Below are positions 1 to 64,000 of a DNA stretch of 64,000 nt, piece after piece; the stretch's first letter is position 1, and every line of letters starts with the position of its first letter. Where the stretch lies: positions 1 to 64,000 of the forward strand of contig CACBLW010000001.1 of the NCBI GenBank assembly GCA_902540265.1. The letters run 5' to 3'. The notes below the pieces were generated by a model. That model did no database searches. It was not told the origin of the DNA and worked only from the letters and a program-made list of their open reading frames with translations. Source of the stretch: an uncultured Alphaproteobacteria bacterium. GTDB lineage: Bacteria > Pseudomonadota > Alphaproteobacteria > HIMB59 > GCA-002718135. Position numbers and translations under genes: made by a program.

Positions 1-1401
1 ATTTTTAAAAAAAATTTTTATACCTATAAAAATAAAAATGTTCATAGTTTTGATTTTTTGAATTTCTCAAATAGACTTGGTGGAAAAATAGGCATAAATT
101 TGTCTAAACAAGCTATATTTGGGTGGTATAAATTAAACAAAAATAAATTAGGCTTTCCTTGGATAGAGGATTTATCATCCAAAAGACTAATAAATCTTTT
201 GTATAACTATGAATACATAAACTCTGCTTCAAAAGAAGATGACAAGAAAAAACTAGATTTTATAATATATTTTCATATTCAAAGAATTATATTTGATTTT
301 AACTCAAAAAGGATATCTGAATTTACTTCATTTGATTTAATTGCCTACTTGTTATCTTGCTTAATCCTAAAAAAAATTAATGAAACAGAAATTGATTATA
401 TTAAATTTATTGTTGATAACCAGATTGATAAAATTGGTATGCATAAAAGTTATAATTTCTTAGAGCATTCTAAGTTTATAAATAATCTAAGTGAAATAAA
501 AAATATTTTACTTTTTTTTAATTCAAAGAAATCAAATATATTCGATGAAGTAATTCTTAAAATGACTTCGATATTAAATGAATATTTTCATTTAGATGGC
601 ACATTGGCTCTTTTTAATGGTACTAATAATGTTTATACAATTAATATCTACAATTCATTAAACAAAGAAAGTTATTTAAAGAAAAGAGAATTTTCAAATA
701 TTAGTAATGGCATTGCATTTTACTCAGATAAAAATAAAAAAATATTTTTTGATGTGGTACAACCTAATTCGGATATGATTAGCTCCAACTTGAGTGCTGG
801 AACTCTATCAGTTGAATTAAGTGGTTTTGGAGAGAAAATAATTACAAATTGTGGTGCCTCAGAAAGTTTTGGTAAAAATCCTGAATATTTAAGGTATAGC
901 GCAGCTCATTCTACTATTATTTTACAAAATACTAATATTAGTGAAATAAAGGAAGGCAACCCTCATATTAAATTTCCACAATCAGTAGCTTTTAGAAAGG
1001 AAGCTAACGACTATGAAGAAATATTTGAGGGATCACATAATGGATATTTAAAAAAATTTAATAAAATAATCAAAAGAAGATTAATTATTTATAAAAATGA
1101 AAATAAACTAAAGGGTGAGGATAGTTTTATTTCATATAAAGATATCAAAAGTAGGTTAATTTATCACATTAGATTTCACCTAGCAAATGAAATGGTTTTA
1201 AATTTTACAAATAATAAAAAAAATATAATCTTAAAAACAAAAAGGAATAATATATGGCTATTTAAAAGTAATACGGAACTTATAATAGAAGACAGTATAT
1301 CAGTTGATAATAATATTACGAAACCTACTAAACAAATTGTTATTAAGGGTGTATTATCAAATAAAAAAATTACAGAAAAATGGTCCTTAGAAAAAATCTA
1401 A
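1..1401 (+). CDS. Heparinase II/III-like protein, 5'-truncated by window edge
   Basis: The reading frame is open from base 1, so the start lies upstream of the window and the TTG at 58 is not the real start. About 466 residues are visible. The C-terminal half (roughly 240-440), with the ELSGFGEKIITNCGAS and RYSAAHSTIIL blocks, resembles the beta-sandwich of heparinase II/III-family proteins; the N-terminal part looks like the helical (alpha/alpha) domain, including an FPWIEDL segment. Family members next to purH are common in Alphaproteobacteria and their substrate is generally unknown; action on a uronate-containing or cell-surface glycan is inference. The last 22 bases overlap the following purH ORF, so the two are probably co-transcribed. 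Confidence 0.7.
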   Translation: MFKKNFYTYKNKNVHSFDFLNFSNRLGGKIGINLSKQAIFGWYKLNKNKLGFPWIEDLSSKRLINLLYNYEYINSASKEDDKKKLDFIIYFHIQRIIFDFNSKRISEFTSFDLIAYLLSCLILKKINETEIDYIKFIVDNQIDKIGMHKSYNFLEHSKFINNLSEIKNILLFFNSKKSNIFDEVILKMTSILNEYFHLDGTLALFNGTNNVYTINIYNSLNKESYLKKREFSNISNGIAFYSDKNKKIFFDVVQPNSDMISSNLSAGTLSVELSGFGEKIITNCGASESFGKNPEYLRYSAAHSTIILQNTNISEIKEGNPHIKFPQSVAFRKEANDYEEIFEGSHNGYLKKFNKIIKRRLIIYKNENKLKGEDSFISYKDIKSRLIYHIRFHLANEMVLNFTNNKKNIILKTKRNNIWLFKSNTELIIEDSISVDNNITKPTKQIVIKGVLSNKKITEKWSLEKI

Positions 1402-1976
1402 AAAAAAAATATGCTTTAATATCCGTATTTGAAAAGAAAAATCTAAAGTATCTCTGCTCAAACTTAAATAAATTTAATTACAGTTTTATATCTACTGGAT
1501 CTACTGGAAATAAAATTCGTGAATTGGGGTTTAGATGTTATGATATTTCAAAACTAACAAATTTTAAAGAAATGTTTGGAGGTAGAGTTAAAACATTGAA
1601 TCCATTAATATATAGCTCATTACTTTACATTAGGGATGATAAAATTCATAAAAAACAGTTTCAATTGTTAAACATGCCTGAAATAGATATTGTTGTAGTC
1701 AACTTATATCCATTTAAAAAATATTTAAAAAAAAATAATGATCAAATTATTGAAATGATAGATATTGGTGGGCCTAGTTTACTTAGGGCTGCAGGAAAAA
1801 ACTTTAGGTACATAACACCAATAGTTGATATTATGGATTATAAAAGATTAGTAATAAATTTAATTAAGAATAAAGGAAAAACTGATATTATTTTTAGAAA
1901 AAAAATGGCTCTTAAAGTTTTTAAACAAACATCACAATATGATAAAATTATTTCTAATTGGTTAAATGATAAATAA
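1380..1976 (+). CDS. purH: PurH N-terminal half: IMP cyclohydrolase (MGS-like) domain, split
   Basis: This 198-residue ORF holds only the IMP cyclohydrolase domain of bifunctional PurH, which closes the ring of FAICAR to give IMP. Visible family motifs are ALISVFEKKNL, FISTGST, GGRVKTLNP, VVVNLYPF, IDIGGPSLLRAAGKN and QYDKIISNWL. The residues used for catalysis in the family (Lys of RVKTL, Tyr of NLYPF, Asp of IDIGGP, Lys of AAGKN) are kept, but the usual RVKTLHP is RVKTLNP. It stops at TAA 1974-1976, exactly where the linker to the AICAR transformylase domain normally starts. The start overlaps the heparinase-like gene by 22 bases. Either a genuine two-gene purH or a frameshifted purH. Confidence 0.8.
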   Translation: MVLRKNLKKKYALISVFEKKNLKYLCSNLNKFNYSFISTGSTGNKIRELGFRCYDISKLTNFKEMFGGRVKTLNPLIYSSLLYIRDDKIHKKQFQLLNMPEIDIVVVNLYPFKKYLKKNNDQIIEMIDIGGPSLLRAAGKNFRYITPIVDIMDYKRLVINLIKNKGKTDIIFRKKMALKVFKQTSQYDKIISNWLNDK

Positions 1977-2883
1977 AAATACTAAAATAAAATTAAGGTA
2001 TGGAGAAAATCCAAATCAAAAAAGCTATTTAATTAATCATAAAAAAAATTCGATTTTTAGCTATCAGATTAGTGGAAAACGAATAAGTTATAATAATCTA
2101 ATTGATCTTGATAGTGGATTAAAGTGCTTAAAAGAATTTCTTGAGCCTACTTCCATAATTCTAAAACATACTAATCCTTGTGGTATAGCTTCAGCAAAAA
2201 ATATAGAGATTGCTTTTAATAGATCTTATGAAAGTGATCCTAAAAGTGCTTTTGGAGGAATAATTTTGCTAAATAGAAAAGTAACTTCTAGACTTGCAAT
2301 GAAAATATACAATAATTTTTACGAAATGATAGTTGCTTTAGATTTCGACCGAGATGCACTTAAAATTCTAGAAAAAAAGAAAAATTTAATAATAATAAAA
2401 ATACCTAATATAAAAAAAACAACACTTGAATATAGATCGACATTATTTGGAGATCTTTATCAAACAACTGATTTAGTTCCAATCAATAAAAAATTTTTAA
2501 GCTTGGTTTCAAAAAAGAAGGGGTCAACTAAATCAATTAATGATTTAATTTTTTCATTGAAAGTTGCAAAACACTTAAAATCAAATGCTATTGTTTTATC
2601 CAGAAATAAACAAACTTTAGGTTTAGGTCATGGCCATACAAACAGAGTAGATGCATTACATTTTGCTATAAAAAATATGAATAAATATTTTAAAAAAGGT
2701 AACTTCGTTTGTGCTTCAGATGGTTTTTTTCCTTTTGTAGACAGTATAAATCTACTCAATAGAAATAAGTGTAATGCTATAGCTCAGCCTGGAGGTTCAA
2801 TAAATGATAAAGTAATAATTTCTTTTTCGATAAAAAATAAAATATCTTTGTATTTTATAAAAAACAGACTTTTTAAACATTGA
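1966..2883 (+). CDS. purH: PurH C-terminal half: AICAR transformylase domain, split
   Basis: This 305-residue ORF is the AICAR formyltransferase domain, which transfers the formyl group of 10-formyl-THF to AICAR. Motifs in order are LRYGENPNQKSYL, ILKHTNPCGIASA, AFGGIILLNR, FYEMIVALDF, LKVAKHLKSNAIV, RVDALHFA, CASDGFFPFVDS and AQPGGSINDK. The catalytic KHTNP block is present, but the usual GAGQMSRVDS is GHGHTNRVDA and the C-terminal RHFRH is RLFKH, so the domain is divergent. Its ATG lies 11 bases inside the upstream ORF, in the +1 frame, in an ATGATAAATAA junction that suits translational coupling. A single-base indel in an A-rich tract is the alternative explanation. Confidence 0.8.
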   Translation: MINKNTKIKLRYGENPNQKSYLINHKKNSIFSYQISGKRISYNNLIDLDSGLKCLKEFLEPTSIILKHTNPCGIASAKNIEIAFNRSYESDPKSAFGGIILLNRKVTSRLAMKIYNNFYEMIVALDFDRDALKILEKKKNLIIIKIPNIKKTTLEYRSTLFGDLYQTTDLVPINKKFLSLVSKKKGSTKSINDLIFSLKVAKHLKSNAIVLSRNKQTLGLGHGHTNRVDALHFAIKNMNKYFKKGNFVCASDGFFPFVDSINLLNRNKCNAIAQPGGSINDKVIISFSIKNKISLYFIKNRLFKH

Positions 2884-3032
2884 ATAAAAAAAATAAAATT
2901 CCAAAATATTTAAAAATTTTAATCAAGAATAATCCTAAAATTAAATCAGGTAGAAAAAATTTTGATCAACATAATTACAGAATTATAAAAACAATAGAAA
3001 CAATTAAGAAATATTTTAAATTGAAAGATTAG
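2880..3032 (+). CDS. Possible 50-residue lysine-rich small protein
   Basis: A TTG-start ORF overlaps the purH stop in a TTGA arrangement and runs 50 codons to TAG at 3030-3032. The product is basic (many Lys, Asn, Ile) with a C-terminal segment that could be helical, around IIKTIETIKKYFKLK. No family is recognised. Support is limited to the overlapping start and the open frame across an otherwise gene-free 150 bp. Composition alone would give such an ORF fairly often in DNA this AT-rich, so confidence is low. Confidence 0.3.
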   Translation: MNKKNKIPKYLKILIKNNPKIKSGRKNFDQHNYRIIKTIETIKKYFKLKD

Positions 3033-3039
3033 ACCAGAT

Positions 3040-3807
3040 TTAACAAGAGATATTGTTTGAAATATTTTCCCAAGCTTCTCCAGATTCTATTTCTTTGAGA
3101 GTCCACTGGCCATATGCTAAATTATTGAAAATTTTATAATCTATTATAGGATTTTCAATATTCTGTATTTTACCAACATGACTTAAGGTGCTGTCTGTGA
3201 AGTATGCGGGAACCCCATTAGACATTGCCATAAAACCAGCTATCGATTGTAAACTTACAAATGCCCACGCATCTTTTAAGATTGAGTTCAAAGGTTCTTT
3301 AGAGAATTTGTTGTGTATTAATAATTTTCTGTCTGAATATTTTCTTATAAGTTTTTTTGTATCTTCAATCCAATTAGGTACGTTATAAACTTTTTTCATA
3401 GTTTCAGATGGTTCAGAAAGGATTATATGTCTACCAGTTTTTTTTTGATCGAGTATTTTCAAATTTAGTTTACTTAGCCTATCACTTGGAAAATTACCCT
3501 TACCATTGTGTATAAAATTATTGTAAACAATTCTAAAATAACCATCCATATTTTTTACTTTAGTTAATTTATTTTCAAATATTCTTGCTGATTGATGAAA
3601 ATAACCATGATCCATATAATAAAAATTCTTAACTTTGTTAATTACTTCAAGAGTGCCCCTTAGTACTCCATAAGTTGCGATAGTTTTATCAAATTCTTTA
3701 AAATTATTTACATGACACAATAGAGAGCTGGAACCTTTTGCAAAATTATAACATAGAGTTCTGTTCATTATATGGTCAGTATAGATTACTATTGGTTTTT
3801 CCGTCAT
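3040..3807 (-). CDS. Putative capsule/surface-polysaccharide type protein (KpsC/KpsS-like fold suspected)
   Basis: A 255-residue protein with no signal peptide and no membrane segment. The segment WAFVSLQSIAGFMAMSNGVPAYFTD (about residues 182-206) resembles the nucleotide-sugar-binding half of GT-B capsular polysaccharide proteins, where a Ser/Gly-rich turn is followed by a conserved Gly-x-Pro. The N-terminus (VIYTDHIMNRTL) could be the first Rossmann strand. Family assignment is tentative and the sugar substrate cannot be told. It is third in a minus-strand run after the sulfotransferase (6024-5398) and the alpha/alpha-barrel-like protein, which suggests a shared role in building or modifying a surface glycan. 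Confidence 0.4.
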   Translation of the reverse strand: MTEKPIVIYTDHIMNRTLCYNFAKGSSSLLCHVNNFKEFDKTIATYGVLRGTLEVINKVKNFYYMDHGYFHQSARIFENKLTKVKNMDGYFRIVYNNFIHNGKGNFPSDRLSKLNLKILDQKKTGRHIILSEPSETMKKVYNVPNWIEDTKKLIRKYSDRKLLIHNKFSKEPLNSILKDAWAFVSLQSIAGFMAMSNGVPAYFTDSTLSHVGKIQNIENPIIDYKIFNNLAYGQWTLKEIESGEAWENISNNISC

Positions 3808-3865
3808 ATTGAGAAAATAAATTAATAAATATTTTATAATAAAACTTTATACTTAATAAAGGTAT

Positions 3866-5401
3866 CTATTTGTTTTTAAAAATTATTTTTATTTCTGAAT
3901 TAGGTTGAATTTCTCTTAATATATCTTCTTTTTTTTTGTAAGAAAATTTGATGGAGTTTTTTTTATTACTAAAATTAAATATTTTTAATTCAGTACTTTC
4001 ATCTTGTAATTCACGAATCAATGGTAAACAACCTGCTGTTATAGTAGCTGATTTAAATTTAACTAAATAATCTGAATTTCCAAGATTTTCATTACTGCCA
4101 ATAATTAACTTTGTATAACAACCTGTAACCGATCCAATTCCCCAATTCCTTCCATGTCCAGATACGATAGAACTGAAATGTTTTCCAGAATCTGAATGCT
4201 CGGACCCAAGGCGAAGTATAGATGAGGCGATTTTAATTTTTTTAGCAGCAGTTCTTAAGGCTCTTTCTGCATATTTGATTTTTCCAGTAATATTATACAA
4301 TAATGAAAAATATGAAGTTGAGGGTTCTGTGAATTCTTTAGGTTTAAAATCATTAAAAAGATACCAATAAATCATATCTTTTCTATTTCCTATACCAGAT
4401 CTTTTAATTATTTGATTTTGTGGAAAGGTTAACATGATTTCTGAGTCATCATAAGGTTTTAAATTTGATATAGAATCTAAAACTAACTTATCAAAACAAT
4501 AATCAGAAAAAGTATTTCTATAATAAGAAATAATTGTTCCCACATTATCTGAATATGGATGGTCAATAATAGGAATTAAATTATTAATTATTTTTTTAGA
4601 TGCTTCTAAAAAAATATTATCACTTGTAATTTGATAAAGCTCACCAAAAATAAATATAAAACCCGATGCAACTAAATTTTCAATACCTGAAAGAGGATCA
4701 TCTTTAAAATGATGATGATTTGATGCTAAAAATTTTTCTTCTGGATTTATCATATCTTTTGAAAAAAACTCTTTCCATTCACAATTCCAGGCAACTGGTA
4801 TGGTTTCTTTTGCAAAAATAATTTTCTCAGCAAATCGTTTACTATAATCAATTGACCAGTCTAAATATTTTTGATCTGAAGTTATATGCCATGCCAATAA
4901 AGCTATGTGAACAAATCTTAAATGATCGGCAGTGTTAAATTTATAATTGTCTATATGACTTATACCATCACTACCAAAATACCAGCTGTTAAAGTTTTTT
5001 TGTGAATAATTATACCAATCTTCAGTTTCTTTATCCCAATTTCCAATTAGTTTAGAAACATTTACAATTAATTCTTTCGCTTTTAAATTGTCAGGGAAGA
5101 GATCAATGTATCTAGGTAAAAAACCTAGAAAAAGTTCTGATCCGTGATGAACATCTTCCATTTTGAAATACCCTCTATGGAGATGGTTTTCTGCCCAGTT
5201 GATTAATTTGTTTCCCATATAAAATAAAAAATTTTTATTAGACTCATTTGGATCTATTAAATAATCGTGGAAAAGAGATATACAATAATTTGCATTATCT
5301 CCTTGATAAATTGAATTTGAAAAACTATTTAACGCTTCGTTGTTTATAAGTTTTTTGATTTCTTGATTTATTGCAAATGCTGATTCAAATAAAATTTTCA
5401 T
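3866..5401 (-). CDS. Uncharacterised alpha/alpha-barrel-like protein, possibly glycan-active
   Basis: A 511-residue protein without signal peptide. Evenly spaced aromatic-rich helices (HLHRGYFKMEDVHHGSELFLG, ADHLRFVHIALLAWHITSDQ, YFSLLYNITGKIKYAERALR) look like the repeated hairpins of (alpha/alpha)6 barrels found in polysaccharide lyases, epimerases and unsaturated glucuronyl hydrolases. The last ~70 residues look like beta-strands. I cannot name a family or catalytic residues, so glycan activity is inference from fold appearance and context. Its ATG overlaps the stop of the upstream sulfotransferase as ATGA, pointing to a translationally coupled pair. Confidence 0.5.
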   Translation of the reverse strand: MKILFESAFAINQEIKKLINNEALNSFSNSIYQGDNANYCISLFHDYLIDPNESNKNFLFYMGNKLINWAENHLHRGYFKMEDVHHGSELFLGFLPRYIDLFPDNLKAKELIVNVSKLIGNWDKETEDWYNYSQKNFNSWYFGSDGISHIDNYKFNTADHLRFVHIALLAWHITSDQKYLDWSIDYSKRFAEKIIFAKETIPVAWNCEWKEFFSKDMINPEEKFLASNHHHFKDDPLSGIENLVASGFIFIFGELYQITSDNIFLEASKKIINNLIPIIDHPYSDNVGTIISYYRNTFSDYCFDKLVLDSISNLKPYDDSEIMLTFPQNQIIKRSGIGNRKDMIYWYLFNDFKPKEFTEPSTSYFSLLYNITGKIKYAERALRTAAKKIKIASSILRLGSEHSDSGKHFSSIVSGHGRNWGIGSVTGCYTKLIIGSNENLGNSDYLVKFKSATITAGCLPLIRELQDESTELKIFNFSNKKNSIKFSYKKKEDILREIQPNSEIKIIFKNK

Positions 5402-6024
5402 TTTTGTATTAGTTTAAAATCTTTTTCATATATTTTTTCAATTTTACTAATCTGCAAACTAGTAAGTTTTATTTTGTAATCACTACCACCAGTTTGGATT
5501 TTAGGAAAAATAATTTTTCTCGAAAAAAAATTGTTAACCTGTTCAGCAAAAAAATTAATGTCTTCTGTTGTAGACCAAAAAGTGTAATAGCTTAAATCTT
5601 CACCCAAAAAAAATACCTGTGGTAAAAAATGTCTATTCTCAAAATTATTATTTTCAAGCTTTTCTAGTATCATATCAACTGAATGATCTTTAAATTGAAT
5701 ATCACGATGATAAAGTATTCTGTTTTTATATGCAGAAATAAACCTTTTAATAGGATCTCTTACAATACAACATTTAATATCTACATTTATTTTTTTAAAA
5801 GGCTGTTTGGATGGAATTATTCCTATAATATTTTGTTTGCCTGCGTATTGTTCTGGTGTTTGTTCTATTTGGGGTATTTCGTCTCCTAAAAAAAGATAGT
5901 GTTTATCAATGTTTAAATGTTTAGCAAAAAACATTTTAGCAGAAGTGTTAGCATTTTTAGGACATGGGTAATAGATTAGTTTTTTGTTCGTAGTCTTATT
6001 AGTAAATACGGCATATTTTGACAT
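5398..6024 (-). CDS. Sulfotransferase-family protein (Sulfotransfer_2-like)
   Basis: A 208-residue protein with the two PAPS-contacting elements of the carbohydrate sulfotransferase type: an N-terminal YYPCPKNANTS segment (residues about 18-28, 5'-phosphosulfate loop) and IVRDPIKRFISAYKNR (about 87-102, 3'-phosphate-binding Arg and Ser). ENRHFLPQ further on is also typical of the type. It should transfer sulfate from PAPS to a hydroxyl of a glycan or small molecule; the acceptor is unknown. It is first in the minus-strand run 6024-3040 and overlaps the next gene by four bases. The promoter would lie in the 52-bp divergent spacer shared with the oxygenase gene at 6077. Confidence 0.7.
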   Translation of the reverse strand: MSKYAVFTNKTTNKKLIYYPCPKNANTSAKMFFAKHLNIDKHYLFLGDEIPQIEQTPEQYAGKQNIIGIIPSKQPFKKINVDIKCCIVRDPIKRFISAYKNRILYHRDIQFKDHSVDMILEKLENNNFENRHFLPQVFFLGEDLSYYTFWSTTEDINFFAEQVNNFFSRKIIFPKIQTGGSDYKIKLTSLQISKIEKIYEKDFKLIQK

Positions 6025-6076
6025 TTTCTATTTACTAAAAAAATTTAAGATATATTTTCTTTTAAATAAATACGTC

Positions 6077-6673
6077 ATGACTAATCCTAATCTTTTCTTT
6101 TCAACTCCTGTTTGGGTTTCTAAAATAGATAATTATAAAGAAACAAATGAAAAAATATATCATTACATTAAAAATTTACGTAGTGGAGATAAAAAAGGTA
6201 TAGTTAAAAGTAATGTTAAAGGATGGCACTCCAACAATTTTGATATGAAAGATGAAAATGTTATTGAATTTATTAATTTGATTTCTCCAAATATCAATAA
6301 CGTTTTAAATGACATGAATTGGGATATATCTAAACAAAAAGCGAAAATATCAGCTATGTGGGCAATCATTAATATTGGAGGGGCTTCCAATTCAAGACAT
6401 CATCATGGAAATAGTGATATTAGTGGTGCTTATTATGTAAGAGCACCTAAAAATTGTGGTGAGATTGTTTTTTATGATCCAAGGCCTGCCCCAGTATATT
6501 TTCATCCATTATCAACAAAACCAAATAGTTTAAATGCTATGCAGAATGCAGTTAATCCTGTGGAAGGTGGATTGGTTCTCTTTCCTAGTTATTTAGATCA
6601 TTCAGTAAATCCAAATCTCAGTAATGAAGAAAGAATTGTAATAAGTTTTAATATAAATTTAATTAAAAAATAA
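6077..6673 (+). CDS. TIGR02466-type putative 2OG-Fe(II) oxygenase
   Basis: A 198-residue protein resembling the TIGR02466 group of 2-oxoglutarate/Fe(II)-dependent oxygenases, widespread in marine bacteria and cyanophages. The N-terminus FFSTPVWVSKI, the His-rich SRHHHGNSDISGAYYV (His 108-110, Asp 114) and the distal FPSYLDHSVNPN (His 175) followed by RIVISFN mark the double-stranded beta-helix core. An upstream in-frame start would add 31 hydrophobic residues. ATG 6077 is preferred because the family motif begins immediately after it. The substrate is unknown; such enzymes may hydroxylate glycans, lipids or proteins. It diverges from the sulfotransferase gene within the accessory island. Confidence 0.7.
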   Translation: MTNPNLFFSTPVWVSKIDNYKETNEKIYHYIKNLRSGDKKGIVKSNVKGWHSNNFDMKDENVIEFINLISPNINNVLNDMNWDISKQKAKISAMWAIINIGGASNSRHHHGNSDISGAYYVRAPKNCGEIVFYDPRPAPVYFHPLSTKPNSLNAMQNAVNPVEGGLVLFPSYLDHSVNPNLSNEERIVISFNINLIKK

Positions 6674-6859
6674 ATATTCTTTAATTATAATCCTTTTGAT
6701 AAAGCCAAGAAAGCAAGAGATGATTTTTTTCTTCAGTATAAATCTTAATTTATCTATTTGTTCCTGATTACTGCGACTAATATTTTTTTTTAAATTTAAA
6801 CATTTTTCGTATATTAAATATTTAATTTTCAACCTTATTCAATATAAGTTAATTTATAT

Positions 6860-7660
6860 ATGTCTAAAGAAGCAATTGAATATAAAGCTTTGCATAAAGA
6901 TATTAAATACGAAAACTTAAGCTTAGCTGAACTCAATAAATTTCCACCTCATAATGGAGTCTATAGTTTTAAGATTTCAAAAACATCTTTTTTTATGCTT
7001 AATATAATTAATGATGACTCTTCTGTAGTTAAACATTTTTGGAGAGGATCTCATGATTTAAAAGAGTTAGACTTGTGGTTTGAGATTTCAAAAAATGAGG
7101 GGATGTTTATTGATGTAGGTGCACACACAGGATTGTATACAATTACATCTTTAAGGGCAAATCCAAAAAATAGTGTGGTTTGTTTTGAACCATATTTTAT
7201 GAATTTATCAAGATTAATTACAAATTTAAGACTCAATGGACTTTCTAACAATGTATCAGCTGTATTGGGAGCAGTTTCAAACTTTGATGGTAAATCAAAC
7301 TTTAAAATAGCTACAGAAAAATCTTATATGAGTAAAGGAGGCATACTTAGTAAAAAAGGTCAAGAAACTAACGTATACAAATTAGATACATGGTTTTTGA
7401 AAAAATTAGAAAAAAAAATAAATGCGATTAAAATTGATACAGAAGGAGAAGATCTTAAAGTCCTTCTTGGAGCAAAAAATTTAATAAAGGAATACAAACC
7501 AAAAATAATTATTGAAGTCAGAGAAGAAAATAAAATAGATATAGGTAATTTTTTAAAATCAAACTCTTACAAAATATATGATGTTAATCATTTTGATCAT
7601 GAATTTGATTTTGAGAAAAATAAAATTGAAAATGTAGTTAACTTATACGCATCATTATAA
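6860..7660 (+). CDS. FkbM-family methyltransferase
   Basis: A 266-residue SAM-dependent methyltransferase of the FkbM type (Methyltransf_21). Motif I is MFIDVGAHTGLYT (Asp 85 onward), followed by VVCFEPYFMNLSRL (acidic residue for the SAM ribose) and AIKIDTEGEDLKVLLGAKNLI, a conserved FkbM block. Members usually O-methylate sugars, lipids or natural products; in islands like this they often decorate surface polysaccharides, which is inference here. The gene is isolated by a 186-bp upstream spacer and faces the minus-strand gene ending at 7717. Confidence 0.8.
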   Translation: MSKEAIEYKALHKDIKYENLSLAELNKFPPHNGVYSFKISKTSFFMLNIINDDSSVVKHFWRGSHDLKELDLWFEISKNEGMFIDVGAHTGLYTITSLRANPKNSVVCFEPYFMNLSRLITNLRLNGLSNNVSAVLGAVSNFDGKSNFKIATEKSYMSKGGILSKKGQETNVYKLDTWFLKKLEKKINAIKIDTEGEDLKVLLGAKNLIKEYKPKIIIEVREENKIDIGNFLKSNSYKIYDVNHFDHEFDFEKNKIENVVNLYASL

Positions 7661-7716
7661 TCATAAATTAAATAATTTTGGAATTTAATTTAATTAAAAT
7701 AAAATAATTATTGGTT

Positions 7717-8703
7717 TTAATTTATTATTTTTTGCAAATAGTCTCCATGTTTGAATGGATTATATATATTTTCAAAAATGATAGCTTGCCGATTTTTTAT
7801 TAATATTGCTTTTTCATAATTTTCTAAATATGTATGAATTTTATTTGTTAGATCATTAAAATTATAAAATACAAATTCAGAGATATTATCAAAATTTTCA
7901 GATATTCTAAAATTAATAAAATGTGGATCTACTAAAAAAAAGGTTTTTAAAAAAAGTGCTTCATAAAGCCTATAAGTGATATTATTTTGATTACCAGCTA
8001 AAACCAGATTAATCTTTGATTTTTGTGTTTCTTGAACATATTTACTAGATTTTAAAATTTTAGTCATTCTGTCAGCTTGGTCATAAAGATTAATATTTTT
8101 ATTATTTATTGTTTTATCTTTAATTAAATCCTCTACTATTTTTGTTCTGATCTGCTTGCCTTCACCTTTCTCACCACTATAAAAAACATTTGAGTTATAA
8201 TTATTAGATATATATGAAAAGTTAAATTTTTTTTTTATAAAATTATAAGAAACATCCATAAATCCCAAACCGTAATGGGTAGAAAATATCTTTTCTTTCA
8301 AATCTGATGATACATTATAATGATCAAGATTTTTTAAAAGATTAGGTACGAAATAAGCTGATACTTTTAAAAATTTTTCAAAATATAAAATATCTTCAAA
8401 TTTAAATGGGCGATCATATGCCAAAAAAATAGATACATCACATTTGATAATTTTTTTTAAATGATTGATATATATAGTCTCATCATAGTCAACTCTTATC
8501 TTGGAATCTATAATGACATGATCATATTCAAAAGTTGATTTTGAGGAAATAAATTCTGGTAATGATTTGAGTTCGACATTAGCTATCGTCTTAAGACTTA
8601 AAAGAAGAAAGCCAAAGTCCATTTTACATAAATTTTTTTCAAATATATTTTTAAAATTATGTTTATAAAAATTTTTGTCTCGATAGATAAATAGAATATG
8701 CAT
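7717..8703 (-). CDS. Probable glycosyltransferase-like protein (CgeB/GT1 C-terminal type)
   Basis: A 328-residue protein with a Rossmann-like opening (MHILFIYRD) and a C-terminal region KINLVLAGNQNNITYRLYEALFLKTFFLVD (about residues 229-258). That region resembles the donor-site half of CgeB-type and group-1 glycosyltransferases, where a conserved E of the R-x-x-E/YEAL helix contacts the nucleotide sugar. The N-terminal half is not recognisable. No signal peptide or membrane span is seen. It probably belongs to the island's glycan machinery; donor and acceptor cannot be deduced. Confidence 0.5.
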   Translation of the reverse strand: MHILFIYRDKNFYKHNFKNIFEKNLCKMDFGFLLLSLKTIANVELKSLPEFISSKSTFEYDHVIIDSKIRVDYDETIYINHLKKIIKCDVSIFLAYDRPFKFEDILYFEKFLKVSAYFVPNLLKNLDHYNVSSDLKEKIFSTHYGLGFMDVSYNFIKKKFNFSYISNNYNSNVFYSGEKGEGKQIRTKIVEDLIKDKTINNKNINLYDQADRMTKILKSSKYVQETQKSKINLVLAGNQNNITYRLYEALFLKTFFLVDPHFINFRISENFDNISEFVFYNFNDLTNKIHTYLENYEKAILIKNRQAIIFENIYNPFKHGDYLQKIIN

Positions 8704-9257
8704 TACTCATATTAAATATACATTTTAGATTATAATTTTCAAAACAAACCTATTGGTAATTTAAAGACTATAAGGTACTTTGTGATATCAACAATACTAA
8801 AACGTGGAATACTTGAAATATATAAAATCTCAAAAATCAACTTTGGCGTGGCTTCCTGGTGTTAAAAATTAAGTAAAATTCTTGAATAATATAGCTTTTA
8901 TCAAATCAAAAATATTGAGTTTTATTTGTGAAATTAGAGTAGACCACCAAAGAGATCGCAGTGAAAAAAATATTGTGGGTTAATTTTTTACTCATTACTA
9001 GAGTTTTTTTAATACTTTTTAAAAGAGCTTGGTATATTTCATAAATTAAGAGCAATATTATACTTTTATTTTTTACATTTTTAATTTTTATTAAAAAATA
9101 TTATTTAAAAGAATTCTAATATAATAAAAAAGTTATTAAAAATGATTAAATCATATAATTGTCAATAAATAGATTGCAAAAATGGGTCATTTTATAAAAG
9201 GATGTAAAAAAGTATTATTGTTGATAGCATGTTAATAATTAATAAAAGAAAATTCTA
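8704..9257. other. 554-bp stretch without a recognisable gene
   Basis: No convincing ORF, tRNA or terminator is seen in this stretch, which separates a minus-strand glycosyltransferase-like gene from the plus-strand TPR-sulfotransferase gene. Around 8805-8864 the codons of one frame read KRGILEIYKISKINFG and then stop, which could be a decayed gene. A spacer this long is unusual for this genome and suggests gene loss inside the island. It must also contain the promoter for the gene at 9258. Confidence 0.6.
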
Positions 9258-10874
9258 ATGAATTATAAAGATCTAATTGAAAGTGGAATTAATTTAGCAC
9301 GAAATGGAAATTTTATTGAAGCTGAAAATAATTTTAAGAAGGCTATTGAGAAAGATTCAAGTATTGCCGATTCATATATAAATTTAGCAAATACATATAT
9401 AATGCAGAAGAAAATTGAAGAGAGTATTAATTTATTAAAGAATTATTTAATTGATATATCTTTTAACAAAAAAATAATTAATCATTTTTGGAAAATTAGT
9501 CAAAATTTTAACAGAGAAGAAGATTTCTTTGAAACAATTAGTTCTTTTGAAGATTCGAAAGCTCTAAATAAAAAAGATTTGGCTTATATATATTATTTAC
9601 TTGGGAGATATTATGCCAGAGCAAATGAAATTGAATCATCAATTAAATATTTTAAAAAATCTATTTTTTTTGACCAATTATTAACAGATAGTTATATAAA
9701 TCTTATAGACTGGTTAGAAAGAATTAATGAAATTTCAGAAGCAAACTTTTATTTAAATAAGTTTTGTGACGTAGAAAAAAAAATTGAATATAAAATCAAG
9801 TTTTTTGAAGCCTTATTATTATCAAGAGAAAAAAAATATAAAGCTTCTGAAAAAATTTTAAATAAATATGCGTTAGAAAAATATTTTGAAAAGAATAAAT
9901 ATTATTATATTAAACTATTAAATCTTAAATCGAAAAATAATGAAAAATTAAAAAATTTTTCAATAGCCTATAAATCAATTGTAAAAAGAAATTTGTTTTT
10001 ATCTAGTTTAGAAGAAAATCAAAAAATTGATAAAGGTGATATTGACCAAACAATACGAAATTATAAAGAAGTGTACTCAAAAAAAGATGAAACTTTTGAT
10101 ATTAATGAATTAAAAATAGGTAAAAAAATTGATCTAACTTTTTTAATTGGATTCCCAAGATCAGGTACTACATTGTTAGATACTATATTGCGTACTCATT
10201 CTAAAACACTTGTTTTAGAGGAAAAACTATATCTTGAAAATACTAGAAATCATTACTTTACTTCTAGAGATAATAATCTCAATGCAATAAAAAATATTTC
10301 AACAGAAGAAATAATAAATTTGCGCAAATATTATTTTGACCAAATAAATATTGATTATAAAAATATATTAAATGTAATTGATAAACTACCTCTTACAATT
10401 ACAGAATTGGGATTTGTGAAAAAAATTTTTCCAGATGCTAAAATAGTTCTAGCATTAAGACATCCATGTGATGTAGTTATAAGCTGTTTTTTTAGCTCTT
10501 TCAAAATAAATAGGGCTATGATTAATTTTTTGAGTATTAAAAATACAGTAGATTTTTATAATAAAGTATTAGATCTATTCGAATTTTATGAAAATGAGTT
10601 AAATCTTGAAATTATAAAAATAAAATATGAAGATATTGTATTAAATTTTGAAAATGAGACAAAAAAATTGTTTAAATTTTTAAATCTTGACTATGAAAAA
10701 GGTATTAATAAATTTTATGAAACTGCTCAGAATAGAAAAATGATATCGACACCGAGCTACTCTCAAGTAACTAATCCTATTTATTCAAGCTCGATTGGTA
10801 GGTGGAAAAATTATGAATCATTAATTAAAATTGAAAAACCATTAAGAAAATGGATACAGAGACTGAATTATTAA
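9258..10874 (+). CDS. TPR-sulfotransferase fusion protein
   Basis: A 538-residue two-domain protein. Residues 1-160 contain tetratricopeptide-like repeats (for example ARNGNFIEAENNFKKAIEKD and YARANEIESSIKYFKKSI). Residues about 290-538 form a sulfotransferase domain with the 5'-phosphosulfate loop GFPRSGTT at 298-305 and the 3'-phosphate motif RHPCDVVIS from Arg 401. The C-terminal PIYSSSIGRWKNYE block is typical of bacterial TPR-sulfotransferases. It should transfer sulfate from PAPS to an unknown acceptor, plausibly a surface polysaccharide. It stands alone, downstream of a gene-poor stretch, at the tRNA-Gly side of the island. The start is the first ATG of the frame. Confidence 0.8.
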   Translation: MNYKDLIESGINLARNGNFIEAENNFKKAIEKDSSIADSYINLANTYIMQKKIEESINLLKNYLIDISFNKKIINHFWKISQNFNREEDFFETISSFEDSKALNKKDLAYIYYLLGRYYARANEIESSIKYFKKSIFFDQLLTDSYINLIDWLERINEISEANFYLNKFCDVEKKIEYKIKFFEALLLSREKKYKASEKILNKYALEKYFEKNKYYYIKLLNLKSKNNEKLKNFSIAYKSIVKRNLFLSSLEENQKIDKGDIDQTIRNYKEVYSKKDETFDINELKIGKKIDLTFLIGFPRSGTTLLDTILRTHSKTLVLEEKLYLENTRNHYFTSRDNNLNAIKNISTEEIINLRKYYFDQINIDYKNILNVIDKLPLTITELGFVKKIFPDAKIVLALRHPCDVVISCFFSSFKINRAMINFLSIKNTVDFYNKVLDLFEFYENELNLEIIKIKYEDIVLNFENETKKLFKFLNLDYEKGINKFYETAQNRKMISTPSYSQVTNPIYSSSIGRWKNYESLIKIEKPLRKWIQRLNY

Positions 10875-11013
10875 AGCAGAAACTTTTTTTAGTAGAATGG
10901 TAAATTAAGATTATGGCTCAGTTTAATTGTTCCAAGCAATGTAACAAATAATTTGTAAAGTATATTGAGATTATATTAAGGAATTTTTTATAGAAATAAG
11001 AATGTAGTTAAAA

Positions 11014-11066
11014 TTTGGAGCGGGCGAAGGGATTCGAACCCTCGACTTCAACCTTGGCAAGGTTGC
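11014..11066 (-). repeat. 53-bp direct repeat, duplicated 3' part of tRNA-Gly (att-like)
   Basis: The sequence is identical to 11572-11624 and comprises three flanking bases plus the tRNA-Gly sequence from the CCA end through the T arm and the anticodon stem-loop (GCC anticodon included). After 11066 it departs from the tRNA, so D arm and 5' acceptor strand are missing and it cannot be a functional tRNA. Confidence 0.95.
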
Positions 11067-11141
11067 CAAATACATTGTTTGCTTATTATTTACCGAATAT
11101 TGGAATAATATTTGTAAAAAAATAAATATATTTGAATCCAA

Positions 11142-11160
11142 AGGGCTACTTGGAGGCTAC
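11142..11160. promoter_or_regulatory. Putative integrase arm-type repeats (right arm)
   Basis: AGGGCTACTT at 11142-11151 followed by AGGCTAC at 11154-11160 forms a close tandem of a GGCTAC motif 76 bp from the left 53-bp repeat. The 10-bp word AGGGCTACTT recurs exactly at 11542-11551 beside the other repeat. The motif is conspicuous against the AT-rich background. Reading it as an arm-binding site is inference from position. Confidence 0.45.
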
Positions 11161-11251
11161 GTAAAAAAATACTTATTTATTATAATATTAAATATTACAC
11201 TTTTTTATAGTTATTTGATTTGGTAATTTTATTAAATCACAAGGGGGTAAA

Positions 11252-11512
11252 ATGTTACAAATAATTAGTCACGAAGTGAAAGATGTTGATGTATGGTTAT
11301 CTTTTAACGATGAAAGAGTAAAAACTTTCTCAAAGTTTGCTGATAACATTATTGACTTTGTCGATACTGAAAATTCAAATTACGTTTCAATATGCTTTAA
11401 TGTTTTAGATGAACAAGAAATGGACAAAGTGCTTGGCTCTGAAGAAGTAAGAAATGAGGCTGAAAAGCATGGTGTTATTTTTGATACTCTGAAAAGATTT
11501 ACTCAAAAATAA
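11252..11512 (+). CDS. Small alpha/beta-barrel-like protein, sole gene of the tRNA-Gly element
   Basis: An 86-residue protein. The pattern VKDVDVWLSFNDERVKTF, then NYVSICFNVLDEQEMDKVLGSEEVRNEAEKHGV, is like small dimeric alpha/beta-barrel (ABM-like) domains, in which a DxxxW segment is followed by two strands and a helix ending in a Gly-Val turn. No catalytic residue can be named. It has the strongest ribosome-binding site of the region, AAGGGGG at 11241-11247, five bases before the ATG. It is the only gene between the 53-bp tRNA repeats, so it is the cargo if the element is mobile. Function is unknown. Confidence 0.65.
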   Translation: MLQIISHEVKDVDVWLSFNDERVKTFSKFADNIIDFVDTENSNYVSICFNVLDEQEMDKVLGSEEVRNEAEKHGVIFDTLKRFTQK

Positions 11513-11531
11513 TTATAAAGAATAAGTCTAA

Positions 11532-11551
11532 TGGCTACTCTAGGGCTACTT
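11532..11551. promoter_or_regulatory. Putative integrase arm-type repeats (left arm)
   Basis: TGGCTACTC at 11532-11540 and AGGGCTACTT at 11542-11551 form a tandem 20 bp from the right 53-bp repeat. They match the pair at 11142-11160. In a circularised element the core repeat would be flanked on both sides by these words, as in phage attP sites. Function is inferred from arrangement only. Confidence 0.45.
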
Positions 11552-11571
11552 ATTTGTTGTGATGTTTAATT

Positions 11572-11624
11572 TTTGGAGCGGGCGAAGGGATTCGAACCCT
11601 CGACTTCAACCTTGGCAAGGTTGC
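11572..11624 (-). repeat. 53-bp direct repeat, tRNA-Gly 3' part (att-like)
   Basis: An exact copy of 11014-11066, here part of the intact tRNA-Gly gene. Identity starts in the T-run just outside the encoded CCA and ends after the anticodon stem. This is the expected extent of an attachment core in the 3' half of a tRNA gene. Confidence 0.95.
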
Positions 11625-11648
11625 GCTCTACCCCTGAGCTACGCCCGC
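11574..11648 (-). tRNA. tRNA-Gly (GCC)
   Basis: On the minus strand the 75-nt sequence folds as a complete tRNA. The acceptor stem pairs GCGGGCG with CGCCCGC. The D arm reads GCTCAGGGGTAGAGC, the anticodon stem AACCT/AGGTT carries loop TGCCA with GCC in the centre, and the T arm contains GGTTCGAATCC. The discriminator T and the CCA end are genome-encoded. It lies 55 bp downstream of blh on the same strand. Its 3' part is duplicated at 11014. Confidence 0.97.
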
Positions 11649-11702
11649 ATAATTTACACAATTACCACTTTGATTTTATAAGTCAATATTTGTGAAAACA
11701 AT

Positions 11703-12521
11703 TTATTTAAATCTTCTTCTGTAGACAATATCAATAAGTAACATATGAGGAAGCGTTAAAGCAGCAAGTCCAATGAAGATTACTTTCAATATCGATTCAT
11801 ATAATGATAAATTTTGAACTAAATAGTAAACAATTCCTAAACCTCCAATCCAAGAAATCACAGTAAAAATTATTGTGGAATAAATAACAAAGTATTTATT
11901 TTTTAAATTTAAATAAATATTTTTAATCAGATGTTTTAAGTGTTTGTAAGTGTGAAAAAAACAGAAATATATTGCAAAGCTTAGTAATGGATCAAAAAAA
12001 TAAAAAATTAATAGGAGAAATAGAATCTCAATAATTCCTTTTCGTAATTTCTTTTCGAAGAAGGAGAGATAAATAAAATATATTATAGATAATAATGTTA
12101 AAAAATATGGTATAAAAAAATATTTTTGGACTGAATAAATATTATTATTCGTTAGATATTCAAATATCAAAAAAGATTGATCTTCATTAAAAAATATTAT
12201 TCCAAAAATAATAGTCATTCCATAAGTAAAGCTTATAGAATACTTATATTTATTTATTTTAAAATTTGTCCAATCACACAATCCAAAATGGGCAATAGTC
12301 ATTATAATAAAAATCGTTAGTGCAATAATAGGAAAATATATCCAAAATAAAATGACTAGAAAAAATAAAATTAGATAGTAAAAAATAAATTGTAGAAATT
12401 GAATTCTGTTACTAAAACCTACTAAAGAAGCAACTGCACCATCAAATGAACCATGTGGAAGACCAATGAAAAAAATTAATAAAAAAGAAATAATATTTAA
12501 AATTGTAAGGTCGGCTAACAT
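11703..12521 (-). CDS. blh: Beta-carotene 15,15'-dioxygenase (Brp/Blh family)
   Basis: A 272-residue, highly hydrophobic membrane enzyme that cleaves beta-carotene into two retinal molecules, the chromophore of microbial rhodopsins. The family's histidines are visible: LPHGSFD (His 23), AHFG (His 78), HTYKHLKH (His 190 and 194) and LPHMLL (His 259); the first four sit at the spacing of the iron ligands described for marine Blh. About seven to eight membrane segments fit the profile. It is last in crtI-crtB-crtY-blh, one base after crtY. Retinal production implies a rhodopsin elsewhere, because none is encoded in this window. Confidence 0.92.
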   Translation of the reverse strand: MLADLTILNIISFLLIFFIGLPHGSFDGAVASLVGFSNRIQFLQFIFYYLILFFLVILFWIYFPIIALTIFIIMTIAHFGLCDWTNFKINKYKYSISFTYGMTIIFGIIFFNEDQSFLIFEYLTNNNIYSVQKYFFIPYFLTLLSIIYFIYLSFFEKKLRKGIIEILFLLLIFYFFDPLLSFAIYFCFFHTYKHLKHLIKNIYLNLKNKYFVIYSTIIFTVISWIGGLGIVYYLVQNLSLYESILKVIFIGLAALTLPHMLLIDIVYRRRFK

Positions 12522-12522
12522 A

Positions 12523-13605
12523 TTATTTAAATAATTCTTTTATAAAAGGAAGCTTGGGCATACTATTTATAATTTTTAACTTAGTTAGCAAATTTGATTC
12601 ACCCATCATAAAACTTTGGAATTCATTTCCATTTAGATTAGAAGCAAGTTTTATAAATGACCTTCCATCTTCTCTGTTATTTTTTAAAAAATTAATAAAA
12701 ACTTTATCCATTTTTCTTTCTAAAAAATTATGGATATTTACATAGTTGTTCTTTGAGTTTTTTAACAATTGGATTTGTTTGATAAGAAATGAAAAAGCAT
12801 ATCCAGTAGAGGGCTTGCAGGCGCCTCCTCTAATACCAATGTTGAAGATATTAGAATTGACTGATCTTTTCTCCCCTGCAAAAAACATTGGTATTACTCC
12901 TTTTTCTGAGCCCTGTTCTTTAAATTTATTAATATTATTTTTCTTTAAGTAATCATTTATTTTTTCTCTGTACCAGGAGTTATGAAAAACATCTTTTGAA
13001 AATACCGTCGATTCAACTAGCGCTTTATTGTGACTAAATGGTAATATGTACATGAAATGTAAAACGTTGTTTTCTTCAGTAAAATGCATCAAGGTTAATT
13101 TATTTTCATTAAAAGTATTATCTGCAACGGTAATATTAATTCCAAAAAAATGTTGTAATAATTCACCTTTTTTTTCTTTTGCTGATCGTGAATCATATAT
13201 TTTTTCAGCGTAATATATTTTGTTATCAGTAGTGATTATTTTAAAATAATTTTGTTCAGGTAAATATTGGACAACTTGTTTGTTTATTATTTCTAATTTA
13301 TTTTTTGTTTCTAAGCAAAATTTTTTCCAAGTTTTAAAACTAATGACACAATAAGGTTTATCTAAACTTGTAAGTGTAACGTTTGTATTTTTGTTACCAA
13401 TAGTCCATTTGTACCATTTTTTTTCAATAATTTTTTCAAAAGGCTTCATCCAATCTGTTAACCAAAAACCAAAAATATTATCTCTTTTGTTTATATCTTG
13501 ACTTTCAAATGCAATGATTTCGTTATAATTATCTCCATAAAGAATTTTATTTACAGCTAAGCCACTAGGGCCTAGGCCAATTATTGCGGCTTTATAAATT
13601 TTCAT
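12523..13605 (-). CDS. crtY: Lycopene beta-cyclase
   Basis: A 360-residue FAD/NAD(P)-dependent cyclase that converts lycopene to beta-carotene. The dinucleotide-binding motif is at the N-terminus (AAIIGLGPSGLA, Gly 10, 12, 15), FWLTDW appears near residue 55, and the diagnostic RGGACKPSTGYAF block lies near residue 260. The frame stays open upstream to 13638, but ATG 13605 is preferred because it places the Rossmann strand directly at the N-terminus. It still overlaps crtB by 14 bases, so the two are translationally coupled. Confidence 0.9.
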   Translation of the reverse strand: MKIYKAAIIGLGPSGLAVNKILYGDNYNEIIAFESQDINKRDNIFGFWLTDWMKPFEKIIEKKWYKWTIGNKNTNVTLTSLDKPYCVISFKTWKKFCLETKNKLEIINKQVVQYLPEQNYFKIITTDNKIYYAEKIYDSRSAKEKKGELLQHFFGINITVADNTFNENKLTLMHFTEENNVLHFMYILPFSHNKALVESTVFSKDVFHNSWYREKINDYLKKNNINKFKEQGSEKGVIPMFFAGEKRSVNSNIFNIGIRGGACKPSTGYAFSFLIKQIQLLKNSKNNYVNIHNFLERKMDKVFINFLKNNREDGRSFIKLASNLNGNEFQSFMMGESNLLTKLKIINSMPKLPFIKELFK

Positions 13606-14473
13606 TTGGAAGATTGTCTCTAATTTTTTGATACTCATATTTCATAAAAGGGATAAAAATAAAAAGTAAAATTGATTTAATTGTAATTGAAGATTTTTCT
13701 AATAAATTTAAATATACCCTTTCTCTAAAATATTTTTTTTTATTGGATTTTATCTTAATGCCAATACCTCTATAAACATTAGCTGCAATGAATATGCCTA
13801 GTCTTGTAGATACCGGAATATATTTTAAACCAGCAAAACCATTTTGATAAAACTTATCTGAAAGGCCTATTACTGCATGAATTGCATTTGATATTATTTC
13901 ATCTTTTTCTGAACTTTTGTCATGAAGATCAGTTAAATTTTTTAATGATATATCAGGTATCCAATTTGCTGGTAAATATATTCTTTTCATTTTTGAATCT
14001 TCATAAACATCACGCGCTATATTTGTAAGCTGCATTCCAATACCTAAATCAATTGCAGATCGTGCTGCCTTTTTATGTTTTACTCCTATAATTTTAGACA
14101 TCATTAATCCAACAGTACCAGCAACATGATAGGAATATTTTATAAGCTCTTCCTTGTTTTGAATTCTAATTTTTTGCTGATCCAAAATAAATCCTTCTAT
14201 TAAATCAATGAAAATTGAGTTGTTTATTTTACTTTTTTGCAAAAAAATATTTATTTTGTTATTTTTATTTTTTTTTATTTCTTCAATTGCATCTTTAAGA
14301 TAATCAGTTTGATCCTCACTGCACTTATCTGCAATGTCATCAAAATATCTACAAATTGAATAAAGTATACCTGCTTTTTTTTTTGAGTTTTTTGGTAAAA
14401 AAAAACTTGCCCAATAAAAACTTTTACCCTCTCTTTTAAGATCTTTCGAGGAATTAAGTTCTAAATCAAACAT
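13592..14473 (-). CDS. crtB: Phytoene synthase
   Basis: A 293-residue squalene/phytoene synthase family enzyme that condenses two geranylgeranyl diphosphates to phytoene. Both aspartate-rich Mg-diphosphate motifs are present: CRYFDDIAD (Asp 45, 46, 49) and NIARDVYED (Asp 155, 159), the latter followed by the conserved RIYLP. It follows crtI with a two-base gap and overlaps crtY. The GGPP synthase (crtE) needed upstream in the pathway is not in this cluster. Confidence 0.93.
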   Translation of the reverse strand: MFDLELNSSKDLKREGKSFYWASFFLPKNSKKKAGILYSICRYFDDIADKCSEDQTDYLKDAIEEIKKNKNNKINIFLQKSKINNSIFIDLIEGFILDQQKIRIQNKEELIKYSYHVAGTVGLMMSKIIGVKHKKAARSAIDLGIGMQLTNIARDVYEDSKMKRIYLPANWIPDISLKNLTDLHDKSSEKDEIISNAIHAVIGLSDKFYQNGFAGLKYIPVSTRLGIFIAANVYRGIGIKIKSNKKKYFRERVYLNLLEKSSITIKSILLFIFIPFMKYEYQKIRDNLPNENL

Positions 14474-14475
14474 AT

Positions 14476-15951
14476 TTATTTTAATTCAGATTTAATTATA
14501 TTTTCAACGACTTTAGCTGAAGAGAGAACACCTGGTATTCCTGCGCCTGGATGAGAACCTGCAGCTGAAAAATATAGGTTTTTAATTTTTTTATCTTTGT
14601 TGTGATATCTAAACCAGGCTGATTGGGTAAAAATTGGAGCTATAGAAAAACCTGCACCATGCATAGAATTGTAATCGTTTTTAAAATCTTTAGGGTTCAT
14701 CCAAAAAATATCGGTGATATTGTCTTCTAAATCTGGCATAATTGTCTTTGACAATTCTTTAACTATTTTATTTTTAAGATTTTCTGATTCAACATCCCAA
14801 TTAACATTGCCTTGTAAATTAGGCACTGGACATAAAACGTAGAAACTATCACAACCTTCTGGAGCAAAAGATTTGTCAGTTGCAGTAGGTCTATGAATAT
14901 ATAAAGAAAAATCTTCAGATAATATTTTATTTTTAAATATATCATGAAGCAAAGACTTAAATCTTTCAGTCATCCAAATAGTGTGGTGAGCGACTTTATG
15001 ATATTGTTTTTTTGTTCCAAAAAAAAGCACAAAGAGACCCATTGAATATAATAAGTTTTTTTCTTTTAATATGGGTCTACTTAAATTTTGTTTTTTTAAA
15101 AGATTGGAATAAACCATTGGTGGGTCAGCATTACAAACAACTAAGTCTAGATCAGTAATTTCTTCATTGTTTGTTAATATTTTTGTAATCTTATTATTTT
15201 CAATAATAAACTCTTTAGCTTCTGTGTTAGTTTTAATTTTAACACCACAATCAACCATTAATTTTTTTAATTCAGATACAATTTTACCAGTACCACCCAT
15301 ACAAAAGAACACACCCCATTTTCTTTCTAAATAATGAATTAAAGCATAAATCGATGTTGTTGTATGTGGATCACCCCCAACTAAAAGAGGGTGAATTGAA
15401 AATGCTTTTCTAAGATAAGGGTTTTTTAGATAACTGTTTACAAGTTGAGATACTGTGAAATAACTTTTTAAAATAATTAAATTGGGAATGACCCCTAACA
15501 TTTTAAAAAAAGAAATGAATGGTTTATCAGCTAGTTTTGTAAAACCCACATCAAATATTTTTTTTGATTGATTTAAAAGGTTTGAATATCCTTCTATGTC
15601 CCTTTTATCAAATTTACTTATCTCACTGTTTGTTTTTTCAACTGTAGAACAATAATCAAAAGTTTTACCATCATGAAAATAATATCTATACCAGGGTTCA
15701 AGAGGAACAAAATTCAAATAATCTTCCCTTTTTTTTCCAAATAAACTAAATAATTCATCAAAAAGAAATGGTGCTGTTATGACCGTTGGTCCCGCATCAT
15801 GCTTAAAGCCATTCACTTCAAAAACTCTTGCTCTTCCTCCAAGGTCGTCTAGTTTTTCAATAATTGTTGTATCGTAGCCTAATTTTTTTAATCTTAAGCT
15901 AATCGCAATACCTCCAAAACCACTTCCTATAACTACTGCTTTTTTTCCCAT
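14476..15951 (-). CDS. crtI: Phytoene desaturase (CrtI type)
   Basis: A 491-residue FAD-dependent desaturase that takes phytoene to lycopene. The FAD-binding motif VVIGSGFGGIA (Gly 9, 11, 14) is followed by EKLDDLGGRARVFEVNGFKHDAGPTV. The C-terminal FAD contact AAGSHPGAGIPGVL is typical of bacterial CrtI. Length is normal. It is the first gene of the minus-strand carotenoid operon; its promoter must lie in the 57-bp divergent spacer shared with the gene at 16009. Confidence 0.95.
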   Translation of the reverse strand: MGKKAVVIGSGFGGIAISLRLKKLGYDTTIIEKLDDLGGRARVFEVNGFKHDAGPTVITAPFLFDELFSLFGKKREDYLNFVPLEPWYRYYFHDGKTFDYCSTVEKTNSEISKFDKRDIEGYSNLLNQSKKIFDVGFTKLADKPFISFFKMLGVIPNLIILKSYFTVSQLVNSYLKNPYLRKAFSIHPLLVGGDPHTTTSIYALIHYLERKWGVFFCMGGTGKIVSELKKLMVDCGVKIKTNTEAKEFIIENNKITKILTNNEEITDLDLVVCNADPPMVYSNLLKKQNLSRPILKEKNLLYSMGLFVLFFGTKKQYHKVAHHTIWMTERFKSLLHDIFKNKILSEDFSLYIHRPTATDKSFAPEGCDSFYVLCPVPNLQGNVNWDVESENLKNKIVKELSKTIMPDLEDNITDIFWMNPKDFKNDYNSMHGAGFSIAPIFTQSAWFRYHNKDKKIKNLYFSAAGSHPGAGIPGVLSSAKVVENIIKSELK

Positions 15952-16008
15952 TATTAATTTTGTAATTGTATTTAAATACCTTATTTCTTAATAAATATAA
16001 TATTATTT

Positions 16009-16521
16009 ATGCTTACAAAGACAGATTTATTTGAATTACTTAGTGTAAAAAATAAAGATTTTCAAATTCATGATCATGATCCTTTATTTACAGTTGAAGA
16101 TTCTGAAAATCTAAGAGGTGAAATTAGAGGTGCACATACAAAAAATTTATTTTTAAAAAATAAAAAAAATAACTTTTTTCTTTTTAGTTGTGATGAAAAT
16201 GCAAAGGTTAATTTAAAGCAATTTTCTAAATCTATCGATGCTAAGAATTTATCATTTGCTAATGCTGAGTATTTAGAACAATTTTTGGGCATAAAGCCAG
16301 GATCAGTCTCGCCATTTGCCCTTCTTAATGACAAAGATAATGTTGTTGAGTTTTACTTGGATGAAAAACTTTTTAACAGTGAAATAATTAACTTCCACCC
16401 ACTAATTAATACCACAACTATAAGTATTAAAACTTCAGAGTTTATTAACTTCCTCCTTGAAAATAATAAAAAAATTCATATTTTTTCTCTAGATAGTTAT
16501 AGTATAGTCCAATCTTTATGA
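16009..16521 (+). CDS. prdX: Prolyl-tRNA deacylase (ProX/PrdX, YbaK-like)
   Basis: A 170-residue free-standing editing domain of the YbaK/ProX family, which hydrolyses mischarged Ala-tRNA(Pro). Conserved segments include RGEIRGAHTKNLFLK (the family's lysine-containing helix), LEQFLGIKPGSVSPFALLND (the substrate-pocket Gly-x-x-Pro-Gly) and the C-terminal INFHPLINTTTISI. A TATAAT at 15996-16001 ends only seven bases before the ATG, so the transcript could be nearly leaderless. The stop overlaps the next start by four bases. Confidence 0.85.
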   Translation: MLTKTDLFELLSVKNKDFQIHDHDPLFTVEDSENLRGEIRGAHTKNLFLKNKKNNFFLFSCDENAKVNLKQFSKSIDAKNLSFANAEYLEQFLGIKPGSVSPFALLNDKDNVVEFYLDEKLFNSEIINFHPLINTTTISIKTSEFINFLLENNKKIHIFSLDSYSIVQSL

Positions 16522-17384
16522 GTGAAAATACAAATATAATAGATGTTACTGAAACAGAGTTTAATGATCAGGTTATTGAGGCAAGTGAAAGTAAATTAAT
16601 TGTTGTTGATTTTTGGGCTCCCTGGTGTGGTCCTTGTAAACAATTAACACCAATTCTAGAAAAAATAATATCAAAATCAGGAGATAAAATCACCTTAGTA
16701 AAAATTAATATTGATGAAAATCAACAAATTGCTGCGCAATTAAGAATTCAATCAATTCCTACGGTCTATGCATTCAAAAACAAACAGATTGTTAATGCAT
16801 TTCAGGGTGTTATTCCTGAGAGCCAGATTATTGAATTTATTGAAAAATGTTTAGGATCTAAAATTAATGAAGATTTCACTGAGTTTTATAATGAAATAGA
16901 AAGCGCTATGGCTGAAAATAAGTTTGAGGAAACTAAAGACATTCTTCTAGAATTTATTTCTAAAAACTCTGAGGAAATTAAAGGTGTTTGTTTTTATTTA
17001 GAGTGTTTGATCGAACTTAAACAATTTGAAGAGGTTGAGGTGTTCATTAGTTCATTAGAAAGAGATATGCAAGAAAAGGACGAGGTTAAACAAATTATAA
17101 AAAAAATGGAAATTGTGAAAAATAATTCATCTGGACCAAATATTAGTGAGTTGCTCAATAAACTTGAGAATGAACCAGATAATATCAATTTAGTTTTAGA
17201 AATATCAGATAAATATTTTTCAATGAAAGAATATGAAAATGGAATGGATTTGCTTTTAACAAATTATCCAAAAAATAGGGATAGCATAAAAAATAAGATG
17301 GTAGAATTTTTTGCTGTACTTGGAAATACTGATCAAATTACTATTCGATATAGGAAAAAACTTTCACAATTAATGTTTTCATAG
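16518..17384 (+). CDS. cnoX: Thioredoxin-TPR protein (CnoX/YbbN-like)
   Basis: A 288-residue protein with a thioredoxin domain (residues 1-115) and a TPR-like helical tail of about 170 residues. The redox motif WAPWCGPCK (Cys 37, Cys 40) is intact, and the cis-Pro segment SIPTVYAF is present. CnoX proteins are chaperedoxins that protect substrates during oxidative stress and hand them to GroEL or DnaK; family members vary in redox activity. It overlaps prdX as ATGA and is followed after one base by the LON-domain gene, an order common in Alphaproteobacteria. Confidence 0.85.
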   Translation: MSENTNIIDVTETEFNDQVIEASESKLIVVDFWAPWCGPCKQLTPILEKIISKSGDKITLVKINIDENQQIAAQLRIQSIPTVYAFKNKQIVNAFQGVIPESQIIEFIEKCLGSKINEDFTEFYNEIESAMAENKFEETKDILLEFISKNSEEIKGVCFYLECLIELKQFEEVEVFISSLERDMQEKDEVKQIIKKMEIVKNNSSGPNISELLNKLENEPDNINLVLEISDKYFSMKEYENGMDLLLTNYPKNRDSIKNKMVEFFAVLGNTDQITIRYRKKLSQLMFS

Positions 17385-17385
17385 C

Positions 17386-17979
17386 ATGGAAATTCCTATT
17401 TTTCCTTTAAATGGTGCCGTCCTTTTTCCAGGAACAAGCTTGCCTCTAAATATATTTGAAAAAAGATATATTGAGATGGTTGACTACGCCCTTTCAAAAG
17501 AAAGATGTATAGGCATGATACAATCAGATAAAAAAAATAAACTCTATAATGTTGGTTGTATTGGAAAAATTCATAGCTTTAGTGAAACAACAGATGGACG
17601 ATATTTAATTAGTCTTCAAGGTACTAATTGTTTTAAAGTTAAGAAAGAGTTAGATAAAAAACATAAGTTTAGATTAATAGAAGTGGAAATATTAAATTTT
17701 GTAGAAGATAAAAATTTTATTAATGAAAAACAAAAAAATAATCTTTTAAAAAAATATAAACAATATATAGAAGTTAAAAAAATCGACTTAAATATTGAAG
17801 AAATTCAAAACATTGATTTTAATCAAATTATAAAATTTATAGCAATGATATCACCTTTTAGTGACTTAGAAAAACAAGCCCTTTTAGAAACTAAAAATCT
17901 AAGTGATTTTTATAAAAAACTTCAATCAATTTTAGAACTTGAGATTGTTGAAGATAATAATGGTAAAACTATAAATTAA
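17386..17979 (+). CDS. LON substrate-binding-domain protein
   Basis: A 197-residue protein consisting only of the Lon N-terminal (PUA-like) domain. IPIFPLNGAVLFPGTSLPLNIFEKRY is the signature and the C-terminal half is helical. There is no AAA+ or protease domain, so it is a free-standing substrate-binding-type protein of unknown role. It runs convergently into the UbiH-type gene, overlapping it by 11 bases. Many Alphaproteobacteria have a Trm112-like gene here, which is absent. Confidence 0.8.
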   Translation: MEIPIFPLNGAVLFPGTSLPLNIFEKRYIEMVDYALSKERCIGMIQSDKKNKLYNVGCIGKIHSFSETTDGRYLISLQGTNCFKVKKELDKKHKFRLIEVEILNFVEDKNFINEKQKNNLLKKYKQYIEVKKIDLNIEEIQNIDFNQIIKFIAMISPFSDLEKQALLETKNLSDFYKKLQSILELEIVEDNNGKTIN

Positions 17980-19153
17980 CCCCCATTGCAAAATCACTTA
18001 TTTGATTTTTTAATTTTTTACTTTTTTCAATTAAATTAATTCCTGAAAATCTTACATAGTTAAAAATAATATTATCTACTTTAAAGATAGTATCAACTTT
18101 ATCAGTGATTTGATATAATCTATAGGCTTTGAAAAAGTTTTTATTATGAAATTCTTTACAAAATATTTCATCTCCCAATTCAAGGCCAAGTGAGTTATAT
18201 TTTTTGACTAGATTATATAAACTTTCAACATCTTGCATACCTAGGTTCCAACCCTGTCCTGCAATTGGATGAAATGAATGTGCTGAATCACCAAGATAAA
18301 TAACTCTTTTCTCAAAAAATTTGGAGTTTAAATGAGCCTTTAAGGGAAAAGTTTGTTTTGTAATTATTTCTTCTATGTCACCTATACTTCCTTGAATTTT
18401 TTGGTTCAAAATGGAAATAATTTTATCATCTTTTAAAGAAAGTAAAGAGTCTATAAATTTATTTGTATTAGTCCAAACTATAGAGCTTTGAAATTTATTT
18501 TTATGTTTATTCATTGGTAAAATTGCAAGAGGCCCATTTTTAAAGAAGAACTCATAAGCAGTATTTTGGTGATTTTTTGAGTGATAAAAATTTACAACAA
18601 TTGCCTTTTTTTTATAATCTTTACTATAAGTTGGTGTTTTAAAGATTTTTCTTATGGGGCTGTTTTTTCCATCAGATGCTAATAAAATATTTGCGTCTAC
18701 TAAGTAATTGTTTTGCCTTAATATAACTCTATTACCTTCATATGAAATGTCTTTAATAGATACATTATTTAGAATTTTTACATTTTTTTGTTTTTGTAAT
18801 TTTCTATAGATAGTATCAAGTATAAATTCATTTTTAACTATATATCCTAAATTGGAATCTCTTCTTTTATTATCAAAATGAATTTTATTTGATTGATTTC
18901 TATCTATAATTTGAATTTTTTTTATTGGTTCAGCATGTTTACCAATTTCATTCCAAATATTTATTTCTTCTAGAAATTTTTTGGTCCCCTCTGATATTGC
19001 AGTTGTCCTTTTGTCAGAAATTTTTCTGTGATCAAACTTAGGTTTTTGCTCTAAAAGAACTACTTTGTTACCAAGTTTAGAAAGGGAATAGGCTGTTACA
19101 GCTCCTATGAGGCCTCCCCCTATAATATTTATATTTGATTTAATTTCTTTCAT
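17969..19153 (-). CDS. UbiH/UbiF/COQ6-type FAD-dependent hydroxylase
   Basis: A 394-residue flavoprotein monooxygenase. The N-terminal NINIIGGGLIGAVTAYSLSK binds FAD ADP, an ASDGKNSP segment near residue 160 matches the family DG motif, and VIYLGDSAHSFHPIAGQGWNLGMQDV is the GD/FAD ribityl signature. Such enzymes hydroxylate the ring of ubiquinone precursors. Which ring position is used (UbiH, UbiF, UbiL type) cannot be read from sequence. It diverges from ftsK across a 47-bp spacer. Confidence 0.87.
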   Translation of the reverse strand: MKEIKSNINIIGGGLIGAVTAYSLSKLGNKVVLLEQKPKFDHRKISDKRTTAISEGTKKFLEEINIWNEIGKHAEPIKKIQIIDRNQSNKIHFDNKRRDSNLGYIVKNEFILDTIYRKLQKQKNVKILNNVSIKDISYEGNRVILRQNNYLVDANILLASDGKNSPIRKIFKTPTYSKDYKKKAIVVNFYHSKNHQNTAYEFFFKNGPLAILPMNKHKNKFQSSIVWTNTNKFIDSLLSLKDDKIISILNQKIQGSIGDIEEIITKQTFPLKAHLNSKFFEKRVIYLGDSAHSFHPIAGQGWNLGMQDVESLYNLVKKYNSLGLELGDEIFCKEFHNKNFFKAYRLYQITDKVDTIFKVDNIIFNYVRFSGINLIEKSKKLKNQISDFAMGVNL

Positions 19154-19200
19154 AATTTTCTTCGAATTACCATAATCTAAATGTATTACAATCTAACTAT

Positions 19201-21435
19201 ATGTTCAAGTATGGTTCTTTTAGAAATTTTGTTATTAAATTTATTATAGGAATAGTTTTGTTTGGATTTGGCATAGTTTATCTTGCTAGTCTTTTTTCAT
19301 ACAGTCCTGAAGATCCAGGATTTAATCAATTAACTAATAATATTAATGAAAATGATGTGAAAAATTTTTTAGGATTTTTTGGTGCATATTTATCTAGTTA
19401 TTCATTAATTTTTTTTGGTACACTAAGTTATTTATTAGCGTTATTTATAACGCTTGAAGGAGCTAAGTTTTCTTTGGGTATAATTAGTCGACTAATTATT
19501 TTAAGGTTTTTATCAAACTTATTTGGATTATTGATAATCAATGTTTCTCTAAGGTCAGTTGAAAATGCGTATTTGGAAAGAGGTTTGATATCTCAATTCA
19601 TTATTGATTCATTATCTGGCATTAGTTTAATTTTTTTAGAAAATATTTTTATTTATTTTATTATAAATTTTATATTTTTATTATTAGGTACTATTTTAGT
19701 CTTATTATCTTTTAGGATAAATATTACTTGGGTAATTAAAGTTTTTTCTTTTTTGAAGCTTTTTAAGCACCTAAAGTTTTTATTTTCTATAATTGGATTA
19801 CTAAAATATATTAAATTGAAAAGAAGAACTTCTAAGAAAACTTTAAGAAGTGAGCCAACAATCAAGAAAAGAAATTATGTAAATTTAAATAGACAAAGTA
19901 GTTTACAAGCTAAGCCTGTTAAACAACTTGAGTTAGATAGCTTTAGTTTTAATCTTCCTTCAAATGAATTTCTCTCAAAATCTAATTCTAAATATAATAA
20001 AAATAAAGAAATCGATAAAATAAATACTGAAGCAGCCATAAAGTTAGAAAGAACACTTTCTGAGTATGGTGTTGAAGGAAAAATAATTGGTTTTAGTAGT
20101 GGTCCTATTGTTACTCTGTTTGAATTTATTCCTAACGCAGGTATAAAATCTAGTAAAGTCATAGGTTTGTCAGATGATATAGCTAGGGCAATGTCATCTA
20201 TTTCTGCTAGAATTTCAACTCAACCAGGAAAAACTAGCTTAGGTATAGAAATCCCGAATATGAAAAGAGAGAGTGTCTTATTTGGAGATTTAATTGCAGA
20301 AGAAGAATTTGAAGTAGAAAACGACTCTCTGAGACTTGCATTGGGAAAAGACATATCTGGAAAAAGTATTTTTGCAGATTTAGAACGAATGCCACATCTA
20401 TTAATAGCTGGAACAACTGGTTCTGGTAAATCTGTTGGCATCAACACAATGATCTTAAGTATTTTGTATAAATTTAAACCCAATGAGTGCAAATTAATTT
20501 TAATTGATCCTAAAATGTTGGAGCTTAGTATTTATGAAGATATTCCTCATTTATTAACACCTGTTGTAACAGATCCAAAAAAAGCTGTTTTTGCTCTTAA
20601 ATGGGTAGTTAGGGAAATGGAAAACAGATATAAATTGATGAGTTCACTAAATGTAAAAAATATAGACTCTTACAATAATAAAGTTCTTAAAACCATTTCA
20701 TCTGGAAAAAAACTTTATAGAGAAGTTCAAACTGGAGTCGATGACGACTCAAAAAAGCCAATAATTGAGAAAAAAGAAATACTTCTAGAAAAAATGCCTT
20801 TCATAGTTGTAGTAATTGATGAAATGGCTGATTTAATGATGGTGGCAGGGAAAGAAGTGGAGTCGTTGGTACAAAGATTGGCTCAGATGGCAAGAGCTTC
20901 GGGTATACATCTTATTACAGCAACACAAAGACCTAGTGTTGATGTGATTACTGGAACAATAAAAGCAAATTTTCCAAGTCGCATAAGTTACAAAGTATCC
21001 AGTAAGTTTGATAGCAGAACAATTTTAAACGAAATGGGGGCGGAACAATTACTGGGAAGTGGTGATATGTTATTTTTGGAAAATGGTGGTATTATAAAAA
21101 GGCTTCATGGAGGTTTTGTTTCAGAAAGTGAGGTTGATAGAGTTGTTGCTCACATAAAAAAACAGGCTACATTTGATCATAAAAATGAAATATCTCTATC
21201 TGAGGATGGTATAAACTCTTCAATAAAAGACGACTTACTTTCAAGTAACAATGATGAGCTATACTCTAAGGCGGTTGATATAGTGATCAAACAACAAAAG
21301 GTTTCTACTAGTTATGTTCAAAGATATCTTCAAATAGGTTATAATAGAGCGGCTAGAATTATAGAAAAAATGGAAGAAGATGGAATCATAAGCGAAGCAA
21401 ATAACGCAGGTAAGAGACATGTTCTCAAAAAATGA
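19201..21435 (+). CDS. ftsK: DNA translocase FtsK
   Basis: A 744-residue septal DNA pump. Four hydrophobic segments fill residues about 10-200, anchoring it at the septum. A short linker follows, then the RecA-like motor with Walker A GTTGSGKS at 404-411, Walker B IVVVIDEMADLMM, and the conserved TQRPSVDVITG and FPSRISYKVSSKFDSRTIL. The C-terminal gamma domain (AVDIVIKQQKVSTSYVQRYLQIGYNRAARIIEKME) reads KOPS sequences and activates XerCD. The proline/glutamine-rich linker is much shorter than in E. coli. The 3' end overlaps lolA by 17 bases. Confidence 0.96.
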   Translation: MFKYGSFRNFVIKFIIGIVLFGFGIVYLASLFSYSPEDPGFNQLTNNINENDVKNFLGFFGAYLSSYSLIFFGTLSYLLALFITLEGAKFSLGIISRLIILRFLSNLFGLLIINVSLRSVENAYLERGLISQFIIDSLSGISLIFLENIFIYFIINFIFLLLGTILVLLSFRINITWVIKVFSFLKLFKHLKFLFSIIGLLKYIKLKRRTSKKTLRSEPTIKKRNYVNLNRQSSLQAKPVKQLELDSFSFNLPSNEFLSKSNSKYNKNKEIDKINTEAAIKLERTLSEYGVEGKIIGFSSGPIVTLFEFIPNAGIKSSKVIGLSDDIARAMSSISARISTQPGKTSLGIEIPNMKRESVLFGDLIAEEEFEVENDSLRLALGKDISGKSIFADLERMPHLLIAGTTGSGKSVGINTMILSILYKFKPNECKLILIDPKMLELSIYEDIPHLLTPVVTDPKKAVFALKWVVREMENRYKLMSSLNVKNIDSYNNKVLKTISSGKKLYREVQTGVDDDSKKPIIEKKEILLEKMPFIVVVIDEMADLMMVAGKEVESLVQRLAQMARASGIHLITATQRPSVDVITGTIKANFPSRISYKVSSKFDSRTILNEMGAEQLLGSGDMLFLENGGIIKRLHGGFVSESEVDRVVAHIKKQATFDHKNEISLSEDGINSSIKDDLLSSNNDELYSKAVDIVIKQQKVSTSYVQRYLQIGYNRAARIIEKMEEDGIISEANNAGKRHVLKK

Positions 21436-22015
21436 AAAATATTTAAGTTTTTTCTATATTATTATATTTATAATTTCATCTTTCAAGGTTGAATCGAATT
21501 CAAATATTAAAATTAAAACTTTGGATTATTTAAATTCACTTCAATATTTCTCTGCATCATTTATTCAAAATGATAATGAAACTTTAAGTGAAGGAAAAGT
21601 TTACATTGGGGAAAAAAGAGTAAGGGCTGAATATTTATCACCTTCAAAAATATTAATAGTTTTAGATGAGGATAAAGCTATGTATTATAATTATGAATTA
21701 GAAGAAGATGAGTTTTTCAATCCCAAAAATACTAACGCTTGGTTTTTTTACGATATTTTTAGAAATCCATATTTTTTTGTAGATAGTAAAATTGTAGCAA
21801 AAGATAATGAAATAATACTTGAAAAAAGCGGGGTTGATAGCGAAGAAACAAAGTATTTAATTAATGTGTACTTCGAAAATAATCCTTTGATACTTAGGAA
21901 AATAGAAGTCTTTATAAATGATGAATTTCTAGAAATATCAATTTTCAATCATAGTTATAATGAAGATTTTGACAAAAGTTTTTTTAAACTAATAAGCCCT
22001 AAACTTATAAATTAA
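21419..22015 (+). CDS. lolA: Outer-membrane lipoprotein carrier LolA
   Basis: A 198-residue periplasmic chaperone that carries lipoproteins from LolCDE to the outer membrane. A hydrophobic N-terminal segment (YLSFFYIIIFIISS) acts as signal sequence. The mature part shows the LolA pattern: LNSLQYFSASFIQ, EGKVYIGEKRVRAEY, the KILIVLDEDKAMYYNYELEE strands and ILRKIEVFINDEFLEISIF. LolA next to ftsK is a common alphaproteobacterial arrangement. It overlaps ftsK and converges on the winged-helix gene with a four-base overlap. Confidence 0.85.
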   Translation: MFSKNEKYLSFFYIIIFIISSFKVESNSNIKIKTLDYLNSLQYFSASFIQNDNETLSEGKVYIGEKRVRAEYLSPSKILIVLDEDKAMYYNYELEEDEFFNPKNTNAWFFYDIFRNPYFFVDSKIVAKDNEIILEKSGVDSEETKYLINVYFENNPLILRKIEVFINDEFLEISIFNHSYNEDFDKSFFKLISPKLIN

Positions 22016-22608
22016 ATAACAATTGATAATTTTTCACTTTTTGATTTTATTTTAACGCCAGTTTTAATTTTATACAATTTTTTTCTAATTCTTGTGAGAT
22101 GGCTGTCAAGTGAGTTTGTTTGAATTGTACTCTTAATATTCAAAATATTCTCTTGTATGTATTTTTTTGTACTTTCTTTTTCAACTATTAAATAAGTTAA
22201 AATTTCTGATTCTAACTTTGTTAGACGGCAGAAAGAATTATTGTTTATATTTGTTAATTTTTCATTGACTATAGTAATATCATGGAATTTTATTTTCAAA
22301 TTTTCTAAAAAAATTTCAATTATGGTCTTTATTTTATTAATTGGTTTTGGAGTTTTAATTAGTTGATTGTTTATATTTTGATTTGTATTATTTAGATTTG
22401 AAAATATTAAAAAGTTATCGGTTAATTTTTTAAAATCAATTAATTTTGTGCTTTCTTTGTCATTTAGAAAAATTATATTAGTGCCAATATCTTTAAGATA
22501 CTTTTGAACTTCATCAAGATCTATAAAAAATAATTCGTAATCAGAAAATAACTCAGTTAAAAAAGATCTAATTTTTTTATCTGAAAATATATTTATTTTA
22601 TTCTTCAA
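22012..22608 (-). CDS. Orphan OmpR/PhoB-type winged-helix regulator with degenerate receiver
   Basis: A 198-residue protein. The C-terminal ~75 residues match an OmpR-family winged helix: CRLTKLESEILTYLIVEK, then a recognition-helix region ending in SLDSHLTRIRKKL. The N-terminal ~110 residues look like a receiver remnant (NIIFLNDKES where IILLD is expected), with no clear phosphoacceptor setting. No sensor kinase is nearby. It starts with TTG in a TTGA overlap with the yggS stop, so the two are co-transcribed. Targets are unknown; the divergent porin gene beyond yggS is one candidate by proximity only. Confidence 0.7.
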   Translation of the reverse strand: MKNKINIFSDKKIRSFLTELFSDYELFFIDLDEVQKYLKDIGTNIIFLNDKESTKLIDFKKLTDNFLIFSNLNNTNQNINNQLIKTPKPINKIKTIIEIFLENLKIKFHDITIVNEKLTNINNNSFCRLTKLESEILTYLIVEKESTKKYIQENILNIKSTIQTNSLDSHLTRIRKKLYKIKTGVKIKSKSEKLSIVI

Positions 22609-23243
22609 TTTCTTTTTCCAAATAAAATTGTTCCAAGCCTTATATATGTTGGTCTAAAGGGTAGTGCATCAGTATAGTCTCCGCTCATACCAATACTGAG
22701 TTTGTCTAAACTATTTTTTTTTGCCAAATTTTGAAGTTGATTAAAATGATATTTTGGATCATCTTCTATAGGTGGTATGCACATAAGGCCTTGTATGGGT
22801 AAGCTTATTTCATTTTTTAAAAAGAATAGAAAGTCTTTAGTGTCTTCAGGAAAAATTCCACTCTTAGTTTTTTCTCTTCCAGTATTAATTTGTACAAAAA
22901 ATTTTTTATTTATTAATAGTTGCTGATGTTTAGAGAGCTCCTTTGCAATTTTTTCTCTATCTATCGTATGAAATACATCAAACAATAATAATGCGTCCTT
23001 TACTTTGTTTGATTGTAAAGGCCCCGTTAGGTGTAATTCAATTTTTGGATTATTTTCTTTAATTTTTACAAATTTTGTTTTTGCTTCTTGAACCCTGTTT
23101 TCACCAAAAATGTATACACCTTGGTTAATAGCTTCAAAAACACTCTCAACAGGGTGGTTTTTAGAAATTGCAACAATTTTACCAGTATTGTTATATTTTT
23201 CTAGTTTTTCCCTAATTTCATTGAATTTATCTATATTAAACAT
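22605..23243 (-). CDS. YggS/PROSC-family PLP homeostasis protein
   Basis: A 212-residue alanine-racemase-fold protein without racemase second domain. The PLP lysine is Lys 28 in IVAISKNHP. Family segments FGENRVQEA, LHLTGPLQSNKV, FFVQINTGREKTKSG, LMCIPP and LSIGMSGDYTDAL are all present. YggS-type proteins bind PLP and keep vitamin B6 and amino-acid pools balanced. It is transcribed away from the porin gene and leads a two-gene unit with the winged-helix regulator. Confidence 0.93.
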   Translation of the reverse strand: MFNIDKFNEIREKLEKYNNTGKIVAISKNHPVESVFEAINQGVYIFGENRVQEAKTKFVKIKENNPKIELHLTGPLQSNKVKDALLLFDVFHTIDREKIAKELSKHQQLLINKKFFVQINTGREKTKSGIFPEDTKDFLFFLKNEISLPIQGLMCIPPIEDDPKYHFNQLQNLAKKNSLDKLSIGMSGDYTDALPFRPTYIRLGTILFGKRN

Positions 23244-23251
23244 AGTAATAG

Positions 23252-23271
23252 ATGTTGTAAAAAAACAACAT
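23252..23271. repeat. Inverted repeat in the yggS-porin spacer
   Basis: ATGTTGT at 23252-23258 pairs with ACAACAT at 23265-23271 around six A residues. It is nine bases upstream of yggS and is not followed by a T-run in the sense needed for a terminator, so an operator is conceivable. This is sequence symmetry only. Confidence 0.35.
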
Positions 23272-23342
23272 AATTAAAAAAAATATAATAAATCATTATG
23301 CTTTTTTTGAACTTTATTCAATTTTTAAATATTAGACCCCTT

Positions 23343-23380
23343 AATACAAGTTTGTTTCTTGTATTTAATGAATATTCATT
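23343..23380 (+). promoter_or_regulatory. Porin 5' leader: hairpin plus palindrome before the RBS
   Basis: AATACAAG (23343-23350) pairs with CTTGTATT (23358-23365) around a seven-base loop. The 14-bp perfect palindrome AATGAATATTCATT (23367-23380) follows, ending six bases before the AAAGGAG ribosome-binding site at 23387-23393. Both would fall in the untranslated leader of the porin mRNA and could stabilise it or gate translation. Role is inference. Confidence 0.5.
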
Positions 23381-23398
23381 AACTCAAAAGGAGTAATT

Positions 23399-24442
23399 AT
23401 GAAAAAAGAACTATTAATGGGAACTGCTCTAGTTTCTACGCTTGGTGCTGCTTCAGTTGCTGAAGCTGTAACAGCTACTATGAGTGGTAACCACCAAACT
23501 GGTATTGAATTTGATCAAGTAAGTGGTGGAACAGACACTAATGCTCAGACTCAAGACAACAACTTTACTGTGTCACTATCAGAAACTACTGATGGCGGTA
23601 TGACTATTTCTTCAAGCTTTATGCTTATGAATGAAAATGCTGCTGCAGGTGACTTAGATGCTGGTTTCACTTTAGCATTTACTGATGGGTCTAAACTTGA
23701 TGTAATCAATGCTGGTAACGCATCTGGTTCACATGACATTTCTGTCCCAGGTTCAGCTGGTGCTGAAGGTGTTGCAACAGCAACTACTAACTCTGCAGAA
23801 ACTGGTCTAGATTGGATGACTGGTGCATCTAAACAAGGTATTGAATACCATACAGCTGCCGACTTCTTAGCTGACGGACTAAAAATGTCTTTCTCAGCTT
23901 CAACAGATGGCGGAGAAGCTGCTGGAACAACTTACAGAACTGACGGTCACGTTGCGATTGGTGCTACTTATGTAACTGATCTTGGTGACAGCGCTGTAAC
24001 AGTTGGTGCTGGTTGGTCTGAAATAGACGGATCAAAAACTGGTACTGCTGTAGCAAATGATACTGGTGGATTCCACGTAGGCTTAAGTGCTGTAACTGGT
24101 GACTTAACTGTTGCTATTGGTTTTGCTGATGGTAATAAAGTTGGTACTGGTGTTGCTGCTGGAAAAGAAATGACTGGTAATACTGTAAAAGCTGGTGTTA
24201 AATATGTAAGTGGTGACTTAACATTTAATGTTGGTGTAGCTTCAGGTGAATCAACAGATAGAACTATTGGTTCTGTATCTGGATCAGATGATGCAAAAGA
24301 TGTTACTTCAGCTAGTGTATCTTACGCTGTAGCTTCAGGTGTAACTGCTATTATTGGTTATACTTCTGTAGAGGCAAGTGATGAAGGTGCTTCATCAGCT
24401 GATGGATCAGCTTGGTACATCGGTGCTAACATGGCATTTTAA
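23399..24442 (+). CDS. Major outer-membrane porin (alphaproteobacterial Porin_4-like)
   Basis: A 347-residue beta-barrel protein. The signal peptide ends after ASVAEA (residue 23). Alternating Gly/Thr/Ser-rich strands follow, and the chain ends in Phe (YIGANMAF), the C-terminal signal for BAM insertion. The pattern (VTATMSGNHQTGIEFDQ, VSYAVASGVTAIIGYTSVEASDEG) fits general porins of marine Alphaproteobacteria. Base composition is visibly richer in G+C and codons more uniform than in neighbours, as expected for a very abundant protein. A strong Shine-Dalgarno sequence, a structured leader and a dedicated terminator agree with high expression as a single-gene unit. Confidence 0.88.
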   Translation: MKKELLMGTALVSTLGAASVAEAVTATMSGNHQTGIEFDQVSGGTDTNAQTQDNNFTVSLSETTDGGMTISSSFMLMNENAAAGDLDAGFTLAFTDGSKLDVINAGNASGSHDISVPGSAGAEGVATATTNSAETGLDWMTGASKQGIEYHTAADFLADGLKMSFSASTDGGEAAGTTYRTDGHVAIGATYVTDLGDSAVTVGAGWSEIDGSKTGTAVANDTGGFHVGLSAVTGDLTVAIGFADGNKVGTGVAAGKEMTGNTVKAGVKYVSGDLTFNVGVASGESTDRTIGSVSGSDDAKDVTSASVSYAVASGVTAIIGYTSVEASDEGASSADGSAWYIGANMAF

Positions 24443-24462
24443 TTAAAGATTTTATATCTTAA

Positions 24463-24494
24463 AAAACGGCACTTTAACGAGTGCCGTTTTTTTT
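24463..24494 (+). terminator. Rho-independent terminator of the porin gene
   Basis: The 11-bp perfect stem AAAACGGCACT / AGTGCCGTTTT with loop TTAACG is followed by an uninterrupted T-run, 20 bases after the porin stop codon. It is the clearest intrinsic terminator in the window. Confidence 0.95.
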
Positions 24495-24533
24495 ATGTTT
24501 TACATTTAGTCGTCTTTACAATAATTATATTAA

Positions 24534-25142
24534 ATGTTTTTAACTCGAATAATTTTCTCTTTTTTATTACTTTTTATCCTTTCTTGTAACAACAATAAGA
24601 GCGAAGAGGAAATGGAAGAGCTGTGGTCAAAAGCACAAACAACTGGTGAGATAGTAAATAGATCTGGATCAAAATTTAATACGGCTACAAACAAAGAATT
24701 GGCACTAAGAGATGCTGAAACCAGACTTCAGTCAGGTGGTGGTTTGTTTGGGAAAGGTGGTATGTCTTTGGGTGGGATTATTGGTGGCAATGACCAACAA
24801 GAAAACAAATCAGCTGGAATGATTGCCATGTCAGTAAATCCGTTTCTTTGGAGAGCTGCATTAGAAACAATTGATTTTATGCCTCTTAGCTCAGCTGATC
24901 AAATTGGAGGTACAATTATTACTGATTGGTATTCTACATCAGGTAATGAAAAAGAGCGTTGTAAACTTAATATTTTTATTACAGGTATAAATCTTAAAAC
25001 TGAGAATCTTAGGGTGGTGTCTTTTTGTCAAGAGTTTAAAAATCCTACGTGGGTAAATAAAGAAACAGCAAAAGAAAATAATATTAAGATTGAAAACGCA
25101 ATATTGAATAAAGCAAAAAAATTAAAACTACAATCAAGTTAA
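24534..25142 (+). CDS. DUF3576-type lipoprotein
   Basis: A 202-residue predicted lipoprotein. The signal peptide ends at lipobox LLFILSC with Cys 18. The conserved core [35 protein letters not shown] identifies the DUF3576 family, found upstream of leuS in many Alphaproteobacteria. A glycine-rich insert ([19 protein letters not shown]) precedes it. Function is unknown. It is two bases upstream of leuS, so they are likely one transcript. Confidence 0.85.
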
Positions 25143-25144
25143 AA

Positions 25145-27658
25145 GTGTCATCGCGATACAATCATAAGCTAGTTGAAAAAAAGTGGCAGGATATTTGGTC
25201 ACAAAATAAAATTTTTCAAACTTCACGGGATGAAAGTAAAGAAAAATTTTATGTTTTAGAAATGTTCCCATATCCCTCAGGAAAAATACATATGGGCCAT
25301 GTGAGAAACTATACATTGGGAGATGTAATAGCAAGATACAAAAAAATGAAGGGGTATAATGTATTACATCCAATGGGTTGGGATGCATTTGGTCTTCCTG
25401 CAGAAAATGCGGCTTTAACAGAAAAAAAACATCCTGAAAGCTGGACATATCAAAATATCAAAACAATGAAAGAACAGCTTTTAAAAATGGGGTTGTCTCT
25501 TGATTGGGAAAGAGAAATTGCAACGTGCCATCCAGAATATTACAAACATGAACAAAAGTTTTTTATTGATATGTTTAAAGCCGGCCTTGCTTATAAAAAA
25601 GAAGCTGAGGTCAATTGGGACCCTGTAGACAAAACTGTGTTAGCCAATGAGCAAGTAATTGATGGTAGGGGTTGGAGATCAGGGGCTGTTGTTGAAAAGA
25701 AAAAATTATCCCAATGGTTTTTAAAAATAAGTAAGTATTCTGATGAACTGTTGAAGGATCTAGATAAATTAGAAAATTGGCCAAACAAAGTAAAAATAAT
25801 GCAGTCTAATTGGATTGGTAAATCAATAGGAGCAGAAATAGACTTTCATGTTTCAGAGGATGAAACAAAAATTAAAATATTTACTACAAGGCCAGACACT
25901 ATCTACGGAGCAACTTTTTTAGCTCTTTCAAGTGAACATGAGTTGGTAACTAAAATTTCAAAAAATAATGACAGCTTAAAAAAATTTATTAAGGATTGTG
26001 AAACCACTAATCCAGATAAAGTTAAAAAAGGTTTTGATACTGGTTTATTTGCAAACCATCCCTTTATTGAGGGTAAAAAACTTCCAATTTTTGTAGCTAA
26101 TTTTGTTCTTAAAGAATACGGGTTAGGAGCAATTTTTGGTTGCCCTGCTCATGACCAACGAGATCTTGATTTTGCAAGAGAGTATAATCTTGATGTAATA
26201 CCAGTTGTTAAACCAGCTAATATAAGCGGAAATAATTTTAAAATCACAACTGAAGCTTTCACTGATGATGGTATAATTATTAATTCGCCTTCCATAAATG
26301 GATTAAGTATAAATGATGCTAAAGATAAAATTATTGAAAATATTGAGAAGAAAAAAATTGGAAGAAGAAAAGTAAACTTTAAGTTAAGAGATTGGGGGAT
26401 TTCACGTCAAAGGTTTTGGGGTTGTCCAATTCCTATAATTTACAGAGAGGATGGAGAGATATTAGCTGTTGAAGACTCTGAGTTGCCTGTAAAACTTCCA
26501 GACATCAAACATTTTACTGAATCATCAAGCGCGTTAAACAATATCTCTGACTGGAAAGAAACTGTTTGTCCTAAAACAGGATTAAAGGCTATAAGAGAGA
26601 CTGATACATTTGATACCTTTTTTGAGTCTTCTTGGTATTATTTTCGCTATTGTAATGCAAGATTAGAAAAGCCTTTTGATAAAAAGGATATTAACTATTG
26701 GTTGCCAGTTGATCAATATATTGGTGGTATTGAACACGCTATATTACACCTTCTTTATTCTAGGTTTTTTACAAAAGCCCTTAGAGATCTTAATTATTTT
26801 AATTTAGATGAACCTTTTAAGGGGTTGTTTACACAGGGAATGGTAACTCACATTACTTACAAGAATAAAAATGGAGATTGGTTAGAACCAAAGGATGTTG
26901 AAATAGTAAATGGTGCCTTTAAAGATAACAACGGTCAAGAAGTTAGAACTGGAAAAATTGAAAAAATGAGCAAATCTAAAAAAAATGTAGTTGATCCAAA
27001 TGATATTATTAGTTCATATGGGGCAGATACAGCTAGATGGTTTATGTTATCTGATAGTCCGCCAGAAAGAGATTTGCAATGGACTGATACTGGTATAGCT
27101 GCATCATTTAAGTTCATTAATAGATTATATGAATTAGTTGAAAAATATAAAAATCATCAATCAAATAATGATGAAAATTCTAAGCATATAAATGGATTAA
27201 AAATTATTATTAATGAGGTAGCAGAAAACATAGAAGCATTTCAATTTAATAAATCAGTTGCAAAAATTTATGAATTTGTAAATATACTGAATGATGCATT
27301 GTTAAAAAATAAATTGTCAAAAGAAAACTTTAAATGGTCTTTGGAAAAATTATCAATTATATTACAACCATTTGTGCCTCATATAAGTGAGGAAATATGG
27401 TCAAGTCTTGGAAATCAAACATTATGTATTAATGAAGCCTGGCCCTTAGAAAATATAATAAGAAAATCAGAAATAAAAATTGCCATACAAATAAATGGCA
27501 AAACAAAAGAAATAATTGAGATTGATGATAAGTTTTCTAAAGAAAAAGTTTTAGAAACCGCTAAGCTTAATAGTAAAATTAAAAAAAATTTATTAGGTAA
27601 AAATATTGTGCGAGAGATCTATGTTCCTGGTAAGATTGTAAACCTGGTTATAAAATGA
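25145..27658 (+). CDS. leuS: Leucyl-tRNA synthetase
   Basis: An 837-residue class I synthetase that charges tRNA-Leu. The HIGH-type motif is HMGH at 49-52, and the CP1 editing domain includes the TTRPDT threonine-rich motif. The rest of the catalytic core ends with KMSKS at 607-611, followed by the anticodon-binding helices. The start is GTG at 25145, two bases after the previous stop; the N-terminal [14 protein letters not shown] is typical, so no upstream start is needed. The stop overlaps the lptE ATG. Confidence 0.98.
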
Positions 27659-28143
27659 AAAGATTATTTATTTTAACTATATTTATATTCATTATATCAT
27701 GTGGTGATATCGACTTTGTTTATAAAGAGAATAAAAATCTTATAAATCCTTTGTATGAAAAAACAGAGTTTAGTACCTCAGGTTTAGATATAAGTTTTAT
27801 GAGCCCATATCTATTACTGGTATTTGGTGAGAATAAAGAGAATAGATTTAATCTTTCAATCAATATTGAAGAAAGTAAAACAAAAAGATCTGTAGAAACA
27901 AATCAAGCTGTCTCAAAACTAAGGTACGAACTTAAATTTGTCTATACTATATTTTTGAATGAGAAAAGTTGTGTTGTTTTTGATAAACAATTAACATCGT
28001 ATTTTTCAATAATTCCTAAGTCTTCGGGATATAATTATGGTACTGACACATCCTTAGAAAAAAAATATCAACTAGCTATAACTGAAAACTTAAATCAATT
28101 TATCTCTTTAGTAAAAGATAAAAACTTAAATAGTTGTTTATGA
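27655..28143 (+). CDS. lptE: LptE-like LPS-assembly lipoprotein
   Basis: A 162-residue predicted lipoprotein with lipobox FIISC (Cys 16). Sequence conservation is weak, but size, lipobox, the beta-rich middle ([12 protein letters not shown]) and the position between leuS and holA match alphaproteobacterial LptE. LptE plugs the LptD barrel that inserts LPS in the outer membrane. It overlaps leuS by four bases and holA by four bases. The assignment rests mainly on synteny. Confidence 0.7.
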
Positions 28144-29078
28144 AAATCAATTCACTAAACTTGCTTATAAACCAAACACCAGTTCTAGATAAAAAATTTT
28201 ATTTTATAAGTGGAAATGAAAAAACACTTATGGAAAAAATAAAAACAATAATTATTGATGATTTTAAAGAAAAAGAAAATATTCAAATAAAAAATATAGA
28301 TACAGTTAGTGATTTTGTTGAAGAAGCCGGTCTTTTTGGAGATAAAAATTTATATTTGGTACATGGAAATAAGGGGATAGATATAGAGGTTTTAAATAAT
28401 TTAAGATCGTCAGAAAGTAATTTTATTTTTTTGCAAGAAAATTCGCAGAAAATAAAAAAAATAAAAAATTTATTTAGTGTTGATAAGGACTCTTATCTAA
28501 TTGACTGCTATGAGTTAGATAAAGATTCAAAGATTAAAATTTTAAATCATTTTTTAAGAGTAAATAAATTAGAAATTCCACAAAATGTTTACTGGTTCAT
28601 GATTGATAAATTGGATAGCAAATATATTTTTTTGGAAAAAAATTTAATTAAATTACTGGAATTAGATAAGCAAGACATAACATTAGATAAAATTAAAAAA
28701 ATATTGACTATTGATGAGTCTGGTAAAGAAAGAATTTTCTTCAATTTATTTCAAAAAAATAAAGAAATTATAGAACTTTATAGAGATAAAATTGTAAATA
28801 ATTCAGATGTAAACGAGCTATATTATTACAGTAAGTTTTTCTGTCAGCTTATCATAGATTGCAAAAATGAGGATGAATATAAAAAAAAAATTCCATTGTA
28901 CTTATTTAAAGAAAAAAACTATTTAATTGATATTTATAGGAAATATAATTCTAAAAAGAAAAAAATGCTTTTAAAATTGCTTTCATCAACCGAGAGTGTT
29001 TTGCGAAAAGAAAGTGGTTTGTCTTTAGTTGTTGGTCTTCGTTTTCTTTTAAATATGAAAAAAATTACTATTTCTTAA
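28140..29078 (+). CDS. holA: DNA polymerase III delta subunit
   Basis: A 312-residue clamp-loader subunit that opens the beta clamp. Similarity to HolA is diffuse: the N-terminal FYFISGNEKTLMEKIKTIII loading segment, a middle FIFLQENSQKIKKIKNLFS and a C-terminal SVLRKESGLSLVVGLRFLL helix. A start two codons earlier (TTG) is possible, but ATG 28140 gives the ATGA overlap with lptE seen throughout this operon. It is convergent with parB, overlapping its 3' end by 11 bases. Confidence 0.83.
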   Translation: MKINSLNLLINQTPVLDKKFYFISGNEKTLMEKIKTIIIDDFKEKENIQIKNIDTVSDFVEEAGLFGDKNLYLVHGNKGIDIEVLNNLRSSESNFIFLQENSQKIKKIKNLFSVDKDSYLIDCYELDKDSKIKILNHFLRVNKLEIPQNVYWFMIDKLDSKYIFLEKNLIKLLELDKQDITLDKIKKILTIDESGKERIFFNLFQKNKEIIELYRDKIVNNSDVNELYYYSKFFCQLIIDCKNEDEYKKKIPLYLFKEKNYLIDIYRKYNSKKKKMLLKLLSSTESVLRKESGLSLVVGLRFLLNMKKITIS

Positions 29079-29907
29079 GTCTTTTCATTAAATCATCTAG
29101 TTGATTTAAATCAGAGTAATAAAGAGTTAGTGAGCCAGATGAGCCGTTTTCATTAAATTGAATGGATGTTTTTAGGCCTATTTTATCTGAAAGTTCCTTT
29201 TCAAGATCAATTATGTTTGGGTCTTTTGTAATTTTTTTTGTTTTATTTTTTTTAAATTCAGATGTTATTTTTTCTATTTGTCTTACGCTAAGTTTTTTCT
29301 CAATTATTTCTTTAGCCTTATCAATAGCATCAGGCACACCGATAAGAGCTCTCGCGTGACCCATTGATAAGTCACCATTTATTACCATTTGTTGTATTTT
29401 TATATCAAGCTCCAAAAGGCGCAAAATATTTGATATATGGCTTGGGCTTTTACCAATTAGTTTAGCAAGGTTTTCGTTGTTGATACCTTTGATATCAATT
29501 AATCCTTTGTAAGCATTAGCCTCTTCAATAACATTTAGGTCCTCTCTTTGAATGTTTTCAATTAAAGCCGCTTCTAGAACATTAGTGTCGTCAAGATTTT
29601 TAATGACACATTCTACTTCATGCATTCCGTTTAATTGACAAGCCCTCCACCTTCTTTCCCCTGCAATAATCTGATATTGGCCATCTTTTATTGGCTTTAT
29701 AATTATAGGCTGAATTAATCCTTGGTTTTTGATTGAGGATGATAGCTCTTTAAGGTCCTCATCTTTAAAGTTTTTTCTTGGTTGAGATGGGTTGGGAATT
29801 ATTTGAGATATATTAATTTTTTGAATTCCGTTGCTGTTATTAGTGTTATTATTTGTAGTTGATAAAAGAGCTCCTAGGCCCATTCCTAGTTTGTTTTCTT
29901 TATTCAT
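29068..29907 (-). CDS. parB: Chromosome partitioning protein ParB
   Basis: A 279-residue CTP-dependent DNA clamp. The order is an N-terminal GMGLGALLS (ParA-activating peptide region), a CTPase/ParB-N core with QPRKNFKDEDLKELSSSI and GERRWRACQ, a helix-turn-helix region (LAKLIGKSPSHISNILRLLEL) and a C-terminal dimerisation domain. It binds parS; two matching cores occur near mnmG at 33149 and 33340. The start overlaps the parA stop by eight bases. Confidence 0.96.
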   Translation of the reverse strand: MNKENKLGMGLGALLSTTNNNTNNSNGIQKINISQIIPNPSQPRKNFKDEDLKELSSSIKNQGLIQPIIIKPIKDGQYQIIAGERRWRACQLNGMHEVECVIKNLDDTNVLEAALIENIQREDLNVIEEANAYKGLIDIKGINNENLAKLIGKSPSHISNILRLLELDIKIQQMVINGDLSMGHARALIGVPDAIDKAKEIIEKKLSVRQIEKITSEFKKNKTKKITKDPNIIDLEKELSDKIGLKTSIQFNENGSSGSLTLYYSDLNQLDDLMKRLKK

Positions 29908-30673
29908 AGTTTTTATTTTGATTTAAAATTACTTCTTTTGCAAGCTCTATATAAGCCAAAGAGCCTGCGGCTTGTGTATCGTATATCAACGCTGGTTTAC
30001 CATGGCTTGGGGCTTCAGATATTTTAACATTTCTTGGAATGGTTGTTTTATAGACTTGATTACCAAAGTGTTGCCTTACATCCTTCTCTACTAATGAACT
30101 CAGTGAATTTCTTTTATCTAACATTGTTAATAAAATTCCTTCAATTTTTAAATCTTTGTTATAATTTTGTTGAATTAGTTTAATTGTGTTCATTAAAGCT
30201 GAAAGGCCCTCAAGGGCAAAAAACTCTGATTGAAGAGGAATAAGCGTGGTATCAGATGCAACCAATGAGTTGATTGTTAGAAGTCCAAGCGCAGGTGGGC
30301 AATCAACAAAAATAAAATCAAAATCATTAATTTCAGAAAATATAGATTTAAATATAAACTCTCTTCTTTCAAAATTTGTCAACTCCACCTCAGCCGCTGC
30401 TAGATCTGTATTTGCTCCGATTATTTTAAGACCAGGAATTAGTGTTTCTTTAATTCCTTCAACCAAAAGTTTCTTTTCGTGAATCATTTCATAAATTGTT
30501 GGTTTTCTTGAATTATAGGAAAGGCCTAGTCCGGTGCTTGCATTACCTTGTGGGTCAGCGTCAACAATTAAAACATTTTTCTTTACTGCAGCTAATGAGG
30601 TAGCAAGATTTATAGTGGTTGTAGTTTTGCCAACACCACCTTTTTGGTTAGATATAGAAATTATTTTTTTCAC
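29900..30673 (-). CDS. parA: Chromosome partitioning ATPase ParA
   Basis: A 257-residue Walker-type ATPase that segregates ParB-parS complexes along the nucleoid. The deviant Walker A NQKGGVGKTTT starts at residue 9, DADPQGNAS and FIFVDCPPALG follow, and signature lysines are present. Its GTG start overlaps the rsmG stop as GTGA, so rsmG-parA-parB are coupled. Proximity to the putative origin at 37269 agrees with the usual location of parAB. Confidence 0.97.
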   Translation of the reverse strand: MKKIISISNQKGGVGKTTTTINLATSLAAVKKNVLIVDADPQGNASTGLGLSYNSRKPTIYEMIHEKKLLVEGIKETLIPGLKIIGANTDLAAAEVELTNFERREFIFKSIFSEINDFDFIFVDCPPALGLLTINSLVASDTTLIPLQSEFFALEGLSALMNTIKLIQQNYNKDLKIEGILLTMLDKRNSLSSLVEKDVRQHFGNQVYKTTIPRNVKISEAPSHGKPALIYDTQAAGSLAYIELAKEVILNQNKNYE

Positions 30674-31275
30674 AGTTTTTTAAATTTATTTATTTTAAGC
30701 ACAAAGCCATCACCTTCGCTTTTGCTTTGATAAAGGGTGTATTCAAGACTAAAATATTTTTTTGCATCTTCGATTTCTTTCTTAACACTTCTTCCTTTAA
30801 GAAAAAGCAGTGATGTATTTTTTTTAGTAAAAAAACGTGAATAATCTAATAGTTTTAATAGTGGAGCAAAAGCTCGACAAATAATAAAGTCAAATTTTTG
30901 ATTTTTGATTTTCTCAACCCTTGTACAAATAGTTTTAATTTCTAAACTCTGTTCATGTGCGAATTCTTTAATAAAGTTTATTTTTTTCATCTTTGAATCA
31001 ATCAATAATATATTTGAATACCCAAAAATATGTAAGATCACTCCTGGTAACCCAGCACCGGTACCAAGGTCTATTATTGATGCATTTTTTTTCAAAATAA
31101 ATTCAGATAACTGCAATGAATCATTAATATGTCTATCCCAAGCAACATCAAGTGTTGAGGGACCTACTAAATTGTGTATTTGGTTGCTTTTTGTTAACTT
31201 TAGTATGTAGCTATCGATTAAATCAATTTGCTTTCTGTTAAGATTATATTTTTTTATTACAGCGCTTTTATCCAA
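30670..31275 (-). CDS. rsmG: 16S rRNA (guanine-527-N7)-methyltransferase
   Basis: A 201-residue SAM-dependent methyltransferase that modifies G527 of 16S rRNA. Motifs are WDRHINDSL, IIDLGTGAGLPGVILHI (SAM motif I), DSKMKKINFIKE and FDFIICRAFAPLLKLL. The start is TTG at 31275, two bases after the mnmG stop. The gene sits in the classical mnmG-rsmG-parA-parB order. Confidence 0.94.
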   Translation of the reverse strand: MDKSAVIKKYNLNRKQIDLIDSYILKLTKSNQIHNLVGPSTLDVAWDRHINDSLQLSEFILKKNASIIDLGTGAGLPGVILHIFGYSNILLIDSKMKKINFIKEFAHEQSLEIKTICTRVEKIKNQKFDFIICRAFAPLLKLLDYSRFFTKKNTSLLFLKGRSVKKEIEDAKKYFSLEYTLYQSKSEGDGFVLKINKFKKL

Positions 31276-31276
31276 A

Positions 31277-33142
31277 TTATGCTGCTTTTTTATTTTTATT
31301 TTTTTTAATATATCTAAGAAGTGCTATGGCGGCGGCTGGTGTTACACCTGATATTCTTGAGGCTGCGCCAAGAGTTGGTGGTTTAATTTTTGATAATTTT
31401 TCTACTATCTCATTAGATAAGCTGCCAACTAGTTTATAATTAGTTGATTTTGGAATTTTTAAACTTTCTTCTTTTTCAAAGTCTTGAATATCCATTCTTT
31501 GCCTATCAAGATAACCTGAGTACTTAGCTTCAATTTCTATTTGTTCTATTACATCGTCTTCTAAATCACTTAATTCAGGAAGTATTTTTTTGAGCTTGGT
31601 GGTTGTAATATTAGAAAACGACAAAAGGTCTATGATATTTCTTTTCTTTCCATCTTTGTTTATTTTTATACCCTTTTTCAGAAGTGCGTCTGGTGAGAAT
31701 TTGTGATTTTTTACAAACTTAAAACCTTCTTTTATCCTTCTGGATTTTTTTTCAAATTCTCTTTGCCTATCTATATCAACACAACCTATATCAATTCCGA
31801 GAGGTGTAAGTCTTAAATCTGCATTATCAGCCCGAAGTAAAAGTCTATATTCGGACCTTGAAGTGAACATTCTGTATGGCTCTTTAGTTCCTTTTGTAAC
31901 CAAATCGTCTATCAAAACACCTATATATCCGGAGGATCTAGGTATTATAAATTCTTTATTAGATATTGTTTTAAGTGATGCATTTATTCCAGCCATTATA
32001 CCTTGTGCAGCTGCTTCTTCGTATCCAGTTGTTCCATTTATCTGCCCTGCAAAAAATAGGTTTTTAATTTTTTTTGTTTCAAGTGTGTGTGTAAGTTCTT
32101 GTGGGTCAACAAAATCATATTCAATTGCATAAGCAGGTTGTGTAATTGTAACATTCTCTAAACCTTTAATCGTTTTAACAAATTGCTCTTGAATTTCAGT
32201 TGGAAGTGAAGAGGATATTCCGTTTGGATATATTAAATCACTATCTAATCCTTCTGGCTCAAGAAATATCTGATGTGATGACTTATTTTTGAATTTATGA
32301 ATTTTATCTTCAATAGATGGGCAATACCTAGCTCCCATTGATTGTATCTCACCTGAGTACATAGGTGATAGGTTAAGGTTCTGAGCAATTATTTCGTGAG
32401 TGTTTTTATTAGTATGGGTAATAAAACAAGATATTTGAGGAATGTGGATATCTCTGTTGATAAAAGAAAATGGAATAAGCTTTTTATCTGGGTGTTGTTC
32501 ATTTAAATCATTGAAATTTATAGTTTTTTTAAGTAATCTGGGAGGTGTTCCTGTCTTTAATCTGCCTATTGAAAACTTTAACTCTTTAAGCCTTTTTGCA
32601 AGCTTTATTGAGGGTTTATCGCCAACTCTTCCGGCTTCTTTTTTTTCCGAACCAATTCTTATTAGTCCTTGTAAAAAGGTGCCTGTTGTTAAAACTACTG
32701 ATTTAGAAGATATTTTTTTATTATCGCCTAAAACAACCCCCATTACCTGATTATTTGAAACAACCAAATCCTCTACTGATCCTTCGATAATTTGAAGGTT
32801 TTTTTGGTTCGATATAAGCTCATTTATAGCATTTTTATATAAAAATCGGTCTGTTTGAGCCCGTGGACCCCTTACTGCAGCACCTCTGCTGGAGTTTAGC
32901 ATTCTAAATTGTATACAGGATCTGTCTGTAGCCTTAGCCATTATTCCATCTAAAGCATCTATTTCTTTTACAAGATGTCCTTTTCCAAGACCTCCAATTG
33001 CTGGATTACACGACATTTCTCCTATTTTTTCAACTTTATGAGTAATTAAGGCTGTTTTTGATCCAGTTCTTGCAGATGAGCATGCTGCTTCTACGCCTGC
33101 ATGCCCTCCACCAATTACAATTACATCAAATTTATTGTCCAT
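31277..33142 (-). CDS. mnmG: tRNA uridine-34 5-carboxymethylaminomethyl modification enzyme MnmG
   Basis: A 621-residue FAD protein that, with MnmE, installs the cmnm5 group at U34 of several tRNAs. [16 protein letters not shown] binds FAD (Gly 11-13, Gly 16), and the family blocks [36 protein letters not shown] and the [15 protein letters not shown] segment are all visible. A GTG at 33154 would extend it by four codons, but ATG 33142 is chosen; the GTG lies inside the parS-like palindrome that fills the spacer to mnmE. Confidence 0.97.
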
Positions 33143-33147
33143 GTCTA

Positions 33148-33161
33148 TTTTCACGTGAAAT
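33148..33161. promoter_or_regulatory. parS-like site in the mnmE-mnmG spacer
   Basis: The perfect 12-bp palindrome TTTCACGTGAAA (33149-33160) matches the core of the ParB site TGTTTCACGTGAAACA. The full 16-mer matches at 12 positions. It occupies almost the whole 18-bp spacer between the mnmE stop and the mnmG ATG, about 3 kb from parB. Confidence 0.75.
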
Positions 33162-34447
33162 TACTTACCTATACAAAAATCACTAAATATTATATCTAAA
33201 ATTTTCTCAATATCAAATTTTTGATTAATACCATCAATATACATGATTGATCTTCTAACATTTTCAGCAGCAATATCTATTTCTTTTAAATCTAAATTAT
33301 TAAGCAGTGAAAGGGATTTTTTTAGGCTTTCAATATGTCTTTCACGTGAAAAGACTGGTCCAGAAATTGGTTTTTTCTTTAATTTTGAAGATATGGTTTT
33401 AATAAGAGGCTCAATTCCATAACCAGATACTGATGAAATACTATGTACCCCGCTAATTTTCTTTTTATTTGTATCATATTTTGATTTAACAAATATTTTT
33501 GATTTGATTTTACTGTAGTTTTTCTTTTCATTGTTTTTGAGAAAAACAATGTTTAAATCAGATTTTTCAGCGCTCTCTAAGGATCTTTCAATACCTATTT
33601 TTTCAATTAAATTCTTATATTTTCTTATTCCAGCTGTATCAATAAATGTGTATTTATCTCCTTGTATATCTAGCGTGGAGCTTACTAAATCTGTTGTAGT
33701 TCCTGGTATATTAGTAACTATAGAAACCTCCTTGTTATTAATATAATTAATAAAGGATGATTTTCCTGTGTTTGGCTTTCCAATAATAGTTATTTTAAAA
33801 CCGTTATGAATTTGTCTAGATACAGTTGATCTTTTGATAATATTTTCAATTTGTTTATATATGTTCTTATTTTGTTCTCTTATTTTTTTATATATTTCTT
33901 TAGGAAGGTCTTCATCAGCAAAATCAATTATAGCTTCTATATCTGCTAGAAGTTTTTTTTGTTTATTTGATATTTCATTAACTAATTTATCTAAATTTCC
34001 ACTTAAATTACCAATGGCTATCTTTCTTTGATTTTCAGTTTCTGCATTAACTAAATCATTAATTGTTTCAGCTTCTAAAACACTAAGCTTATCATTCATT
34101 AGAGCTCTTTTGGTAAACTCTCCAGGCTCAGCAAGTCTGATCTGTTTTTTTAATAGGATTTTGGTTATTTTGTTAATTACAGAAATACTTCCATGACAAG
34201 ATATTTCCACCATATCCTCCCCTGTATAGCTTTTTGGTGATTTAAAAAAAGTTGTTAGCGTCTGATCTACAATGTTCTTTCCGTCTAATAAATTATTTAA
34301 TGTAGCAAAGTTTGTTTTAAATTTTTTTTTAGAAGATATTGATTTGATTATTGTGTGAGAGCCTTTTCCCGAAACCCTAAAAATAGCTATACCTGATTTA
34401 CCTCTTTGTGTAGCAAGAGCAAAAATTGTATCCTTTGGGGCTTTCAT
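33161..34447 (-). CDS. mnmE: tRNA modification GTPase MnmE
   Basis: A 428-residue GTPase partner of MnmG. It has an N-terminal folate-binding TrmE domain (RGKSGIAIFRVSG, EISCHGS, GEFTKRALMNDKLSVLEAETINDLV), helical domains, and an inserted G domain with GKPNTGKSSF (G1), the IPGTTTD loop and DTAGIR (G3). The C-terminal FCIGK carries the conserved Cys-x-Gly-Lys. The G-domain part is a little short compared with E. coli. It is upstream of mnmG in the same direction. Confidence 0.96.
   Translation of the reverse strand: MKAPKDTIFALATQRGKSGIAIFRVSGKGSHTIIKSISSKKKFKTNFATLNNLLDGKNIVDQTLTTFFKSPKSYTGEDMVEISCHGSISVINKITKILLKKQIRLAEPGEFTKRALMNDKLSVLEAETINDLVNAETENQRKIAIGNLSGNLDKLVNEISNKQKKLLADIEAIIDFADEDLPKEIYKKIREQNKNIYKQIENIIKRSTVSRQIHNGFKITIIGKPNTGKSSFINYINNKEVSIVTNIPGTTTDLVSSTLDIQGDKYTFIDTAGIRKYKNLIEKIGIERSLESAEKSDLNIVFLKNNEKKNYSKIKSKIFVKSKYDTNKKKISGVHSISSVSGYGIEPLIKTISSKLKKKPISGPVFSRERHIESLKKSLSLLNNLDLKEIDIAAENVRRSIMYIDGINQKFDIEKILDIIFSDFCIGK
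33338..33353. promoter_or_regulatory. parS-like site inside mnmE
   Basis: TCTTTCACGTGAAAAG contains the same perfect 12-bp core TTTCACGTGAAA (33340-33351) and matches 13 of 16 parS consensus positions. It lies 191 bp from the first copy. Intragenic parS sites near the origin are normal. Confidence 0.75.
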
Positions 34448-34522
34448 TTTTTGGGAATTAAACCCAAGATGATATTAAGTAAATAAGAAATAATTAATCT
34501 AAGTATATATTTGGATTGTAAT

Positions 34523-35962
34523 TTATTCTAACCAGTCTACCCACTGATTTACTTGGTCGGGTTGCATGATATCAAACTGCATATTCCCTTTATTAATAAG
34601 AAATATATTTGCGCTTCTTGTGTCCTGTGCCATTGCTGAACACATAGCGTCCATCAAGCCATCACTATTAACATCAATAAGAATACTTTTATTGCAATAG
34701 GTGTTCCAAGGGTGTGAGTGCTCATCTTTTACCATTGAGCCCCATTTTTCTGGATTTTGCCATTCTTCAAGCGGTTTTAAATGGATGTTGTTGTCAGAAA
34801 GTTTTAACTTTCCATTTATATTTTCATAGACCACCCAAGAAGATCCTGAATAAAAAGGGCCAACAACTGAACTTATAATATCAACATCTCCATCGTTATC
34901 AAAATCAAATGATGTCATTTCTGCAACAGTAGAAAAAATAAACTTGCCGTCTTTTGCCGGTTTTAGTTTTTGGGCAATCTTAAATTTTCCCGTTCCATCA
35001 CCGTGCATTAATATTGTTTTTTGTACAGACTTATCAGACCATTTTTGAGGGGAGTATTTGGCATATTTAGGATTATAAAAATCGTGTGATGATATGATAT
35101 CTAAAAAACCATCGTTATTAAAATCACCTGTTGTTATAGAATGACCGCCATGTTTAGTGCATAAAACTGCGTTGAAGTTTCCTTCTCCATCATTAAAATG
35201 GCATACCGTGCCTTTAAATTCAGAAGTAATAACATCAACATCACCGTCATTGTCTATGTCTCCAGCATCTGACCCATGAGAAAACCCTAGATAAAGATCG
35301 TGTTCTTTGTCTGTTAAATAACCTGTGTGTTTTGATTTTACCCAACTAAAAGATTTTTCAGAAATAAGAACATGGTTTGGGCTTTCGTAACTGAAATTTC
35401 CATCTATTAATTGAACTGAGGCGTTTGGATGGAATATATCATCTATATTATCACCGTTGAAATCATCGACGATCATTCTTTGAAGAGAGCTTGCATAACC
35501 AGACTTGTTTGATCCATTATACTTAAAGAAATTAGGGTTTTTTATTTTGTTGAATGTAAAACCGCCTGTTATTAGATATGGTAGAACAGGGTTATAAAGT
35601 GCGTTTCCATTGGCACAACCTTGTCTTCCTTCTGACTGAGTAAAGTTTCCTGTTGTGCCGCCGGTACCGCACCTATGTCCTGCACCAAAACCAAGATAGT
35701 CTAGTTTATTATCTCCATTCCAATCACCAAAAGCTGATCCAGATTTATAAAAAATTCCTTTGTCCGAGTTGATATTTTTTTTAAACCATGAGTTGCTGGG
35801 TAAAACATACTTTCCGTTTTGGTTTTTAAGAGTTTCGTCTATAAAATGTCCTGAAAGGGTAATACCTAATTTACTAGCACTTTCTCTAAATTCATTTGCT
35901 TGAACGTTTGAGAAACAAAATAGAGTTAAAAAGAGAAATGTTAATATTTTTTTAGGAAACAC
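34523..35962 (-). CDS. Secreted FG-GAP/VCBS-repeat protein
   Basis: A 479-residue exported protein. A signal peptide spans residues 1-22 (KKILTFLFLTLFCFSNVQA). At least six calcium-binding FG-GAP/VCBS motifs follow: GDWNGDNKLDYLGF, DDFNGDNIDDIF, GDIDNDGDVDVI, GDFNNDGFLDII, FDFDNDGDVDII and IDVNSDGLMDAM, which together suggest a beta-propeller. Such proteins bind surfaces or polysaccharides; no catalytic domain is seen. It starts with GTG. It interrupts the otherwise housekeeping mnmE-rho interval next to the putative origin. Confidence 0.8.
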   Translation of the reverse strand: MFPKKILTFLFLTLFCFSNVQANEFRESASKLGITLSGHFIDETLKNQNGKYVLPSNSWFKKNINSDKGIFYKSGSAFGDWNGDNKLDYLGFGAGHRCGTGGTTGNFTQSEGRQGCANGNALYNPVLPYLITGGFTFNKIKNPNFFKYNGSNKSGYASSLQRMIVDDFNGDNIDDIFHPNASVQLIDGNFSYESPNHVLISEKSFSWVKSKHTGYLTDKEHDLYLGFSHGSDAGDIDNDGDVDVITSEFKGTVCHFNDGEGNFNAVLCTKHGGHSITTGDFNNDGFLDIISSHDFYNPKYAKYSPQKWSDKSVQKTILMHGDGTGKFKIAQKLKPAKDGKFIFSTVAEMTSFDFDNDGDVDIISSVVGPFYSGSSWVVYENINGKLKLSDNNIHLKPLEEWQNPEKWGSMVKDEHSHPWNTYCNKSILIDVNSDGLMDAMCSAMAQDTRSANIFLINKGNMQFDIMQPDQVNQWVDWLE

Positions 35963-36011
35963 AATTTTTTTTTATTCGAAAAAAAATAGAAAAAAAAGAG
36001 AATTTTTAAAT

Positions 36012-37268
36012 TTATTTAGTTCCCATGCTTTGGAAGAATTCGCTGTTAGTTTTTGTATTTTTCATTTTATCTAACAAGAACTCCATCGCTTCTGTACTTC
36101 CCATTGGGGCTAATATTTTTCTTAAAATAAAGATTTTACCAAGCTCGTCTTTATCAAGTAATAATTCTTCTTTTCTTGTTCCTGACTTACCAATATCAAA
36201 AGCTGGATAGGTTCTTTTTTGGCTAAGTTTTCTATCTAGAACCATTTCACTATTACCAGTACCTTTAAATTCTTCAAATATAACCTCGTCCATTCTGCTT
36301 CCTGTATCTATTAAAGCAGTTGCAATAATTGTAAGTGATCCACCTTTTTCTACATTCCTTGCTGCTCCGAAAAATCTTTTTGGTCTTTGTAAGGCATTGG
36401 CATCAACACCGCCTGTTAATACCTTTCCACTAGATGGAACAACAGTATTGTAAGCTCTTCCAAGTCTGGTGATTGAATCAAGAAGGATTACAACATCGTG
36501 TTTATATTCAACAAGTCTTTTAGCTTTTTCAATTACCATTTCAGCAACCTGAACATGGCGTGAAGCAGGTTCATCAAAGGTTGAACTAATTACCTCACCC
36601 TTAACTGATCTTTGCATGTCTGTAACTTCTTCTGGTCTTTCATCAATTAATAGAACAATCAGTTTAGCGTCTGGACTATTAGCAGTTATAGCATTAGCAA
36701 TTTTTTGCATAATTATTGTTTTACCAGTGAAAGGTTGTGCAACAATTAATTGTCTTTGTCCTTTTCCAAGAGGAGCAATAATATCAATTATTCTTTCTGT
36801 ATTATCTGGCATAGGTTTTTCTTGCTCAAGTTTGAATCTTGCTTCAGGATACAATGGCGTCAAATCTTCAAAGTTAACCCTATTCTTAACTAAATCAGTT
36901 TCTTGACCGTTTATTTTGTTAATTTTAGTTATAGCAAAATATCTTTCTCCTTGCTTTGGAGATCTAATCTCACCTTCAACACTATCACCTGTTCTTAAAC
37001 TAAATTTTTTAATTTGAGATGGAGAAATATAGATATCATCTGGTCCTGGAAGATAATTTGACTCAGAAGACCTTAAAAAACCGAAACCATCTTGCATAAT
37101 TTCAATAACCCCTAAACCAGTAATAATCTCACCCTCTTCAGCAATTGTTTTTAAAATTGCAAACATCAAATCTTGCTTTCTAAGAGACGAAGGGTTTTCT
37201 ATACCAAGCTTGTCTGCCTGTTTTAAAAGTTCTTGGGGTTCTTTTCCTTTTAATTCCTGTAAATTCAT
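36012..37268 (-). CDS. rho: Transcription termination factor Rho
   Basis: A 418-residue hexameric RNA translocase. The N-terminal helical domain starts with [13 protein letters not shown], an OSB-type RNA-binding domain contains GFGFLRS and [16 protein letters not shown], and the motor contains the Walker [12 protein letters not shown] and [15 protein letters not shown]. The C-terminus retains [11 protein letters not shown]. Length is normal. Its start borders the 422-bp gene-free origin candidate and it is transcribed away from it. Confidence 0.98.
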
Positions 37269-37690
37269 AATGTTGTTGGGGTAGTTTAGAAATGAAGTAT
37301 TTTAATAATCAAAATTGAAGTTAATGTCAAAATAATAATAAATATATAATTTATATACTTAATTGTAGTATTAGTTGTAAGGTTAAAATGCTTAATTATT
37401 GCTTTATTATTGAATCATTCTTTATTTACCAACATATGAACAACAACCCTCACAAATATGTTAATTTAAAGAATAGTGAAAAAAAATTATTATTTTTAAA
37501 TAATTTGCAATGCAATAAATTTCTAATAACTTGTTATTAATTTTGTATAATAAACATATTAACATCCACCTCATAATATTTAGACAAGTTATTAAATTGT
37601 TGAAAACACATTTTTAAAACAAAAGAACTATTTCTTAAATTCAAATTATATTTAATAGTGTTTATAACTATAATTTTTATTAACACACTT
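37269..37690. other. Putative chromosomal origin of replication (oriC)
   Basis: This 422-bp, extremely AT-rich gap has no plausible gene and separates oppositely transcribed arms: rho, mnmE, mnmG, rsmG and parAB to the left and maf, aroE, coaE, dnaQ to the right. Caulobacter has oriC at the equivalent gene-order junction. It contains small dyads, TTGCA-A-TGCAA at 37505-37515 and TAATAAC-TT-GTTATTA at 37524-37539. Only weak DnaA-box matches are seen: TTATGCACC at 37689-37697, overlapping the maf ATG, and TGTTTATAA at 37659-37667. Position is the main evidence. Confidence 0.65.
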
Positions 37691-38281
37691 ATGCACCAAA
37701 AATTTATATTAGCTAGTTCAAGTAAATCTAGATACAAAATATTAAAAAATGCAGGATTAAATTTCACACAAAAAAAACCGAATTGCAACGAAGAGGATAT
37801 TAAAAAAACCATTAATAGAAAAACAAAGCCTGAGATTTTTGCAAAAAAACTTTCTTATGAAAAAGCAAGAAGTGTAAGTAGACAAAAAACTTATGCCAAC
37901 AAAATTGTTTTAGGCTGTGATACCGTTATTTATCACAATGGAAAAATTTTAGATAAAGTAAACTCTATTGAGAAAGCCAAAAAAAAAATTAGATCTCTAT
38001 CAGGAAAGACACACCTAATAGTATCGGGACTAACTATTTGTTTGAATGGTTCTAAGGTTTGGGAAAATTACGAAAAAACCCATGTTACAATAAGAAAACT
38101 TAATAACAGCGAAATAAATACATATCTAAAAAAAACAGGCAAACAAATACTAAGCTCCGTAGGGTGTTATCAAATAGAAAGCTTAGGGCCAAATATTATT
38201 GAGGGCATAAAAGGAGATTATTTTAATGTTATGGGATTACCTTTGTTTAATTTACTAGATTATTTATATTCAAAAAAATGA
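37691..38281 (+). CDS. maf: Maf-family nucleoside triphosphate pyrophosphatase
   Basis: A 196-residue house-cleaning pyrophosphatase that hydrolyses non-canonical or modified NTPs. The N-terminal FILASSSKSRYKILKNAG is the Maf signature; LGCDTVIYHNG, the LSGKTHLIVSGL segment and the C-terminal SVGCYQIESLGPNIIEGIKGDYFNVMGLP are also present. ATG 37691 is preferred to the upstream GTG at 37658 because the signature begins at residue 5. The stop overlaps the aroE ATG. Confidence 0.92.
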   Translation: MHQKFILASSSKSRYKILKNAGLNFTQKKPNCNEEDIKKTINRKTKPEIFAKKLSYEKARSVSRQKTYANKIVLGCDTVIYHNGKILDKVNSIEKAKKKIRSLSGKTHLIVSGLTICLNGSKVWENYEKTHVTIRKLNNSEINTYLKKTGKQILSSVGCYQIESLGPNIIEGIKGDYFNVMGLPLFNLLDYLYSKK

Positions 38282-39060
38282 AAAAACTTTACGTAGTTGG
38301 GAACAAAACATCTAAAAGTCTATCACCAACAATATTTAACTATTGGTTTCGAAAATATAACATTAAAGCAAGCTACGGGTATTTAGAGCTTACAGAAAAA
38401 AACTTTCATAATAAAATAAAAGATATTTTGGAAAAAAAAGATACGCTTGGTCTAAATGTTACCATTCCATTTAAAAACAAAATCATGAAACATCTTGGCA
38501 AAATAGACGCCCATGCAAAAAAAATTGGTGCTGTAAACTGTGTAACAAATAAAAAAACTATTAATGGAACCAATACTGATTGGACAGGATATTACAAAAC
38601 CCTACCAAATATAAAACAAACTAAAAACAGGAAAGTTATTATTCTGGGTTATGGAGGTGCATCACACGCTATTCACTATGTATTAAAGAAGAGAGGGTTT
38701 AAGGATATTTTAATTTTCAACAGATCTAAGAAAAAAATTAAGTATTCAAAAAACACTGAATATACAAAAAAATATAGTGATCTTGAAACACATCTTGAAG
38801 GAGTTTTTTTAATAATTAATACTACACCAATAAACCCTATGTTGAAAAAACACTTAAAACTTATTACCAAATCCACAATTGTAAGCGATATTGTTTACAG
38901 CCCAAAAAACACTTCATTTCTCAAACAGTTTCCGAAGAACAAAAAGATTTATGGAATATCAATGTTGATAGAACAGGCCAAACCGTGTTTTAAAATTTGG
39001 TTTGGTAAAAGCCCATCTGTAGATGCAAAAATGCTTAACGCTATTTATAAAAAAATTTAA
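38278..39060 (+). CDS. aroE: Shikimate dehydrogenase
   Basis: A 260-residue NADP-dependent enzyme that reduces 3-dehydroshikimate to shikimate in aromatic amino-acid synthesis. The substrate motif SKSLSPTIFNYWF, the catalytic lysine in NVTIPFKNKI (Lys 66), the GTNTDWTGY aspartate and the Rossmann VIILGYGGASHAI are intact. The C-terminal GISMLIEQA is typical. It is in the maf-aroE-coaE-dnaQ run with overlapping start and stop codons on both sides. Confidence 0.94.
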   Translation: MKKLYVVGNKTSKSLSPTIFNYWFRKYNIKASYGYLELTEKNFHNKIKDILEKKDTLGLNVTIPFKNKIMKHLGKIDAHAKKIGAVNCVTNKKTINGTNTDWTGYYKTLPNIKQTKNRKVIILGYGGASHAIHYVLKKRGFKDILIFNRSKKKIKYSKNTEYTKKYSDLETHLEGVFLIINTTPINPMLKKHLKLITKSTIVSDIVYSPKNTSFLKQFPKNKKIYGISMLIEQAKPCFKIWFGKSPSVDAKMLNAIYKKI

Positions 39061-39650
39061 TGACAAAAACCGTAGCAATAACAGGCGGCATAGGATCGGG
39101 TAAATCCACCTTTTGTAGTAAATTAAAAGAAAAAGGTTTTAAAATTCACAGCTCAGATGAGCAGGTGGCCAAAATATATAAAAACCCAGAAAAAAAATTT
39201 GTTACTTATCTACACACCATAGGTTTGTCTAAGTCCATTTCAAAAAAAAACATAGATAAAAAAATTATATCAAAGATTATTTTTGAAAATAAACAGATAA
39301 GAAAAAAGCTCGAGTTATACATATTTAAAATAGTTAGAAAAAAGAGGTCTGATTTTATAAAACAAGAAAAACAAAAAAAAACAAAATTAATTTTTATTGA
39401 TATACCATTATTGTTTGAAAACAATTTAGAGAAACAGTTCAACAAAGTAATATCGATAATAGCCTCTAAACGAGTAAGATTAAAAAGATTAAAAAAAACA
39501 AGAAAAATGACTGAAAACCAATTTAAGAATATAACCCGCTCTCAAACATCAGACGTTATAAGAAAAAAGAAATCTGATTATGTTATTTATAACAACTCGA
39601 CATTAAAAGATTATAAAATTAAGATTAATAAGCTAATAAGTAAACTTTAG
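39060..39650 (+). CDS. coaE: Dephospho-CoA kinase
   Basis: A 196-residue kinase for the last step of coenzyme A synthesis. The P-loop is GGIGSGKST (residues 9-17), followed by the SSDEQVAKIY segment, IFIDIPLLFENN and the lid-region VRLKRLKKTRKMTENQFKNI. Lysine is unusually frequent throughout, in line with AT-biased codons. The ATG overlaps the aroE stop by one base. Confidence 0.93.
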   Translation: MTKTVAITGGIGSGKSTFCSKLKEKGFKIHSSDEQVAKIYKNPEKKFVTYLHTIGLSKSISKKNIDKKIISKIIFENKQIRKKLELYIFKIVRKKRSDFIKQEKQKKTKLIFIDIPLLFENNLEKQFNKVISIIASKRVRLKRLKKTRKMTENQFKNITRSQTSDVIRKKKSDYVIYNNSTLKDYKIKINKLISKL

Positions 39651-39658
39651 TTAAAACA

Positions 39659-40333
39659 ATGAGAGAAATAGTAATTGATACAGAAACCACAGGCCTTGAT
39701 TATAAGACTGGTGACAGAATAATAGAGGTTGGTTGTGTGGAACTCAAAAACTATGTACCTACAGGAAACACACTCCAATTTTATTGCAAACCAGACAGAA
39801 GTATAAGCGAAGGGGCAAAAAACATTGTGGGTCTTTCAGATGATTTTCTTAATCAACAAAAACCATTTGAAGAAAACCACAAGGAGCTCTTAAATTTTTT
39901 GAAAAATGACACATTGATAATTCACAATGCATCATTTGATTTAGGTTTTATAAATAATGAGTTGTCAATCTTAGGATTGCCTCATTTAGACAACCCTGTA
40001 GTTGACACCGTTTCTCTTGCAAGAGAAGTTCTAAATACAAGAATAGCTAACCTCGACTATTTGTGCAGAAGGTTTAATATTGATTTATCAGACAGATCAT
40101 TCCATGGAGCCCTGCTTGACTCTCAGCTTTTAGCTGCAGTTTATTTAGAGCTTAGAGGGGGAAAGCAGTTTTCTATGGAATTAAACTCAAACAGTGATGA
40201 AAAAAATACACAAATTAACAACAAAAACGAAACAAAAACCAAAATCATAGAGGTTAATGAAGAAGATTATTTAGCTCACACAGAAATGTTAAAAAAACTA
40301 AAAAACCCTCTTTGGAAAAAATATAACTATTAA
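39659..40333 (+). CDS. dnaQ: DNA polymerase III epsilon subunit (proofreading exonuclease)
   Basis: A 224-residue DEDDh 3'-5' exonuclease. Exo I is IDTETTGLD (Asp 7, Glu 9), Exo II includes IIHNASFDLGFIN, and Exo III is HGALLDSQLLAAVY with the catalytic His and Asp. The C-terminal Lys/Asn-rich tail (about 175-224) should contact the alpha subunit. It follows coaE after eight bases, as in Caulobacter. Confidence 0.95.
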   Translation: MREIVIDTETTGLDYKTGDRIIEVGCVELKNYVPTGNTLQFYCKPDRSISEGAKNIVGLSDDFLNQQKPFEENHKELLNFLKNDTLIIHNASFDLGFINNELSILGLPHLDNPVVDTVSLAREVLNTRIANLDYLCRRFNIDLSDRSFHGALLDSQLLAAVYLELRGGKQFSMELNSNSDEKNTQINNKNETKTKIIEVNEEDYLAHTEMLKKLKNPLWKKYNY

Positions 40334-40363
40334 TATTTGAAAAAGTTATTATATTAAAACCAG

Positions 40364-40945
40364 ATGATTTACGGTGACTTACAATTTTTTGATATTTTGA
40401 TTTTTGCAGCTATTGCTGGATTTATTATTTATAGATTAAGAAGTGTTCTTGGAAAAAGAACAGGATTTCAAAAAAATATATCACAGCCAAAACCTCAAGA
40501 AACCAAAAAACAAGAGGATGTTCAGGAAATACCTTCTTTAATGGATAATGAGACAAAGCTTGAGGCTGTATATAAAAAAGTAAATAATTTTAATCACCGA
40601 GAGTTTCTTGAGGGTGCCAAGAAAGCTTTTGAGATCATAATTTCATCTTTCAACAACGGAGATAAAAAAACACTGAAAAATCTTGTGTCTAAAGATGTTT
40701 ATTCTGCTTTTGAAAAAGCGATTGATGAAAAAACAAACAATCCAGAATCACAATTTTATTCACTTATTGTAGAGGGCATCGCAGATGCGAAAGTAGAAAA
40801 TGACACAATATCAATATCAGTCAATTTTATTAGTGAACAGATGTTAAATAATGATGAGGGTTCTATTGTTAAAAATAAAGACACTTGGACTTTTGAAAAG
40901 CCAATAAACTCTTCTAGTCCTATATGGATATTAACTCAAACTTAA
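40364..40945 (+). CDS. Tim44-like domain protein
   Basis: A 193-residue protein with one N-terminal membrane segment (FFDILIFAAIAGFIIYRLR, about 5-24), a low-complexity charged linker, and a C-terminal Tim44/TimA-like domain (FLEGAKKAFEIIISSFNNGDKKTLKNLVSKDVYSAFEKAI). Bacterial Tim44-like proteins are inner-membrane proteins of poorly defined role, encoded beside dnaQ in many Alphaproteobacteria. Length and architecture are normal for that group. Confidence 0.85.
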   Translation: MIYGDLQFFDILIFAAIAGFIIYRLRSVLGKRTGFQKNISQPKPQETKKQEDVQEIPSLMDNETKLEAVYKKVNNFNHREFLEGAKKAFEIIISSFNNGDKKTLKNLVSKDVYSAFEKAIDEKTNNPESQFYSLIVEGIADAKVENDTISISVNFISEQMLNNDEGSIVKNKDTWTFEKPINSSSPIWILTQT

Positions 40946-40948
40946 TAT

Positions 40949-41377
40949 TTGTCCTTTAAAGAACTCAAAGACCGAATTAAAAAAAACGAGGGTTATTCTG
41001 ATAAGCCTTATCAGGATCAACTAGGGTTTTATACTATTGGTTATGGTCATCTTATTACAGAAAAAGAAAATAAATATTATATTAAAAAATTTAAAAAAAA
41101 ATATTTTGAAGAATTGTTTGAGATAGACTTTAAAAAAGCACACGAACAATACAAAAAAAAATTTTTTAAAAAAGATCACACAACTTCAGAGAAAGAATTA
41201 TTAATAGAAATGATTTTTCAGCTTGGAGCTAAGGGCGTCTCTAAATTTAAGAAAATGCTTTATTTTTTAAACAAAAAACAAAAATTTATGGCATCACTAG
41301 AGATGTTAGACAGTTTGTGGTATCTGCAAACACCTGAAAGGGTAAAGAATTTAATTAAACACTATACAAAAAAATAA
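40949..41377 (+). CDS. T4-type lysozyme (glycoside hydrolase family 24-like)
   Basis: A 142-residue protein whose N-terminus matches the phage T4 lysozyme active site: Glu 14, Asp 23 and Thr 29 occur with the same 9- and 6-residue spacings as T4 Glu 11, Asp 20 and Thr 26, within EGYSDKPYQDQLGFYTIGYGHL. It should hydrolyse peptidoglycan. TTG 40949 is the only sensible start, three bases after the previous stop, so no signal peptide can be encoded. Related genomes usually have a MltA lytic transglycosylase between the Tim44-like and Smr genes; this looks like a replacement by a phage-type enzyme. Confidence 0.8.
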   Translation: MSFKELKDRIKKNEGYSDKPYQDQLGFYTIGYGHLITEKENKYYIKKFKKKYFEELFEIDFKKAHEQYKKKFFKKDHTTSEKELLIEMIFQLGAKGVSKFKKMLYFLNKKQKFMASLEMLDSLWYLQTPERVKNLIKHYTKK

Positions 41378-41916
41378 TGGAAGAAGATTTTTTTCTAAAA
41401 AACATGAAGGGTGTAAAGCCTTTTAAGAAAGATACCTCTATAGTTAAAACGAAAACAACTAATAAAAAAAATGTAAAATTAGATAAAAAAACTAATACTA
41501 AAAATACCAGTAAAAAAACAATAACTGAACAAAAGGTTAGTAGCTCAGAGTTTAAACTATCATTTGGTGAGGTTAATAAGGAGCTTAAGCGGGGAAAAAT
41601 TAATATAGATAGAAGAATTGACCTTCATGGATATGGTTTAGTCAAAGCGCATGAAAAATTTATAAGTGAGGTAAAAAAAAATTATAACAAGAATAAAAGA
41701 TGTTTGCTTATAATTACTGGAAAGGGCGTTCACAAAAAAATTGAAAATGAGCAAGACATAAGCCCTAAACTTTTCTATGGAAAGATTAAAAACTCAATAA
41801 TAAACTGGATAAACGAAGACGATCTTAAGAAATATATCTTAACATATCAAGATGCGGGTTTTGAACATGGGGGTGACGGAGCTCTCTTTGTTTATTTAAG
41901 AAAAAAAAAGTTTTAA
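41377..41916 (+). CDS. Smr/MutS2-domain protein
   Basis: A 179-residue protein with a Lys/Thr/Asn-rich disordered N-terminal half (residues 10-60) and a C-terminal Smr domain: IDLHGYGLVKAHEKFI, CLLIITGKGVH and the end HGGDGALFVYLRK. Smr domains are nucleic-acid endonucleases or binders; the free-standing bacterial form has been tied to ribosome-collision sensing in some species. Its ATG overlaps the lysozyme stop. It converges on the DUF3108 gene with a four-base overlap. Confidence 0.88.
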   Translation: MEEDFFLKNMKGVKPFKKDTSIVKTKTTNKKNVKLDKKTNTKNTSKKTITEQKVSSSEFKLSFGEVNKELKRGKINIDRRIDLHGYGLVKAHEKFISEVKKNYNKNKRCLLIITGKGVHKKIENEQDISPKLFYGKIKNSIINWINEDDLKKYILTYQDAGFEHGGDGALFVYLRKKKF

Positions 41917-42584
41917 ATTCTTTCTAACTTAAATACCCTTTTTTTGAAATGAATAAGAATTTCATATGGAAGTAAATCATCTTTAACTAAAAATTCAATT
42001 TTTTTTAAATCATTTCTTTTATGGTCAGCCCAAATATTCACATAATCTTCAATTTCTAAAATTATATTTCCATCCTCACTTTCGTTTTGTTTAAGTGTGT
42101 AAATTCTTCTCCCATCAATTGTTTTTGCCTCATTTTCTCCATTTAAAATATTTATAAAAGAGGTAATTGGGTCAAAATATAAATATAAGCCTTCTAGATC
42201 TACTCTAGCTATTTCTTCTTCTATAGGCTCCTGTTTTAATTCAATTAAATAATCATCAAAAGACATTTTAACTATTTTTGTTTTCTTCTTCGTTTTCCAA
42301 AACTGTTTATAATTCTGGGTCTTAAATATGTTGTTTTCAATAACCCCAGTTGAAAGATAGCTTCCTTCAAATTTATATAAAGGTGAAAAAATGCCAGAAT
42401 TTTTCAAATTAATTTCTGTTTGATAAATATTGTCATTAATATTTAATGACCAACTAAAATTACCAATTTTTATTCCTGTTGTGCTGACTTTATATTCTGC
42501 ACTAAAATTATTTGCATAGGACGTGTTAATTACAAATATAATAAAAAATACTAGAAATTTATTCAAACACAACCTCGTAAACAT
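41913..42584 (-). CDS. DUF3108-type exported protein
   Basis: A 223-residue protein with an N-terminal signal sequence (CLNKFLVFFIIFVINTSYA) and a beta-rich mature part. The opening FSAEYKVSTTGIKIGNFSWSL and the later DPITSFINIL are typical of DUF3108, a periplasmic family of unknown function. A TTG start one codon upstream is possible; ATG 42584 is chosen. It overlaps the GT39-like gene by 26 bases on the same strand, so all three minus-strand envelope genes are probably one operon. Confidence 0.75.
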   Translation of the reverse strand: MFTRLCLNKFLVFFIIFVINTSYANNFSAEYKVSTTGIKIGNFSWSLNINDNIYQTEINLKNSGIFSPLYKFEGSYLSTGVIENNIFKTQNYKQFWKTKKKTKIVKMSFDDYLIELKQEPIEEEIARVDLEGLYLYFDPITSFINILNGENEAKTIDGRRIYTLKQNESEDGNIILEIEDYVNIWADHKRNDLKKIEFLVKDDLLPYEILIHFKKRVFKLERI

Positions 42585-43944
42585 CAAGTTTTCTTTTTGT
42601 AAATTTCTGATCAGGTGAATTTATTTTTAACACCTTATATTCATTCTCTAAATAATTTATATCTGAGCGACTCCCAATTAAAGTAAAATTTTCGTTTATA
42701 TTTTTGTTAAGAGGAGACACTATTTTAAAGTGGTTTGTTATTTCATCTCCTTCTTTATGTGGCATATAGAAATTAATATCCTTATCTCTTAATTCAAAAT
42801 TAAGGCTTGAAAATAAAAGCCGATCTGAAACCACTATATTTTTAACGACACCATCTGAAGAACCACTGTAAATTTTTAGAGCATAATCATTTATACCACT
42901 TATTCGGTCAAAAATTTTATACGGATAGCTCATTCCAATTATTACAAAAAGAATTAAGCAGACAATAAAATTAAACATGTAATTAGCTATCTTTAAAAAA
43001 GAATTATTAATTCTAATATATAAAAGAGCAAATAAAGAAATTAAAGCTGGAGCAGCCCAATTTGCATTAGCTCTGACAATAATAGCTTCTACTAAAACAA
43101 TTAAAATTATAGGCATAGAAAATATTAGAAAAATTTTTTGAATATAGTTCCATTTATTAAATCCAAATATCCCACCCAAAACCATAAACGGGCCTAACAT
43201 TAAAACTTGAATTAACAAAAATTCTAAACCTCTAATGAGATCTATTTCAATATTTCCAAAATTTGCATTATCCGAAGTATGCTGAAGTGTTATCCAGTCG
43301 TTATTAAAGTTCCAAATAATATTTGGTACGATAATTACAAATACACATAAAAAGGTAAGACAAAAACCAAATAAATTATCCAAAAAAATTTTTCTAAATC
43401 TTTTATCAAATAAAATTAAAACAAATAAACAAATCACAAAATATATAGCTGCGTATTTTGATAAAAAACCTAACCCTAGAAAAATACCTAATAATATGAA
43501 ATTTTTTAAACCTTGTTTACTATTGATCTTAATTAATTCATTAAGTGAAAGCGTCCAAAATAATAATAAAAAAAGATCAGTACTAATTATAAAAGATGAA
43601 AAAGAAACAGCGGGTATAAATAAAAAAATTAAACAACCTGTAAATGAATCTTTTTTATTTAGTCCAGAGTTGAGTAAAAGATTATAAATACTCCAGGCAA
43701 TCAAAAAATACACAAACGATGGAAGAAGTTTTAATGAAACAAAACTACTACCTAATATTTCCGTATAAACTCTTATTATCCAAGACAAAAAAGGAGGCTT
43801 TGAAAAATAACCAAAGTCAATATCTTTTGACCATAACCAATACTGTGCTTCATCACCAAACAAATTAAAGGTAGTAAAATTTAAGGCACCAATTTTTAAT
43901 AAAAGTAAAAAAATAAATGATGGCAATAAAATTTTATTTAACAT
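42559..43944 (-). CDS. GT39/ArnT-like membrane glycosyltransferase
   Basis: A 461-residue polytopic membrane protein with about ten hydrophobic segments. The first periplasmic loop carries FGDEAQYWLWSKDIDFGYFSKPP with the acidic pair Asp 31-Glu 32, the catalytic signature of PMT/ArnT enzymes that use polyprenyl-phosphate sugars. The C-terminal ~90 residues form a soluble domain. Likely acceptors are lipid A or another envelope glycan, not determinable here. ATG 43944 gives an 11-base overlap with the PAP2 gene; a start at 43965 is also open. Confidence 0.8.
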   Translation of the reverse strand: MLNKILLPSFIFLLLLKIGALNFTTFNLFGDEAQYWLWSKDIDFGYFSKPPFLSWIIRVYTEILGSSFVSLKLLPSFVYFLIAWSIYNLLLNSGLNKKDSFTGCLIFLFIPAVSFSSFIISTDLFLLLFWTLSLNELIKINSKQGLKNFILLGIFLGLGFLSKYAAIYFVICLFVLILFDKRFRKIFLDNLFGFCLTFLCVFVIIVPNIIWNFNNDWITLQHTSDNANFGNIEIDLIRGLEFLLIQVLMLGPFMVLGGIFGFNKWNYIQKIFLIFSMPIILIVLVEAIIVRANANWAAPALISLFALLYIRINNSFLKIANYMFNFIVCLILFVIIGMSYPYKIFDRISGINDYALKIYSGSSDGVVKNIVVSDRLLFSSLNFELRDKDINFYMPHKEGDEITNHFKIVSPLNKNINENFTLIGSRSDINYLENEYKVLKINSPDQKFTKRKLDVYEVVFE

Positions 43945-45268
43945 AATATTTTTTATACAATTCAAATAAAATTATATTTAAAATTACAATAAAAAAACCA
44001 GCAAAAAAAATGTCACTTAAAAAATGACCGCCAGCCATTATTCTAATTAAACCAAATACAAAACCAGCAAAAAAGCTTGCATAGAGGAAAATTATATTTT
44101 TTGTGATTAAATATAGAATTATAATTGAAAAGCCCACAGAAGCATCGCCTGAAACAAAAGAGCAATTTGTTTCGCAAGCGTTGCTTATTTCAAACCATGG
44201 CGAAAAAGTTTCTTTTCCACCTAATTGTAAAATATCATTTGGTCTAGCCCTCCCCCATAAATTTTTAAGTATCAGGTTTACAAAAATTAACACTCCAATA
44301 ATTTGAGAACCCCACAACAAAACTATTTCATTGATAGAAAATTTATAATTAAAAAAAATTTTATCAATTTTAGTGAAACGCCCAACTATTGGTAAAATTA
44401 AAATATATATAAGTATTAATGGTAATAAAATATCTCGAAAAAATATTGAGATTAAATCAAAACTTTGTAAAGCAAACTGTTGTGATCCATAATAAAACAA
44501 ACCTGAAATATACAAATCTATGGATGGACCTGAAGTAATAAACACACAACTAATTACCAAAAATAATACATAATTATAAATCTCTGAATTGTCTTCAGGC
44601 AACAAATTTGAAAATTTATATTGGGCATATTTCTTTTCTAAGATTGTGTTTATAATTTTGAAAGATATAAGTGCTAATATAGCACCGGCAACAATGTCAG
44701 TAAAAAAGTGAGCACCAACTACAACTCTACTCAAAGCAATAACAGACGCTAAAAAATAAAAAAAATATTTTAGTTTTGGAAAAGTGGCTACAAGAATAAA
44801 ACAAATTATAAATATAGTTGATGAATGGCCTGAAGGAAAGGAATGAAAATTTGAGTCGAAAGTAAAAAAATTAAAACCAAAAGAGTCCTCAAAATTTGTG
44901 TGATTGGGTCTTGGTCTACCAACAATATGCTTCAGAACCTGAGTTACAACCCCAACAACCAAAATATGAAAAAAAGACGATACAAAAAAATTACTTATAT
45001 TTTTTTGTTTTTCAATTTTTATAAATTCTAATCTGTTGTTTAAATAAACAACACCAAATCCAATAACAGAAATAGCAAAATACCAAGATGAGCTCCCGAG
45101 CCTTGTTATGTCTACAAAAAATTCTTTTAAATAAACACTATTAAGACTTTTATTAAAATCTTTAAAATAATTATACAGCCCTAGATCTAAATTGAATGAT
45201 ATGAAAACATTTAAAGATATTATTAAAAGAACAAGTAGCTCAATTCTTATATTTTTAAAAAGACTCAT
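43934..45268 (-). CDS. Tandem PAP2 phosphatase-like membrane protein
   Basis: A 444-residue membrane protein with two PAP2 (type 2 phosphatidic acid phosphatase) units. The first has K-x6-RP in KHIVGRPRP, FPSGHSS and SRVVVGAHFFTD. The second has KNLWGRARP, FVSGDAS and IRIMAGGHFLSD, so the usual His of SGH is Asp. Such enzymes dephosphorylate undecaprenyl diphosphate, lipid A or phosphatidate. Adjacency to a GT39/ArnT-like gene suggests lipid A or polyprenyl-phosphate work. About 10-12 membrane segments are apparent. Confidence 0.8.
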   Translation of the reverse strand: MSLFKNIRIELLVLLIISLNVFISFNLDLGLYNYFKDFNKSLNSVYLKEFFVDITRLGSSSWYFAISVIGFGVVYLNNRLEFIKIEKQKNISNFFVSSFFHILVVGVVTQVLKHIVGRPRPNHTNFEDSFGFNFFTFDSNFHSFPSGHSSTIFIICFILVATFPKLKYFFYFLASVIALSRVVVGAHFFTDIVAGAILALISFKIINTILEKKYAQYKFSNLLPEDNSEIYNYVLFLVISCVFITSGPSIDLYISGLFYYGSQQFALQSFDLISIFFRDILLPLILIYILILPIVGRFTKIDKIFFNYKFSINEIVLLWGSQIIGVLIFVNLILKNLWGRARPNDILQLGGKETFSPWFEISNACETNCSFVSGDASVGFSIIILYLITKNIIFLYASFFAGFVFGLIRIMAGGHFLSDIFFAGFFIVILNIILFELYKKYYVK

Positions 45269-45297
45269 TTTATAATTTTTAAAAAATTAAATGAGCT

Positions 45298-46611
45298 TTA
45301 CAATATAAACTTCGATAAGTCCTGACTTTTAATAAGTTCTCCTAAGCTATTTTCAACGTATTCCTTATTAATTATTATTTCTGCAGGGCCTATATCTGAG
45401 GCTGTATAACTAACCTCTTCAAGTAGTTTTTCCATTACAGTATGTAGCCTTCTAGCGCCTATATTTTCTACGTTCTGATTTATCTCTGTAGAGAGAGAAG
45501 CGATGGTATCAATTCCATCTTCTTCAAATTTCAAATCGACCTTCTCTGTTCCCAGAAGTCCTTGATACTGCTTAATCAAACTGTTTTGTGTTTCAGTAAG
45601 AATAAGTTTAAAATCTTTTTTACTAAGACTATCAAGCTCTACTCTTATTGGTAATCTACCTTGAAGTTCAGGAAGCATATCTGATGGTTTTGACAAATGA
45701 AATGCACCCGATGCAATGAACAAAATATAATCGGTTTTTACAACACCATATTTAGTGGTTACTGCAGTTCCCTCAATAAGCGGTAATAAGTCTCTTTGAA
45801 CACCTTCTCTTGATACATCCGCACCACTTCTATCAGCTCTAGAAGTAATTTTATCTATTTCATCTATAAAAACGATACCATTTTGCTCTACATCATCCAA
45901 TGCTCTTGAGTTTATTTTATCTTTATCTAAAAGTTTATCAGTTTCTTCATTTAACAAATATGCATGAGAATCTTTGACACTCATTTTTTTCATTTTCTTT
46001 TGATTACCAAAACCTTTTCCAAATACATCGCCTAAATTAATCATACCCATTTGAGAACCAGGCATGCCAGGTATGTCCATAGTTGGTAAATTTAAATTTG
46101 CATTAGCTGAAACTGGAATTTCAACCTCATTGTCATTCAGTTCACCTGATCTTAGTTTTTTCCTAAAATTATCTCGAGTAGCTGGCGTTGAGCTTTTAGA
46201 AACCAAAACATCTAAAATTCTTTCTTCTGCATTTTTTTCTGCTTTAGCCTTAACTTCTTGACCCATTTGTATTTTTGTTTTTGTAATACTTATTTCAACT
46301 AGATCTCTTACTATTTGCTCAACATCTCTTCCAACATATCCAACCTCAGTAAACTTAGTTGCCTCAACTTTTACAAAAGGTGCGTTTGCTAACTTAGCAA
46401 GTCTTCTAGATATTTCTGTTTTACCACACCCTGTTGGACCAACCATTAAAATATTTTTTGGTACAATTTCTTCTTTTAAAGAATCATCAAGTTGTTTTCT
46501 TCTCCATCTATTTCTTAAGGCAACTGCAACAGCCTTTTTTGCTTTATTCTGACCAATGATAAATTTATCTAATTCAGAAACAATTTCTCTTGGGCTAAAA
46601 CTAGATTCCAT
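45298..46611 (-). CDS. hslU: HslU ATPase of the HslUV protease
   Basis: A 437-residue AAA+ unfoldase. The sequence opens with [33 protein letters not shown], and Walker A is GPTGCGKTE. The I domain includes GLP-like low-complexity residues ([12 protein letters not shown]), Walker B is [11 protein letters not shown], and the C-terminal sensor region [14 protein letters not shown] is present. ATG 46611 is chosen over an upstream TTG. It follows hslV with a one-base gap and together they form the ATP-dependent heat-shock protease. Confidence 0.97.
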
Positions 46612-46612
46612 T

Positions 46613-47164
46613 CTATAGCTCAATAGTTTCTGAAATAATATTGTGGTTTGTATAAATACAAATATCTGCAGCTATATTTAGTGATTCAAGAGCAATTTCT
46701 TTTGCATTCATTTTTGTGTTTTTCATCAATGCTTTAGCAGCACTATTTGCGTATGGACCTCCAGAGCCTATTGCAAGTATTCCATCGTCAGACTCAATTA
46801 CATCACCAGTACCAGATAACAATAAACTTACATCCTTATCAGCAACGATCATCATTGCTTCTAATCTTCTTAAATATCTATCCGTTCTCCAATCTTTAGC
46901 TAATTCTACACATGCTCTTTTGAGTTGGTTCTTATATTGATCTAACTTTCCCTCTAATCTTTCAAATAAAGCGAACGCATCTGCAGTAGATCCTGCAAAA
47001 CCGGATATAACACTTTCATCAACACCAAGTCTTCTAATTTTTTTTACATTTGATTTCATTACGGTATTACCAAGACTAGCCTGACCATCACCCGCAATTA
47101 CGACAAGATTATCTTTTCTAATTCCTACAATAGTTGTTGATTTAATAATATTTTTTTCCATCAT
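46613..47164 (-). CDS. hslV: HslV peptidase subunit
   Basis: A 183-residue proteasome-type peptidase. The N-terminal threonine nucleophile is within STTIVGIRK (Thr 10 or 11), so a short propeptide must be removed. [21 protein letters not shown] and the [14 protein letters not shown] block are diagnostic. It is the first gene of hslVU; a sigma-32-like promoter lies at 47171-47198. Confidence 0.96.
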
Positions 47165-47170
47165 TTCTTA

Positions 47171-47198
47171 AGATGGCTATTTAATTATTTTTATCAAG
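47171..47198 (-). promoter_or_regulatory. Candidate sigma-32 promoter for hslVU
   Basis: On the minus strand CTTGAT (47198-47193) and CCATCT (47176-47171) are separated by 16 bases and lie just upstream of the hslV ATG. They resemble the heat-shock consensus CTTGAA / CCCCAT. The match is partial. Confidence 0.45.
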
Positions 47199-47242
47199 TA
47201 ATTTACCTAGAATAAATTATATTTCACTGATATTAGGCAAAA

Positions 47243-47830
47243 ATGCGAAAAGGTAAAGTAGAGAGAAACACTAAGGAAACTAAGATAAGCTGTGAAGTTA
47301 ACTTAGATGGCGCTGGCCAATCTAATATTTCAACACAAATTGGGTTTTTTGATCACATGCTTGAATTATTATCTCATCACAGCTTAATTGATATAGATTT
47401 AAAATGTGAAGGAGATACCAATGTTGATCTTCATCATTCAGTTGAAGATACGGCTTACGCAATTGCTTTAGCTATAAACAAAGCATTGGATGATAAGAAA
47501 GGAATAAACAGATACGGTTTTTCATATGTTCCAATGGATGAATGCTTATCAAGATGTGTGATCGATTTAAGTGGAAGGCCTGAACTTGTTTGGAATGTTA
47601 ATCTTGATTTAGAAAAAATTGGCGAAATGGATACAGAGTTATTCCATGAATTTTTTAAAGCCTTTTCAAATGAATCTAAATGTAATTTACATATCGAAAA
47701 CTTGTATGGAAAAAACAATCACCATATTATCGAATCATGCTTTAAAGCATTTGCTAAAAGTTTAAGACTTGCTGTCGAAATAGACAACAGAAGAAAAGAT
47801 AACATACCATCATCAAAAGGTACTCTTTAA
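47243..47830 (+). CDS. hisB: Imidazoleglycerol-phosphate dehydratase
   Basis: A 195-residue monofunctional HisB, converting imidazole glycerol phosphate to imidazole acetol phosphate. Metal-binding motifs are [12 protein letters not shown] and [14 protein letters not shown] in the first half and FHEFFKAFS and [18 protein letters not shown] in the second, as expected for the duplicated fold. It starts a plus-strand his cluster and is divergent from hslV. Confidence 0.97.
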
Positions 47831-47836
47831 TTTTTA

Positions 47837-48466
47837 ATGAAAAAGATCACTATTGTCGATTACGGCTCAGGTAATGTTTTGTCTGCTCAAAAATCTTTTA
47901 TTAAATTAGCAAAAGATAATAATATTGAGGTTGATGTTTTAATTTCAAAAAAACTAAATGATGTAAAAAACTCAACCCACATTGTATTACCAGGCCAAGG
48001 AGCCTTTTCTACATGCATGAATGGTTTAAAAAAAACAGATGGATTGATTGATGAGCTTTCTGAGTTTGCATTAATAAAAAAGAAACCATTTTTGGGGATA
48101 TGTGTTGGTATGCAAATGCTAGCTAAAATGAGTGAAGAAAATGGAGATCATGAAGGCCTAGGTTGGATAGACGGTCAAATTAAATTATTACCAGGAGATA
48201 ATTTAAAACTTCCTCATATGGGATGGAACCTGGCAACACCAACAAATTCAAAATACAATAACTTAATCTCAACTAAAAATGACTATTATTTCGTTCACTC
48301 ATATTATTTCGATTGTGCCAATAAAGACAATATTTTGGCAGAAACTAAGTATGGAACAAATTTTGCTTCAATAGTTGGAAAAGAAAATATATATGGCGTC
48401 CAGTTTCATCCTGAAAAAAGTTCCTCCCAAGGATTAGACTTACTAAAAGAATTTATTGGAGCATGA
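47837..48466 (+). CDS. hisH: Imidazole glycerol phosphate synthase, glutaminase subunit
   Basis: A 209-residue class I glutamine amidotransferase that feeds ammonia to HisF. The oxyanion and nucleophile motif LGICVGMQML has Cys 89, and the His-x-Glu pair is in YGVQFHPEKSS near the C-terminus. VDYGSGNV opens the protein. The stop overlaps the start of the acetyltransferase gene by four bases. Confidence 0.96.
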   Translation: MKKITIVDYGSGNVLSAQKSFIKLAKDNNIEVDVLISKKLNDVKNSTHIVLPGQGAFSTCMNGLKKTDGLIDELSEFALIKKKPFLGICVGMQMLAKMSEENGDHEGLGWIDGQIKLLPGDNLKLPHMGWNLATPTNSKYNNLISTKNDYYFVHSYYFDCANKDNILAETKYGTNFASIVGKENIYGVQFHPEKSSSQGLDLLKEFIGA

Positions 48467-49005
48467 ACATGTCTACACAACTAAAAGAAAAAATTAATAT
48501 TTCAGTTGATAATATTGAAACACTTACAGATGTAGATTTAGCAGATCTTTGTAATATCACAGAACAAGCAATTAAAGCCGGAGGTGGTTTTGGTTGGTTA
48601 AGAGTTCCCACAAGAGATATTTTAATAGATTATTGGACTAAAAGAACTAATGATAAATATATCAAACTTATTGCTGGAAGACTTAACGGAGTTATAGCCG
48701 GGACCCTTCAATTAGCGTATGAGGCTCCTAACATTGAGTCTAGGAAAAATATTGCTCGTATCAGAAGACAATTTGTTGCCCCATGGGCAAGAGGTTATGG
48801 TTTAGCCAAAACAATGATTGATAACACTGAACAAATTGCAAAAGAAGACAATATAAAATCTTTGCAGCTAGCCGTTAGAGAAACACAAGATGCAGCAATA
48901 AAACTTTTTACAGGTAAAGGTTATACTAAGTGGGGAGAAAACCCATATTATGCCTATATTAACGGAAGCTTTATAAAAGGTTATTATTATTATAAAAATC
49001 TATAG
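48463..49005 (+). CDS. GNAT-family N-acetyltransferase inside the his operon
   Basis: A 180-residue protein with a GNAT domain: the IAGTLQLAYEAPN strand pair, RIRRQFVAPWARGYGLAKTMID (acetyl-CoA-binding R/Q-x-x-G-x-G/A loop) and the AAIKLFTGKGYTKWGENPYYAYI end. The acceptor is unknown. It overlaps hisH as ATGA and its stop shares a base with the GTG of hisA, so it is a true member of the operon. A role linked to histidine or its precursors is only inference. Confidence 0.82.
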   Translation: MNMSTQLKEKINISVDNIETLTDVDLADLCNITEQAIKAGGGFGWLRVPTRDILIDYWTKRTNDKYIKLIAGRLNGVIAGTLQLAYEAPNIESRKNIARIRRQFVAPWARGYGLAKTMIDNTEQIAKEDNIKSLQLAVRETQDAAIKLFTGKGYTKWGENPYYAYINGSFIKGYYYYKNL

Positions 49006-49745
49006 TGCAAATTATACCAGCCATAGATTTAAAAGATAATAAATGCGTCAGACTTTCCAAAGGGAAAGATAACACCAGTGTTGTTTACAATGAAGACCCA
49101 GAAAAACAAGCTATCCACTTTGAACAAATTGGTTGTAAAAAACTTCACTTGGTTGACCTAGATGCTGCTTTTGGTAGATCAAATGTTAATTTTGAAACAA
49201 TAAAGAAAATTAGAAAATCAATTTCAATACCAATACAATTAGGGGGCGGAGTTCGAAGTTTAGATTTAGCCAAAAAATATTTTGAAGTTGGAATAAATAA
49301 TTTAATTATTGGGTCAATGTCTATTGAAAAACCAAATGAAGTTATAATTTTATCAAATATTTATACGGAAAAAGTATATGTATCCTTAGATATTCTTGAA
49401 GATAACATAATGATAAAAGGGTGGGATAAAAATTCAGGAAAAAAAATACAAGACGTTCTTGATATTTATACCAACTCAAAAATTAAAGGATATGTAATTA
49501 CAGATATTCAAAATGATGGAATGCTAAAAGGTTTAAATTTAGATTTTGTTAGTAATTTTATAAATAAAATAAACTTAATTAAAAAATTTAATAAAAAAAT
49601 TATAATTGCAGGCGGTTTAACAGATTACTCTGATCTAACAAATTTAAAAAAGCTAGATACAAAAAATATTGAAGGAATTATTTCAGGTAAATCTTTCTAT
49701 GAAGGAAAGATTGATTTAGTAGAAGCACAAAAAATTCTAAACTAA
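49005..49745 (+). CDS. hisA: ProFAR isomerase
   Basis: A 246-residue beta/alpha-barrel isomerase of histidine synthesis. The catalytic aspartates are Asp 8 ([14 protein letters not shown]) and Asp 129 (YVSLDIL), and the phosphate loops LGGGVRS and AGGLTD are present. The start is GTG at 49005, overlapping the acetyltransferase stop by one base. It is one base upstream of hisF. Confidence 0.96.
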
Positions 49746-49746
49746 A

Positions 49747-50502
49747 ATGGTAAAAATAAGAATCATCCCATGCTTGGACGTTAAAGATGGAAGGGTTGTA
49801 AAGGGTATCAATTTTTTAAATTTAATTGATGCAGGAGATCCTGTTGAACAAGCAAAACACTATTCTGATAATGGAGCTGATGAAATATGTTTTTTGGATA
49901 TTAGCGCATCATTAGAAAATAGAGATACTATGGTAAATGTAGTAAAAAAAACTGCAAATGAAGTGTTTATCCCCCTTACAGTTGGTGGTGGAATTTCATC
50001 AATAGAAAATATACAAGCCTTACTTAAAGCTGGCGCCGACAAAGTTTCTATTAATTCTGCAGCAATTAAAAATCCCAATATCATTAAAGAAGCTTCTGAA
50101 TATTTTGGAAACCAATGCATTGTTGTAGCTGTTGATGCAAAAAAACACAATGATGATTGGTTTGTTTATTCTCATGGTGGGACTAGGAAAACTGATTTAC
50201 TTGCTTTAAGGTGGATAGAAAAAGCTCAAGAACTAGGAGCAGGGGAAATTCTTTTAACATCAATGGACAAGGACGGCACAAAAACTGGCTTTGATAATGA
50301 ACTACTGGGTAAAGTATCAGAATTTATAAAGATACCAGTTATAGCTAGCGGTGGAGTTGGAACTCTGGACCATTTTTATGATGGTGTAGCTAAAGGTAAA
50401 GCCGATGCTTTATTAGCAGCCTCAGTCTTTCATTTTAATGAAATTAGCATAAAAGAAGTAAAGGAATATTTAAAAGAAAAAAATATAAGCATTCGAGACT
50501 AA
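49747..50502 (+). CDS. hisF: Imidazole glycerol phosphate synthase, cyclase subunit
   Basis: A 251-residue beta/alpha barrel that pairs with HisH. Catalytic Asp 11 ([12 protein letters not shown]) and Asp 130 (VVAVDAKK) are in place, with the phosphate loops VGGGISS and ASGGVGT. Length and spacing are standard. It follows hisA after one base and precedes hisE by five. Confidence 0.97.
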
Positions 50503-50507
50503 ATTTT

Positions 50508-50780
50508 ATGAAAATTGAAGAGTTAAATGAAATTATAAATAATAGAGTACAAACAAGAAAAAAAAATTCTTACACTAACAAGTTATTAAAGCTAGGGACT
50601 AAAAAAATAGCACAAAAATTTGGAGAAGAATCCACTGAATTAATTATAGATTTTTTAAAAGGATCAAAAAAAAGAACAATAGAAGAAGCTGTTGATGTAA
50701 TATATCATCTTCTTATTTTATTAAAATCAAAAAAAATTACTATGAATGAAATTCATAAAGAACTTGATAAAAGAAAGTAA
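50508..50780 (+). CDS. hisE: Phosphoribosyl-ATP pyrophosphatase
   Basis: A 90-residue all-alpha MazG-like pyrophosphohydrolase for the second step of histidine synthesis. The metal-binding motif is KFGEESTELIIDFL (the conserved E-E-x-x-E pattern), and the second acidic helix is EEAVDVIYHLLILL. It is separate from HisI, as in other Alphaproteobacteria; hisI is not in the window. Confidence 0.92.
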   Translation: MKIEELNEIINNRVQTRKKNSYTNKLLKLGTKKIAQKFGEESTELIIDFLKGSKKRTIEEAVDVIYHLLILLKSKKITMNEIHKELDKRK

Positions 50781-50786
50781 AATAAA

Positions 50787-51137
50787 ATGTATGATGAAAA
50801 CAATATTTTCGCAAAAATACTAAGAAAAGAAATTCCTTGTGACAAAGTTTATGAAGATGAATTCAGCTTGTTTTTTAATGATATTAGCCCTCAAGCTAAA
50901 ATACATATTTTAGGTATACCAAAATTCCCTTGCACAACTTTTTCAGATTTTTTAAAAAATGCAGATAATGAAAATATCACATCTTTTTTTAAAAGTGTTC
51001 AGTTAGTAATAAATGATATTAATATTGAAGAAACAGGCTATAGGTTGATAACAAACTCCGGAGAACATGGTGGACAAGAGGTTCCACATTTTCATATTCA
51101 TATTCTAGCTGGAGAAAAAATTGGAAGCTTAAGATAA
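50787..51137 (+). CDS. HIT-family (HinT-like) nucleotide hydrolase
   Basis: A 116-residue histidine-triad protein. IFAKILRKEIPCDKVYEDE opens it, and the triad HFHIHIL with the upstream GGQEVP lies near the C-terminus. HinT-type enzymes hydrolyse adenosine phosphoramidates. The gene follows hisE in many Alphaproteobacteria, as here. It abuts the convergent BON-domain gene with one base between stops. Confidence 0.93.
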   Translation: MYDENNIFAKILRKEIPCDKVYEDEFSLFFNDISPQAKIHILGIPKFPCTTFSDFLKNADNENITSFFKSVQLVINDINIEETGYRLITNSGEHGGQEVPHFHIHILAGEKIGSLR

Positions 51138-51138
51138 G

Positions 51139-51747
51139 TTATAATTTCTCTCTTATAATTACATAGTTAACAATTTCATTAACACCCTTTATGTTTTTAA
51201 GTGCAACAACCATTTCATCTAATAGATCTGGGCGTGCTGTAATACCCGCTACATAAATTTTACCTTGGATGGTTTCAAAATTAAATGTAATTGCTTTGAT
51301 CCCAACGGTTTTAGCAGCTACAGCTCTTGCTTGAGTATTAATCCATAAATCACTAGCATAGTCTTTTAATGTTGTTCTGTTCCCAATTTCTATTTCATTT
51401 ATAATTTCTTTAACCCCTTCAACTTCCCACACTAATCTTACTGCATCAATCCTAATTTCTTGATTATCAACAAGACCAGTTAATAAAATTCTACCCTCTA
51501 AAACACTTGTGTTTATATTTACAAAAAGATTATTCTCTGCGTTTAGGAATTTAGCCGCAATATTAACCTTAATAGTTGCATCATCTATTACTGTACCAAT
51601 AGATCTTTCTCCCTCAGCTACTACCATTGCACTACCACCACCTGTTGCAAGCACGCTTGCTGGTGAACATCCATAATTTATAGATGTAAAAATCAAAAAT
51701 ATTGGAATAAATAAAATGTTAACTATTTTTTTAATTTTAACAACCAT
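51139..51747 (-). CDS. BON-domain lipoprotein (DolP/OsmY-like)
   Basis: A 202-residue predicted lipoprotein with lipobox INYGC (Cys 27) and two BON domains (about residues 49-120 and 127-200). Each has the pattern helix, then a strand such as VLEGRILLTGLVDNQE or TIQGKIYVAGITARPD, then a helix. DolP-like proteins sit on the inner face of the outer membrane and help maintain its integrity. It overlaps rsmI by 25 bases on the same strand, matching the rsmI-dolP neighbourhood of many proteobacteria. Confidence 0.85.
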   Translation of the reverse strand: MVVKIKKIVNILFIPIFLIFTSINYGCSPASVLATGGGSAMVVAEGERSIGTVIDDATIKVNIAAKFLNAENNLFVNINTSVLEGRILLTGLVDNQEIRIDAVRLVWEVEGVKEIINEIEIGNRTTLKDYASDLWINTQARAVAAKTVGIKAITFNFETIQGKIYVAGITARPDLLDEMVVALKNIKGVNEIVNYVIIREKL

Positions 51748-52565
51748 TTGTAAATTTTGTTTTTATTAATTTTTGTAAATTTATGTACTATTTCGACGAC
51801 GTCGGTCAAAGAAAATTTTGTAGCCATTTTTTTTAATTCTTTGCTATACAAATCAATGTTGTCAAAATCTTGATTTTTTGATGTTTGTCTATCAATAACA
51901 GCAACAAACTCTCCCTTAATATTTTCTTTATCTTCTAGTATCTTATTTTTTACATTGATTGGAGTTCCCCTAAAAACGAATTCATTTACCTTAGTAAGCT
52001 CCTTACATATTGAAACTGATCTTTTAGCCATAATATTTTCTAGGCAATCTAAAAAATCTATTAATTTATGACTTGAGACAAAAAGCACACATGTCCTTTT
52101 TTTTTGGGAAATATTTTTACAAAGATCTTCCATCTTTTTTTTAGATTTTGGAACAAAACCAAAAAAAGCAAATTCTGATATTGATAATCCAGATAACTGT
52201 AAACTCGATATAATTGACGATGGACCAGGTACAGATGTAACTCTAATATTATTTGCAATACAATATTGTACTAAATTATATCCAGGATCTGAAATAAGTG
52301 GCGAGCCTGCATCAGAAATTAGGACACAATTTTTATTTCTTAATAAAGATTTAATCTGATCTATAATTTTATGCTCATTATAATCATGCAGGGCTATTAA
52401 TTTCTTTTTAATGCCTAATTTATTTAGTAGTTTAAGAGAATGTTTAGGATTTTCACAAATAATGATATCACATTCACCAATAACGTTTACAGCCCTGTAG
52501 GTTATGTCATCTAAATTGCCAATAGGTGTTGCTACAATTGAGAGACCATTAATAATATTATCCAT
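51723..52565 (-). CDS. rsmI: 16S rRNA (cytidine-1402-2'-O)-methyltransferase
   Basis: A 280-residue tetrapyrrole-methylase-fold enzyme that methylates C1402. The opening LSIVATPIGNLDDITYRAV is characteristic, and LISDAGSPLISDPGYNLV, RVTSVPGPSSIISSLQLSG and the C-terminal helical extension complete it. The first 62 bases are antisense to the start of the LpoA-like gene. The BON lipoprotein gene follows. Confidence 0.96.
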   Translation of the reverse strand: MDNIINGLSIVATPIGNLDDITYRAVNVIGECDIIICENPKHSLKLLNKLGIKKKLIALHDYNEHKIIDQIKSLLRNKNCVLISDAGSPLISDPGYNLVQYCIANNIRVTSVPGPSSIISSLQLSGLSISEFAFFGFVPKSKKKMEDLCKNISQKKRTCVLFVSSHKLIDFLDCLENIMAKRSVSICKELTKVNEFVFRGTPINVKNKILEDKENIKGEFVAVIDRQTSKNQDFDNIDLYSKELKKMATKFSLTDVVEIVHKFTKINKNKIYKWLLKLKK

Positions 52566-53832
52566 TATTTATATATTTATATTTATAATTTCATGTACTC
52601 CAGCAAATTTATCTAAACAAGATACAAAAAATACTCAAGAAACAACTATTTCTGAAAAATCAATTGAAACTAAAAGTGAAAAAAAAGCAATTGAAAAAAA
52701 AGAAAGCGAACAAGATAAGCAGAACAAGACCATAGACAATGTAGTTTTAGATAAAACGATTATAGCTTTATTTGCAAAAGATGATGATGAAAAAACCACA
52801 AAACAATTTTTGAATACCTATGAATTAGGAATTTATAATCTAGGTATAAATGATGTTGTTATACAAATAGAATTTTTTGAAAATGAAATTGATTTAAAAA
52901 AAATTATAGAAAAAAATCTACTACCCGGAAAGATTTTTCTAGGACCAATTCAATCTAAGTATGCAAAAATCTTAGATAATTATTGTGCTAAAGAAGTAAT
53001 ATTTTTTTCCTACTCATCAAAATCTTCATTAGCTAAAGATTGTGTCTATTTATTAAATTTTTTTCCACAAAATGAACTTTCACAACTTATGCTATATTTG
53101 AACGATGATGCAAAAGTTGCGTTACTTTATCCAGAAAATGAATATGGATATTTAATAAACAGTCTAATTGATGATATAATGTTTGAAAGCCCTGCAATAT
53201 TAGTCAACAGATCTTCATATAAAGACGAACTAACAAATGTAAGAGAATCAATAAAAGAGTTAGGAAAATATGAATTGAGAAAATATGAATTGAATAGACA
53301 AAAACAAATTCTATCTTCTAAAAAAGATGAAAAATCAAAAAAGAGATTAAAAAAATTAGAAAGATTTAAAACTACAAGTGATTACGATTTTACACATATT
53401 TTGATTGCTGACTATGGTTTGAATTTACTACAGGTTGCACCTCTACTACCATACTACGATATAGATCCTAATATCGTACAATTTATGGGAACTGGAGTAA
53501 TAGATGATAAAACTTTTTTCTATGAACCCTCTTTACAGGGAGCAATATTTCCGGGAATTCCCGAAACAAATCGAATAAATATAATAAATAATTATATGGA
53601 AATATATGATGATGAGTTTTTGAGAGTCTCAACATTACCTTATGACTTAATAGGTTTAATTAATTTCATCTACACAAAGGAATATAAGCTTGGTGATGTA
53701 ATTAAATTATTAAACAATCCGAATAAAAAATTCGATGGTATTGATGGAAACTTTTATTTTAAAGATAATATGATTGAAAGAGATCTTAGCATATTAAGAA
53801 TAAATAACGGAAATTCTTTTGTGATTAATTAA
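52504..53832 (+). CDS. LpoA-like penicillin-binding protein activator (lipoprotein)
   Basis: A 442-residue predicted lipoprotein (lipobox FIISC, Cys 31) with a charged low-complexity linker (about 35-80) and a periplasmic-binding-protein type I fold (IALFAKDD, ILIADYGLNLLQVAPLL, GTGVIDDKTFFYEPSLQGAIFPGIP). It resembles the penicillin-binding protein activator family next to rsmI, which stimulates peptidoglycan synthases. The ATG at 52504 overlaps rsmI antisense by 62 bases; TTG 52516 is an alternative start. An orphan binding protein is the other reading. Confidence 0.7.
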   Translation: MSSKLPIGVATIERPLIILSIIYIFIFIISCTPANLSKQDTKNTQETTISEKSIETKSEKKAIEKKESEQDKQNKTIDNVVLDKTIIALFAKDDDEKTTKQFLNTYELGIYNLGINDVVIQIEFFENEIDLKKIIEKNLLPGKIFLGPIQSKYAKILDNYCAKEVIFFSYSSKSSLAKDCVYLLNFFPQNELSQLMLYLNDDAKVALLYPENEYGYLINSLIDDIMFESPAILVNRSSYKDELTNVRESIKELGKYELRKYELNRQKQILSSKKDEKSKKRLKKLERFKTTSDYDFTHILIADYGLNLLQVAPLLPYYDIDPNIVQFMGTGVIDDKTFFYEPSLQGAIFPGIPETNRINIINNYMEIYDDEFLRVSTLPYDLIGLINFIYTKEYKLGDVIKLLNNPNKKFDGIDGNFYFKDNMIERDLSILRINNGNSFVIN

Positions 53833-54406
53833 TTAAAAAATTAATCAATTTTCTTACAGCTATAGACCTATGGCTAATTTCATTCTTATCTTTCGTGCTT
53901 AATTCAGCTAATGTTTTGTTATAATTTTTAGGAATGAAAATTGGATCATAGCCAAAACCAAATTTTCCCTTGGCTTGTTCAGAAATTTTTCCATCAATCT
54001 TGCCATTAAATATAATGTTTTGATTATTTTTAATTGTTAGGCTTATTGAGGTATTAAAGTAAGCATTTTGTTTATTATTTTTTTTAGTACTTTCAATTAT
54101 ACTTTCAAAACAAGCCTGATTACTTTTGAAATTATTTAAAAATCTTTTTGAAAGAACACCTGGTTTCCAATTTAAGCTTTCAATACATATTCCTGAGTCA
54201 TCGGCAAAACAAGGAAAGCCAGTTTTATTAAATCCGTAGTCTGATTTAATCTTAGCGTTTTCCTCAAAAGTTTGGCCACTCTCTTTTGGTTCATCGCTTA
54301 TGTCTAAATCACTTAATGATAGAATTTCGAGTTTAAACTTTTTAAAAATTTTTTTTATTTCTATAGTTTTGTTTTTATTATTTGAAAAAAATAATAATTT
54401 TCTCAA
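53825..54406 (-). CDS. rdgB: dITP/XTP pyrophosphatase
   Basis: A 193-residue Ham1/RdgB family enzyme that removes deaminated purine nucleotides. Motifs are LFFSNNKNKTIEIKKIF (TxNxxK-like), TFEENAKIKSDYGFNKTGFPCFADDSGICIESL, KGKFGFGYDPIF and the C-terminal SHRSIAVRKL. The start is TTG, one base from the rph stop, so rph-rdgB form one unit. It overlaps the LpoA-like gene 3' end by eight bases. Confidence 0.95.
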   Translation of the reverse strand: MRKLLFFSNNKNKTIEIKKIFKKFKLEILSLSDLDISDEPKESGQTFEENAKIKSDYGFNKTGFPCFADDSGICIESLNWKPGVLSKRFLNNFKSNQACFESIIESTKKNNKQNAYFNTSISLTIKNNQNIIFNGKIDGKISEQAKGKFGFGYDPIFIPKNYNKTLAELSTKDKNEISHRSIAVRKLINFLIN

Positions 54407-54407
54407 T

Positions 54408-55118
54408 TTATTTCAATGCCTCTTTTTGCTTAGAAATTATTTCTTTAACACCAATCTTTGCAAGTGAAAACATTTCTGCAAATTGATTATCGTTAAAAAA
54501 AAACTCTTCACCTGTAACTTGTATTTCAGATATCTCATTTGAATCACAAATTACAAAATTTGCATCTACTTGAGCATCTGAGTCTTCTTTATAATCTAAG
54601 TCTAATATTGCTTTATTTTCTACTATGCCAGTAGACACCGCTCCTATAAAATTTTTAATAATCGGTTTTTGGAGATTATAATTGTTCTTCAATTTTTCTA
54701 TTGCCAGGTATAAAGAAATAAAACCACCACTTATTGAAGCAGTTCTTGTTCCACCATCTGCTTGAATTACATCACAGTCTATTTTTATTTGTCTTTCTCC
54801 TAGATTTGATAAATCTATAATGGATCTCAAACTTCTGCCAATTAATCTTTGTATTTCTTGCGTCCTTCCAGACTGTTTTCCTTTTGCTGCTTCTCTATCC
54901 ATCCTTGTATTTGTTGATCTTGGTAGCATGCCGTATTCTGCTGTAACCCAACCCTTACCAGTATTCTTTAACCAGTGTGGAACTTTTTCATCAATTGTAG
55001 CAAGACAAAGGACATGTGTGTTTCCAAATTTTACTAAACACGAACCATCTGCATGAATATTTACATTTTTCTCAAATGAAATTTCACGCATTTGATTGAA
55101 GGATCTATCTTTTCTCAT
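54408..55118 (-). CDS. rph: Ribonuclease PH
   Basis: A 236-residue phosphorolytic exonuclease that trims tRNA 3' ends. GSCLVKFGNTHVLC, the GWVTAEYGMLPRSTNTR substrate loop, GRTQEIQRLIGRSLRS (phosphate-binding Arg) and DCDVIQADGGTRTASI are all present. It is divergent from hrcA across 47 bp; rph next to hrcA is common in Alphaproteobacteria. Confidence 0.97.
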   Translation of the reverse strand: MRKDRSFNQMREISFEKNVNIHADGSCLVKFGNTHVLCLATIDEKVPHWLKNTGKGWVTAEYGMLPRSTNTRMDREAAKGKQSGRTQEIQRLIGRSLRSIIDLSNLGERQIKIDCDVIQADGGTRTASISGGFISLYLAIEKLKNNYNLQKPIIKNFIGAVSTGIVENKAILDLDYKEDSDAQVDANFVICDSNEISEIQVTGEEFFFNDNQFAEMFSLAKIGVKEIISKQKEALK

Positions 55119-55165
55119 ATAAATTTAATAATAGTAGATAAAAATTATTTTTAAATAAAATTCTT

Positions 55166-56212
55166 ATGTCTGATAATGTATATGCGCAAATTAATGATAG
55201 ATCGAAATTAATTTTCAAAAAATTAGTTGAGTCTTATCTTAAAACTGGATCTCCAGCAGGATCAGAAACAATTATGAAGATGGGAGGCTTAAATCTTTCC
55301 TCAGCATCAATTAGATCTATTTTATCAAATTTACAAAAAGAAGGACTTTTGTATGCTCCGCATAGATCAGCAGGAAGAATGCCCACTGAGAAGGGTATGA
55401 GATTTTTTGTTGATGGACTTTTAGAGTTTGGAAGAATTTCAAAAATAGATAAAGAAAACATTAAACAACAATGTTTAGCAAAAGGCAAATCTTATGAGGA
55501 GGTTCTCGATGTTGCTTCTAAGGCTATTTCAGGATTATCAAGTTATGCGGGAATAGTTATTGCCCCAAAATTTCAAAAAAACTTAAAGCACGTTGAGTTT
55601 ATAAGATTAAATAATAGTCAATTAATGCTTATTCTTGCTTATGAAAATGGAGAAGTAGAAAATCGCATCATCGAAGATAATGGAAAATATAATAGTTCGT
55701 TACTTATACAGGCTTCTAATTACCTTACATCAAAGTTTACCAATAAAAATATTTCACAAATTAAAAGACTAATTCAAACAGAAATAAAAAATTCACAAAA
55801 CGAGTTAGAGTCAATCTCTTCAAAATTAATTCAACAAGGTATTATAGAAACTCAGCCTAATAGCAAAAATCCTTATATTTTTTTACATGGCCAATCAAAT
55901 TTATTAAAAGATGAAATAGTTTCAAAAGATTTAGATCAAATTCGAAATCTTTTTGATGAAATTGAGAAAAAATCCAGTTTTGTAGATATATTAGAAACTG
56001 CAGGAAAGGCAAAAGGTGTTCAAATTTTTATCGGATCTAAAAATTTTTTGTTTAAACACTCTGGTCTTTCTATGGTAATGGCCCCATATAAAAATAATGA
56101 TCAAGAAATTATTGGGGCTATAGGCGTAGTTGGTCCAACAAGGTTAAACTATTCCAAAATTGTTCCACTTGTTGATTATACGTCAAAAATTATTGGAAAG
56201 GTGATTGATTAA
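55166..56212 (+). CDS. hrcA: Heat-inducible transcription repressor HrcA
   Basis: A 348-residue repressor of CIRCE-controlled heat-shock genes. The N-terminal winged helix includes RSKLIFKKLVESYLKTGSPAGSETI and LSSASIRSILSNLQKEGLLYAPHRSAGRMPTEKG. The GAF-like and dimerisation parts end with GAIGVVGPTRLNYSKIVPLVDYT. No CIRCE inverted repeat was found in this window, so its targets (typically groESL) lie elsewhere. The stop overlaps the grpE start by one base. Confidence 0.96.
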   Translation: MSDNVYAQINDRSKLIFKKLVESYLKTGSPAGSETIMKMGGLNLSSASIRSILSNLQKEGLLYAPHRSAGRMPTEKGMRFFVDGLLEFGRISKIDKENIKQQCLAKGKSYEEVLDVASKAISGLSSYAGIVIAPKFQKNLKHVEFIRLNNSQLMLILAYENGEVENRIIEDNGKYNSSLLIQASNYLTSKFTNKNISQIKRLIQTEIKNSQNELESISSKLIQQGIIETQPNSKNPYIFLHGQSNLLKDEIVSKDLDQIRNLFDEIEKKSSFVDILETAGKAKGVQIFIGSKNFLFKHSGLSMVMAPYKNNDQEIIGAIGVVGPTRLNYSKIVPLVDYTSKIIGKVID

Positions 56213-56883
56213 TGGTTGAGAAAAAAGAAGAAGATAACCAACAAGAAGATATTAAAGAACCTGATTCTGAGAATATTGAAAACGAAGAAAATAATAATGA
56301 TAATGAAGAAAACACAGATACAGAAGAGATAAGTGAATATGAAAATACAGAAGAAGATAGTTTAGAGAAGGAAATTGAAACACTAAAAGAAGAAAAAATC
56401 CGATTACTAGCTGAAATGGAAAATCTTAGAAAAAGATTTGAACGAGAAAAAGTTGAAACCATAAAGTTTGGTAGCATAAATTTAGCAAGAGATATTCTAT
56501 CGCCAGGAGATAATCTAGAAAGAGCGCTAGATGCTTTACCAGAAGATGAAAATCATCCACAAAGTATAAAAAATCTTATCGATGGTTTAAAAATGGTACT
56601 TAAAGAATATAAAAGTACTCTTGAAAAACACGGGGTCAAAAAAATTGAAACTTTAAATCAAAAATTTGATCATAATTTTCATCAAGCTATGATGGAAGTT
56701 GAAAATAATGATGTAGAAGAAGGAACAGTAGTACAAGAAGTCCAATCTGGCTATACAATGCACGATCGTTTATTAAGAGCAGCAATGGTTGGGGTTTCCA
56801 AAAAACCAGTCGCTAAAACAGAAGAACCCACAGGAGAACAAGAAGAAGACAATCCTGAAAATGAGAGTAAAGAAAAGTCATAA
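56212..56883 (+). CDS. grpE: Nucleotide exchange factor GrpE
   Basis: A 223-residue DnaK co-chaperone. It has a long acidic Glu/Asn/Asp-rich N-terminus (residues 1-60), a coiled coil (EIETLKEEKIRLLAEMENLRKRFEREK) and the C-terminal beta domain with KFDHNFHQAMMEVE, EGTVVQEVQSGYTMHDRLLRAAMVGVSK. An acidic tail extends beyond the normal end. It is co-transcribed with hrcA and followed by a 125-bp spacer carrying the dnaK promoter. Confidence 0.95.
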   Translation: MVEKKEEDNQQEDIKEPDSENIENEENNNDNEENTDTEEISEYENTEEDSLEKEIETLKEEKIRLLAEMENLRKRFEREKVETIKFGSINLARDILSPGDNLERALDALPEDENHPQSIKNLIDGLKMVLKEYKSTLEKHGVKKIETLNQKFDHNFHQAMMEVENNDVEEGTVVQEVQSGYTMHDRLLRAAMVGVSKKPVAKTEEPTGEQEEDNPENESKEKS

Positions 56884-56928
56884 AAAGCCCAAAATTACTT
56901 GTTTTTTTTAATATTAATCGGGAACATC

Positions 56929-56954
56929 CTTGTATTTTTAAACTTTTTTCCCAT
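56929..56954 (+). promoter_or_regulatory. Candidate sigma-32 heat-shock promoter for dnaKJ
   Basis: CTTGTA at 56929-56934 and CCCAT at 56950-56954 are 15 bases apart and resemble the heat-shock sigma consensus (CTTGAA / CCCCAT). They lie about 55 bases before the dnaK ATG, in the grpE-dnaK spacer. No CIRCE element accompanies them. Confidence 0.55.
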
Positions 56955-57008
56955 ATCTAATGTAGCCAATGTTTATTGGTAAATAATTAAGTAAAGAGGA
57001 TAAAAAGT

Positions 57009-58931
57009 ATGGCAAAAGTAATTGGTATTGATTTAGGTACTACAAACTCCTGCGTTGCAGTAATGGACGGTAAGGAAGCAAAAGTAATTGAAAACTCTGA
57101 AGGTGGAAGAACAACCCCATCAATGGTAGCATTCAGTGACACAAAAGAAAAACTTGTTGGACAATCAGCTAAAAGACAAGCTGTGACTAATTCTGAAAAT
57201 ACTTTATTTGCCATAAAAAGATTAATTGGAAGAACATTTGAGGATGAAGCTGTTAAGTCTGATAGCGGATTAGTACCTTATAAAATAGTAAAAGGTGATA
57301 ACGGTGATGCTTGGGTAGAAGCACGTGGAGATAAATATAGTCCAAGTCAAATTAGTGCATTTATCTTACAAAAAATGAAAGAGACTGCAGAGTCTTATTT
57401 AGGAGATACTGTTACACAAGCAGTTATAACAGTTCCTGCATATTTTAATGATGCTCAAAGACAAGCAACAAAAGATGCTGGAAAAATAGCTGGACTAGAA
57501 GTTTTAAGAATTATTAACGAGCCAACTGCTGCAGCGTTAGCATATGGGTTAGATAAAAAGAAAACTGGTACTGTTGCTGTTTACGATCTTGGTGGAGGTA
57601 CATTTGATATTTCCATTTTAGAAATAGGCGACGGTGTTTTTGAAGTTAAATCAACCAATGGCGATACGCACCTTGGTGGTGAAGATTTTGATCTTAAAAT
57701 TATTGATTATCTTGCTGATGAATTCAAAAAAGATAATGGTATTGATTTACGTTCAGATAAACTTGCCCTTCAACGTTTGAAAGAGGCAGCTGAGAAAGCA
57801 AAAATTGAATTATCAAGTTCAACTGAAACAGAGGTTAACTTGCCATTCATTACTGCTGATCAATCTGGCCCCAAACATTTAACGATTAAATTATCGAGAG
57901 CAAAATTAGAAGCTATCGTAGGTGAACTTTTAAACCAAAGTTTAAAACCTTGCGAAATGGCACTCAAAGATGCTGGATTACAAGCTGCTGAAATTGATGA
58001 TGTTATTTTGGTTGGTGGTATGACAAGAATGCCTAAAGTAACGGAGATAGTAAAAAATTTCTTCGGTAAAGAACCTAATAAAGGTGTTAACCCAGATGAA
58101 GTTGTTGCATCTGGTGCTGCTATCCAAGCAGGCGTATTACAAGGTGATGTCAAAGATGTTTTATTGCTTGATGTTACCCCTTTATCACTTGGTATTGAAA
58201 CACTTGGCGGTGTATTCACAAAACTAATTGATAAAAACACAACTATCCCAACAAAGAAGAGCCAGGTATTTTCTACAGCTGAAGATAATCAGAGTGCAGT
58301 AACAATTAGAGTGTTTCAAGGTGAAAGAGAAATGGCTGCTGATAACAAATTACTAGGTCAGTTTGATTTAGTAGGTATTCCACCTGCCGCAAGAGGAATG
58401 CCTCAAATTGAAGTAACTTTTGATATCGATGCAAATGGTATTGTAAACGTTTCGGCTAAAGACAAATCAACTGGTAAAGAACAACAAATCAAGATCCAGG
58501 CTTCTGGCGGATTATCAGATGAAGAGATTGAAAAAATGGTCAAAGAGGCAGAAGAAAATGCTGAAGCTGATAAAAAGAAAAGAGAAGCTGTTGATACTAG
58601 GAATCATGCTGATAGTTTAATCAATGAAACTGAAAAGAATTTAAAAGAGCACGGAGATAAAATTCCTGAAGCAGATAGAAATAAAATCACAGAGGATATT
58701 GAAGAGCTTAAGAAAGTAAAAGACGGTGAGGATTTAGAAGCTATAAAATCTAAAACTGAAGCACTTGTTCAGTCATCTCTTAAAATGGGTGAAGCAATTT
58801 ATAAACAAAACCCTCAAGGTGCTGGACCTCAACCTGATCCATCTGGTGCTGAACCATCAGCTGATAGTACAAAAGATGAAAAAGTTGTAGATGCTGAATT
58901 TGAAGAAGTAGACGAAGAAAAAAAAGATTAA
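57009..58931 (+). CDS. dnaK: Chaperone DnaK (Hsp70)
   Basis: A 640-residue Hsp70. The ATPase domain has [49 protein letters not shown] and [12 protein letters not shown]. The linker [19 protein letters not shown] leads into the peptide-binding domain and helical lid. The C-terminus ends in the acidic EEVDEEKKD. Base composition is more G+C rich than neighbours, consistent with high expression. A good Shine-Dalgarno AGAGGA precedes the ATG. Confidence 0.98.
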
Positions 58932-58959
58932 CGCTCCATAATTTTTATAAGGAGGAGAT

Positions 58960-60093
58960 GTGGCTGATAAAGATTTCTATGAGATACTAGGTGTTCAACG
59001 AAATGCCAGTGAAGATGAAATAAAAAAAGCTTATAGAAAACAGGCCATGAAATATCATCCTGATCGTAACAAGGATGACAAAACAGCTGAAAGAAAATTC
59101 AAAGAAGCAGCTGCTGCTTACGAAGTTCTAAAAGATTCAGAAAAAAGATCAGCTTATGATCAATATGGACATGACGCTTTCAAACAAGGTGGAATGGGTG
59201 GAGCTCAAGGCTTTGGAGATTTTGCAGGTGGCTTTTCTGATATCTTTGAAGAGTTCTTTGGCGGGGGTTTTGGAGGACAATCATCAAGAAGACGAGGACC
59301 TCAAAGAGGAAGTGATCTTCGTTATAATATGTCCGTTTCACTATTCGAAGCTTTCACTGGAAAAAAAACACAAATAAGAATACCCACATACGTTGGCTGT
59401 GATGCTTGTGCAGCAACTGGAAGTGCAGATAAATCTGGACCAAGTACTTGTTCTACTTGTGGTGGTGCAGGAAAAGTTCGATCTCAACAAGGATTCTTTT
59501 CAATTGAAAGACCATGCCCTACATGTGGTGGAGAAGGTTCAAGTATAAAAAATCCATGTCTTAAATGTTCAGGAACAGGGAATATAAAAAAGCAAAAAAC
59601 AATTTCTGTTACTATTCCTGCTGGTGTTGATACAGGCACAAGAATTCGAATAGCTGGTGAAGGTGAACCTGGTGAAAGAGGTGCTGGAAATGGGGATCTA
59701 TATATTTTTGTTGAAGTTCAAAAGGACAAACTCTTTGAAAGAGAAGAAGAAAATTTATTTTGTGAAATACCAATTTCAATCACTACTGCTATTTTAGGTG
59801 GCGAAATAGAAGTACCAACGATAGAGGGAAAAAAAGCCAGACTTAATATTCCAGCGGGAACTCAATCTGAGACACAATTTAGACTTCGTGGCAAAGGAAT
59901 GAGTATACTTCGACAAAGTAGAAGGGGTGATATGTATGTGCAAGCAAACGTAGAAATACCAGTCAACCTAAATAGCAAACAAAAAGATATTTTGAGAGAG
60001 TTTGAAAATGAAGGTGGGACATCAAAAAAACATAGCCCAAAATCGCAAGGTTTTTTCTCAAAATTAAAAGAAGTCTGGGAAGATTTAACTTAA
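58960..60093 (+). CDS. dnaJ: Chaperone DnaJ (Hsp40)
   Basis: A 377-residue class A J-protein. The J domain has His 33-Pro 34-Asp 35, followed by a Gly/Phe-rich linker. Four zinc-finger repeats are [24 protein letters not shown] and CLKCSGTG; the first has Ala in place of the first conserved Gly. The C-terminal substrate domains are normal. It starts with GTG after a very strong AAGGAGGAG ribosome-binding site, 28 bases after dnaK. Confidence 0.97.
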
Positions 60094-60134
60094 TTTCTTT
60101 TCAACTCACAATCACCAAAGTATAAGAAGTTTTT

Positions 60135-60938
60135 ATGGCAAAAATTAAAATAGCAGTTGCAGGTTGTCTTGGCCGAATGGGTCAGGAAATATCGAAACAA
60201 ATTTTACAAAATAAAAATTTAGAATTTGTCGGTGGTTTTGAACACAAAAAACATAAAGATATAAACAAACCTTTAAACAAAGTTTCAAGTATACACTCTG
60301 CAAAATTAATTACAGCTAATGCAGCTCAGTTAATCAAAGAATCAAATGTCATCATTGATTTTACAACACCTGAGTCTACTTTAGATAATCTTAAGATCGC
60401 CTCTGCAAATAAAACAGCAGTTGTTATTGGCACAACCGGAATGAAGGATGCACAAAAAAAGAAAGTAAAAAGTTATTCTAAAAAAATACCTATACTCATG
60501 TCTTCTAACATGAGCTTGGGTGTTAACTTACTATTTAACTTAGTAAAACAAACGGCATCAGCTTTTAAAGATACTGATTATGATATTGAAATTTCTGAGA
60601 CTCATCACAAACATAAAAAAGATGCCCCTTCTGGAACTGCATTATCTCTAGGTGAATATGCAGCTGAGGGAAGAAAAACTAAATTAAATAAATCAAAAGT
60701 TTTAGACCGTACAAAAAAACTATCATCTAGAAAAAAAGGTGACATTGGTTTTTCTGTTACAAGAGGCGGTGAAATTGCAGGTGAACATACAGTAAGTTTT
60801 ATTGGTACCAATGATAGGGTTGATCTAGTTCATAAAGCTAATAATAGATCAATATTTGTAGATGGGGCCATCGAAGCAGCTATCTTTATTTCTAAAAAGA
60901 AAACAGGTCTTTTCAATATGAATGATTTGTTATTTTAA
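60135..60938 (+). CDS. dapB: 4-hydroxy-tetrahydrodipicolinate reductase
   Basis: A 267-residue NAD(P)H-dependent reductase of the lysine/diaminopimelate pathway. The nucleotide-binding motif is VAGCLGRMGQEI, IDFTTPE and the VIGTTGM segment follow, and the catalytic ETHHKHKKDAPSGTAL motif is intact. dapB after dnaJ is a common alphaproteobacterial order. It converges on the DUF2244 gene with a four-base overlap. Confidence 0.96.
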   Translation: MAKIKIAVAGCLGRMGQEISKQILQNKNLEFVGGFEHKKHKDINKPLNKVSSIHSAKLITANAAQLIKESNVIIDFTTPESTLDNLKIASANKTAVVIGTTGMKDAQKKKVKSYSKKIPILMSSNMSLGVNLLFNLVKQTASAFKDTDYDIEISETHHKHKKDAPSGTALSLGEYAAEGRKTKLNKSKVLDRTKKLSSRKKGDIGFSVTRGGEIAGEHTVSFIGTNDRVDLVHKANNRSIFVDGAIEAAIFISKKKTGLFNMNDLLF

Positions 60939-61381
60939 TAATAGCTTAATTGTCTTTTAATTCTTAAGTACAAACTTTCCTTTAAATCAGCATGCAAGAA
61001 AGTTGCAACTTCAGTTTCTTTATCTGATTCTCTTATTGATAACTTGGAAGTGTTTTTAAATTTTGTGAAAAAAACTTTGGACCAATAAGTGCTGAATTTA
61101 GATGAGTGTAAAAGTTTATCACCTTTATATTTTCTTATAGATATTTCTTTTTGATTAATGTTAATTTCATCCTTAATATTTTTTTCTTTGAAATATAAAC
61201 GAATTAAATAAAAAATTATCAGATATTCAAGTCCAAGAAATATAGATACAGGCCATGCACCTTGTACAATAAGAAAAATAGAGAATAATGAAATCCAACT
61301 TATAAAAATAATTCCTAAAACTAAAAAGACTGATTTAGAACAGCTTTGATAAGGTCTTATATTTTCATTTAATGAATTCAT
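60935..61381 (-). CDS. DUF2244 integral membrane protein
   Basis: A 148-residue protein with two membrane segments (about 19-40 and 44-62) forming a hairpin around the signature QGAWPVSIFLGLEYLIIFYLIRLYFK, typical of DUF2244. The C-terminal half is a soluble beta-rich domain (ISIRKYKGDKLLHSS). Function is unknown. It has no same-strand partner in the window. Confidence 0.8.
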   Translation of the reverse strand: MNSLNENIRPYQSCSKSVFLVLGIIFISWISLFSIFLIVQGAWPVSIFLGLEYLIIFYLIRLYFKEKNIKDEININQKEISIRKYKGDKLLHSSKFSTYWSKVFFTKFKNTSKLSIRESDKETEVATFLHADLKESLYLRIKRQLSYY

Positions 61382-61593
61382 GATTTGATATTAATATAAA
61401 ATAACCTTTCTGATAAAGGGACATATGTTCACAGATATTAAATCGATAATTTGCATTTTATTATTAATTTATAATTGCTTCCAAATCCTAAAAAATGGCT
61501 AAATTCCTTTGATCTCTTGCTAATTTAGTAAGGAACATATAGATGCATCCCCGAAAAAATATTAAGTAATAATCCTTATTTAATGGTGGCTTG

Positions 61594-64000
61594 ATGAAAA
61601 AGATTGGTAAAATTTTAGCAGCAAACAGAAGTGAAATTGCTATTCGAATTTTTAGAGCTGCTGAAGAGTCTGGTATTAAAACAGCTGCTATTTATTCTAA
61701 AGAAGATCGTTTTGCTATTCACCGATTTAAAACGGATGAAAGTTATTTAGTTGGTGAAGGCAAAGGTCCAATTCAAGCATATTTGGACATAGACTCGATT
61801 ATTAAAATTGCTAAAGATGCAAAGGTTGACGCTATCCATCCAGGTTATGGATTTTTATCTGAGAGTCCTGAACTGGCTGAGCAGTGTGAAAAAAATGACA
61901 TAACATTTATTGGACCTAGTAAAGAAATACTAAAAAGATTTGGAAATAAAACTGAAGCTAAAAAAGTTGCGGAAGAAGCAAAGGTAGGCACCGTTCCATC
62001 TGTTATTGTAACAAAAGAAAATTTAAAAAGTGTTGAAAAAGAAGTTGAGAAAATTGGCTACCCAGTAATTGTTAAAGCTAGTTGGGGCGGCGGCGGTCGA
62101 GGAATGCGTGTTGTTAGATCAAGCAATGAATTAATAGATCAAATTACAACTGCTCAAAGTGAGTCACTTAAAGCTTTTGGAAAAGATGAAGTATTTATAG
62201 AAAAATTTTTAGAAGATGCTGCGCACATTGAAGTTCAAATTTTAGGTGACAAACACGGAAATATCATACATCTTTTTGAAAGAGATTGTTCTCTTCAAAG
62301 AAGGCATCAAAAGATTATTGAAAGAGCACCTGCACATTTTCTTGAAAATAAAACTCGAGAAGAAATTTGTAACGCTGCTATTAAAATTGCAAAACAAGTT
62401 AAATATTTTGGTGCAGGGACTGTTGAATTTTTGTATGATAAAAAATCTGGTGAATTTTATTTCATTGAAGTTAACCCAAGAATTCAAGTTGAGCATACAG
62501 TAACCGAAGAAGTAACTGGTATTGATATTGTAAAAGCTCAAATTAAAATTGCAGAAGGAGAAAAAATTGGCAGTAATCCAGCTCTTCCTAAACAAGAAGA
62601 CATTCATCTAAACGGATTTGCTATTCAATGTAGAGTTACCACCGAAGATCCGCTTAATAATTTTATGCCAGATTACGGTAAGATAATGACATACCGATCT
62701 GCAGCCGGTTTTGGAGTCAGATTAGATGCAGCAAATGCTTCTTCAGGTTCAATCATCACACCGTATTATGATTCTTTACTTGTAAAAGTAACAACTTGGG
62801 CTAAGCATCAAGACGACTGTATTAAAAGAATGGATAGGGCTTTAAGAGAATTTAGAATTAGAGGTGTTAAAACAAATTTAGTATTTCTTGAGTCTCTTAT
62901 AAACAATAAAGATTTCCTTGAAGGAAATTACAATACCAATTTTGTGGATACTAAAAAAGAGCTCTATGCTTACAATCCGCAAAAAGATCGAGCATCAAAA
63001 ATTGTATCTTATCTAGGAAATATAATCGTGAATGGACACAATGATATATCTGGAAGAGTCAGTAGCAATAAGACTGTAGAAGTTCAAATTCCTATTTCAA
63101 ACACTAAAAGTGAAAAAAATAATTATGTAAAAGATTTACAAACTTTAGGTCCAGAAAAATTTGCAAAAAAAATAAAAGAAACACCCTACACCCTAATTAC
63201 TGACACTACGATGCGTGACGCACACCAATCGCTGCTTGCTACAAGAATGAGAACAGATGATCTTATTAACATTGCTGAATATTATAGTGAAAATCTAAGC
63301 AACTTGTTCTCATTAGAATGTTGGGGTGGTGCAACGTTTGATACATCGATGCGTTTTTTAAAAGAGGATCCTTGGGATAGATTAGCAAGATTAAACAAAA
63401 GGGCGCCTAACCTTCTTAAACAAATGCTCTTTAGAGGATCTAATGCTGTTGGATATAAAAATTATCCAGATAACGTTGTTAAACATTTCATTCAACAATC
63501 AGCAGAAGCTGGAATTGATGTATTCCGAGTGTTTGACTCATTAAATCTAATTGATAATATGCGTGTTGCAATTGATGAAGTCCGCAATCAAAGTAAAATT
63601 TGTGAAGGAACTATCTGTTACACAAATGATGTAACTGATCCAAATGAGAAAAAATATACATTAAAATATTATATTGATCTTGTTAAAGATTTAGAGAAAG
63701 CAGGAGCACATATTATCGCTATTAAAGATATGGCGGGATTAGCAAAACCTAATGCTATAAAAAAATTAGTTAATGAAATCAAACAAACAACTGATCTTCC
63801 AATTCATTTTCATACTCACGATACAACTGGCACTTCATCAGCTTCAGTTCTAGCTGCTATAGAAGAAAAGGTAGATATCGTGGATCTTGCAATTGACTCG
63901 ATGAGTGGATTAACATCACAACCTGCACTTGGATCAATCGTATCTATAATGAAACAAAATCATAAAGACCCAAAACTTGATGAAGAGGCTATAAGAACAC
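61594..64000 (+). CDS. pyc: Pyruvate carboxylase, 3'-truncated by window edge
   Basis: The frame is open from ATG 61594 to the window end (802 codons; the family is about 1,150). Residues 1-450 form the biotin carboxylase domain: ILAANRSEIAIRIFRAA, HPGYGFLSE, the glycine-rich WGGGGRGMR ATP-grasp loop and FIEVNPRIQVEHTVTEEVTG. From about residue 535 the carboxyltransferase barrel begins with TDTTMRDAHQSLLATRMRT, then ECWGGATFD and FHTHDTTG. The biotinyl domain is beyond the edge. The enzyme makes oxaloacetate from pyruvate and bicarbonate, replenishing the TCA cycle. A 212-bp gene-free leader precedes it. Confidence 0.96.
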   Translation, partial: MKKIGKILAANRSEIAIRIFRAAEESGIKTAAIYSKEDRFAIHRFKTDESYLVGEGKGPIQAYLDIDSIIKIAKDAKVDAIHPGYGFLSESPELAEQCEKNDITFIGPSKEILKRFGNKTEAKKVAEEAKVGTVPSVIVTKENLKSVEKEVEKIGYPVIVKASWGGGGRGMRVVRSSNELIDQITTAQSESLKAFGKDEVFIEKFLEDAAHIEVQILGDKHGNIIHLFERDCSLQRRHQKIIERAPAHFLENKTREEICNAAIKIAKQVKYFGAGTVEFLYDKKSGEFYFIEVNPRIQVEHTVTEEVTGIDIVKAQIKIAEGEKIGSNPALPKQEDIHLNGFAIQCRVTTEDPLNNFMPDYGKIMTYRSAAGFGVRLDAANASSGSIITPYYDSLLVKVTTWAKHQDDCIKRMDRALREFRIRGVKTNLVFLESLINNKDFLEGNYNTNFVDTKKELYAYNPQKDRASKIVSYLGNIIVNGHNDISGRVSSNKTVEVQIPISNTKSEKNNYVKDLQTLGPEKFAKKIKETPYTLITDTTMRDAHQSLLATRMRTDDLINIAEYYSENLSNLFSLECWGGATFDTSMRFLKEDPWDRLARLNKRAPNLLKQMLFRGSNAVGYKNYPDNVVKHFIQQSAEAGIDVFRVFDSLNLIDNMRVAIDEVRNQSKICEGTICYTNDVTDPNEKKYTLKYYIDLVKDLEKAGAHIIAIKDMAGLAKPNAIKKLVNEIKQTTDLPIHFHTHDTTGTSSASVLAAIEEKVDIVDLAIDSMSGLTSQPALGSIVSIMKQNHKDPKLDEEAIRT

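Follow-up and report, generated by a model that had tools for sequence, protein, structure and literature searches.

A 558-bp unit at tRNA-Gly in an uncultured alphaproteobacterium, a probable non-autonomous gene cassette with phage-type attachment arms

The window analysed here, a stretch of 64,000 nucleotides from an uncultured alphaproteobacterium of the HIMB59 lineage, carries a 558-bp unit at an intact tRNA-Gly gene. We suggest that this unit is probably a minimal, non-autonomous integrative gene cassette with att-type arms, recombined in trans by a tyrosine integrase made elsewhere. Several observations support this reading. First, the unit has precise boundaries, and a relative holds the empty site. 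Second, the unit has moved between species, and the order of units at the tRNA is shuffled with all cores in a single orientation. Third, matched arm words stand at fixed places within the units. Finally, some sister units bear an integrase and others bear a truncated one.

Results

Features of the 558-bp unit

The features of the unit are summarized in Table 1. The first-pass annotation of this DNA had described an exact 53-bp direct repeat of the tRNA-Gly 3' part with a period of 558 bp, and a repeat search of the window confirmed both values. When the core repeat was extended, it reached 59 nt at 97% identity, with both mismatches close to the left edge. The word AGGGCTACTT had been noticed beside both core copies, each time together with a second GGCTAC, and this also holds, with a spacing of 11 bp between the GGCTAC copies inside each arm (11144, 11155, 11533, and 11544 within the unit). 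In the 64 kb, AGGGCTACTT occurs only at 11142 and 11542, compared with an expectation of 0.05, and two copies arose in none of 100 shuffles; GGCTAC itself was counted 13 times on both strands of the window versus 6.3 expected. The single 86-codon ORF with a ribosome-binding site was found as described, with AGGGGG upstream. This ORF, P0001, is the sole one in the 558-bp unit and has no integrase match, and the earlier statement that the unit lacks an integrase is correct in that no integrase ORF lies within it.

Table 1. Coordinates of the tRNA-Gly unit and its parts in the window
Feature	Position	Strand	Basis
tRNA-Gly(gcc), intact, integration target	11574..11648	-	ARAGORN; Rfam RF00005 70.9 bits
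tRNA-proximal core copy, att site inside the intact tRNA	11572..11624	-	exact 53-bp repeat
Distal core copy, displaced tRNA-Gly 3' part, att site	11014..11066	-	exact 53-bp repeat
558-bp unit, one core plus 505-bp body	11014..11571	.	repeat and unit comparison
Left-arm word 1, AGGGCTACTT	11142..11151	+	
Left-arm word 2, GGCTAC, 11 bp past the GGCTAC of word 1	11155..11160	+	
Right-arm word 1, GGCTAC	11533..11538	+	
Right-arm word 2, AGGGCTACTT	11542..11551	+	
AGGGGG, ribosome-binding-site-like	11242..11247	+	read from sequence
Cargo ORF, 86 aa (P0001), family unknown	11252..11512	+	
Left chromosomal flank; a relative of it abuts intact tRNA-Gly in the empty site of G064	10875..11013	.	

The genes to the right of the tRNA are carotenoid genes, namely BCD, lycopene cyclase, phytoene synthase, and a desaturase-like member of the amine oxidase family; those adjoining the tRNA occupy 11703-15951 of the window. 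Sulfotransferase, glycosyltransferase-like, FkbM, and 2OG-oxygenase genes lie to the left of the unit.

Tandem arrays at tRNA-Gly

We collected 80 tRNA-Gly-site loci from 79 other genomes of the genus, which gave 81 loci together with the window, and scanned them for copies of the tRNA 3' part. An intact tRNA-Gly is present in 78 of the 81. At least two tandem cores, corresponding to one to five units per locus, were found in 56 of these 78 loci, and none of the cores is reversed. A single core with no unit nearby was found in 22 of the 78, and in 17 of these the sequence extends for more than 10 kb on the array side. An assembly artefact was ruled out, since the arrays were seen again in many independent genomes.

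The genus set holds 111 array units, of which 82 are under 2 kb, and the core copies are of two kinds, long (about 51-53 bp) and short (about 24-28 bp). Among the 46 long-core units under 2 kb, 43 contain a single ORF of 60 aa or more. The main ORF of long-core units under 2 kb lies on the minus strand in 27 cases and on the plus strand in 18 (counts not reduced to families). Outside the genus we used 20 loci, picked partly because several core copies had already been seen in them; arrays are present in 10 of the 18 loci of the other family and in one of the two from other genera of the same family.

Additional structures were observed at these and other tRNA genes. In five loci (L060, L065, L069, L093, and L101) the second core is a full-length or nearly full-length tRNA-Gly copy and not a 53-bp fragment, which indicates that the entire gene has been duplicated by some of the elements. 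Elements of about 5-14 kb with TGTCACA-type arms are located at tRNA-Gly in L072, L092 (unit 2), L103 (unit 2), L111, L113, and L065 (unit 2), and larger elements of this type are also found in the other family (L187, L191, and L192). Their left arm lies at about 105 and their right arm at about 75-90, and similar integrases of 314-324 aa are present in all six elements of the genus; these larger elements are possibly phages or satellites. Finally, the last 22 nt of tRNA-Leu are repeated beside integrases at a distance of 228 bp (L142:2557/2785) and 185 bp (L143:3723/3908), perhaps marking very small units at another tRNA.

Matched arm words

In long-core units the left and right arms hold the same word, often twice and about 10-15 bp apart, within windows of 98-155 nt from the unit start (left) and 28-95 nt before the next core (right). 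The word varies by unit and includes AGGGCTACTT, AAGTGTCCCGC, AAGTGGGACG, TGTCGGAG, TTGGAGCGT, ACTTGGACGTA, ACTACTGC, AGTGCCGATA, TGTCACAAC, and others. When we first clustered whole units, only 8 groups resulted (score of at least 9 in 6 of 8 within units and 5 of 56 between units); because the unit ends are shared, this clustering merged most units, and we used clustering on the main cargo protein instead, with one unit per cargo family and a score of at least 9 as a match.

Under this arm test the two arms match within units in 38 of 44 cargo families (permutation p<=5e-5), compared with 240 of 1892 mismatched between-unit pairs, in which same-type pairs are included, and 0 of 43 inner control windows. 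No match at score 9 was obtained in 6 of the 44 families. For integrase-less units under 2 kb the values are 22 of 26 within, 83 of 650 between, and 0 of 25 for the inner controls. Of 53 units with a length of 800 bp or more, 45 reached the score when positions were not preset and the outer 350-400 bp of each end were searched; in 42 of the 45, the best match fell inside the same two arm windows. Outside the genus, 9 of 14 scored units reach 9, one of them being of the TGTCGGAG type, and four other units have the common word TTTGTTTAACACC or part of it. The arm words are non-random, and the matching of arms is a general rule of which GGCTAC is an example; the possibility that it was a random word had been named beforehand as a ground for refutation, and the 38 of 44 families remove it.

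The same arms also accompany different cargo, as the first-pass annotation had suggested should be looked for. The GGCTAC arms are found again in G078, where a 733-bp unit (L112 unit 3) encodes a cargo protein of 151 aa, and AAGTGTCCC arms occur with differing cargo in L049, L068 (unit 4), L085 (unit 2), L103 (unit 1), and L116 (unit 1). Within the P0001 family, the right arm is better conserved (0.93) than its surroundings (0.83 and 0.62), and the left arm (0.83) is no better conserved than its own (0.83 and 0.91). Among 16 aligned P0001 units the left arm is swapped, altered, or lost in G024, G068, and G088. Hybrid units, whose ends are of different arm types, were noted in L061 (G017), the G024 copy (L161), and L066 (units 2 and 3), and they look as if two neighbours had been fused via loss of the core between them. 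Short-core units seem to carry another kind of arm, ACTATATTGCA and similar words with a period of 11 (by eye, without statistics).

Movement of the unit between hosts

Comparison of P0001 units between genomes revealed that their homology starts at the core and that the sequence left of the core differs; only G010 and G075 share a left neighbour. The empty tRNA-Gly site expected in relatives exists in G064, where the same left flank runs directly into the intact tRNA-Gly (82.8% over 325 aligned bp, start of the core included). The tRNA is directly next to the P0001 unit in seven genomes (G000, G075, G059, G090, G043, G010, and G068), and in another seven (G079, G025, G081, G012, G062, G022, and G088) a different unit comes next in each case. 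The fixed 558-bp arrangement that would have refuted the first-pass reading is absent, as the arrangement varies among relatives.

In the 31 pairs compared within two unit clades, the unit was always more similar than the host ftsK, and in 28 of them the units are 95-99.8% identical while ftsK is 77-86%. For example, the unit body is 99.2% identical between G090 and G043, compared with 78.3% for ftsK (1.4 kb matched in G090) and 81.2% for the right flank. The reverse, a flank that exceeds the unit in similarity, was seen in some pairs, for example G075-G088 (flank 97.0%, unit 79.4%). In many pairs, the flank up to 1.8 kb from the tRNA shows more similarity between species than ftsK does, a possible sign of exchange around the tRNA. 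Since this flank disagrees with ftsK, it is either affected by exchange or unusually conserved, and because it is an unreliable marker we placed weight on pairs in which both flank and ftsK similarity are low. Based on these comparisons of sequence, we conclude that the P0001 unit has moved between species.

Here, we need to consider that host homologous recombination could move the units, with the 53-bp tRNA copies as RecA substrates and the arms as fossils of integrases lost at shrinkage. It is general knowledge that 53 bp of identity suffices for low-frequency RecA exchange. The tRNA-side right flank is unusually similar in G000-G088 (94.3%, with ftsK at 79%), so that exchange seems to occur there, and hybrids with mismatched arms exist (G017 and G024). 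However, fossil arms should lose their match, and the 22 of 26 integrase-less families under 2 kb still have matching arms with words that differ by family; moreover, the transfer between G090 and G043, whose flanks are only 81% alike, ends at the cores. We regard this explanation as unlikely, although RecA-driven exchange at the 53-bp repeats cannot be excluded.

A slightly less probable alternative, which we doubt, is mobilisation in cis by accretion of the CIME type, in which the integrase-less unit travels only with an adjacent integrase-bearing element via the outer att copies. In G079 the P0001 unit does lie directly outside an 11-kb integrase-bearing element, and CIMEs and accretion have been described (PMC3146451, available in part). 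However, the unit abuts the tRNA with no intervening element in the seven genomes named above, its left neighbour is not constant, and the units retain arm pairs of their own, which joint movement would not need. A third possibility, that a collapsed prophage or island left an inert remnant which is inherited vertically, is hardly credible, because it is contradicted by the unit and ftsK identities and by the varying neighbourhoods together with the empty site, although integrase fragments of 47-101 aa are kept in five sister units; the suggestion of a collapsed prophage in the first-pass annotation may on account of these fragments be partly right as to origin.

Integrases and the search for a helper

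Intact tyrosine integrases (PF00589) are encoded in 9 of the 111 array units, and the fragments in the five further units, of 47, 47, 82, 84, and 101 aa, lie near the right end. The integrase of G017 (333 aa, PF00589) adjoins the right-arm words TGTCGGAG, which are common to the integrase-less L055, L081, and L092 (unit 3). The G017 unit is a hybrid, however, with a left arm of another type than its TGTCGGAG right arm, and it speaks against our preferred reading, mobilisation in trans, that the sole integrase tied to an integrase-less arm type sits in such a unit. The G017 integrase has two relatives, in G022 and G032, each with 53% identity to it; one representative of the six TGTCACAAC-type integrases shows 33%. 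AGACGC words flank the G032 integrase on both sides. In the phage collection the nearest relatives of the G017 integrase were integrases of Mannheimia phages (30.9% over the whole length), which we take to be P2-like.

A tRNA-Gly integrase with matching GGCTAC arms, which would be the expected helper of the window unit, was not found. A pattern scan of IMG/VR for a GGCTAC-arm helper gave 0 matches, an integrase scan of IMG/VR gave 91 stretches that fit a pattern and none that is a relative, and the exact GGCTAC-arm pattern occurs in 385 genomes of the class only in the window itself. The 49-bp core occurs in one viral contig, which was set aside, as the ORFs there look like a high-G+C phage region with no visible relation. 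Intact integrases outside the arrays are accompanied by a tRNA or tmRNA gene in 10 of 20 examined loci; none of the 20 has tRNA-Gly, and tRNA-Arg, tmRNA, tRNA-Gln, tRNA-Leu, and tRNA-Val were found instead.

The draft genome of the window (77.7% complete) has a single PF00589 match, on contig C4. A chromosomal tyrosine recombinase of 352 aa was noted in G000 (L001:1465-2523), and many genomes of the genus have PF00589 matches with a similar frame length and profile range. The gene beside it looks, from a motif, like a sirtuin gene. This recombinase was not retained as a helper, as no link to the arms was established.

Cargo

The cargo protein P0001 has no assigned family. Its best matches in Pfam and NCBIfam were under the cut-off, the best match in PHROGs (E 0.028) was to a family of unknown function, and no match was obtained in PADLOC or among 50,697 phage records. 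No relative was found among solved structures (best E 0.34), and the AlphaFold model is weak (mean pLDDT 53.5). A scan of genome contigs gave 15 relatives, all from uncultured Alphaproteobacteria with AG- isolate names, presumably single cells, and IMG/VR gave none. Within the genus, 17 of 102 genomes have the ORF; among 60 genomes from other genera of the order, none has it.

The cargo of some cassettes looks adaptive, including a sulfotransferase, an FkbM methyltransferase, an MFS transporter, a 2OG oxygenase, and PDC-S11. The sole gene of L074 unit 2 (1180 bp) encodes a DUF4268 protein that matches the candidate defence family PDC-S11 (E 8e-110). In sulfotransferase cassettes of 1320 bp, a complete tRNA-Ser(tga) gene lies directly on the inner side of the left arm (L109:16226-16315; also L056, L068, L069, and L112), and AAGTGTCCC units have only a tRNA-Ser-like 5' piece left at that place (by eye).

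Discussion

The unit can be compared with the attachment site of phage P2, in which direct-repeat arm pairs flank the core. The unit has such paired direct-repeat arms on both sides of its core and meets this layout. In the circularised unit, the stretch from arm to arm across the core would measure 186 bp, and the P2 attP is listed at 220 bp (PMC4111918). Unlike in P2 and HP1, the tRNA-Gly units have their att site and the integrase gene in separate places, with arm words that vary by unit. Phage satellites are defined by genes for capture or redirection of packaging, and this criterion is not met, as the sole ORF is P0001. The unit meets the criterion of a CIME, namely kept att sites with no integrase or transfer genes, since it has one ORF only.

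Tandem cassettes marked by RNA genes are already in print, and the arm-coded variant was not found described. The papers cited from here on were available in part, and what we say of them is limited to those parts. Among known systems, additive flexible genomic islands (fGIs) and CIMEs come nearest to the unit. The window unit and additive fGIs both occur in streamlined aquatic bacteria. The distal end of an additive fGI cassette at a tRNA gene is marked by a direct repeat of the tRNA part, as in the 558-bp unit (arrays in 56 of 78 loci), and the site content differs between relatives, as at tRNA-Gly. In Actinomarinales, tandem cassettes or islands are marked by RNA-gene repeats, and one cassette is common to two genera at about 75% identity (PMC7771536); at the tRNA-Lys island of Ca. 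Methylopumilus (Methylophilaceae), islands range from 330 bp to 42 kb (PMC10872708). For the fGIs of these two papers the available text describes neither attP-type arm words or matching within a cassette, nor helper integrases by arm type and near-identical integrase-less cassettes across species. The ssrA islands of Dehalococcoides are tandem with 3'-end repeats as boundaries, 15 of them lack an integration module, and some members are CIME-like (PMC3146451). Their helper is a CcrB-related serine recombinase and they often carry reductive dehalogenases, whereas the tRNA-Gly units of the genus have tyrosine recombinases, and, unlike those islands, many of the units are sub-kilobase one-gene cassettes with arms of their own. 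The first-pass statement that no such element had been described is too strong for the array, in view of these three papers (the last including integrase-less islands), but no description of arm-coded cassettes was found in the titles and abstract beginnings searched, a search that mostly did not cover subscription journals.

Tycheposons of Prochlorococcus and relatives are likewise tRNA-bounded cargo elements of aquatic bacteria. They are given as 4-200 kb with a tyrosine recombinase in PMC10872708, and several kb of cargo with a tyrosine recombinase are not what a 558-bp unit with one ORF and no integrase offers. Integron cassettes and CALINs resemble the units in their rows of mostly single genes, one site orientation, frequent absence of the integrase, and shuffled order (PMC11389934, which also reviews other helper-dependent elements). 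Unlike integron cassettes, the units are bounded by tRNA-Gly 3' parts with arms and not by attC (no attC program was used), their main ORFs lie on either strand, and no integron integrase was identified, although the one PF00589 protein of G000 was not typed. Lateral transfer in marine bacteria is discussed in PMC12416821, and the phosphate islands of HIMB59 have no tRNA at their borders (PMC10734472).

Taken together, of the possibilities raised in the first-pass annotation, an integron-like cargo unit mobilised in trans fits best with the empty site, the arms with other cargo, and the unfixed arrangement. The unit would consist of a phage-type att site, with a core from the tRNA-Gly 3' part and two direct-repeat arm words per side, plus one cargo gene. 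The GGCTAC arm words would be bound by a tyrosine integrase made elsewhere, for which we infer a P2-like type with an N-terminal arm-binding domain, and recombination of the two cores would excise the unit as a 558-bp circle. This circle would insert at the intact tRNA-Gly, so that the tRNA is restored and older units are pushed outward. Tandem arrays would build up as the process is repeated by many cassettes whose arm words differ, presumably with a separate integrase for each. The role of the arms as integrase-binding sites, the action in trans, and the circular intermediate are inferred, as there are no binding data and no circle was seen.

A wider interpretation is a cassette system parallel to integrons, in which one tRNA-Gly of a streamlined ocean lineage receives a shared pool of mostly one-gene cassettes, every cassette has a complete phage-type attP, the arm words serve as addresses, and diverging integrases act in trans. 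The integrases would be carried by a minority of elements, each moving separate cassette sets and shuffling the array. On this interpretation a mobile element could be as small as about 0.5 kb. We consider that this interpretation as a whole has an even chance of being correct.

Gene exchange is widespread among streamlined ocean bacteria even though they rarely contain integrons, plasmids, or prophages, and the vehicles of this exchange are an open question. If our explanation is true, genes could be exchanged by a concrete and testable route, a tRNA-anchored array whose arm words can be read as addresses. It would also mean that phage-type attachment sites can turn into a cassette system. 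In addition, the natural series of arm words beside integrases provides material for learning how tyrosine integrases recognize their arm sites.
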